NCBI GenBank assembly: GCA_030600605.1 | Contig: JAUVLT010000011.1 | Location: 1-38,253, forward strand | Length of the DNA: 38,253 bases | Direction of reading: 5' to 3' | Source: Mycoplasmatota bacterium | Lineage (GTDB): Bacteria; Bacillota_I; Bacilli_A; Izemoplasmatales; Izemoplasmataceae | Part shown: piece after piece, positions 1 to 38,253 of the stretch | Position numbering within the stretch: the stretch's first letter is position 1 | Layout of the letters: every line of letters starts with the position of its first letter | Notes under the pieces: model-generated | What the model was told of the DNA's origin: nothing | The model's input: only the letters and a program-made list of their open reading frames with translations | Databases searched by the model: none | Made by a program: the position numbers and the translations under genes

Positions 1-1508
1 TCTTTAGTGGTAACAGTAAATCCTTCTTCATCCCATGCATAAGTATTTAGTATATTTGTGTCTTCATCAAACCACTGTGTTCCAGAAACCGGATCATCTG
101 GTTCTTCTAGTATAAGAATTTCAATTTCAGCTCCATCCCAAGTATCTGCTGTAACTGCAGTATATAAAGTATCAATGCTTTCATCAAACCACTGTGTTCC
201 TACAAAAATATTAGAATCTGGTTCAATAGTAGGTAATTCTTTTTCATACCATTTTAATTTATAATAAATACTTGTAACTGTTAAATTATCAATAGCTAAT
301 AATTTACTAATATCTTGAATCTGTAAATCTGAAATTTCAATTTCAGTAGGCACAATAACATTTCCCTCGCTAAGTACTTCAATATTTTCTCTAGTAAATC
401 CAATTAATTGAAGTCTACCTGTTTCACTCTCAGGATAATAAGTTGGTGTAAGCCCTGAAAGAAGTATTTCATTTCCTTCAGCTAGTTTTGTAGTAAAATC
501 GTAACCTTTAAATAAATAAACTCCAAATTCTCCATCTTGAATATATGGATGTCCGGCTAAAGTTCTTGAAACGATTCCAGTAATAACTATCTTTTTACCA
601 ACATATAACTCCGGATGAGTAACTAATTCTTCAATTGTAATTTGAACACCTTCTAAGCTGTAATCAAAATCAGGGTCGACTTCCCCCCATATTCGGCGAT
701 CAGTATCTTGAGTTTTAAGTTCAGCTTGATAAAATATCATTTCATATTTTAATCCACCAACACTTTTACTCCCAGTAAGGGCTTCTTCAACAAGTTCAAG
801 GTTTAATAATCTTCCATCATACCAAACCCAAGCTAAATATCTACCATTACTTTCAGTTCTAGTTTCTGCGCCTACGTCCCATTCAAGTACAATTGTTGTT
901 GCATTTTCTAATTTGTCACAAGTAAACAAACTAGCAGCTTTTCCCCAAGGATCAAATTTATAAGTTGATTCAGGAGTATCAATCCCCAAAAATCTAACTG
1001 AAAAACTTGTACCACCCTCAGAAAATATCGCTGTGTCGCCATCTACACATCTTGTAAGTTCTACCTCACCTACCGCATCTGCTATAAAACTTGAATCCTC
1101 ATAAGCAAAGTCAATAGCCAAAGCATCAGTATAATCTGTATTTAGTTCAATATTCTCTGGTTTTTCGAAAGCCAAAACCGTAAAATTAAAACTTTTTGTT
1201 ACTAAAGCATCATTTAATTCTAAAACCACAGTTAAAGAAACAGTTTGATTTCCAACAGTATAATCAGGTCTCGTAACTGTCCCATCAATATCTAAATAAT
1301 CTGGTTTACTAGATGTCCAAGTAACTGTAACATCTTCATTATCCACAACAGGAATAGTTATATTCTCTGTAATCTCAGTTGAATCAATTTCTAACAAAGC
1401 TTTAATTTCGTACAATATTTCATTGTCTGTTTTTGGTTTTTCGATACATCCGGTTAAAGTAAATAGTAGTGTAAATATTACTAAAACCAAAGATATTTTC
1501 TTAAGCAT
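1..1508 (-). CDS. Secreted staphylococcal-nuclease-like lipoprotein (C-terminus beyond window edge)
   Basis: The frame is open from an ATG at 1508 to the window edge, giving 502 codons with the stop outside. The first 21 residues form a lipoprotein signal ending in the lipobox LTGC (Cys21), so the protein should be anchored on the outer face of the membrane. Residues about 27-113 resemble an atrophied bacterial Ig-like domain. Residues about 148-250 are an SNase domain with catalytic positions intact: VDGDT (D156, D158), RFLGIDTPE (R172, E180) and NGR (R223). Residues about 288-380 look like an OB-fold nucleic-acid-binding domain, as in YhcR-type nucleases. The tail carries GTQWFDE twice, 39 residues apart. 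It lies 20 bp after the sugar-binding lipoprotein gene, so it is probably the last gene of that operon. It likely cleaves extracellular DNA or RNA. The start has only a weak SD. Confidence 0.85.
   Translation of the reverse strand, partial: MLKKISLVLVIFTLLFTLTGCIEKPKTDNEILYEIKALLEIDSTEITENITIPVVDNEDVTVTWTSSKPDYLDIDGTVTRPDYTVGNQTVSLTVVLELNDALVTKSFNFTVLAFEKPENIELNTDYTDALAIDFAYEDSSFIADAVGEVELTRCVDGDTAIFSEGGTSFSVRFLGIDTPESTYKFDPWGKAASLFTCDKLENATTIVLEWDVGAETRTESNGRYLAWVWYDGRLLNLELVEEALTGSKSVGGLKYEMIFYQAELKTQDTDRRIWGEVDPDFDYSLEGVQITIEELVTHPELYVGKKIVITGIVSRTLAGHPYIQDGEFGVYLFKGYDFTTKLAEGNEILLSGLTPTYYPESETGRLQLIGFTRENIEVLSEGNVIVPTEIEISDLQIQDISKLLAIDNLTVTSIYYKLKWYEKELPTIEPDSNIFVGTQWFDESIDTLYTAVTADTWDGAEIEILILEEPDDPVSGTQWFDEDTNILNTYAWDEEGFTVTTK
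64..200. repeat. Direct repeat encoding GTQWFDE in the nuclease tail
   Basis: A 20-base stretch at 64-83 recurs identically at 181-200, and the base before each copy also matches. Period is 117 bp (39 codons). Each copy encodes GTQWFDE on the minus strand, which suggests a short C-terminal repeat module in the lipoprotein. Confidence 0.7.
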
Positions 1509-1528
1509 TTTAATCACACTTTCTTTAA

Positions 1529-2965
1529 TTAATTAGCACCTAATTGATATAACATATCTTCAATTGCATCTTGAACATTACTTCCAGCAAAGATTGCTTC
1601 CATTACAATACCAGCTTGTAGTCTAGCACCAGAACTAGTAGTTGCTCCAGCAAAAGCAGGGTCGTATTGGTTGTAACCAAGTTGTAAGAATGCAGCATTA
1701 GCAGTCATTGATTCGTAAATATAATCAGGATCAGGATCATCTAAAAATTCTTGATATACAGTTGATTCATATCCACTATATCTTACAGGAAGATATCCTG
1801 TTAACATAGACCATTTAGCAGTATTTTCAGCATTTGTAATATATTCAATTAATAACCATGCTGCTAATCTTTGAGCATCTGTTGTATCAGACATAATAGC
1901 AATGTTAGGTCCTTGTTGTACAGCAGATAAATGATCTTCTGAATATTGAGGTGTAGGTCCAACAGCTATATCAAATGAACCATCAGCTGGAACATTATAT
2001 GAAATACCAGCAGTAGAACCAACAGTCATACAAACATCTTGATTTAAAAAGTTTGTACTACCATAAGCAGCATTCCAAGCAAGTGGAAGAGCAAATGTAT
2101 TATTTTCAAAACGATCTTGAACATAATTTAACATCGCTAATGTATTTGCATCATCAACTAAAATGTCTCCACTAGTATTTGTATATCCACCGTCCCATTG
2201 ACGAACAGAATTGATGAAGAAGTTTGCTGATGAATCAAAGTTAATTAAATATTCACATTGATTAGCTCCACTTCCGACTAAGATACCAGCTAATGTATCT
2301 AGTTCAGCCCATGTATAAGGCTCATCAACTTTTAAAGCAACGCCTGCAGTTGTTAATGCAGCTGAATTTGCTTCAAAAATAGTTTTATTAATTACTACCA
2401 TTTCAGTAGATTTAGAATATGGTAATGAATACATATATCCACCAGCATATTGTTTATTTTCAGCAACATAAGAATCAATGAAGTCATCTATTTCAATTCC
2501 CCAAGTATCATCTTTAATGAAATCATCTAGCGGGATAACTGCATTTCCGTTTAAGTATCCAGCTACATGATCTGGATATCCAACTAATAATGTTGGAGTT
2601 GCTCCAGCACTAATAGCTAAAATAGTCTTATTACGTAAATCGTCATATCCACCTTGACTTTCAGCATCAACAGTGATATTTGGATAAAGTACTTCAAACT
2701 CATCTATATAATTTTGTAGTAAAGCTCCCTTTGCGTCTCCGTAAACATGCCAGAAAGTAATTGTGATATCTTCTGTAGGCAATTCAGCTAATACATTTAC
2801 TATTCCCGGAGCATCAGGATTGTCAGGATCTACATCCACTAAACAATCAACATGTGTAGGGTAAAGTTCACAATCAACTTCATCTGGTGTATCATCAATG
2901 TGTACACAGCCTGATAAAGCTAATGCGAAAGATCCAACTAATAGTAATGATAAAATCTTTTTCAT
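1529..2965 (-). CDS. Sugar ABC transporter substrate-binding lipoprotein (family 1)
   Basis: Extracellular solute-binding protein of the MalE/UgpB type that delivers a carbohydrate or polyol to the two permeases encoded just upstream. The signal peptide ends in LSGC (Cys20), a lipobox. The mature part starts with ITFWHVYGDAKG and continues through the usual binding-protein fold (TPTLLVGYPDHVAGYL near residue 130, AAWLLIEYITN near 370). Its 478-aa length is slightly above the family norm because of an acidic Asp/Pro-rich linker (residues about 22-55) that probably acts as a tether. AGGAGG lies 8 nt before the ATG. UgpB-like proteins bind glycerophospho-sugars, while others bind oligosaccharides. 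The ligand cannot be named from sequence. Confidence 0.9.
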   Translation of the reverse strand: MKKILSLLLVGSFALALSGCVHIDDTPDEVDCELYPTHVDCLVDVDPDNPDAPGIVNVLAELPTEDITITFWHVYGDAKGALLQNYIDEFEVLYPNITVDAESQGGYDDLRNKTILAISAGATPTLLVGYPDHVAGYLNGNAVIPLDDFIKDDTWGIEIDDFIDSYVAENKQYAGGYMYSLPYSKSTEMVVINKTIFEANSAALTTAGVALKVDEPYTWAELDTLAGILVGSGANQCEYLINFDSSANFFINSVRQWDGGYTNTSGDILVDDANTLAMLNYVQDRFENNTFALPLAWNAAYGSTNFLNQDVCMTVGSTAGISYNVPADGSFDIAVGPTPQYSEDHLSAVQQGPNIAIMSDTTDAQRLAAWLLIEYITNAENTAKWSMLTGYLPVRYSGYESTVYQEFLDDPDPDYIYESMTANAAFLQLGYNQYDPAFAGATTSSGARLQAGIVMEAIFAGSNVQDAIEDMLYQLGAN

Positions 2966-3015
2966 AATTTATTCCTCCTATTTTTTATATAATAATTATA
3001 ATTGCTATAATTCTT

Positions 3016-3936
3016 CTAGCCTTTAATTCCACTTCTTGATACTCCACGCATAATATATTTCTTAAGTAGCAAGAAAACTACTAATAGTGGGAATGTTACA
3101 ATCATGGCCGCAGCCATTTGTTCATTGTATGCTACCCTTCCTGTTAGGTCTAGATAAGCATTTCTTAACCCATTTGTTACTAATCTATATTCGACTTCTT
3201 TAGTAACTAAGTTTGGCCAAATATAAGCACTCCATGTTCCCATTGCATTTAAGATTGTAATTGTAATAATTGTTGGTTTAGCGATAGGAACCATAATTCT
3301 CCATAAGTATTTAAAATCGCTTGTCCCGTCTACCTTAGAAGCTAAATACAACTCATCAGGTATTTGTTTGAACGCTTGCCTTAAGAAGAATATATAAAAT
3401 ATACTTGTCATGAATGGCAATGTTAATGCTAGTAAAGCTTGTCCAAATGTTTGACTAAACGGACTATACCATCCAAGTCTTGAAACTGTAATGTAATTAG
3501 TAATTACGAACATTTCCCCCGGAATCATCATTGTAGAAATAAGAACCATAAAAATTATATCTCTACCTTTAAAATTCAATCTAGCAAAAGCAAATGCCGC
3601 GAATATCGTCGTAAATATTGTACCAACAGTTGAAATTGTAGCAACAATTACCGTATTTAACATATATCTTAGATATGGAGCTGCTTCAAGTGCATTCAAA
3701 TAATTTACAAACATCATATTTTTAAACGATACCCATAATGTTGGCGGAATCTCTGATTCAATTTGATCTAATGTTTTAAGTGATGTTAATATCATCCAGT
3801 AAAATGGGATTAATACTATAATTGCGAAAAACACAATAAATGCATAAATAATTACTTTGCTTATAATTTCTCTTCTTTTACTTTCTTTTATATCAATTTT
3901 TTCTTCTTTTATTATTACTTTATTAATTTTTTCCAT
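3016..3936 (-). CDS. Carbohydrate ABC transporter permease (MalG/UgpE type)
   Basis: Inner-membrane permease of a CUT1 importer, about six transmembrane segments, the first near residues 26-50 after a charged cytoplasmic N-terminus. The cytoplasmic EAA loop that docks on the ATPase is visible around residues 194-222 (ELYLASKVDG, then PIAKP). The length of 306 aa is slightly long for MalG-like proteins owing to the Lys/Glu-rich N-terminal tail. AGGAGGG precedes the ATG by about 6 nt. It follows its partner permease by 10 bp and precedes the binding-protein gene, the usual order for this importer class. Confidence 0.93.
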   Translation of the reverse strand: MEKINKVIIKEEKIDIKESKRREIISKVIIYAFIVFFAIIVLIPFYWMILTSLKTLDQIESEIPPTLWVSFKNMMFVNYLNALEAAPYLRYMLNTVIVATISTVGTIFTTIFAAFAFARLNFKGRDIIFMVLISTMMIPGEMFVITNYITVSRLGWYSPFSQTFGQALLALTLPFMTSIFYIFFLRQAFKQIPDELYLASKVDGTSDFKYLWRIMVPIAKPTIITITILNAMGTWSAYIWPNLVTKEVEYRLVTNGLRNAYLDLTGRVAYNEQMAAAMIVTFPLLVVFLLLKKYIMRGVSRSGIKG

Positions 3937-3946
3937 CTTTACCCTC

Positions 3947-4864
3947 CTAGTAATGAATTCTTTTTTTACTTATCATCATTTGCACACCTGTAAATGATAA
4001 AGTAATTAAGAATAAGATTATTGATGCTGCGGCAGCTTGGCTAATTTTTCCAACTGCATCAGCTTGAGACAAAGAATCATAAACCAATCCTACGATTGTA
4101 ATTAATGAATCTTTAGATAAAGTACCCGGAGGTCTCAATGTAGGACCAAACATTCCGATAATAGTACGGTATGCTTTAAATGCCCCGATAAAAGAAGTTA
4201 TTGTGATATAAGCAATCATTGGTGATAGTAGTGGAACCGTAATTCGAGAGAATACTCTCCATTTTGGAGTGGAATCAACACGAGCAGCATCATAATATTG
4301 TTTATCAATATTTTGAAGTCCCGCTAAGAATACCATTATTTTAAACGCTAATCCACCCCATACTGTGTAAACTAATAAGGCGAACATCGCAGTACTCCAC
4401 GAAGCTCCAAGACCAACCCAGTTAACTGGATCAATACCGAATATTCCTAAAAACATATTAAACAATCCATAATCTTGATGGAATATAAATGCAAATGCCA
4501 TCCCAATAGCTATTGCATTTGTTACATATGGTAAAAAGAATATTGTTTGAAACATTCCTTGAAGCTTTTTAATAGAATTTAGTGCTACCGATATGAATAA
4601 AGCAACCATAACCGATATTGGAACTGAAACAAATACGATTATTGATGTGTTTTTCATTGCTGTTTTAAAGTTTACATCTTGTACTACATCAATAAAGTTT
4701 CCAAACAATGTATATCCTTCTGCGGTCCTATTAAGATATGAATAATTTCTTAGGAACGCTAAATAGAAAGCATTAAATAACGGATAAAATGTAAATACCA
4801 ATAATAATGCCATTGCTGGAAGTAAATATAACCAGGCTTTTAAATTACTTTGTTTTTCTAACAT
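3947..4864 (-). CDS. Carbohydrate ABC transporter permease (MalF/UgpA type)
   Basis: Second membrane subunit of the CUT1 importer, 305 aa with six predicted transmembrane helices beginning at residues 10-35. The EAA loop lies near residues 190-214 (YYDAARVDST, then VPLLSP). The start codon directly abuts the stop of the ATPase gene (TAA-ATG), and the nearest purine-rich SD is about 14 nt away. Translation is therefore probably coupled to the upstream ATPase gene. Forms a heterodimer with the 306-aa permease. Confidence 0.93.
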   Translation of the reverse strand: MLEKQSNLKAWLYLLPAMALLLVFTFYPLFNAFYLAFLRNYSYLNRTAEGYTLFGNFIDVVQDVNFKTAMKNTSIIVFVSVPISVMVALFISVALNSIKKLQGMFQTIFFLPYVTNAIAIGMAFAFIFHQDYGLFNMFLGIFGIDPVNWVGLGASWSTAMFALLVYTVWGGLAFKIMVFLAGLQNIDKQYYDAARVDSTPKWRVFSRITVPLLSPMIAYITITSFIGAFKAYRTIIGMFGPTLRPPGTLSKDSLITIVGLVYDSLSQADAVGKISQAAAASIILFLITLSFTGVQMMISKKRIHY

Positions 4865-5929
4865 TTATTTTATTAATTCTCCTGTTTCAAAATTAAAAAC
4901 AAATAATTTATCAGTTTTAATACTTACTTTCAAAACATCACCTGGTTTAATACGATGTTTTGAATCCACTATAGCTCTGAATGTTTCATTTTCTCTTGTT
5001 GGATCTATAATTATTAGGCTTGTATCTCTACTAATTGTTTCAACCATATCAACAACTAATTCGAAAGTTCCTTTTTCATCAAGAACAAATCCTTCTGGTC
5101 TAATACCGATTACAATTTTTTGGTTTGTTCCTTTAGTTATTCCAATGGCTTTGCCATCTAAAATTACTTTTTTTGTTTTAATTTCTCCTTCAAAAATATT
5201 GATAGGTGGAGTTCCTAAAAACTTTGCACTGAAGAGATTTTCAGGGTAATCATATACATATTGAGGTATTCCAACCTGTCTTTTTTCTCCAAAGTCCATT
5301 AAAACTATTTCGTCACTAATACTCATTGCTTCTTCTTGATCATGTGTAACGAAAATAGTAGTAATACCTGTTTCACGTTGAATACGTTTAATTTCTTCAC
5401 GTGTTTGAAGTCTTAAACGAGCATCTAAGTTACTCAATGGTTCATCTAATAATAAAACACGAGGCTTTTTAACAAGTGCACGAGCAATTGCTACACGTTG
5501 TTGTTGTCCCCCTGATAATTCTTTTGGTTTACGATCCATTAATTCCCCAATACCTACTAAGTTAGCCATTTCCTGTGCTCTAACTAAGGCTTCAGGTTTA
5601 GGCACTTTTATGTTTTCGAGTGGAAACATAATGTTTTGTCTTACAGTCATATGAGGATATAGTGCATAGTTTTGAAATACCAATCCTATCCCTCTATCTT
5701 CAGGAGCAGTATCTGTAACATCTTCTTCACCAAAGAAGATACGTCCACCATTCGGCTTTAATAATCCAGCTATCATATATAATGTAGTCGATTTACCACA
5801 TCCACTAGGTCCTAATAGCCCAACTAACTTTCCTGTTGGAATTGTAATATCTAAGGATTTTACAGCTACTACTTCACTCTTATCCTTTTGTACAAATATT
5901 TTAGTAATATTTTCTAATCTGATTTCCAT
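4865..5929 (-). CDS. Sugar ABC transporter ATP-binding protein (UgpC/MsmK/MalK type)
   Basis: Cytoplasmic ATPase that powers the importer. Walker A is GPSGCGKST (about residues 40-48), followed by the Q-loop VFQNYALYPHM, the signature LSGGQQQR, Walker B VLLLDEPLSNLD and the switch His in FVTHDQEEA. The C-terminal third is the TOBE/OB regulatory domain typical of MalK-like proteins. An upstream in-frame ATG at 5935 sits only 2 nt after AGGAG, whereas the ATG at 5929 has 8 nt, so the shorter 354-aa form is preferred. It is the first gene of the operon. MsmK-like ATPases can serve several importers. Confidence 0.93.
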   Translation of the reverse strand: MEIRLENITKIFVQKDKSEVVAVKSLDITIPTGKLVGLLGPSGCGKSTTLYMIAGLLKPNGGRIFFGEEDVTDTAPEDRGIGLVFQNYALYPHMTVRQNIMFPLENIKVPKPEALVRAQEMANLVGIGELMDRKPKELSGGQQQRVAIARALVKKPRVLLLDEPLSNLDARLRLQTREEIKRIQRETGITTIFVTHDQEEAMSISDEIVLMDFGEKRQVGIPQYVYDYPENLFSAKFLGTPPINIFEGEIKTKKVILDGKAIGITKGTNQKIVIGIRPEGFVLDEKGTFELVVDMVETISRDTSLIIIDPTRENETFRAIVDSKHRIKPGDVLKVSIKTDKLFVFNFETGELIK

Positions 5930-5966
5930 TCTCATCTCTCCTAAATCATAAAGTTTTTAACACTAT

Positions 5967-5972
5967 ATTATA
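5967..5972 (-). promoter_or_regulatory. Putative -10 box for the ABC importer operon
   Basis: TATAAT on the minus strand about 37 nt before the first ATPase start. The -35 region 17 bp upstream reads TTTTAA, a poor match. No operator repeat was recognised nearby. Confidence 0.45.
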
Positions 5973-6069
5973 CTACAAAAAAGATAGATTTAAAATATAT
6001 ATTTACAAAAATATATAACAATAATTTTTATATGAAAAATATTTAAATTGTCTAAAAATTACAAATAAA

Positions 6070-6091
6070 AAAGACGAAATCTCTCGTCTTT
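6070..6091 (-). terminator. Rho-independent terminator after the 82-aa membrane protein
   Basis: 8-bp stem AAAGACGA/TCGTCTTT with a 6-nt loop. On the minus strand it is followed by a T-rich tract, just past the stop of the small membrane protein gene. Confidence 0.85.
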
Positions 6092-6095
6092 ATTA

Positions 6096-6344
6096 TTAGA
6101 TTATTCCATCTAAAAAGCCACCGCTATACAAGAACCATAGCCCGCCAAGAATTAAAAATACAATAATAATTTTAGATAATTTTTTAACTAGTTCAAATGT
6201 TCCTAAAATTACAATTATTCCCCCTACTAACAAACCTACGATTTGTTCAAGAATTCCTAAGTTATTAATAAAATCAAATCCTGAGTTAATAATATCTTGC
6301 ATAGGAATAAGCCCTTCAATTGTTTCTATAATTCCATCAAACAT
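6096..6344 (-). CDS. Small two-helix membrane protein, function unknown
   Basis: 82-aa hydrophobic protein of unrecognised family. After an N-terminal segment (MFDGIIETIEGLI) there are two likely transmembrane stretches, about residues 30-52 and 56-76, separated by a short basic turn (KKLSK). An in-frame GTG nine bases upstream lies inside the SD (GAGAGGTGG), so the ATG at 6344 is the better start. The gene has its own extended -10 promoter and its own terminator, so it appears to be an independent unit downstream of recR. Its place after recR recalls bofA in Bacillus, but the sequence does not look like BofA. Confidence 0.7.
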   Translation of the reverse strand: MFDGIIETIEGLIPMQDIINSGFDFINNLGILEQIVGLLVGGIIVILGTFELVKKLSKIIIVFLILGGLWFLYSGGFLDGII

Positions 6345-6393
6345 AATACCCACCTCTCAATGTAAGTTTTATACATACTTTTAATTTACTTCT

Positions 6394-6399
6394 ATTATA
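6394..6399 (-). promoter_or_regulatory. Extended -10 promoter of the small membrane protein
   Basis: Minus strand TGGTATAAT, a TGn-extended -10, about 50 nt before the ATG. The -35 is weak (TAAATT). Confidence 0.5.
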
Positions 6400-6438
6400 C
6401 CAAAAAACATGTGAATAATTTATGAATTTTAAAAAATA

Positions 6439-7038
6439 TTATAATTTCCTTCTACCTTCGAGTGCTTTTGATATAGTTATTTCATCTGCATATTCAATAT
6501 TTCCGCCTGCAGGTATACCGTGTGCAATTCTTGTAACAAGGATTGTAGAGTCTTGTAGTAACCTACTTATATACTGTGCAGTTGTTTCTCCTTCATTGCT
6601 TAAATTTGTAGCTAAAATAACTTCTTTAATTGTTTCATCTTTTAACCTTACTAACAAACCTTTAATATTTATATCTTCAGGACCAATTCCATCACTTGGT
6701 GATATTGCTCCATTTAAAACGTGGTATAGTCCATGATATTTATTTGTTTTTTCCATTACAATTAAATCTTTTGCCTCTTCAATTACTATAATGGTACTTT
6801 TATCTCTTGATTGATCTTTACATATATAACAAGGATCAGTATCGGTAATATTTCCACAAATTGGGCACTTGAAAATATCTTCTTTAATCCTTAAGTAAGC
6901 ATCAACTATTTCATCAATAGCTTCATCATTTAAACGATTCACAGTATATAAAGCAAAACGTTCAGCTGTCTTTCTCCCAACACCTGGATATTTGCGTAAT
7001 GCTTCAATTAATTTATCTATTGCATCTGGATATCGCAT
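6439..7038 (-). CDS. recR: Recombination mediator RecR
   Basis: RecR works with RecF/RecO to load RecA at single-strand gaps. The protein has the full 199-aa length. The helix-hairpin-helix lies near residues 10-30 (KYPGVGRKTAERFAL), then a four-cysteine zinc finger (C58, C61, C70, C73; CPIC...CYIC), then a Toprim domain from about residue 81 with the conserved GIGPEDI stretch. AAGGAAGTGA precedes the ATG by about 5 nt. It forms the conserved dnaX-ybaB-recR operon, and recF lies elsewhere in the window near the origin. Confidence 0.97.
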   Translation of the reverse strand: MRYPDAIDKLIEALRKYPGVGRKTAERFALYTVNRLNDEAIDEIVDAYLRIKEDIFKCPICGNITDTDPCYICKDQSRDKSTIIVIEEAKDLIVMEKTNKYHGLYHVLNGAISPSDGIGPEDINIKGLLVRLKDETIKEVILATNLSNEGETTAQYISRLLQDSTILVTRIAHGIPAGGNIEYADEITISKALEGRRKL

Positions 7039-7050
7039 ATAGTCACTTCC

Positions 7051-7356
7051 TTAAAATAGGCCATTCATTCCTCCGCCAGTGAATTCTGACATAACACTTT
7101 CTGTTTCTTCATCTATTTTCTTAATACAGTCATTTACTGCTGCAACAATTGTATCTTGAAGCATTTCTAAATCATCAGGTGATTCAATTGCTTCTGGATT
7201 AATAGTTATATTTGTCATTTTGCGGTCTCCGGTAAACTCAACCTTAATAATTTGTCCTCCAGCACTACCGTAAAAAGTAGAAGCTTCTAACTCTTTTTGA
7301 GCTTGAACCATATCTTTTTGCATTTTTTGTAATTTTTTAATCATTCCTGGGTTCAT
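7051..7356 (-). CDS. YbaB/EbfC family nucleoid-associated protein
   Basis: 101-aa dimeric DNA-binding protein of the YbaB/EbfC family. The N-terminal helix is rich in Lys/Gln (MIKKLQKMQKDMVQAQKELE), followed by the conserved beta strand region around VEFTGDRKMTNI and a C-terminal helix ending in a flexible Gly-rich tail (GGGMNGLF). The gene starts 2 bp after the dnaX stop with SD AAGGGAG, and recR follows 12 bp later. This is the standard order across bacteria. The protein is thought to influence nucleoid structure; its precise role here is unknown. Confidence 0.95.
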   Translation of the reverse strand: MNPGMIKKLQKMQKDMVQAQKELEASTFYGSAGGQIIKVEFTGDRKMTNITINPEAIESPDDLEMLQDTIVAAVNDCIKKIDEETESVMSEFTGGGMNGLF

Positions 7357-7358
7357 TA

Positions 7359-9326
7359 CTATTCTCCCTTCTTAACTTTTACTAAGTCTGATCCAAACAT
7401 GTTTATTGCCTCTTTAACGCTGTCTGGAGTCATATCTTCAATGTTATGATTTATTTTAGGCATCCCTTTTAAATCAGGATGATTTATTGGCGATAATTTT
7501 ATATTTGTTTCCCCTTGTTTCCATTTTTTAATAAACTCTTGAGATTTTTCTTCCCAAACAGCTTTAGGTAATGCCAGATAATCAATATCTTTATTATAAA
7601 AATCGCATAGTATTCTAACAATTTGTTCTTTAATTTCTGGTTTCATCATTCTATTACATATTGAAGCTGTTAAATACTCAATAATAATCATTTTAGAATC
7701 TGTAGCTACTAATCTACCCTCAGTAATCATTCTTGCATATGATAAATTACTATGTGAAGCATCTCTCTCAATATCAAACCATCTCATATTCATCGATATT
7801 TTAACTTCTCTATTAGCGTTATTAAGTACATCTTCAACAAATCTTATATCAAAAGTCTTATAGGGCTCTTTTTCCTTTTCTTTTTCTTCAATTACAGTAT
7901 TAAATAGATTTATTTCCTCTTTTTCTTCAATAACCTCTTTGATTGGCTCTTCAATATCTTCTTTTGTATATAAAGGTTTGTCATCTATTATATGTTCTTC
8001 TGTTTTCTCATCTATCTGCTTTCCAACAACTTTAACAGATTCTTCCTTTTTTTCCTCAGTAACAGGTTTAAAAGAGGGAATATCTTCAACATTATGTGTT
8101 TTTTCTTCTTGTTTATAAGATACTTCATCAGAAGATTTATCTTCTTTCATTGGGATATATTCCATATTATCTATTTTATCTTGTAAAACTTTAATTTCTT
8201 CCTTTATGTTTGTGAATTCTTCATCAATTATGATTTCTTGTTTTTCAATTTTATCAACCATTTTAATTAATGCTAATTCCATATACAATTTTGAATTAGA
8301 GGTCCATTTCATATCGTTTTGTGCTTTATTTAAAGCATCAATATAGAAAAAGATTAAATTATTACTTAAAGAACGTGATAATTCTATAAAAGTAGGTTCT
8401 TTATAGATTAATTGATCTACATCATCAGTGTTAACATTCTTAAAGATTAGAAGATCTCGATAAAATTTAATTAAATTTTCAACTAGTCTTGGTGCTTCTT
8501 TACCCATTAGAATCAAGTTATCTAGCTGTTTTATTGCTTCAATTGAATTGTTTTCATATATAGCATATGCTATGTTTAATAATTTTTTATTTGAAACAGT
8601 TCCTTTAATAGAGTGAACATCACCAACTGTTACTTTTTGATCAGAATAAGACACAACTTGATCTAGTAAACTAATTGCATCTCTCATACTTCCTTCAGCT
8701 GCTTCAGCAATTACTGTTAGTGCTTCTTTTTCAACTAAAATACTTTCTTCTTTAACAATTGTATTCAATCTCGCAATCATTTCTGGAATACTTACTCCTC
8801 TAAAATCAAATCTTTGACAGCGAGAGTGGATTGTCGCTGGAATTTTATGTGGTTCAGTAGTAGCTAAAATAAAAATAACATGTTTTGGTGGTTCTTCTAA
8901 TGTCTTTAATAAGGCATTAAATGCTCCAATACTTAACATATGGACTTCATCAATGATATACACTTTGTATTTACCTACACCAGGTAAATATTTTACTTTG
9001 TCTCTAATTTCTCTTATTTCGTCAACACCATTATTACTGGCTGCATCTATTTCAATTACATCAGTTATAGAATTATCGGCAATTCCACGACAAATAGCGC
9101 ATTCATTACATGGATTTTCAACAGGAGCATGTTCACAATTAACTGCTTTAGCGATAATTTTCGCTATCGAAGTCTTTCCAGTTCCTCTTGGTCCACTAAA
9201 TAAATATGCATGTGCAATTTTATCATTTTTTAAAGCATTCTTAAATGTTTTAGTAATGTGTTCTTGTCCAGCAATCTCGTCAAAAGTTGCAGGTCTGTAG
9301 GTACGGTATAGTGCTTTATAAGCCAT
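7359..9326 (-). CDS. dnaX: DNA polymerase III subunits gamma/tau
   Basis: AAA+ clamp-loader subunit of the replicative polymerase. Walker A GPRGTGKT covers residues 45-52. The zinc-binding cysteines are C64, C73, C76 and C79. Walker B YIIDEVHM is near residues 123-130, and the SRC motif (IHSRCQRFDF) is present. Domain III ends around residue 365. It is followed by a long charged Glu/Lys-rich linker (about 370-520) and then a tau-type C-terminal domain. At 8046-8052 the linker carries A_AAA_AAG in the correct frame for -1 slippage, which would add GRIC and stop at 8032-8034, giving a 431-residue gamma-like form. SD GAGGTGA is present. First gene of the dnaX-ybaB-recR operon. Confidence 0.97.
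   Translation of the reverse strand: MAYKALYRTYRPATFDEIAGQEHITKTFKNALKNDKIAHAYLFSGPRGTGKTSIAKIIAKAVNCEHAPVENPCNECAICRGIADNSITDVIEIDAASNNGVDEIREIRDKVKYLPGVGKYKVYIIDEVHMLSIGAFNALLKTLEEPPKHVIFILATTEPHKIPATIHSRCQRFDFRGVSIPEMIARLNTIVKEESILVEKEALTVIAEAAEGSMRDAISLLDQVVSYSDQKVTVGDVHSIKGTVSNKKLLNIAYAIYENNSIEAIKQLDNLILMGKEAPRLVENLIKFYRDLLIFKNVNTDDVDQLIYKEPTFIELSRSLSNNLIFFYIDALNKAQNDMKWTSNSKLYMELALIKMVDKIEKQEIIIDEEFTNIKEEIKVLQDKIDNMEYIPMKEDKSSDEVSYKQEEKTHNVEDIPSFKPVTEEKKEESVKVVGKQIDEKTEEHIIDDKPLYTKEDIEEPIKEVIEEKEEINLFNTVIEEKEKEKEPYKTFDIRFVEDVLNNANREVKISMNMRWFDIERDASHSNLSYARMITEGRLVATDSKMIIIEYLTASICNRMMKPEIKEQIVRILCDFYNKDIDYLALPKAVWEEKSQEFIKKWKQGETNIKLSPINHPDLKGMPKINHNIEDMTPDSVKEAINMFGSDLVKVKKGE
8046..8052 (-). 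promoter_or_regulatory. dnaX: Candidate programmed -1 frameshift heptamer in dnaX
   Basis: Minus-strand codons read gaa aaa aag, so the heptamer A_AAA_AAG sits in the same phase as the E. coli dnaX slippery site. After slippage the -1 frame reads gga aga atc tgt taa. No convincing SD-like stimulator lies 10 nt upstream. A weak 6-bp pairing TCTGTT/AACAGA exists downstream. Polymerase slippage on the seven-A run is an alternative. Confidence 0.55.
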
Positions 9327-9363
9327 AATATGTCACCTCATTTATGAATTTTATGGTAATTCC

Positions 9364-9369
9364 ATTATA
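9364..9369 (-). promoter_or_regulatory. Putative -10 box for the dnaX operon
   Basis: TATAAT on the minus strand about 37 nt before the dnaX ATG, immediately after the terminator of the preceding gene. No recognisable -35, since that region is occupied by the terminator hairpin. Confidence 0.4.
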
Positions 9370-9374
9370 AAACA

Positions 9375-9399
9375 AAAAGACTATTTTTGGTAGTCTTTT
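9375..9399 (-). terminator. Terminator overlapping the 3' end of the 165-aa membrane protein gene
   Basis: 9-bp stem AAAAGACTA/TAGTCTTTT with a 7-nt loop, followed by TGTTTT on the minus strand. The 5' arm encodes the last residues and the stop codon is at the start of the 3' arm. Confidence 0.75.
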
Positions 9400-9878
9400 C
9401 CAGAATTTTCCATCATTTTTTTAGCTTCTTCAATAACTACCATTAAAGCTATATATTCATTAGTATTTTTCTTAAATTTCTTTGCTAAAAACGAAAAACT
9501 TAACTCAGGTGTTTCTCCGTTAGTTAAAATCCGATACACTTGTTCTAATGACTTTTGAAAACCAACATTTCCCCTAAGTCTTCTGTAACCTTCGATACTA
9601 AAATCACATTGCTCCGTGATCGATTCCCCTACTGTTTTTAAATATGTTTTAAATTGAGTGTCCGATTTCTTTGATTTTGATGGAAAAATTAAATCAAAGA
9701 CTTTATCAAATAAAAATAACATTATCGTAAACATAAACGGTACAAGAATTAAAGAATATATTAATGTATAATCAATACTTCCAGCTTTAATTGATAAATA
9801 TGCTATATATATAGCTAATGCTAAAACAGAAAAGAAGAATATTTTTACATAGTAATTTAAACCTTTATTTTTATTCAT
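9381..9878 (-). CDS. Hypothetical membrane protein, two N-terminal helices
   Basis: 165-aa protein that I do not recognise. Two transmembrane helices are visible (about residues 12-30 and 37-60), followed by a cytoplasmic region of about 100 residues rich in Lys and aromatic residues (GYRRLRGNVGFQKSLEQVYR), probably mostly helical. No catalytic motif is apparent. It has SD AGGTGAT, its own promoter divergent from mnmE, and its own terminator, so it is likely monocistronic. Position upstream of dnaX gives no functional clue. Confidence 0.75.
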   Translation of the reverse strand: MNKNKGLNYYVKIFFFSVLALAIYIAYLSIKAGSIDYTLIYSLILVPFMFTIMLFLFDKVFDLIFPSKSKKSDTQFKTYLKTVGESITEQCDFSIEGYRRLRGNVGFQKSLEQVYRILTNGETPELSFSFLAKKFKKNTNEYIALMVVIEEAKKMMENSGKDYQK

Positions 9879-9896
9879 ATAATATCACCTAGAAGT

Positions 9897-9902
9897 ATTA
9901 TA
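9897..9902 (-). promoter_or_regulatory. Putative -10 box for the 165-aa membrane protein
   Basis: TATAAT on the minus strand about 18 nt before the ATG, implying a leader of only about 12 nt. Its expected -35 position overlaps the -10 box of the divergent mnmE promoter. Confidence 0.5.
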
Positions 9903-9923
9903 CTATAAAAATAAAGATTGTGA

Positions 9924-9929
9924 TATAAT
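9924..9929 (+). promoter_or_regulatory. Extended -10 promoter of mnmE
   Basis: TGATATAAT is a TGn-extended -10 ending 16 nt before the ATG, implying a leader of about 10 nt that holds little more than the SD GGGTGAT. The -35 region is poor (TACTAT). Confidence 0.55.
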
Positions 9930-9945
9930 TAATTGGGTGATATTT

Positions 9946-11295
9946 ATGATAACTGATACAATAGCACAAATATCCTCCGCTCTAGGGCAAGGCGCAATTA
10001 GTATTGTTAGAATGAGCGGTGAAGATTCTATCAAAATAGCAAATAAAGTATTTGATGGAACAAATTTAGAAACAGTACCTTCTCATACTGTCCATTATGG
10101 ACATATTGTATATAAAGATAACAACATTGATGAGGTATTAATAACAGTCTTTAAAGCTCCAAAGACCTTCACAACAGAAGATATTGTGGAGATTAATTGT
10201 CATGGAGGAGTTTTTGTAGCTAATAAAATACTAGAAATTTTGTTGCTTGAAGGTGCTAGAAGCGCTAATCCTGGTGAATTTACAGAACGAGCTTTTTTAA
10301 ACGGAAGAATTGATTTAACTCAAGCCGAAGCTGTCATGGATATTATTGAAGCGAAATCAGATTTAAGTCTTTCTTTAGCTAACAAAGGTTTAGATGGCGA
10401 AATTTATAAACTTATTGTAAATTTAAGAACTGATTTATTAAATATTATTGCTCATATCGAGGTAAATATTGATTATCCTGAATATGATGATGTAGTTCAA
10501 TTATCTAATAATGTTATAAAACCTAAAATTGTAAATTTGTTATCTAAAATAGAGAATTTACTAGAAAAGGCAAGTTATGGAAAAGTAATTAAAGATGGCG
10601 TAAAGACAGCGATAATTGGTAAACCAAATGTTGGAAAATCTAGTTTACTTAACGCCTTATTGCGTGAAGATAAGGCAATTGTAACTGAAATACAGGGAAC
10701 AACTAGGGATATTGTAGAAGGTAATATAAACATCGGAGGAATTATATTAAATCTAATTGATACTGCTGGAATAAGAGAATCCGAAGATCTCATTGAGAAA
10801 ATTGGTATTGATAAAGCTAAAACTATCATTAATGAAGCTGAATTAATATTATTTGTTTTAGATAATAATCAAATACTAACAGAGGATGATGAAAAACTTC
10901 TTGAATTAACAAAATATAAAAAAAGAATAATTATTATTAATAAGACAGATTTAAACAAAGAGTTATACCATACTTTTGAAAACAGTATTTCAGTTAGTGC
11001 CCTTCATAAAACAGGTATTAATGAACTAGAAGGAATGATAAAAAAAATGTTTTTAAGTGGAGAAGTTAATCCAACAGATCAAACATATATTTCAAATGCT
11101 CGACACATTGCAAAATTAAATGAAGCATTAAAATCACTCAAAGATAGCGTTATAGCTATAAAAGATGCTTTACCTATCGATATGGTAGAAATAGATTTAA
11201 AAGCAGCATGGAGTGCTCTTGGTGAAATAATTGGGGATACATCAACTACAAATCTATTAGACGAATTATTTTCAAAATTTTGTTTAGGGAAATAA
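9946..11295 (+). CDS. mnmE: tRNA U34 modification GTPase MnmE
   Basis: With MnmG it installs the carboxymethylaminomethyl group on U34 of certain tRNAs. The N-terminal tetrahydrofolate-binding domain begins MITDTIAQIS. The G domain follows: G1 GKPNVGKS (residues 225-232), G2 around GTTRD, G3 DTAG and G4 NKTD. The C-terminal CLGK carries the conserved catalytic Cys (residue 446 of 449). An upstream in-frame GTG at 9937 lies within the SD, so the ATG at 9946 is chosen. mnmE often follows jag near the origin, but here it lies about 25 kb away on the lagging strand without mnmG. Confidence 0.96.
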   Translation: MITDTIAQISSALGQGAISIVRMSGEDSIKIANKVFDGTNLETVPSHTVHYGHIVYKDNNIDEVLITVFKAPKTFTTEDIVEINCHGGVFVANKILEILLLEGARSANPGEFTERAFLNGRIDLTQAEAVMDIIEAKSDLSLSLANKGLDGEIYKLIVNLRTDLLNIIAHIEVNIDYPEYDDVVQLSNNVIKPKIVNLLSKIENLLEKASYGKVIKDGVKTAIIGKPNVGKSSLLNALLREDKAIVTEIQGTTRDIVEGNINIGGIILNLIDTAGIRESEDLIEKIGIDKAKTIINEAELILFVLDNNQILTEDDEKLLELTKYKKRIIIINKTDLNKELYHTFENSISVSALHKTGINELEGMIKKMFLSGEVNPTDQTYISNARHIAKLNEALKSLKDSVIAIKDALPIDMVEIDLKAAWSALGEIIGDTSTTNLLDELFSKFCLGK

Positions 11296-11398
11296 ATATA
11301 ATTTTTAAAACAATCCAAGCTACCAAATAAGTATTATCGTCTATAAATATTATATAACTGTTAATTCAATGAAATAAAAATAATTTTAAATAATTTTC

Positions 11399-11427
11399 TT
11401 GTATTTTTATTTATTATTACTTATAAT
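11399..11427 (+). promoter_or_regulatory. Promoter of the NfeD/RDD/SPFH cluster
   Basis: TTGTAT (11399-11404), a 17-bp spacer and TATAAT (11422-11427). The -10 is perfect and the -35 keeps only TTG. The surrounding 173-bp gap after mnmE is very AT-rich, and no terminator for mnmE was recognised in it. Confidence 0.55.
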
Positions 11428-11432
11428 AAAGA

Positions 11433-11445
11433 TATAACGGTTATA
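11433..11445. promoter_or_regulatory. 13-bp inverted repeat at the presumed transcription start
   Basis: TATAAC-G-GTTATA, perfect 6-bp arms, lying 6 bp past the -10 box and covering the predicted start site. Could be an operator; could be chance in AT-rich DNA. Confidence 0.3.
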
Positions 11446-11468
11446 AAAAATAAATAGGAGGTGAATTT

Positions 11469-11849
11469 ATGTCATTTGTTTGGACGTCAAAAAAACCCAA
11501 AGATGGTGTTGCTACGCTATATGAATCAAACATTACTCTTAATAAATCAGCAAGTTCTCACTTTGATCATGCGTTTAGTGTACTACTTGGACTGGATCTA
11601 AATTTAAAAAAGGTTGCTGTTAAGCCAATTTCAAAAGAAGAAGCAGAAATAGGAGCAATTCCTGAAGAAAAAAGACATAAAATTACAGTAAAACCTAGTT
11701 ACGCTAGGGTATGTAATAAAAAGTTTATGAAAGAAATCGCAAAATTAGTTGGAGTAGATTTAGCAGATAATAAGTCATTCAAATTTAAAACTAGCTGGAG
11801 TCATGAAGATTCAGCCTTAGTAATTGACTTAAACCAACCGGAGGTGTAA
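11469..11849 (+). CDS. Conserved-looking hypothetical protein, function unknown
   Basis: 126-aa soluble protein of unrecognised family, with no signal peptide or transmembrane helix. It is rich in Lys with alternating short beta-like segments (NITLNKSAS, KKVAVKPIS, HKITVKPSYARV) and a Ser/Trp-containing C-terminal segment (FKTSWSHEDSALVIDL). This could be a small beta-barrel or nucleic-acid-binding fold, but no motif proves it. A strong SD, AGGAGGTGA, precedes the ATG. It is the first gene of a four-gene cluster with NfeD-like, RDD and SPFH proteins. The next gene starts 3 bp after its stop, so the functions may be linked. Confidence 0.75.
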   Translation: MSFVWTSKKPKDGVATLYESNITLNKSASSHFDHAFSVLLGLDLNLKKVAVKPISKEEAEIGAIPEEKRHKITVKPSYARVCNKKFMKEIAKLVGVDLADNKSFKFKTSWSHEDSALVIDLNQPEV

Positions 11850-11852
11850 GTA

Positions 11853-12287
11853 ATGGAAGATTATATGATTATTATATGGTTTGCAGTAATTATTTTAGCT
11901 GCATTAATTGAAATTAACACAATGGACTTAACAAGCATTTGGTTTAGTGCTGGTGGATTAATAGCTTTTATTTTGGCACTAGTGGGTTTCCACCCTATTG
12001 GCCAAATAATAGTCTTTATAGTAGTATCTTTACTATTACTAATTAGTATTCGTCCAGTTGTTAAAAACTATCTTAAGACAAATATAATAAGTACAAATAC
12101 CGACAGATTAGTTGGAAAAGTAGCCATTTGCACAAAAGATATTAATGTAGGAGAACGAGGAGAAGTAAAAATTGATGGGAAATATTGGTTAGCCATTTCT
12201 TCTTGTGAAGAAGATATTTATGTAAATGATAAAGTGGAAGTACTTGCAATTGAAGGCGTTAAACTTATTGTTGATATTATTTCATGA
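11853..12287 (+). CDS. NfeD-like membrane protein
   Basis: 144-aa short NfeD-family protein. The N-terminus has two or three transmembrane segments (residues about 5-25, 28-45, 50-70) with the typical WFSAGGLIAFILAL stretch. The C-terminal region (about 85-144) is the OB-fold domain (DRLVGKVAICTKDI, GERGEVKIDGKYWLA). NfeD proteins act with SPFH/stomatin-type proteins in membrane microdomains, and an SPFH gene lies 650 bp downstream. SD GGAGGTG lies upstream. The stop overlaps the ATG of the RDD gene (ATGA), which implies translational coupling. Confidence 0.88.
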   Translation: MEDYMIIIWFAVIILAALIEINTMDLTSIWFSAGGLIAFILALVGFHPIGQIIVFIVVSLLLLISIRPVVKNYLKTNIISTNTDRLVGKVAICTKDINVGERGEVKIDGKYWLAISSCEEDIYVNDKVEVLAIEGVKLIVDIIS

Positions 12288-12892
12288 GAGTAGGATTTTT
12301 TAAACGCTTAGCATCTTTCTTACTTGATGCTATGCCAATATTCTTTATTCTTAGTTTATCACTTACCTTGTTTGTAGGAGATATGATTAAATCACAATAT
12401 CCAGATTACGACTCAAAAGCAGCTCTTTACCAAGAAAACTTAGATGAATTTTCTGAAATGCTTGATGCTTACAAATTACAACTAGACGAAAATGAAATTA
12501 CAATCGAAGAATATAATGAAATTTTTCTAGAACTAAGAAGTGACTTTCAAAATAATAATGAATATTTATATAATCTTATGTTATCCTATTATTTTAACGT
12601 TGCTCTCTTCTATTTTATTAGTTTTACAGTAATCAATTATTTCTATAATTTAGCCTTTAAAGGACAAACTGTAGGTCGAAAACTAATGAAAATAGAATTA
12701 TATGGAAGAATTAATTGGTATTCATTATTCATTAGAGAAGTATTATGGAAATCTGTATTTTGGGTGTTTACATTTTTGGTAGGCATCGGATTAGATTGGT
12801 TATTAATTTCATTTACAACTAGAAAGAAAACTATTAGAGATTATCTTTCTAATACAGAAACAAGACATGCAGGGGTTAATTACCCATTCTAA
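12284..12892 (+). CDS. RDD family membrane protein
   Basis: 202-aa membrane protein beginning MRVGFFKRLASFLLDAMPIF, where the Arg and Asp positions match the RDD family signature. The second half holds the family segment with GQTVGRKLMKIELYG. Three to four transmembrane helices flank a long acidic, probably extracytoplasmic or cytoplasmic, helical insert (about residues 40-95, rich in Glu/Asp/Asn). RDD proteins are poorly characterised; some are suspected to be transporters or ion exchangers. The start overlaps the NfeD gene stop and has no clear SD, so its expression is likely coupled to that gene. Confidence 0.85.
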   Translation: MRVGFFKRLASFLLDAMPIFFILSLSLTLFVGDMIKSQYPDYDSKAALYQENLDEFSEMLDAYKLQLDENEITIEEYNEIFLELRSDFQNNNEYLYNLMLSYYFNVALFYFISFTVINYFYNLAFKGQTVGRKLMKIELYGRINWYSLFIREVLWKSVFWVFTFLVGIGLDWLLISFTTRKKTIRDYLSNTETRHAGVNYPF

Positions 12893-12937
12893 AATTATTA
12901 CTAAATAAAAAATAAAAAAAAATAAGGAGGATTTATT

Positions 12938-13840
12938 ATGCCAATTGGATACATTGCTTTAATAATATTAGCAGTACTTGCTTTGGTTGTCGCCGGTGCT
13001 GCATTTACAATCGTACAACAATCTAATCGCTTTGTAATTGAAAGATTAGGGGCTTATCATCAAACATTATCAGTAGGATTACACTTTATTATTCCATTTG
13101 TTGACAGAATAACTAAAAAAGTATCAATCAAAGAACAAGTAGTGGATTTTCCTCCACAACCTGTTATTACAAAAGATAATGTAACAATGCAAATTGATAC
13201 AGTAGTGTTTTATCAAGTAACTGATCCAAAACTATTTACTTATGGAGTTCATAATCCATTAAGAGCAATCGAAAACTTAACAGCTACAACACTCCGTAAC
13301 ATTATTGGATCACTAGAATTAGACGAATCATTAACATCACGTGATTTAATAAATGTTAAAATGAGAAATATTCTTGATGAAGCTACAGATCCTTGGGGAA
13401 TTAAAATACACCGTGTAGAAGTTAAAAACATCATTCCACCAAGAGATATTCGTGAAGCGATGGAAAAACAAATGCGCGCTGAGCGTGAACGTCGTCAATC
13501 AATTTTAATTGCTGAAGGTGAAAAAAGAGCGGCAATCTTAGGCGCTGAAGGTAAAAAAGCAGCGGCAATCTTAAGCGCTGAAGCTGAAAAAGAAGTTAGA
13601 ATTAAAGAAGCGGAAGGTCGCGCTCAAGCTATTATCGAAGTACAAGATGCAACTGCCAAAGGTATTCAATTAATCAAAAAAGCTGGCGCAGATGAAGCAT
13701 TCTTACGTTTAGAAGCTTACAAAGCTATGATTGAAGTAGCAAATGGACAAGCTACAACATTAATTGTTCCATCTGATTTACAAGGTATTACTGGATTAAC
13801 AGCTACAATTGCAGAAACGATAAAAGCAACTAAAAAATAA
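12938..13840 (+). CDS. SPFH/band 7 (stomatin-like) membrane scaffold protein
   Basis: 300-aa slipin/stomatin-type protein. A single N-terminal membrane helix (residues about 4-27) is followed by the SPFH domain (RFVIERLGAYHQTLSVGLHF through about residue 180, including KNIIPPRDIREAM). A long Ala/Glu-rich coiled coil (about 180-260) contains 11-residue repeats (AAILGAEGKKA / AAILSAEAEKE). Such proteins oligomerise into membrane scaffolds and pair with NfeD proteins, whose gene lies two genes upstream. AAGGAGG precedes the ATG, and the gene ends at a strong shared terminator. Codon use in the coiled coil is richer in G+C than in its neighbours. Confidence 0.93.
   Translation: MPIGYIALIILAVLALVVAGAAFTIVQQSNRFVIERLGAYHQTLSVGLHFIIPFVDRITKKVSIKEQVVDFPPQPVITKDNVTMQIDTVVFYQVTDPKLFTYGVHNPLRAIENLTATTLRNIIGSLELDESLTSRDLINVKMRNILDEATDPWGIKIHRVEVKNIIPPRDIREAMEKQMRAERERRQSILIAEGEKRAAILGAEGKKAAAILSAEAEKEVRIKEAEGRAQAIIEVQDATAKGIQLIKKAGADEAFLRLEAYKAMIEVANGQATTLIVPSDLQGITGLTATIAETIKATKK
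13529..13584 (+). repeat. 33-nt tandem repeat in the SPFH coiled coil
   Basis: The 12 bases at 13529-13540 recur at 13562-13573, and the following bases are nearly identical, giving an 11-codon period that matches the hendecad coiled coil. Confidence 0.6.
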
Positions 13841-13850
13841 TTACAGAACT

Positions 13851-13884
13851 AAAAAAGAGAATCTCGCTTGAGATTCTCTTTTTT
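13851..13884. terminator. Bidirectional terminator between SPFH gene and asnS
   Basis: Perfect 15-bp stem (13851-13865 with 13870-13884) around the loop GCTT. A-rich on the left and T-rich on the right, so it serves both convergent genes. Confidence 0.93.
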
Positions 13885-13888
13885 TATC

Positions 13889-15277
13889 TTAAAATTCACA
13901 ATTTCTCGGTGTTCTTGGAAAAGGTATAACATCTCTAATATTTTCCACACCAGTAATATACATTAACATACGATCGAACCCAAGTCCAAATCCAGCATGT
14001 TTGCATCCTCCATATTTACGAAGATCCAAATACCACCATAAATCTTCTTTAGGAACATTCAATTCCTTCATTCTCTTCTCTAAATAATCTAAACGTTCTT
14101 CTCTTTGGCTTCCTCCTATCAGTTCTCCACTGCCAGGAACAAGTAGATCCATTGCAGCAACTGTTTCATTATCATCATTTAAGCGCATATAGAAAGCCTT
14201 TATATCTTTTGGCCAATCAATAATAAATACAGGTCCATTATAATGTGTAACTAAATATTTTTCATGTTCAGTAGCCAAATCTCCACCATAACTAGGTATA
14301 TTTTCAAACTTATCTTTTGCTTTAGATAAAACTTCAATAGCTTTCTTATGTGTAATTCTTACAAAATTACTGGAAACCACTTTATTTAGTTTATCAATTA
14401 CACCTTTTTGAACAAAACTATTAAAGAATTCCATTTCTTTCGGTGCTTTTTCCATTACATACTTAATAATAAATTTAACCATATCCTCTGCTAGATCCAT
14501 ATCATCATGAATATCAGCGAAAGCAATTTCTGGCTCTATCATCCAAAATTCACTAGCATGAGTGGTTGTATTGGAGTTTTCTGCCCTAAATGTTGGGCCA
14601 AAAGTATAAACATCTTTAAACGCCAAAGCAAAAGCCTCAGCTTCTAATTGTCCAGATACAGTTAAATTAGTCTTCTTTTGAAAAAAGTCTTTTTTATAAT
14701 CAATTACTCCTTCTTTATTAAGAGATATATTAGCTAAATCCAAAGTTGTTACTTTAAATATTTCTCCAGCCCCTTCAGCATCACTTGCAGTGATAATCGG
14801 TGCTGCAACATGGATAAAATCTCGATCTTGAAAGAACACATGTATCGCATGATTCAAGATGCTTCTAACTCTAAAAACAGCCGAAAAAAGATTAGTTCTA
14901 GGTCTTAGATGAGCGTTTTCCCTTAAAAACTCACGTGTATGTCTTTTTGGTTGTATCGGATAATCTTCTTGTGAATCTCCTAACAACTCAACAACTCTAG
15001 ATTTAATTTCAAAAGGTTGTTTCATTTGTGGAGTAACAACTAAAATACCGCTAACTTTTATTGCACTACCAACACGATATTTTTGAACATCTTTAAAATT
15101 ATCAAGAAATTCATTTTCATAAACCACTTGAATAGTTTCAAAGAAAGTTCCATCATTCAAATTAATAAATCCAAACTCCTTTTGTGCACGGTTATTTCTT
15201 ACCCATCCAAATAAAGTTACTTCCTTTTGGTTTAAATCTAAGTATCTGCCATAAAGTTCTCTTACTGTTGTTTCCAT
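13889..15277 (-). CDS. asnS: Asparaginyl-tRNA synthetase
   Basis: Class IIb synthetase charging tRNA-Asn; 462 aa, normal length. The N-terminal OB-fold anticodon-binding domain ([14 protein letters not shown]) spans about residues 1-110. Motif 2 is at [17 protein letters not shown] and motif 3 at [12 protein letters not shown], with the family C-terminus [11 protein letters not shown]. These residues favour AsnRS over AspRS. AAGGAGTGA precedes the ATG. Transcription runs through a T-box leader whose specifier reads AAC, an Asn codon, which supports the assignment and indicates control by uncharged tRNA-Asn. Confidence 0.97.
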
Positions 15278-15516
15278 TTAAATCACTCCTTTATAATAAA
15301 AAACGCCCTTAAACAAATGTTTAAGGACGAAAATATTTCCGCGGTACCACCTTAATTCAAAAAGCACTCTATCCTTTAACGCAGGAATACGGATGGGTCT
15401 ACTTAATTCTTCCATCACTCATGGTGTTATTCACACTTAACTTATATTCTAGCTTTCACCATCCTAGAATCGCTTTGTACAGTTTTAAGTATTACTTTTT
15501 CCAATCATCGTTTATA
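15278..15516 (-). promoter_or_regulatory. T-box leader of asnS (specifier AAC)
   Basis: The conserved T-box (AAGGTGGTACCGCGG on the minus strand, 15339-15353) is followed by a terminator. Stem I has a terminal stem ATTCTAG/CTAGAAT around GATGGTGAAAG. The specifier loop reads GAAT-AAC-A, with AAC at 15426-15428, matching Asn. Uncharged tRNA-Asn should favour the antiterminator. Confidence 0.93.
15304..15329 (-). terminator. Regulated terminator of the asnS T-box leader
   Basis: 11-bp stem (15304-15314 with 15319-15329, one G-U) with an AAAT loop, followed by TTTTTTATT on the minus strand. Confidence 0.9.
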
Positions 15517-15521
15517 CAAAT

Positions 15522-15549
15522 ATAATAACAAAATAACTATAATTGTCAA
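15522..15549 (-). promoter_or_regulatory. Promoter of the asnS T-box leader
   Basis: Perfect -35 TTGACA (15544-15549) and TATTAT (15522-15527), 16-bp spacer. It begins 10 bp past the rmuC stop. Confidence 0.8.
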
Positions 15550-15558
15550 TATATAGTG

Positions 15559-16740
15559 TTATTCAATTTCTTCAATACCCGAATTTTCTGTAATTTTAAC
15601 ATTAGAAATCTCTTCAAACCTTTTTCCAATCTTACCACTCGTAGTATGAATATCCTTAACACTCTTATTAACTGTATCAATACTTCTAGACAATTTATCC
15701 CATCTATCTTGATATCTCTTAAATTCATCACCTAACTTAATTAATTCTTCTTGAATTACTTTCGAATACTTATCTCTTTCAACATTTCTAAGTAATACTT
15801 GAACAGTTGTTAATAAGCTCATCAAAGTAGTAGGAGAAGCAATCCAAACTCTTTTTCTTTGTGCGTAATCAATTATATCTTGATGATAAGCGTTTAATTC
15901 AGCAAAAATCGCTTCAGCCGGTATAAACATCACAGCTTGATCACTTGTTTCAGTTGGAATAATATATTTAGTAGCTATATCGTCAACATGTTTTTTAATA
16001 TCTGTTTTAAATTTTCGAGTAGCCTCAGTTCTTAATGCATCTGTTGAATCCTTATCTACCATTCTCTGATAGTTTTCAAGTGGAAATTTAGAATCAATAG
16101 CTAAATCTCCCATCGGATCAGGAATATGCAATAAAGCATCTACAATTTTACCATTAGATAAAGTAGCTTGTGTCTGAAATACCTTTTCATTCTTATCTCC
16201 AAAGATAGAAACAAGTATATGGTTTAATTGTACTTCACCAAAAGTACCTCTTGTTTTCTTATCAGTTAGAACATTTTGTAAAGACACAACATCAGTTGAT
16301 AATTTCTCGATATTCTTTTGAGCTTCATCAATTTTTGTAAGTCTTTCCACAATATTTGTAAAGGTTTTATTTGTTTTTTCAAACCCCTCATTTAAGCGAT
16401 ATTCCACCTTTTTATTAATTCTTTCCATCTGTTCTTCAATCTTAATATTCAATGTTTTAAAGTTATCAAAAATATCTTTATTTAATCCTTCTTTAAACTC
16501 ATTTAAATCTTTAATATTCTCTTTACTTCCTTTTCCAATTGATGTTGCAATTTCAACCTTTAAATCTCCATATTCTTTAATCATTGTGTTTGATAATTTA
16601 TAGTTTTCTTCTATTAAATTAGTTTTAATTTCATCTACAATGTTTTCTTTCTTCTCTTCATTATTTTTTAGATTATTAATTAATAAAATAACTAAAAGAA
16701 TTACAACAACTGCGAGTAGCGATATTATAAAAATATCCAC
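15559..16740 (-). CDS. rmuC: RmuC family protein
   Basis: Membrane-anchored RmuC-family protein, thought to limit DNA rearrangements through a nuclease-like fold. A membrane helix occupies about residues 2-24 (VDIFIISLLAVVVILLVIL). A coiled coil follows to about residue 140, and then the RmuC domain (GTFGEVQLNHIL, DPMGDLAIDSKFPLENYQ, FIPAEAIFAEL). The longest frame starts with ATG at 16761, but codons 3-6 are the SD AAAGGAGGTGG. The GTG at 16740, 5 nt after it, is the likely start (393 aa). A -10 box overlaps the upstream ATG, which argues against the longer form. Confidence 0.9.
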   Translation of the reverse strand: MDIFIISLLAVVVILLVILLINNLKNNEEKKENIVDEIKTNLIEENYKLSNTMIKEYGDLKVEIATSIGKGSKENIKDLNEFKEGLNKDIFDNFKTLNIKIEEQMERINKKVEYRLNEGFEKTNKTFTNIVERLTKIDEAQKNIEKLSTDVVSLQNVLTDKKTRGTFGEVQLNHILVSIFGDKNEKVFQTQATLSNGKIVDALLHIPDPMGDLAIDSKFPLENYQRMVDKDSTDALRTEATRKFKTDIKKHVDDIATKYIIPTETSDQAVMFIPAEAIFAELNAYHQDIIDYAQRKRVWIASPTTLMSLLTTVQVLLRNVERDKYSKVIQEELIKLGDEFKRYQDRWDKLSRSIDTVNKSVKDIHTTSGKIGKRFEEISNVKITENSGIEEIE

Positions 16741-16759
16741 TATACCACCTCCTTTAACC

Positions 16760-16765
16760 ATTATA
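16760..16765 (-). promoter_or_regulatory. Putative -10 box for rmuC
   Basis: TATAAT on the minus strand, 20 nt before the GTG start, implying a leader of about 13 nt. The -35 is weak (TACTTT) and lies in the prs terminator. Confidence 0.45.
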
Positions 16766-16782
16766 TCATTTAATGTATAAAA

Positions 16783-16812
16783 AAAGTAGATACTATCAAA
16801 AGTATCTACTTT
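16783..16812 (-). terminator. Terminator of prs
   Basis: Perfect 12-bp stem AAAGTAGATACT/AGTATCTACTTT with a 6-nt loop and a T-tract on the minus strand, just past the prs stop. Confidence 0.92.
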
Positions 16813-16818
16813 GTAAGA

Positions 16819-17793
16819 TTATTTAAGATTATTACCTTTATATTCAAATAAACTACTTAAAGGCTTACCAAATATTATGTTTAAAATTCCTTGAGAAACA
16901 AGATTGGCAATGCTTAATTGAACAATTTTAGGTGATTTCTTGTTAAGTGGTAATTGAATTGTATTAGTACACACAACTTCTTCTAAAACAGAATTATTGA
17001 TTCTATCAATAGCTGGTCCTGAAAATAAAGGGTGAGTACAACAAGCATAAACCTTTTTAGCTCCAGCATCAATTAATGCTTGTGCAGCTGAAGTAACTGT
17101 TCCTGCTGTATCAATCATGTCATCCACTATTATAGCAATTTTCCCCTTAACATCTCCAACAATCCCCATAACTTCTGAAACATTAGGAGCAGGTCTTCTT
17201 TTATCAATAATAGCTATTGGTGCATTCATGCCTTCTCCCATATTTCTAGCTCTTACTGCTCCACCATGATCTGGTGACACAATTACTATTTCTTCTTTAA
17301 AGTTTTTATTTGTAAAATACTCTACCAATAACGGTAATGCTCTAAAATTATCAATTGGAATATCAAAAAAACCCTGTATTTGAGCAGCATGCAAATCCAT
17401 TGCAAGAACCCTTGTTGCGCCAGCTACTTCAATTAAGTTTGCTACAAGTTTAGCTGAAATTGGTTGTCTTGATTTTGATTTGCGATCTTGTCTTGAATAT
17501 CCATAATATGGCATTACGATGTTTATATTTTTTGCAGATGCTCTTTTCATAGCATCTATTGTGATAAGTAATTCCATAATGTTTTCATTAACGGGATTAC
17601 TAGTTGGTTGTACTAAAAAAACATGATGCCCTCTTACTGTCTCTTCTAAATTTACACCAATTTCACCATCTGCAAAACGACTTAAATCTATCTTGCTAAG
17701 CGGAATCCCCGTTTTCATCGAGATTTCCTCCGCTAATTTTTTATTAGCGCTCAAACTAAACAGTTTAACTTTTACACCATCTAAGATTGCCAT
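16819..17793 (-). CDS. prs: Ribose-phosphate pyrophosphokinase
   Basis: Makes PRPP from ribose 5-phosphate and ATP, feeding nucleotide synthesis and salvage. 324 aa, class I length. The flexible catalytic loop contains [15 protein letters not shown], the metal-binding segment reads [12 protein letters not shown], and the PRPP-binding signature [11 protein letters not shown] is intact near residue 220. GGAGGTC lies 8 nt before the ATG. It has its own -10 box and terminator, downstream of spoVG as in Bacillus (where glmU intervenes). Confidence 0.97.
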
Positions 17794-17811
17794 CTAAAAA
17801 GACCTCCAAAT

Positions 17812-17817
17812 ATTATA
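17812..17817 (-). promoter_or_regulatory. Putative -10 box for prs
   Basis: TATAAT on the minus strand 18 nt before the prs ATG. No good -35. The leader would be about 12 nt. Confidence 0.4.
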
Positions 17818-17866
17818 TATTTTAACCTCTATTACATTACCATCATACTCCATAAAATGCAAAAAT

Positions 17867-17898
17867 AAAATGCAGCTTCTATAAAAAAGTTGCATTTT
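17867..17898 (-). terminator. Terminator of spoVG
   Basis: 12-bp stem with one mismatch (17867-17878 with 17887-17898), 8-nt loop, T-rich tract on the minus strand. Located 9 bp past the spoVG stop. Confidence 0.8.
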
Positions 17899-17906
17899 TT
17901 TGTTTT

Positions 17907-18167
17907 TTATTCATCACCTAATAGATTATAAGCTTCAATTACAGCAGCTTCGATAGTATTTCGAGTTTCTTGATTAATTGGATGAGCAACATCCTTAAAC
18001 TCTCCATTAGGCATTTTTCTGCTAGGCATAGCAACAAATAATCCAGCTTTTCCATCGATTATGCGTAATTCATGAACTACAAAACATTCGTCAATAGTGA
18101 TTGCCGCAATTGCTTTTAAGCGGTTTTGTCCATTAAATTTCTTAACTCTAACGTCTGTTATGTTCAT
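17907..18167 (-). CDS. spoVG: SpoVG family RNA/DNA-binding regulator
   Basis: 86-aa SpoVG. The start MNITDVRVKKF and the core (AIAAITIDECFVVHELRIIDG, GLFVAMPSRK) match the family closely. The segment HPINQETRNTIEAAVIEAY is the conserved C-terminal helix. SpoVG is a nucleic-acid-binding regulator found in many non-sporulating Firmicutes, so it does not imply sporulation. An upstream in-frame ATG at 18215 has no SD, whereas the ATG at 18167 has GAGGTGG at good spacing. A good promoter lies about 37 nt upstream and the gene is monocistronic. Confidence 0.95.
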   Translation of the reverse strand: MNITDVRVKKFNGQNRLKAIAAITIDECFVVHELRIIDGKAGLFVAMPSRKMPNGEFKDVAHPINQETRNTIEAAVIEAYNLLGDE

Positions 18168-18203
18168 TATACCACCTCGCATTTCCTGTTTTCTACAATA
18201 GTA

Positions 18204-18232
18204 ATTATACCACACCTAGAAATCGGTTACAA
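18204..18232 (-). promoter_or_regulatory. Promoter of spoVG
   Basis: -35 TTGTAA (18227-18232), 17-bp spacer and TGG-extended TATAAT (18204-18209). One of the better promoters in the window. Confidence 0.7.
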
Positions 18233-18258
18233 ATAATATTTTTTTGGTGAGATTTAGG

Positions 18259-19101
18259 TTATCTTATTTTTGTAATTACTTTAAAATAATCATCATTCAT
18301 TATTTCAAATACATATTTAAGTTTTGCTTTATCTTTTGAAACACCAAAAACAGATGATCCCGAACCACTCATCAAAGCACCATCTAGCCCTAAATCAATC
18401 ATTTGATTCTTTATTTCCCTGATTTTTGGTTCCATCTCAAATGCAATTTTCTCTAAAGAATTATGAAATTCTCTAGCCATTAACTCGTGGTTTTTGTTAT
18501 AAATGGCAGAGGTCATATCATTAATCTTGCGTTCTTCAATTTCTTCTTTTTTCACTTTGCTGAATACTTCTTTTGTACTTATCTTTATTCTTGGATTAAC
18601 TAGTAATAATGGTGTTTTCAATTTATTATTGATAAAAAATAAGTCTTCCCCTTTTCCTCTAGCAATACATAGTTTATTGTAAATGCAAAAAGGAATGTCG
18701 GCTCCAAAGTTTTCGCCTAGTTTAGCCATATCCCCCAAAGATAGTTTTAATTTCCATAACCTGTTCAATCCTCTAAAAGTAGCAGCAGCATCTGCACTTC
18801 CTCCTGCCAACCCAGCAGCTATAGGAATATTTTTCTTAATATCAATAATTACTCCTTTTTTAACATCAAATTCATCTTTTAAGAAAGTAGCAATTTCATA
18901 AACAATATTTTTTTTGTAATCATTTGTAATTCCGATATCTGAAGTAACTTCAATTTCACCTGTAGGGTTACTTTTAAAAGTAAGCAAATCAAACAAATCA
19001 ATAGATGCCATCACCATTTCAAGGTCATGATAACCATCAAATCTTTTATTGACAACATTAAGAAATAGATTTATCTTAGCATAAGCTTTTTCTTTAATCA
19101 T
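18259..19101 (-). CDS. ispE: 4-diphosphocytidyl-2-C-methyl-D-erythritol kinase
   Basis: GHMP-family kinase of the MEP isoprenoid pathway, phosphorylating CDP-methylerythritol at the 2-OH. It starts MIKEKAYAKINLFLNVV. The ATP-binding motif PIAAGLAGGSADAAA is near residue 90 and motif 3 LMSGSGSSVFG near 255. Length of 280 aa is normal. The longer frame's GTG (19110) is part of the SD GAGGTGA, so the ATG at 19101 is preferred. It lies next to rsmA and rnmV, as in Bacillus. Its presence indicates that this organism makes isoprenoids by the MEP route, unlike many host-bound Mollicutes. Confidence 0.95.
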   Translation of the reverse strand: MIKEKAYAKINLFLNVVNKRFDGYHDLEMVMASIDLFDLLTFKSNPTGEIEVTSDIGITNDYKKNIVYEIATFLKDEFDVKKGVIIDIKKNIPIAAGLAGGSADAAATFRGLNRLWKLKLSLGDMAKLGENFGADIPFCIYNKLCIARGKGEDLFFINNKLKTPLLLVNPRIKISTKEVFSKVKKEEIEERKINDMTSAIYNKNHELMAREFHNSLEKIAFEMEPKIREIKNQMIDLGLDGALMSGSGSSVFGVSKDKAKLKYVFEIMNDDYFKVITKIR

Positions 19102-19165
19102 TGTACTCACCTCGTCTTAAACTATGTTTCTCTCTTCTATTTTACCACATTTAGAGAATAAAGAA

Positions 19166-19189
19166 AAAACAAAGAAAATTCTTTGTTTT
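19166..19189 (-). terminator. Terminator after rsmA
   Basis: 11-bp stem AAAACAAAGAA/TTCTTTGTTTT with a 2-nt apex (opening to a larger loop in practice), then a T-rich tract on the minus strand. It lies 9 bp past the rsmA stop and separates that operon from ispE. Confidence 0.75.
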
Positions 19190-19197
19190 AGTCGCTT

Positions 19198-20061
19198 TTA
19201 TATAATCCTATATAGAATGTCAGATAATCTTATAAAATCACTTACAGATAAGTTTTCAGCTCTTATTCGAGGATTTAAATCCAATTCAATAAGTAAGTTA
19301 ATAAGTATTTCTTTTTCAATAGAATATTTGTTATATAAGTTGTTTACGAGTGTTTTTCTTCTTTGTGCAAAAGAAGACCTTACTAATTCATAAAATAATT
19401 CTTCTGATTTCGGTTTTTGTAAGATATTTTCAATCACATTTAACTTTACAATTGCACTGTCAACATTAGGTGCAGGTATAAAAACAGATCGCGGTACTTT
19501 TAAAGCAATTATTGCTTTTGTTTTATACTGAATTGCAACACTTAAAGAGTTATAATCCTTTGTGCTTGGCTTTGAAGTAAGCCTTTCGGCAACTTCTTGT
19601 TGAGTCATTAAAACCATTTCTTTTATCAGGCTAGATTCTTCAATAATTTTCATAATAATTGGAGTTGTAATATAGAATGGTAGATTTGCTACAACAATAG
19701 CCTGATCATAATCTATATTTAGTTCTTTAATGTCTAAATCTACATTACATTTTAAGAAATCTTTATTCAATATTGTTAGTTTATTAGTTTTAAAAGTATC
19801 CTTTAAAATTGGTAGTAAATCCTTATCAATTTCATATGCTAAAACATGCTTTGCTTTCACTAATAAATGTTCAGTTAGGCTACCTAATCCAGGACCAATT
19901 TCAATAACTAAGGTATCCTCAGTTATAGATGGTATTTGAACTATTTTTTTTAATATATTTTGATCAACCAAGAAGTTTTGTCCATACTTCTTTTTAATAT
20001 AGAAATCGTGTTTATCAAGAGTGCTTTTTGTACTAGAAATCGTACCTACTTTTGACATCAT
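19198..20061 (-). CDS. rsmA: 16S rRNA dimethyladenosine transferase (RsmA/KsgA)
   Basis: Dimethylates two adjacent adenosines in the 3' terminal hairpin of 16S rRNA. The SAM-binding motif VIEIGPGLGSLTEHLL is near residue 54. The catalytic motif NLPFYITTPIIM has Phe where many members have Tyr, an accepted variation. The C-terminal domain carries QRRKTLVNNL. 287 aa is normal. Two tandem ATGs (20061, 20058) follow AAGGAAG, so the start is uncertain by one codon. It starts 1 bp after the rnmV stop, as in Bacillus. Confidence 0.96.
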   Translation of the reverse strand: MMSKVGTISSTKSTLDKHDFYIKKKYGQNFLVDQNILKKIVQIPSITEDTLVIEIGPGLGSLTEHLLVKAKHVLAYEIDKDLLPILKDTFKTNKLTILNKDFLKCNVDLDIKELNIDYDQAIVVANLPFYITTPIIMKIIEESSLIKEMVLMTQQEVAERLTSKPSTKDYNSLSVAIQYKTKAIIALKVPRSVFIPAPNVDSAIVKLNVIENILQKPKSEELFYELVRSSFAQRRKTLVNNLYNKYSIEKEILINLLIELDLNPRIRAENLSVSDFIRLSDILYRII

Positions 20062-20062
20062 A

Positions 20063-20611
20063 TCACTTCCTTAATATGTTATTTATTTCTTCTAATGTTA
20101 TTCCGAACATATTGATTTTATTTAACATCGTTTTTCCATTATTCAAGCCAATGCCCAGCTTTTCACCTAAGCTTAATCTTAGTGCTTTTGAATATGGTTT
20201 TCCAATTAGTCCCAAGCTATATAAATCACTGATTTCTACCTTGTTATATACATCATCTTTTGTTGTGTAAAATGAAGATAATGCTTTAATAATTTTATCC
20301 TTTTTTGCATGTTCAATTCCAACCTTTTTTCGATTTTTGCTTATACAATCTTTCTTGTTCATAAAAGCATGTTTTGTCGGACCAACATAGTCGTTAATTA
20401 CTCTTCTAATTCTCTCTCCTTGATAATCAGGATCTAACAACAAAATAAGTCCTCGTGATTCGTTTAATGCTTTCAATTCAGAGAGCTTATCAGCACTAAT
20501 TTCGCTACCGTTTGTTATGTATATATCAAGATTAGAATAAATAGCTTTTAACTTTGCAAGGTCGTGGTAGCCTTCGACTACAACGACCTCATTTATTTTC
20601 ATTTTTTCCAT
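20063..20611 (-). CDS. rnmV: Ribonuclease M5
   Basis: Toprim-domain endonuclease that matures 5S rRNA. The Toprim motif VVVEGYHDLAKLKA holds the catalytic Glu. The second acidic cluster LLDPDYQGERIRR contains the DxD. PTKHAFMNKKD is typical of M5. 182 aa. The canonical EGK is EGY here, a small deviation. The ATG overlaps the stop of the lipid kinase gene by one base (TAATG), and rsmA follows, so these three genes form one operon. Confidence 0.93.
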   Translation of the reverse strand: MEKMKINEVVVVEGYHDLAKLKAIYSNLDIYITNGSEISADKLSELKALNESRGLILLLDPDYQGERIRRVINDYVGPTKHAFMNKKDCISKNRKKVGIEHAKKDKIIKALSSFYTTKDDVYNKVEISDLYSLGLIGKPYSKALRLSLGEKLGIGLNNGKTMLNKINMFGITLEEINNILRK

Positions 20612-21522
20612 TATTCTTGTCCTTTAAAATACTTAACTCTTATACTTGGTTTTACAATAATCTCGATTGCTTGTTTAATTACTTCTATATTTACATTTCC
20701 TGAATTAGCTTCTTCTCCATCCATATTCCATTTGTGATGATGATCTGTATATATTTTAAGACGTGATGTTCTAAAACGATGTACAAAAGGAATCATTCTT
20801 GGTCCTAATACAATAGAAAGAAAGTAAAGTAAATTGTTTAATAGAGGGATATACCTGTATATTATAACATCAACATATCCATCATCTAGTACTGGTCTGT
20901 TTACAAAATCAAAACCAGCTATTTTTTGAGAATTAACTACCAATATTAAAGAAAAATATCCTCTAAATGTTCCTTTATCATGTACGATTTTTGTTTTCAT
21001 CATTGGAATTGTAAAAAACTCTTTTATACCGGTAATAATGTATGCGAAATAACCAAGATATTTTTTCAATCTTGAATCTGTTACATATGAAATGTCGACA
21101 TAAGTACCAATTGCCATAACATATATAAAGTAGCCATTATTACTTTTAGCTATATCCATTTTTACAGGTACACCTTCTAAAATAATATTAACTGCCTTTA
21201 TTACATTCTTAGGTATTCTAAGTGAACTAGCTAAGTCACAAGCTGTCCCTGATGGAATATATCCTATTATTGGTTTATGTTTTGAAATAGCTATTCCGTT
21301 AATACATTCGTGTAATGTCCCATCTCCACCTGATATAACAAGTAAATCATACATTTCTTCACATGCTTTTTTAGCCAATATAATCGCATGTTTAGGTCTT
21401 TTTGTAGCTACTATGTCTACTATATATCCTGCATCACATAATCTTGTTGATACATAATCTAGATGATTAACAAAATCTTTTTTCCCACTCTCTGGGTTAT
21501 AAATAATTTGACATTTTTGCAC
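20611..21522 (-). CDS. Diacylglycerol/lipid kinase (DgkB/YegS family)
   Basis: Soluble lipid kinase with the GGDGT nucleotide-binding motif (VISGGDGTLHECING, about residue 62) and the N-terminal segment QIIYNPESGKKDF. Most likely it recycles diacylglycerol to phosphatidate, like DgkB. The alternative is another YegS-type lipid kinase. The longest frame begins with a GTG at 21534 that is part of the purine-rich GTGGGTGAT stretch. A GTG at 21522 lies 4-5 nt after it and gives 303 aa starting MQKCQIIYNP, closer to the family N-terminus. First gene of the operon with rnmV and rsmA. Confidence 0.9.
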   Translation of the reverse strand: MQKCQIIYNPESGKKDFVNHLDYVSTRLCDAGYIVDIVATKRPKHAIILAKKACEEMYDLLVISGGDGTLHECINGIAISKHKPIIGYIPSGTACDLASSLRIPKNVIKAVNIILEGVPVKMDIAKSNNGYFIYVMAIGTYVDISYVTDSRLKKYLGYFAYIITGIKEFFTIPMMKTKIVHDKGTFRGYFSLILVVNSQKIAGFDFVNRPVLDDGYVDVIIYRYIPLLNNLLYFLSIVLGPRMIPFVHRFRTSRLKIYTDHHHKWNMDGEEANSGNVNIEVIKQAIEIIVKPSIRVKYFKGQE

Positions 21523-21547
21523 AATATCACCCACTTCTTGTATTGGT

Positions 21548-21553
21548 ATTATA
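21548..21553 (-). promoter_or_regulatory. Extended -10 promoter of the lipid kinase-rnmV-rsmA operon
   Basis: Minus strand TGTTATAAT (TGn extended), 25 nt before the GTG start. The -35 is weak. Confidence 0.5.
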
Positions 21554-21573
21554 ACATACTAACAAACATATAA

Positions 21574-21605
21574 AAAGACTATGATATAGAGATTTCATAG
21601 TCTTT
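21574..21605 (-). terminator. Terminator of pta
   Basis: 11-bp stem AAAGACTATGA/TCATAGTCTTT with a 10-nt loop and TTTTTATA on the minus strand, 25 bp past the pta stop. Confidence 0.88.
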
Positions 21606-21630
21606 AAATCAATAAATTATTGAGTCGTTT

Positions 21631-22593
21631 TTAACTAGATAAAGATTGAGTTGCGGTAATTATAGCTGTTTTATATACATCTCCAATATTACAACCTCTA
21701 GACAAATCATTTACAGGTTTGTTCAATCCTGCTAAAATTGGTCCCATTGCTTCAAATCCGCCTAATCTTTGAGCTATTTTATATCCAATATTTCCAGAAT
21801 TTAAATCTGGGAAAATAAATGTATTTGCCTTGCCGGCTACCTTACTTCCTGGATATTTTTTTATCCCAACACTTTTAACATAAGCTGCATCAAATTGCAT
21901 TTCACCATCAATTTCATACCCTGAATTACTTTTGTTAGCGATTTTAGTTGCTAAAGCCATTTTCTGGCTTTCTTCTGTATCTGCACTTCCGTTTGTTGAA
22001 AAAGAAAGCATTGCTACTTTAGGTGTGATTCCAAACATTTCAGCTGCTTTTGCTGATTCAATAGCAAATTCAGCTAAATTTTCCGCAGTTGGATTTGGAT
22101 TAATTGCACAATCGGCAAAAATATATTTATCTTCACCTTTAATCATTAAAAAATATCCGAATGTTCTTGATACTCCTGGTTTTGTTTTAATAATTTGTAA
22201 AGCAGGTCTTACAGTGTCCCCTGTCGAACGAGTTGCTCCACTTACTAATCCATCTGCCTCATTCATATAAACTAACATAGTTCCAAAATAATTTTTATCA
22301 AGCAATTGTTGTTTTGCCTCTTCAACAGTTGTTTTACCATTTCTACGACTAACAAACATTTCTACCATCTTATCATAATTATTGTATGTCTTAGGATCAA
22401 TAACTATACAACCAGAAACGTCATATTCTTTTGAAATATTTTCAACTTTTCCAATTAAAATTGGCACTAACAAATGTTCGTTTTTCAATTTTATAGCTGC
22501 CTTCATAATTCTATCATCATTTGATTCTGGAAAAACTATTTTAAGCCCTTTTCCACTAATTTTTTGTTTTAATTCATCAATAATGTTTGACAT
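21631..22593 (-). CDS. pta: Phosphate acetyltransferase
   Basis: Interconverts acetyl-CoA and acetyl phosphate. With acetate kinase (not in this window) it would yield ATP in fermentation. 320 aa, the short single-domain form. Characteristic segments are IVFPESNDDRIMKAA near the N-terminus, GATRSTGDTVRPALQIIKT near residue 120 and the C-terminal GPILAGLNKPVNDLSRGC. Monocistronic, divergent from ppaX, with its own terminator. A candidate promoter (TTGAAT, 16 bp, TAAACT) is too weak to list separately. Confidence 0.96.
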   Translation of the reverse strand: MSNIIDELKQKISGKGLKIVFPESNDDRIMKAAIKLKNEHLLVPILIGKVENISKEYDVSGCIVIDPKTYNNYDKMVEMFVSRRNGKTTVEEAKQQLLDKNYFGTMLVYMNEADGLVSGATRSTGDTVRPALQIIKTKPGVSRTFGYFLMIKGEDKYIFADCAINPNPTAENLAEFAIESAKAAEMFGITPKVAMLSFSTNGSADTEESQKMALATKIANKSNSGYEIDGEMQFDAAYVKSVGIKKYPGSKVAGKANTFIFPDLNSGNIGYKIAQRLGGFEAMGPILAGLNKPVNDLSRGCNIGDVYKTAIITATQSLSS

Positions 22594-22681
22594 AATATCA
22601 CTCCTAACCCCTCATAGTTTACAACATATTAGTAATTATTCAATTCTTTTTATATAGATTTTATTTTTTTCTAGTTTATGA

Positions 22682-22687
22682 TAAAAT
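22682..22687 (+). promoter_or_regulatory. Extended -10 promoter of the ppaX-like gene
   Basis: TGATAAAAT ends 16 nt before the ATG, implying a leader of about 10 nt. The -35 region is only T-rich. Confidence 0.4.
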
Positions 22688-22703
22688 AATCTTAGGTGAT
22701 TTT

Positions 22704-23366
22704 ATGAAAAAACTAGACACAATTCTATTTGATTTAGATGGAACGTTAATTAATACTAATGAAATAATTATCAGAAGTTTCATATCAAGTTTTAAAAAAC
22801 ATTTCCCCGATTTATCTTTATCAAGAGAAAAAATTATGACATTTATTGGTCCCACATTACAAGAAACATACAGCAATTACACAAATAATCAAAATTTAAT
22901 TAATGATATGATTAAATCATATCGTGAATATTATGTAGAATATGAGGTTGGAAACTTTCAAATATATCCACAAGTAGAAGAAGTAATTAAAAAATTATAT
23001 AACTTGGGTTACAACTTAGGAATAGTCACATCAAAATTCAAAATAGCAGCATGGCCAAGCTTTACTTATTACAACTTAGAAAAGTATTTTAGTGTCTTTA
23101 TTAGCCTTGATGATGTAACAAAACCAAAACCGAATAAAGAACCAATAATCAAAGCATTAAGCCGTTTCCCCTCATATAACAAGGCACTAATGATTGGTGA
23201 TAATCAAGGTGATTTACTAGCTGGTAAAAACGCCGGAATATATACTGCAGGAGTTGCTTGGAGTTTAAAAGGAAGTTCTCATTTATGGGAAGTTAATCCT
23301 GATTTTATGTTGTCACATATGAAAGATCTTTTTAGAGTAATAAAAATTATAGATAAGGAGAGGTAG
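22704..23366 (+). CDS. HAD-superfamily phosphatase, PpaX-like
   Basis: 220-aa HAD hydrolase. Motif I is LFDLDGTLINTNEIIIRSF, with the nucleophile and acid Asp, motif II is VTSK, the Lys of motif III is in KPKPNKEP, and motif IV is GDNQGDLLAG. The INTNE segment and the FIGPTL stretch resemble pyrophosphatase PpaX rather than phosphoglycolate phosphatase Gph. PpaX hydrolyses pyrophosphate released by HPr kinase/phosphorylase, which is not in this window. SD TTAGGTGAT. Followed after 1 bp by the HIT gene, with which it forms a plus-strand operon embedded in minus-strand genes. Confidence 0.85.
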   Translation: MKKLDTILFDLDGTLINTNEIIIRSFISSFKKHFPDLSLSREKIMTFIGPTLQETYSNYTNNQNLINDMIKSYREYYVEYEVGNFQIYPQVEEVIKKLYNLGYNLGIVTSKFKIAAWPSFTYYNLEKYFSVFISLDDVTKPKPNKEPIIKALSRFPSYNKALMIGDNQGDLLAGKNAGIYTAGVAWSLKGSSHLWEVNPDFMLSHMKDLFRVIKIIDKER

Positions 23367-23367
23367 T

Positions 23368-23778
23368 ATGGATTGTATTTTTTGTAAAATAATAAACGGT
23401 GAAATCCCATCACATAAAGTTTATGAGGATAAACATGTTTTAGCTTTTTTAGACATAACACAAGGAACAAAAGGTCATACATTAGTTATTCCAAAGAAAC
23501 ACATAAAGAATATTTATGATTTAGATGAAGAAACTATTATAAATGTTTTTAAAGTAGTTCCAAAAATTTCAAGAGCACTAAAAAAGGCATTTAACCCTAT
23601 TGGATTAAATATAATTAACAATAACGATAAACCACATCAAAGCGTTTTTCACTTTCATCTTCACCTAATTCCTAGATACGAAAAAGATGGAATGATGCTT
23701 TCAACCATTGACAACTATGGTAAATTTCAACCAGAGTATTTTGAAAAATTAATTAAACTTATTAAAAAAGAATTATAA
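23368..23778 (+). CDS. HIT family nucleotide-binding protein
   Basis: 136-aa histidine-triad protein of the Hint/HinT branch. It has CIFCKIINGEIPSHKVYED at the N-terminus with the two Cys of the usual metal-binding set, and the triad HFHLHLIPRY near residue 97. These enzymes hydrolyse nucleoside phosphoramidates or aminoacyl-adenylates; the in vivo substrate is uncertain. SD AAGGAGAGG. The stop codon overlaps the start of a bidirectional terminator shared with pepA. Confidence 0.94.
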   Translation: MDCIFCKIINGEIPSHKVYEDKHVLAFLDITQGTKGHTLVIPKKHIKNIYDLDEETIINVFKVVPKISRALKKAFNPIGLNIINNNDKPHQSVFHFHLHLIPRYEKDGMMLSTIDNYGKFQPEYFEKLIKLIKKEL

Positions 23779-23804
23779 AAAGGATTCCACGCGGAATCCT
23801 TTTT
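23777..23804. terminator. Bidirectional terminator between HIT gene and pepA
   Basis: Perfect 12-bp stem AAAAAGGATTCC/GGAATCCTTTTT with a 4-nt loop ACGC, A/T tracts on both sides, between convergent genes. Confidence 0.93.
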
Positions 23805-23809
23805 TTATA

Positions 23810-25201
23810 TCAACAAAATAACTCAGTAAATGTTTTTACCATTACTCCAGTAGCCCCTGTTTTTTCAGCAGAAGCAGTTCCTGCGATATCTAAATGAATC
23901 CATTTAGTATCTTTTTCAATGAACGCTTCGATAAATGCTGCTGCTGTACTGGCTCCCGCAAGACGTCCTCCAGAGTTCTTTATATCAGCTACTTTACTTT
24001 CTATTAATTTTCTATAACCTTTAGAAATAGGCATTTCCCATACTTTTTCCTTTGTTTTTTTACTAGCGTCATAAAATTCATTATAAAATTCTTTACTATT
24101 CGTAAATGCACCTGTAAACTCATGTCCTAAAGCTGCTACCATTGCTCCGGTAAGTGTTGCAGTATCAATTACTTTTTTTGCACCTTCTTTTTGAGCAAAC
24201 CATACTGCATCTGCTAAAGTAAGTCTTCCTTCTGCATCGGTAGATATAATTTCAATTGTTTTTCCACTTGCTGCAATTAATATATCATCAGGTACAATTG
24301 CTTCATCACCAATTCTATTGTCTGTTGCAGCTACAATTGCCATAACATTAGCTTTTAATTTTAAACGAGCAATTGCTTCTAAAGCACTAATTACCGCCGC
24401 AGAACCTGCCATATCCACTTTCATACCAGGCATACTTTGTGGAGTTTTCAATGAATATCCACCAGTATCGTACATTACTCCCTTTCCAACTAAAGCTGTC
24501 GGATCATTAAATGTATCTTTTCCTTGATACTTAACTAAAATAAGTTTAGGTTCTACTGTGCTTCCTTTATTAACACCTAAGAAGGCTCCCATATTCATAT
24601 CTTCTATTTCTTTTTTATTATAAATCTTAACAGAAACATTATCATGCTTTTCAAGTTTTTTAGCATAATTAGCTAAATCTTGTGCATTTAAATGATTATA
24701 TGGAGTATTTACCAAATCACGGGCATGATTCATACAATCACCGTAGATATATCCCTTTTTAACAACGTTATATATAGCTGTTTCTCCGTAATAATAGAAA
24801 ACGACATCTTTTTCTTCTTTTTTAGATTTAAATTTATTCATTTTGTAGCTTTGTGTCATTAAATTTTCTGATAAATCTTGTATTATTTCTAAATATGCTT
24901 CGTTTTCAAATGAATCAACAACAATACAAGTATCTTCTTTCAATTTTGCAATTTTATTAAAAATCTTGTTTCTCTTTTCTAAGTCATCTAAATCTTCAAA
25001 ATTTACCACATGAATCTTTTTTGATTTTAATTTACCTAATGTAAAAATAGTGGTAAATGGCTCAGTTGACAGTTCTTTTATCATGCCATCAAAAATGCTA
25101 TTTAACTCTTTTACAATTGGATTTTTAATATTATTAGTTATAACAATATCATTTTTTTCTTCTAATAATGTGAATGTTTTTTGTTCTCTAATGTCTGTCA
25201 T
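23810..25201 (-). CDS. M17 family leucyl aminopeptidase
   Basis: Cytoplasmic two-metal aminopeptidase of the PepA/LAP family. The metal-binding Lys/Asp are in VGKGVMYDTGGYSLK, followed by MKVDMAGSAAV and the signature STDAEGRLTLADA (usually NTDAEGRL). The catalytic Arg is in AEGR. 463 aa is slightly short for the family. The N-terminal domain (about residues 1-165) is divergent. AGGAGG precedes the ATG by about 5 nt. It starts 8 bp after serS, so it is probably transcribed from the serS T-box promoter, which would tie peptide breakdown to serine-tRNA charging. Confidence 0.93.
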   Translation of the reverse strand: MTDIREQKTFTLLEEKNDIVITNNIKNPIVKELNSIFDGMIKELSTEPFTTIFTLGKLKSKKIHVVNFEDLDDLEKRNKIFNKIAKLKEDTCIVVDSFENEAYLEIIQDLSENLMTQSYKMNKFKSKKEEKDVVFYYYGETAIYNVVKKGYIYGDCMNHARDLVNTPYNHLNAQDLANYAKKLEKHDNVSVKIYNKKEIEDMNMGAFLGVNKGSTVEPKLILVKYQGKDTFNDPTALVGKGVMYDTGGYSLKTPQSMPGMKVDMAGSAAVISALEAIARLKLKANVMAIVAATDNRIGDEAIVPDDILIAASGKTIEIISTDAEGRLTLADAVWFAQKEGAKKVIDTATLTGAMVAALGHEFTGAFTNSKEFYNEFYDASKKTKEKVWEMPISKGYRKLIESKVADIKNSGGRLAGASTAAAFIEAFIEKDTKWIHLDIAGTASAEKTGATGVMVKTFTELFC

Positions 25202-25209
25202 ATATCCTC

Positions 25210-26484
25210 CTATTTAATTATTTCTGTTTTCATATAAGGTACTAAAACCTCAGGTATAACAATTGTACCATCTTTTTGTTGAAAGTTCTCCAATATTGCT
25301 ACAACAGTTCTCCCTATCGCTAATCCTGAACCATTTAATGTATGTACATATTCTGGTTTTGAATCCTTACTTCTTTTAAATTTGATATTTCCTCTTCTAG
25401 CTTGGTAATCTTCAGCATTTGAAATACTACCTATTTCGCGATATGTGTTATATGAAGGTAACCATACTTCAATATCATATGTTTTTCTCATTGAAAAACC
25501 TAAATCTCCAGTACAAAGAATTACTACTCGGTATGGTAGATTCAATAACTTTAATACTTTCTCGCTATTTTCAAGCATTAAATCAAGTTCTTTATAAGAA
25601 TCTTCTGGAGTTGTAAATTTAATTAACTCCACTTTGTTAAATTGATGTAATCTTATAATTCCCCTGGTATCTCTTCCAGCACTACCTGATTCCTGTCTGA
25701 AAGCAGTAGTAAAAGCACAATACTTAATTGGTAATTCATTAATATTTAGTATTTCATCACGATGATAATTTATTGTTGGAACTTCAGCAGTAGGATTAAG
25801 ATATAAATCTCTCTTATCAATCAATTTGAAAGCATCATCTTTAAATTTAGGAAATTGTCCTGATGCAGTCATAGAATCTTCATTAATAATATATGGCGGA
25901 ATAGTTTCTTTATAATTGTGCTCGAAAACGTGTAAGTCGATCATGAAATTAATTAGTGCTCTTTCAAGCCTAGCACCTAAACCTTTATATATAACAAAGC
26001 GACTTCCAGATATTTTACTAGCTCTTTCAAAATCCAAAATATCTAGTTTTGTAGCCAATTCCCAGTGTGGGAGTGGTTCAAAATCAAATGTTGGAATATT
26101 GCCAACTTTTTTAACTTCAATATTTTCTGTATCATCTTTCCCGATAGGAATATCTTCTTTCGGAATATTTGGAGTCTCTAGCAATTTTAAATTTATAAAT
26201 CCTTCAATATCTCGTAACTCGTCTTCAAACTTTTTAATCTCGACCCCAATGTTTTCAACTTTTTTTAATATCTCAGAAACATCTTTTCCTTCTCGCTTGT
26301 ATAATCCAATTTGTTTACTTGTTTCATTGCGTAAAGCCTTTATTGATTCAACTTGAATTATTATTTCTCTACGACGTTTATCTTTTTCTACAAGATTATA
26401 CAAATAAGAGAAATCTCCTTCTCTTCGATTCAATAATTCCACATAATAATCTGTTTTTTCTCTAATTAATTTAATATCTAACAT
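25210..26484 (-). CDS. serS: Seryl-tRNA synthetase
   Basis: Class II synthetase charging tRNA-Ser. The N-terminal coiled-coil arm spans about residues 25-105. Motif 2 is [20 protein letters not shown] and motif 3 lies around [16 protein letters not shown], with [10 protein letters not shown] in the Ser-binding site. 424 aa. The longer frame begins with TTG at 26490 directly after the SD. The ATG at 26484 lies 9 nt after AGGAGG and gives the family N-terminus [10 protein letters not shown]. Controlled by a T-box whose specifier reads TCT (Ser). Confidence 0.97.
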
Positions 26485-26721
26485 CCTCAACTACCTCCTA
26501 AAAATAATAAAAATCACCCTTAATTTAAGGGCGACTTGATTTCGCGGTACCACCTTATTTAGGGCTTTTCCCCTATCTTGAATGTTTTTTAACGGGAACG
26601 ACCCGGGGATAATTAATCCCACTCCGAGATAGATTTCATACAATATCTTTGTTAGTTCTCACCATCACTAACTCTCTTTAGAAAGAATACTGTATTACTT
26701 AGTCTCATCAGCGTATTTCTT
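26485..26721 (-). promoter_or_regulatory. T-box leader of serS-pepA (specifier TCT)
   Basis: The 346-base gap between serS and gyrA holds this leader, its promoter and the gyrA terminator. The T-box core (AAGGTGGTACCGCG, 26543-26556) precedes a terminator. The Stem I terminal loop contains GATGGTGAGAA. The specifier loop reads GAAA-TCT-A, with TCT at 26631-26633, a Ser codon. Confidence 0.93.
26514..26534 (-). terminator. Regulated terminator of the serS T-box leader
   Basis: 9-bp stem (26514-26522 with 26526-26534, one G-U), 3-nt loop, followed by TTTTTA on the minus strand. Confidence 0.88.
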
Positions 26722-26727
26722 GTCTTG

Positions 26728-26756
26728 ATAATAACAAAATATCAATATTTTGTCAA
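26728..26756 (-). promoter_or_regulatory. Promoter of the serS T-box leader
   Basis: Perfect -35 TTGACA (26751-26756), 17-bp spacer, TATTAT (26728-26733). Confidence 0.82.
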
Positions 26757-26795
26757 TCTATTGATATGTGTTTTATGTAAATTAATTCCTAAAGA

Positions 26796-26824
26796 AAAAC
26801 AGATACAAAATTTGTATCTGTTTT
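26796..26824 (-). terminator. Terminator of gyrA
   Basis: 13-bp stem AAAACAGATACAA/TTGTATCTGTTTT with a 3-nt apex, 6 bp past the gyrA stop. Confidence 0.9.
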
Positions 26825-26830
26825 ATCAAT

Positions 26831-29362
26831 TTATTCTTCTTTTATTTCTACTTGCTCAACTTGTTCTAATATTTCTGTATTATCTTTTGTATCCTCTTCA
26901 AATATTTCCTCTTCTTGTTTAGGCACAATAGCTATTGTGGCAACTTTATGCCCCTCATTAAGTTTAATTAAGCGTACTCCTTGAGTTGATCTTTTAGAAG
27001 TAGCTATTTGTTCAATCGGAACTCTTATTATCATACCTTTTGTAGTTGTAATTATTAAATCTTCATTTCCTGAAACACTCTTTAATTTTTTTAATTGTCC
27101 ATTTTTTTCAGTGATATTAAGTGTTTTAACACCTTTCCCACCACGATTTTGTTGTCTATACTCGTCAACAATAGTTCGCTTACCATAGCCATTTTCCGTT
27201 ACTACAAGTATTTGATTCTTTTCTTCTGTGACTATTGTAAATCCAATAACTTCAACTGGTTCACTAATTAAGATTCCTCTTACTCCACTTGCTACTCTTC
27301 CCATATGACGAGCTTTTGTTTCGCTAAATCTAATTGCTTTACCATTTGAAGCTCCAATAATTACATCTCTTGTTCCATCGGTTAATCTTACAGCTAATAA
27401 TTCATCTCCTTCGCGAAGATTAATTGCTTTTATACCTGATGTCCTAATATTTTTAAAGTCAGATACTAGTGTTCTTTTAACAATACCTCTTTTTGTAGCG
27501 AAAAATAGGAAGTTTTCACTTTCAAAATCATCTATTTTTGCCACTGCAGCTAATGTTTCACCTTCATCTAAATTCAAAAGATTTACAATTGGCAATCCTT
27601 TTGATGTGCGTCCATAATTAGGCATTTTGTATCCTTTCATCTTATAAACTCTACCTTTATTTGTAAAGAACAAGATGAAATCATGTGTTGAACAGCTTAT
27701 AATGTGATCAACTACATCATCTTCGTTTGTTTTTATCCCTGTCATTCCTTTACCACCACGATTTTGAGTTTTGTAAATGTCAGTATTCATACGTTTACAA
27801 TATCCACTTGCTGTGATCGTTATAATTATATCTTCAACAGGAATTAAATCTTCGTCTTCAATGTCTAAATCCATTGCTAAACTTATTTCTGAACGACGAG
27901 GATCTGAAAATCTATTCTTTATATCAATTAGTTGTTTTTTAATTATTTCATACTTTTTATCTTCATTATTTAAAATGTATTCTAAACTTTCAATTGTCCC
28001 CATCAAATCTTTTAGTTCTTTTTCTAATCTTTCTCCTTCGAGCCCAGATAATCTTCTTAAACGCATTTCTAGTATCGCTTTTGCTTGTTCAGATGATAAT
28101 TCAAAACGATTTATTAATTGTTTTTCTGCATCGTCATATGATTCTCTAATTGTTTTAATCACTTTATCAATATTTTTTAAAGCAATTAATAATCCATTTA
28201 AAATATGCGCTCTTGTTTTAGCTCTACGAAGTTCAAATGCTGTTTTACGAGTTAAAACTTCAATTTGGTGAGACACATAATGTATTAAAGACTCTTTTAT
28301 TGGCAATACTTTTGGTTGATTATTTACAAGTGCCAACATATTTATTCCAAAAGTAGTTTGAAGTGGTGTGAATTTATACAAGTTATTAAGTGTTACATCA
28401 GCATTGATATCTCTTCGTAACTCAATTACCACTCTAATTCCTTTACGGTTTGATTCATCTCTTAAATCAGTTATTCCTTCAATTCTCTTTTCTTTTGCAA
28501 GTTCTGCGATTTTTTCAATTAATCGAGATTTATTAACTTGATAAGGAATTTCTGTGATAATAATTGATTTTTTTCCATTTCTTTTTTCAATTATTTCAGT
28601 CTTAGCGCGTATCTTTATTGAGCCATTTCCAGTTTCATAAGCTTTTCTTAATCCTGTCATTCCCATGATTGTACCACCTGTAGGAAAATCAGGACCTTTT
28701 ATGTGTTGCATTAATTCTTCAGTAGTTATATCGTTATTTTCAATATAAGCTAAAATACCATCAATAACTTCTCCTAAATTATGAGGAGGAATGTTAGTTG
28801 CCATTCCTACAGCTATACCTGTTGAACCATTTACCAATAAATTAGGAAATTTTGATGGTAATACTGTTGGTTCTCTTTCTGATCCATCATAATTATCGGC
28901 AAAATCAATTGTATCTTTTTTAATATCTGCCATCATTTCAGATGTTATTTTGTGCATTCTTGCTTCTGTATAACGCATCGCAGCTGCACCATCTCCGTCT
29001 ATTGAACCAAAGTTTCCATGTCCATTTACAAGTGGGTATCGGTAACTAAATGTTTGGGCCATTCGAACCATAGCATCATAGATTGCTGTATCACCATGAG
29101 GATGATATTTCCCCATAACATCTCCGACAATACGAGCTGATTTTTTAAAAGCTTTATCAGGATAGACTCCTAGTTCATCCATTCCAAATAAAATTCTTCT
29201 ATGAACAGGTTTTAATCCATCTCTAACATCTGGTAAAGCTCTTGATACAATAACACTCATCGCATAACTAAGAAATGATGTTTTCATCTCAGTTGTTATG
29301 TTAATTTCTTTTATATTGTCAAATGTGCTGTTATTTTCTTCAAGATTATTTATTTCATCCAT
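26831..29362 (-). CDS. gyrA: DNA gyrase subunit A
   Basis: Breakage-reunion subunit of gyrase. The catalytic Tyr is in [10 protein letters not shown] (about residue 131), and the quinolone-pocket segment reads [11 protein letters not shown], with Thr at the position of E. coli Ser83. The C-terminal wrapping domain carries the GyrA-box-like QNRGGKG twice (near residues 530 and 760). This supports gyrase rather than topoisomerase IV. The ATG at 29371 directly abuts AGGAG, while the ATG at 29362 is 9 nt away and is preferred (843 aa). It starts 12 bp after gyrB. The C-terminal tail is Glu-rich. Confidence 0.97.
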
Positions 29363-29374
29363 TTTATTCATCTC

Positions 29375-32359
<2,985 letters not shown>

Positions 32360-32360
<1 letters not shown>

Positions 32361-32572
32361 TATTTACCTATTTTATAAGTTCCAATACCCTTTATTAAAA
32401 CTTTATCACCTGGGTATAGTTTCTTTCCTCTTCTAGCTTCTAAAATATCATTAACATAGATGGTATATTCTTCTAAAATCGCTTTTACCATTCCACCTGA
32501 GGAAACAATATTAGTAAACTTGATAAATTGGCCTAAAGTTATATATTCACTCCTGATAATTATCTTCTCCAT
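32360..32572 (-). CDS. yaaA: S4-domain RNA-binding protein YaaA (RlbA-like)
   Basis: 70-aa S4-like RNA-binding protein normally encoded between dnaN and recF in Firmicutes. The S4 core is visible as YITLGQFIKFTNIVSSGGMVK followed by YVNDILEARRGKKLYPGD. An upstream ATG at 32590 has no SD. The ATG at 32572 follows AAAGTGG and gives the expected length. In Bacillus the homologue is linked to 50S ribosome assembly. A strong promoter lies just upstream, so this operon can be expressed separately from dnaN. Confidence 0.92.
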
Positions 32573-32606
32573 AAAACCACTTTCTTTCATATATATTATT
32601 ATATAT

Positions 32607-32635
32607 ATTATATAATAAAGATATAATAATTACAA
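32607..32635 (-). promoter_or_regulatory. Promoter of the yaaA-recF-gyrB-gyrA operon
   Basis: -35 TTGTAA (32630-32635), 17-bp spacer, perfect TATAAT (32607-32612). It lies after the dnaN terminator, so the gyrase operon has its own start. Confidence 0.75.
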
Positions 32636-32656
32636 GCCAATTGAGCAAGTATATAA

Positions 32657-32678
32657 AAAAAGTCCCGGAGGACTTTTT
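32657..32678 (-). terminator. Terminator of dnaN
   Basis: 9-bp stem AAAAAGTCC/GGACTTTTT with a 4-nt loop, followed by TTTTTTTATA on the minus strand, 4 bp past the dnaN stop. Confidence 0.92.
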
Positions 32679-32681
32679 ATC

Positions 32682-33806
32682 TTATTCTGTTCTTACCGGA
32701 AGTATTAATTGAAGCATATTTTCATCATAATCACCTTTAATTATGAATGGTCTTATCTCACCGGTAAAATTAATTGTAACTTCACTTGAATTGAAGATTT
32801 TTAAGGCATCTAAAATATATTTAGAACTAAACGCAATTTTGATAGGAGCACCAATTATTTCATCAACTGGATACACCTCTTCTAAAACTTTACCTATTTC
32901 AGGACTATTAGATGTTATTTCAACAATATTGTCTTGTCTTAATTGTAATTTAACAATTGCATTATTTCCATCTCTACTTGAAAGTAAACTAGCTCTTTCA
33001 ATCGCTGTAAATAGGTTTTCTTTGTTAAATTTAATAATGATTGGAAATTCAGTTGGAATTAATTTTGATGTTTCTGGATAATTTCCTTCTAACAAACGTG
33101 ATTGAAATAATAAACTTCTATATTTAAATAAAATTTTTGAATTATCAAAATGTAATTCAACCATTTCGTTATTATTTTCAAGTACTTTTATTAATTCATC
33201 TAAACTACGGCCTGGAATTATAATGTTTAATGGTTCATAAACTTCATTTAATTCAATTTGTTTTTGACTTAATCGATAACTATCTGTAGCTATTGCTATT
33301 AATTTATTTCCATCAATTTTAAAATTAACACCTGTTAAAATTGGTCTGTTTTCAATAGATGAAGTAGCAAAAGCTGTTTGTCTAATAATTGTTTTCAAAG
33401 TTCTTACATTGATTTTTATAGATTTAATTTTTTCACTAAATTCTAATTCAGGATAATCGTCTATGTCCATCATATTTAATGTGATATCTGATCTGTCAGC
33501 TTCTATTCTTATCATGTTATCTACGACAGATGATATAACAACCTTTAATCCATCTAGTTTTCTAATGATTTCAATAAAATATTTACCAGGTATTAAAACG
33601 GATCCTTGTTTTTTAATTGCTAAGCTTGGATCTTTAATTACTAATTTAATAGCAATATCTGAATTACTAGTAGTAATAATTAAATGATCTTCAAGAACAT
33701 CTAATTTAATACCTTGTAAAGCAGGATTAGGTGTTTTGTTTGATAATGCTTTTTGAGCAATTATCAAATTGTTAAGTAATATGTCTTTATTAATTTGAAA
33801 ATTCAT
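32682..33806 (-). CDS. dnaN: DNA polymerase III beta sliding clamp
   Basis: Ring-shaped processivity clamp; 374 aa with three repeated domains. Recognisable segments are the N-terminal MNFQINKDILLNNLIIAQKA, ATDSYRLSQ in the second domain, and the C-terminal LILPVRTE. SD AGAGGTGAT precedes the ATG. Downstream of dnaA with an intergenic region that carries DnaA boxes and an extended -10 promoter, so it can be transcribed alone or with dnaA. Confidence 0.97.
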   Translation of the reverse strand: MNFQINKDILLNNLIIAQKALSNKTPNPALQGIKLDVLEDHLIITTSNSDIAIKLVIKDPSLAIKKQGSVLIPGKYFIEIIRKLDGLKVVISSVVDNMIRIEADRSDITLNMMDIDDYPELEFSEKIKSIKINVRTLKTIIRQTAFATSSIENRPILTGVNFKIDGNKLIAIATDSYRLSQKQIELNEVYEPLNIIIPGRSLDELIKVLENNNEMVELHFDNSKILFKYRSLLFQSRLLEGNYPETSKLIPTEFPIIIKFNKENLFTAIERASLLSSRDGNNAIVKLQLRQDNIVEITSNSPEIGKVLEEVYPVDEIIGAPIKIAFSSKYILDALKIFNSSEVTINFTGEIRPFIIKGDYDENMLQLILPVRTE

Positions 33807-33858
33807 CCAATCACCTCTTATTAATTATTGTTTTTATTTATTATTGTTATTAGTGTTG
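33807..33858 (-). other. Candidate DNA unwinding element with DnaA-trio-like repeats
   Basis: Immediately after two tandem DnaA boxes the minus strand reads CAACA then CTA ATA ACA ATA ATA, followed by more A/T-rich sequence to the dnaN SD. Spacing and strand match the DnaA-trio arrangement known from Bacillus, though only the first triplet is an exact trio. Confidence 0.4.
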
Positions 33859-33875
33859 TGTGGAAATGTGGAAAC
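33859..33875 (-). promoter_or_regulatory. Two tandem DnaA boxes between dnaA and dnaN
   Basis: Minus strand GTTTCCACA (33867-33875) and ATTTCCACA (33859-33867) share one base. Each matches TTWTNCACA except at the first base. They lie in the dnaN leader, downstream of its -10 box. Confidence 0.6.
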
Positions 33876-33893
33876 AATCAAAAATCTATATAT

Positions 33894-33899
33894 ATTATA
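33894..33899 (-). promoter_or_regulatory. Extended -10 promoter of dnaN
   Basis: Minus strand TGGTATAAT, upstream of the two DnaA boxes. The -35 is not recognisable. Transcripts would start near 33887 and run across the boxes. Confidence 0.5.
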
Positions 33900-33929
33900 C
33901 CATATAATTAGGTTTTAAGTGTATTTATT

Positions 33930-35303
33930 TTAGTTTTCTCCACATTTTATACGTAATTTCTCCACATCGTTTTTAACATCTTTATTCATTTCTATTTCGT
34001 TAGTTATTTTTTCAACAGAATGCATTACGGTTGAATGATCTCTATTGTTAAAATATGTTCCAATTTTTTTATAAGGTATGTCGTACATTGTCTTAATTAA
34101 ATACATAGAAATTTGTCTTGGAAAGACATATTTAAATGTTCTTTTTCTAGATATTAAATCAATAGTTGTAATACGGTAATAATCACTAACTATACTTAAA
34201 ATATTATTAATTTTATTTTGATTTAAAAAATTACTATTATTACGTGGTTTAACAAGGTTTTCTAAGGCTAATTCAGCGTTTTTAACGTTAAAATCTAAAT
34301 TAAAAGCAGTACAATAAAACAATACTCTTTTTAATGCTCCTTCTAATTCTCTAACATTATTGTCAAAAACACTAGCAATATATTCAAGTACATCGTCTGG
34401 AATTAATGATGAATCAGACGTTTCAGCTGTTAATTTTTTCTTAAGAATTTTTATTCTTAAATCTAGAGCAGGTCTACTAATATCAACGGTAACTCCCCAT
34501 TCAAATCTAGAAGTTAATCTAGACATTATGTCTTTAAGCTCACTAGCGCTTCGATCACTAGTTATTACAATTTGTTTTTGAGTCCCATGTAGTGTTTCAA
34601 AAAGTTTAAAAAATTCCTTTTGAGATTTATCTTTCTTTGCTAAAAATTGAATATCATCTACTAATAATACATCTACATCACGATATTTTTGATTAAATTC
34701 TTCAAACTTTCTTTTACTAGCAGATCTAACATATTCTTCTACAAATTGATCCGTTTTTACATATAATACCTTTTTATTCATGTCACCTTCTAAAATATAA
34801 TTACCAACACACTGCATAAGATGGGTTTTTCCTAAACCAACATCACCAAAAATAAAAAGTGGATTAGCAACAATACCTGGTTGATCAGCAATCTTAATAG
34901 CGCTGGTATAAGCCAATCTATTTGAATTACCTACTACAAAACTATCAAAACTATAACTAGCATTTAAGTTACCTTGTAAATATTTATTATTAGAGTTGGA
35001 ATTAGCGGAAGTTAAAGTAAATTCTTTTGTATCTGCTAATTCGTCACTAGCTTGATCTTCAGTCATTATTCTGAATTTGTGAATCTCATCAAGTTTTAAT
35101 CTTAAATATCTATTTAATTTGTTCAAATATAATATTTCTATACGTTTTTTTATAAAATCATTTGGAGCTACAATATATATATAATTGTTAACGACCTTAA
35201 AAACAGTATTCACAGGTTCAAAAATATCTGCGAATACTACTTCTTCAAGGTCGTTTTCTAATTCTAACTTAATTTCATCCCATATTTTACTGTATTTTTC
35301 CAC
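33930..35303 (-). CDS. dnaA: Chromosomal replication initiator DnaA
   Basis: AAA+ initiator that binds DnaA boxes and melts the origin. Domain I is about residues 1-85 and a short Asn/Ser-rich domain II about 95-115. Domain III has Walker A GDVGLGKTH and Walker B VLLVDDIQFL. Domain IV has the helix-turn-helix signature FNNRDHSTVMHS. The longest frame begins with GTG at 35312, which lies in the SD GAGGTGA. The GTG at 35303, 5 nt after it, gives 457 aa starting MEKYSKIWDEIK and is preferred. First gene leftwards of the origin; DnaA boxes upstream suggest autoregulation. Confidence 0.97.
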   Translation of the reverse strand: MEKYSKIWDEIKLELENDLEEVVFADIFEPVNTVFKVVNNYIYIVAPNDFIKKRIEILYLNKLNRYLRLKLDEIHKFRIMTEDQASDELADTKEFTLTSANSNSNNKYLQGNLNASYSFDSFVVGNSNRLAYTSAIKIADQPGIVANPLFIFGDVGLGKTHLMQCVGNYILEGDMNKKVLYVKTDQFVEEYVRSASKRKFEEFNQKYRDVDVLLVDDIQFLAKKDKSQKEFFKLFETLHGTQKQIVITSDRSASELKDIMSRLTSRFEWGVTVDISRPALDLRIKILKKKLTAETSDSSLIPDDVLEYIASVFDNNVRELEGALKRVLFYCTAFNLDFNVKNAELALENLVKPRNNSNFLNQNKINNILSIVSDYYRITTIDLISRKRTFKYVFPRQISMYLIKTMYDIPYKKIGTYFNNRDHSTVMHSVEKITNEIEMNKDVKNDVEKLRIKCGEN

Positions 35304-35331
35304 GATGTTCACCTCATATTATCTCATATAA

Positions 35332-35340
35332 AATATAACA
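35332..35340 (-). promoter_or_regulatory. Extended -10 promoter of dnaA
   Basis: Minus strand TGTTATATT about 29 nt before the GTG start, -35 weak. A DnaA box (35382-35390) lies about 40 bp upstream, a plausible autoregulatory site. Confidence 0.4.
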
Positions 35341-35381
35341 TAGATTTTGTATTAAATAAATTAAAAGTTTCCCACAAAAAA

Positions 35382-35390
35382 TGTGGAAAA
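35382..35390 (-). promoter_or_regulatory. DnaA box TTTTCCACA
   Basis: Full match to TTWTNCACA on the minus strand, upstream of the dnaA promoter. Confidence 0.7.
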
Positions 35391-35461
35391 ATAATTATAA
35401 CAAATGTTTTTCCACCTTCTTTCCAAATTGAGTAAGTGAGTTATATAGCCATTGTATACCT

Positions 35462-35470
35462 TTATACACT
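35462..35470 (+). promoter_or_regulatory. DnaA box TTATACACT
   Basis: Eight of nine bases match TTATNCACA; the last base differs. Confidence 0.5.
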
Positions 35471-35501
35471 TTTCCAATTGTTGTTAATAGACAATTTCCA
35501 C

Positions 35502-35510
35502 CTTTCCACA
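35502..35510 (+). promoter_or_regulatory. DnaA box CTTTCCACA
   Basis: Matches TTWTNCACA except the first base. A weaker partner, ATTTCCACC, lies directly before it at 35494-35502. Confidence 0.5.
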
Positions 35511-35550
35511 TTTCAGTGTGTCAAAAACACGAACTAAAGCCGTTTTTTAG

Positions 35551-35559
35551 TGTGGATAA
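35551..35559 (-). promoter_or_regulatory. Perfect DnaA box TTATCCACA
   Basis: The only exact consensus box in the region, bordering an AT-rich run that leads to the rpmH promoter. Confidence 0.8.
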
Positions 35560-35602
35560 CTTTTTAAATTTTGTATGAATAAATTTTTTTTAAAGATTAG
35601 TA

Positions 35603-35631
35603 TTGACACATTTTTTTATTGCATATATAAT
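35603..35631 (+). promoter_or_regulatory. Consensus promoter of rpmH
   Basis: Perfect TTGACA (35603-35608), 17-bp spacer, perfect TATAAT (35626-35631). The strongest-looking promoter in the window, as expected for a ribosomal protein gene. Confidence 0.9.
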
Positions 35632-35675
35632 TGTATAGCATGGTTTTTAACATATGAAGTAGGAGGTGTTGATGT

Positions 35676-35822
35676 ATGCCAAAAAGAACATACCAACCGA
35701 ACAAACGTAAAAGAGCGAAGACTCATGGGTTTATGGAAAGAATGAGTTCGCCAACTGGAAGAAGAGTTTTAGCTAGAAGAAGAGCTAAAGGACGTAAAAA
35801 ATTAACTGTATCAGATGAATAA
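35676..35822 (+). CDS. rpmH: 50S ribosomal protein L34
   Basis: 48-aa basic protein starting [19 protein letters not shown] and containing [20 protein letters not shown], the L34 signature. The length is slightly above the usual 44 because of an acidic tail ending SDE. AGGAGGTG lies 7 nt before the ATG. It is the first gene rightwards of the origin and is followed by rnpA after a long hairpin. Confidence 0.97.
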
Positions 35823-35860
35823 TTTTTATTAAACATCATATAATATTATATAAATACCTG

Positions 35861-35906
35861 AAACCACTTGAAAAAATATAATAATATGTATTTTTTCAAG
35901 TGGTTT
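35861..35906 (+). terminator. Long hairpin between rpmH and rnpA (terminator or processing site)
   Basis: Perfect 18-bp stem (35861-35878 with 35889-35906) and a 10-nt loop. Only two further T residues follow the stem before AA, so termination may be partial. Confidence 0.65.
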
Positions 35907-35928
35907 TTAATTTATAGTAGGTGATATA

Positions 35929-36261
35929 GTGAAAAAGGAATATCGAGTAAAGAAAAGTAGTGAGATTGAAAAGATAGTTAAAGATAAACAAAGTAAAGCA
36001 AATAAGAATTTTGTTATATACAAAAGAGAAAACCATGATAATTCTCATTTTCGTTTTGCTGTGAGTGTTTCAAAAAAATACGGTAATGCCGTAGAGAGAA
36101 ACAAAATCAAGAGACAAGTAAGAGAAATAATATCAAAATTTGATATTATTGATATTTTTGATGTTTTTGTTGTTGTTAAGGTTAGTTCTAAAGGAATTAC
36201 TTTTAAGGAAATTAAAGATTCAATTACATCATTAATAAAAAAATTAAATATTTTGAGGTGA
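35929..36261 (+). CDS. rnpA: Ribonuclease P protein component
   Basis: 110-aa basic subunit that helps the RNase P RNA mature tRNA 5' ends. It starts with GTG after AGGTGAT. The characteristic RNP motif is AVERNKIKRQVREII (around residues 54-68), preceded by FRFAVSVSKKYGNA. No promoter was found between the upstream hairpin and this start, so rnpA probably depends on read-through from rpmH. The yidC ATG follows after 4 bp. Confidence 0.95.
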   Translation: MKKEYRVKKSSEIEKIVKDKQSKANKNFVIYKRENHDNSHFRFAVSVSKKYGNAVERNKIKRQVREIISKFDIIDIFDVFVVVKVSSKGITFKEIKDSITSLIKKLNILR

Positions 36262-36265
36262 AAAA

Positions 36266-37138
36266 ATGAAAAACACAACAAGATTTATGTTATTAGCATT
36301 TACTCTAGTAATAGTTGTATTATTAAGTGGATGTAGTACAGGAGAAATGTATACATCACCAGTTGGTGTTGAAGGTGGAGTTGGATGGGTTCAATGGATA
36401 GTTGAAGAAATAGCTGATTTTACTTATTGGGTAAGTATTGAAACAGGAGGATATTACTTTGTAGGGTTAATTATTGTAACTCTAATTGTAAGAACTGCTG
36501 GATGGCCAATTTATTCAAAAAGTAACGCAATGACTATGAAAATGCAACAAGCACAACCAGATTTAGATAAAATCAAACAAAAATATGCTGGTAAGACAGA
36601 TGAAACATCACAAAAGAAAATGCAGGCTGAAACTTTAGAGGTTTATAAAAAGTATAAGATTAATCCTCTAGGATGTTTACTACCGTTTTTACAAATGCCA
36701 ATATTCATTGCTATGTATCAAGTAGTTAGGCGTATTCCTCTATCAAGTGGAACAGTAGACGGAGTTGTGGTTGATGGAGTAAGAGATTTTTCAGATCTTA
36801 ATTTTTCTTTCTTATGGATAGATGATTTAGGTTCTGCAGACCCTTGGTACATTTTACCATTATTAGTTGGGGCATTAATGTATTTATATCAAAGATATTC
36901 AATGAAGAAACCAGAATATCTACAAAACAAGAAATATAAATCTTCTCAGGGATCACAATCAGAAAAAACAATGAAAATGATGTCGTATTTTATGGTTGTT
37001 ATGTTAGTTAGTATCGCATGGACAAACTCTGGGATAGCTTTATACTGGATAATTGGGAATGCATATCAATTTTTACAAACATACTTAAATAGAAAATCAA
37101 ATTACAAGAAGATGTCTCAAGAAAAATCAATAGTGTAG
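36266..37138 (+). CDS. yidC: Membrane protein insertase YidC/Oxa1 (lipoprotein form)
   Basis: Inserts and folds membrane proteins with or without SecYEG. 290 aa, the Gram-positive form without the large periplasmic domain. The signal ends in LLSGC (lipobox Cys). The conserved core begins at LIIVTLIVRTAGWPIYSKS, where the Arg sits in the hydrophilic groove, then PLGCLLPFLQMPIFIAMYQ and the last helices (SIAWTNSGIALYWIIGNAYQ). SD GAGGTGA. Followed after 10 bp by jag, as in most Firmicutes. Confidence 0.96.
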   Translation: MKNTTRFMLLAFTLVIVVLLSGCSTGEMYTSPVGVEGGVGWVQWIVEEIADFTYWVSIETGGYYFVGLIIVTLIVRTAGWPIYSKSNAMTMKMQQAQPDLDKIKQKYAGKTDETSQKKMQAETLEVYKKYKINPLGCLLPFLQMPIFIAMYQVVRRIPLSSGTVDGVVVDGVRDFSDLNFSFLWIDDLGSADPWYILPLLVGALMYLYQRYSMKKPEYLQNKKYKSSQGSQSEKTMKMMSYFMVVMLVSIAWTNSGIALYWIIGNAYQFLQTYLNRKSNYKKMSQEKSIV

Positions 37139-37148
37139 AGGTGTTATT

Positions 37149-37763
37149 ATGAGAAAACTACAATTTGAAATAAAATCTTTAGATAAGGCACTAGATTATG
37201 CATCACAAGAACTAAGAATTAACAAAAATGTCATTGAAATTAATGTAATAGAGAAAAAAAGTCTGTTAGGATTAAAAAAATTATACAAAGTTGAGGCAAT
37301 AGTAAATGTTGATCCAGCTGAAATAGGGTATAAAACATTAAAAGAAATGTTTGATAATATGCAGTTAGACGCCCAAATTGAGATGAAAAGACGTAATGAC
37401 AAGGAAATTTCATATTCAATTAATACAACTGAAAATCCTTTATTAATAGGTAAAAACGGTAAAACATTAGAGAATTTGCAATTTTATATTAGAAATATTG
37501 TTAATTTATATAGTGATGAACATTTAATTGTTTTAGTAGACATTGGTGGATATAAAGAAAATCGCAAGAAACAACTAGAGATATTGGCTACAAAAACTGC
37601 AAAAGAAGTTGCAAGAACTAGAATAGAAGCTAAACTATATCCTATGAATGCATACGAAAGAAGAATAATTCACACTAAACTTTCTGATTGGAGAGATGTA
37701 TCAACAATTTCAGAAGGTGAAGGGCAAGAGAGACACTTAGTAATTAAACCAAAGAGGCGATAA
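37149..37763 (+). CDS. jag: RNA-binding protein Jag/KhpB
   Basis: 204-aa RNA-binding protein with three domains. An N-terminal Jag_N domain (about residues 1-50; KNVIEINVIEKKSLLGLKK) is followed by a KH domain (about 85-140; LLIGKNGKTLENLQFYIRN) and a C-terminal R3H domain (about 145-204; MNAYERRIIHTKLSDWRDV). The usual Jag linker is short here, so the protein is on the small side. With KhpA it influences cell-division and envelope genes in streptococci. SD GAGGTG. pth starts 1 bp after its stop. Confidence 0.95.
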   Translation: MRKLQFEIKSLDKALDYASQELRINKNVIEINVIEKKSLLGLKKLYKVEAIVNVDPAEIGYKTLKEMFDNMQLDAQIEMKRRNDKEISYSINTTENPLLIGKNGKTLENLQFYIRNIVNLYSDEHLIVLVDIGGYKENRKKQLEILATKTAKEVARTRIEAKLYPMNAYERRIIHTKLSDWRDVSTISEGEGQERHLVIKPKRR

Positions 37764-37764
37764 T

Positions 37765-38253
37765 ATGAAATTAGTTGTAGGTCTAGGTAATCCTGGTAAG
37801 AAATATAAAACAACAAAACATAATATTGGATTTATGTGTTTAGATTATTATGCAAAGAAAAATGGGTTAAAATTCAAAAAAGAACGTAAATTTCATGGGG
37901 AATCCCTTAAAATAGGGGAGTTGATTTTATTGAAACCTCATACTTTTATGAATAATTCAGGGAAAAGTGTTCGGAAAATAATGCATTTTTATAACATTAT
38001 TTCTGAAGATATATTAATAATTCATGATGATATTGATTTACCTTTAGGAAAAACAAGATTAAGAGAAAAAGGTAGTTCAGGGGGTCATAACGGGATTAAG
38101 TCAGTTATTGCTAATATCCAAACTGAAGAATTTAAAAGGGTTCGTATCGGTATTGATAAAAATCCTTTATATGATACTAAAAATTACGTATTAAGTACTT
38201 TCTCAAAGCAAGAAAACAACTTAATTGAACCGTTATTTGACAAAGTAACAAAT
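37765..38253 (+). CDS. pth: Peptidyl-tRNA hydrolase (C-terminus beyond window edge)
   Basis: The frame runs open for 163 codons from the ATG at 37765 to the window edge. Pth releases peptides from prematurely dropped peptidyl-tRNA. Active-site segments are LVVGLGNPGKKY (catalytic-pocket Asn9), KHNIGF (catalytic His19), KPHTFMNNSGKSV, ILIIHDDIDLPLGK and GSSGGHNGIKS. Full length should be about 185 aa, so some 20 residues are missing. SD AGAGGCG. It follows jag by 1 bp, in the place where mnmE is often found. Confidence 0.95.
   Translation, partial: MKLVVGLGNPGKKYKTTKHNIGFMCLDYYAKKNGLKFKKERKFHGESLKIGELILLKPHTFMNNSGKSVRKIMHFYNIISEDILIIHDDIDLPLGKTRLREKGSSGGHNGIKSVIANIQTEEFKRVRIGIDKNPLYDTKNYVLSTFSKQENNLIEPLFDKVTN

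Follow-up and report, generated by a model that had tools for sequence, protein, structure and literature searches.

A probable Bacillus-type unwinding module with variant DnaA-trios between dnaA and dnaN of an Izemoplasma relative

Introduction

On which side of dnaA does the chromosome of an Izemoplasma relative open, and which sequence would its DnaA read there? The question is raised by a stretch of 38,253 nucleotides (called the window here) from an Izemoplasma relative whose genome is a 1.51-Mb draft assembly. It carries rpmH, dnaA and dnaN in the arrangement usual for an origin, and an earlier note had proposed for it a bipartite origin with a DnaA-trio-like element resembling the basal unwinding module of Bacillus (BUS). 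Our literature search found no paper on the Izemoplasma replication origin and none that joins DnaA-trios with Acholeplasma; among the papers retrieved for DnaA-trios with Mollicutes, Spiroplasma and Mycoplasma, none by its title deals with trios in the present group, and the supplementary tables of PMC8287927 may list the group. For DnaA-trios together with Asn187, just PMC10721633 was found.

The locus and its relatives

dnaA lies on the minus strand at 33930-35312 with a GTG start (TIGR00362, 463.8 bits against a cut-off of 343.9), followed on the same strand by dnaN at 32682-33806 (TIGR00663, 306.5 bits, over the cut-off), and rpmH is found on the plus strand at 35676-35822. The closest named matches of DnaA belong to Mycoplasmatota, Tenericutes and Candidatus Izemoplasma assemblies (six loci, 80–90% identity), and the order rpmH(+) dnaA(-) dnaN(-) is identical in every relative of the order in which all three genes were found, a synteny that also supports the identification of dnaA. 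For comparison, 90 genomes of the order were searched, which gave a DnaA match in 81 and 78 readable dnaA-dnaN gaps (43 in family f1, 30 in f2 and 5 in f3); the gaps L056, L058 and L072 are anchored on wrong boxes and still stand inside the counts of 78.

A tandem-box and triplet module downstream of dnaA

The dnaA-dnaN gap is 123 bp long and reads on the dnaA strand TATAAT, GTTTCCACATTTCCACA, CAACA, CTAATAACAATAATAA, AT-rich DNA, AGAGGTGAT and the ATG of dnaN. The TATAAT at 33894-33899 (minus strand) is the -10 element of a probable dnaN promoter (TATGGTATAAT) and AGAGGTGAT at 33810-33818 (minus strand) is the dnaN ribosome-binding site; both are formed by near-invariant columns, the former in the f1 and f2 alignments. 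Between them lie two minus-strand DnaA boxes, GTTTCCACA at 33867-33875 and ATTTCCACA at 33859-33867, each with two mismatches from TTATCCACA, offset by 8 bp and overlapping by one base. They are followed by the 5-nt spacer CAACA (33854-33858), which varies by about 1–2 nt among relatives, and by the triplet element CTA ATA ACA ATA ATA (33839-33853), which would present the variant DnaA-trios 3'-GAT TAT TGT TAT TAT-5' on the opposite strand. The tandem boxes are the sole CCACA-N3-CCACA pair on either strand of the window and the triplet element is its sole (YAA)5 run, with a probability of 0.004 for a run of five in the 34 nt after the boxes under dinucleotide shuffles. The earlier note had read this series of boxes, spacer and triplets from the sequence, and gene calls and box scan return the same coordinates for the gap and its boxes.

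Set against the published BUS, in which a box has at most two mismatches (or a tandem at most two and four) and the trios start 0–16 bp from it, the window offers two boxes at two mismatches and a spacer of 5 nt. In the available text of PMC8287927 the search rule asks for three consecutive 3'-NAN-5' within 16 bp of the box. In the published register the window reads GAT, TAT, TGT, TAT, TAT, and three consecutive 3'-NAN-5' trios are absent, the longest run from either box being two, because the centre of the third trio is G; 25 of the 78 gaps of the order fail the rule as well. On the other hand, 3'-GAT-5', reported in that text as the most frequent trio of the survey, particularly beside the box (PMC8287927), is present in the proximal position as CTA at 33851-33853, and 40 of 65 gaps have a C directly ahead of the first YAA. 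The view that only CTA matches exactly undervalues the regularity: read as a YAA unit, the element TAA TAA CAA TAA TAA is exact five times over. The imperfection of the match is systematic in the clade and is accompanied by an altered DnaA pocket.

Conservation of the triplet phase

Across the order, YAA runs of at least three units starting no more than 10 nt from the box end are present in 59/78 gaps compared to 2.1 expected from dinucleotide shuffles, runs of at least four in 46/78 (0.33 in shuffles) and runs of at least five in 18/78 (0.045 in shuffles), with the gaps that fall short kept in the denominator, three of them (L056, L058 and L072) failing through the wrong anchor; the 8-bp shift between tandem boxes was called in 64/78. 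Whole gaps were then aligned without any pattern filter and the fewest changes were counted on the DnaA tree. Over four triplets, the 30 gaps of f2 required 2, 3, 6 and 5 changes at Y, 0, 1, 2 and 3 at the first A and none at all at the second A, and those of f1 required 7, 2, 11 and 8 at Y, 2, 0, 6 and 5 at the first A and 1, 0, 1 and 0 at the second A. Unconstrained columns take about 7–15 changes in the f2 alignment, and many take at least 10 in the f1 and f2 gaps. Substitutions are mostly concentrated on one triplet position, Y, and the triplet phase is kept over the order apart from about a dozen f1 genomes with a 1-nt slip, an extra base after two or three triplets (e.g., TAATAACCAATAATAA). 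A loss of triplet phase among relatives, named in the earlier note as grounds for refutation, is thus not what the alignment shows. In L031, L034, L042, L046 and similar f1 loci the extra base splits the YAA run into two phases. Runs such as TAATAATAGTAATAA in L127, L132, L166 and L207 contain a TAG unit. L124 and L125 (f12, genomes of 0.75–0.88 Mb) have a dnaA-dnaN gap of just 37–49 bp with neither boxes nor triplets; there the module appears to have been lost, and the origin has perhaps moved.

A DnaA box inside the dnaA 3' end

Two further boxes, both absent from the earlier note, reside within the 3' end of dnaA on the plus strand. The first, TTCTCCACA at 33936-33944, falls in the last codons (Lys-Cys-Gly-Glu) and is proposed as the distal box; the second copy of TTCTCCACA, with one mismatch, is located at 33958-33966. 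TGTGGA, a DnaA-box core, encodes the Cys-Gly of the tail Lys-Cys-Gly, and in f1 the Gly is GGA in 43/43 genomes and the Cys TGT in 42/42. This Gly is the only single-codon column among 106 conserved f1 dnaA columns with at least four synonymous codons, and the commonest codon of conserved Gly columns of f1 dnaA averages 47%; in f2 it is GGA in 94% of 31 sequences, a set that includes the truncated f1 locus L085. At 33958-33966 synonymous sites are unconstrained, with GTG as the Val codon in 79%. The comparison shows the putative distal box at 33936-33944 to be constrained at the DNA level.

The distance from the tail box to the -10 element is 45–48 bp in 40/41 f1 genomes and 57 in the remaining one; f2 genomes show 58 bp in 9/28 and 66–71 bp in 19/28. 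The interval that follows is some 11 bp shorter in a single f1 genome. These counts omit L052, L056 and L073 (no -10 match) and L024 (no tail box), and several f2 distances from -10 to trio (29–36) were left unused since they are anchored in the box itself. The steps 47 to 57–58 to 68–70, and one of -11, resemble helical turns, a resemblance drawn from few independent events and for which no significance is claimed. For the distal box of Bacillus subtilis, helical phasing was found by experiment, as stated in the accessible part of PMC6669920. The dnaA-embedded box would offer an evolutionary test of the looping model.

Boxes upstream of dnaA and a natural control

DnaA boxes also cluster upstream of dnaA, so that they occupy both sides of the gene as the earlier note had claimed; where it had counted five or more in 35382-35559, including a perfect one, six boxes were found at no more than two mismatches each, and the perfect box is that at 35551-35559 (minus strand). 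The dnaA-rpmH gap holds 8 boxes in 363 bp (22 per kb) compared to 4.9 per kb outside the origin, and at least three boxes with no more than one mismatch are present in 69/76 upstream regions (460 bp each, window included). This cluster includes a natural control at 35496-35510 (plus strand), a tandem pair that has the 8-bp offset of the downstream boxes, points the opposite way and is not followed by triplets. Upstream tandem pairs of this geometry occur in 23/76 genomes, 27 pairs in total; a YAA run of at least three follows none of the 27, whereas it follows 23 of 31 downstream pairs. Runs of at least four are found in 0/76 upstream regions, the longest being three units, in 7 regions. Near the dnaA start, the facing boxes TTTCCCACA and TTTTCCACA (35368-35390), with similar ones in related loci, possibly serve autoregulation.

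The cumulative GC skew, a check put forward in the earlier note, has its minimum in the window at 35541. For the complete genome of the relative G080, of which 20 stretches of 20 kb were sampled, the minimum is at 363010 (dnaA at 361430-362806), and its skew is below zero from 1.36 Mb round to dnaA and above zero thence to about 1.24 Mb, with local exceptions at 282, 347 and 372–380 kb. The expected turn near dnaA is observed, and with box clusters flanking dnaA it agrees with a bipartite dnaA oriC; both minima fall in the dnaA-rpmH gap, where the skew cannot separate the two sides of dnaA because the coding strand also switches there.

The DnaA base-contact pocket

In B. subtilis DnaA, Asn187 (with Glu183) contacts the middle A of the trio, Arg202 and Glu228 the G, and Asn196 the third base, which Ile190 and Ile193 flank; alanine at 187, 190, 193, 202 or 228 leads to a severe growth defect and none of the pocket residues is universally conserved, according to the available text of PMC10721633. 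The available text of PMC8287927 adds that I190A abolishes strand separation in B. subtilis. The DnaA of the window, aligned to PDB 8btg with a gap-free pocket stretch, differs by Asn187Glu, Ile190Val, Ile193Ala and Arg202Asn, so that Glu228 alone of these five residues is identical; position 183 is Asp and position 196 Arg. The AAA+ residues Arg264, Glu228 and Lys222, which serve ATP use, the filament and phosphate contact, are retained. Among 84 aligned DnaA sequences of the order (three or four rows blank at each position), residue 187 is Glu in 77 and residue 228 Glu in 79, and at residue 190 there are 49 Val, 20 Ala and 12 Gly; the sister family has Ala or Gly there. Since I190A fails in B. 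subtilis while Ala and Gly are natural here, these residues suggest that the pocket may work differently in this order.

Comparison with known origins

The likeness to Bacillus that the earlier note had seen in order and strand is borne out, and the geometry agrees too: a putative distal box, tandem boxes 8 bp apart, a short spacer, triplets and AT-rich DNA. As far as the available texts describe the B. subtilis BUS (incC, DnaA-box 6/7), the window shares with it the position between dnaA and dnaN, tandem boxes aimed into the triplets, a short spacer, triplet periodicity on the same strand, a putative distal box upstream and a bipartite origin (PMC6669920, PMC8287927, PMC10721633). Unlike those descriptions, in which the trios are mostly 3'-GAT-5', the window trios after the first are 3'-TAT-5' or 3'-TGT-5', one trio has G at its centre, the base-contact residues of DnaA are replaced and one putative distal box sits in the last codons of dnaA. 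The accessible part of PMC6892953 presents a JCVI-syn3A oriC model that is similar in having one TTATCCACA and two weaker boxes by an AT-rich region ending at the dnaN ribosome-binding site, and that differs in treating the AT-rich DNA as 3-nt increments without a triplet code (PMC6892953).

Which element opens the origin

What the comparison establishes is the arrangement of the module with its strand and order, a constraint specific to the triplet phase, and a turn of the skew close to dnaA. A Bacillus-type BUS at this oriC is very likely in our judgment because the module is unique in the window, the YAA runs are conserved, their phase is constrained and the upstream pairs lack triplets. 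The constraint on the dnaA-tail box, the skew turn, the DnaD/DnaB-type proteins with two TnnT motifs opposite the trios and the retained AAA+ residues also speak for it. DnaA would bind the two tandem boxes, its oligomer would extend onto the strand opposite the dnaA-sense strand (3'-GAT TAT TGT TAT TAT-5') and the duplex would open towards dnaN, with extra DnaA supplied by the dnaA-tail box and the upstream cluster, probably via a loop. Against such a BUS count the failed three-NAN rule, the replacement of pocket residues essential in B. subtilis, the 1-nt slips of f1, and a skew minimum that lies in the dnaA-rpmH gap and not at the triplets, although the coding-strand switch would put it there anyway.

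The gap could also be no more than the dnaN promoter, leader and ribosome-binding site, the boxes being an autoregulatory operator and the triplets AT-rich leader. TATAAT and the AGGTG site are indeed among the most conserved columns, but a leader would not be expected to show, next to the boxes, a period-3 constraint that tolerates one transition, and the YAA run, unique in the window, follows boxes in divergent families, which makes this reading highly improbable. Opening on the dnaA-rpmH side, with the downstream module as an accessory, would explain why more and better boxes, the perfect one included, and the skew minimum are located there; it is extremely doubtful given that upstream regions hold no YAA run of four or more and upstream pairs none of three or more.

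The triplets might instead owe their conservation chiefly to the helicase loader, with a DnaD element on the dnaA-sense strand and DnaA reading the other strand loosely. The genome encodes PF07261 twice (frames of 402 and 219 aa), i.e., DnaD/DnaB-type loader proteins, and the larger frame (DnaB_2-type, G000:C68:3207-4327) adjoins a weak DnaA-family ATPase match, presumably the arrangement of a dnaB-dnaI loader pair. On the dnaA-sense strand the triplets of the window carry two TnnT motifs, and at least two within 24 nt are found in 61/78 gaps; two 5'-TnnT-3' are the minimum for B. subtilis DnaD in the available text of PMC10201434. The likeness to that DnaD recognition element lies in a T at each third base opposite the trios and in the encoded proteins, and the difference in that the window has just two TnnT, as its third trio carries C, and that a DnaD site here is predicted (PMC10201434). 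TnnT, however, frees both middle bases, yet those A positions are the most conserved, and loader recognition is compatible with trios and no substitute for them; we give the loader as main cause little credence. With PF07261 proteins present and two TnnT on the dnaA-sense strand, the triplets may serve both DnaA and DnaD.

A shift of register concerns how the triplets would be read: the unit would be 3'-RTT-5', the site-1 pocket, with its Glu228 retained, would take up the purine that may vary, and T would replace the middle A. The position that varies carries A or G (R), just like site 1 in classical 3'-GAT/AAT-5' trios, and Glu228 is kept in 79 of the 80 DnaA proteins with a letter at that position while Asn187 is lost; nevertheless, the C before the first YAA in 40/65 gaps produces a classical CTA (3'-GAT-5') proximal trio in the standard register, and the shift is an unlikely reading, if one with some weight.

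A possible second trio dialect

The Bacillus-type module, read in the standard register, raises the issue of whether DnaA and trios changed together, and 177 loci of the phylum were scored for dialect. The comparison of Glu187 with C in the YAA unit (G in the trio) drops 39 loci with no clear dialect, 16 YTA loci, L153 (wrong anchor) and one with no residue 187. C was found in 55/97 YAA loci with Glu187 compared to 0/23 others (Fisher 1e-7); independent pairs gave 3.9 same and 0 opposite (median p 0.125), and G+C content tracks C almost equally (4.1 and 0.3 pairs). In G+C classes that cover 95/97 Glu187 genomes, C was present in 5/19 Glu187 loci against 0/13 others (0.20–0.27), 12/23 against 0/8 (0.27–0.295) and 37/53 against 0/2 (0.295–0.5). 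That Glu187 permits C in the YAA unit is a lead, with descent and G+C as alternatives. As a switch between YTA (3'-RAT-5') and YAA, Asn187Glu was rejected: some Asn187 proteins go with YAA runs and some Glu187 proteins with YTA, and independent pairs gave 2.2 same and 0.7 opposite (median p 0.625). The tree holds about 10 changes of the YTA/YAA dialect, which does not track residue 187.

These patterns are suggestive of a coevolution of trios and DnaA pocket. We tentatively consider, as a conjecture more doubtful than probable, a second dialect in Izemoplasmatales, Acholeplasma-like and other relatives of the phylum, in which 3'-GAT-5' mostly comes first and 3'-T(A/G)T-5' comes after it, and which a rebuilt pocket would read; in that pocket Glu187 would tolerate the central G, a base that impairs B. 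subtilis at the trio centre. The BUS has been proposed as an ancestral opening mechanism, and its sequence rule and base-capture pocket are based on B. subtilis. The present lineage keeps the architecture while its trio centres are A or G and other residues, Ala or Gly at 190 among them, stand in the pocket. If the second dialect is true, the initiator and the origin would have altered their single-strand code in step with each other, and whether DnaA can rewrite such a code is made directly testable by this lineage.
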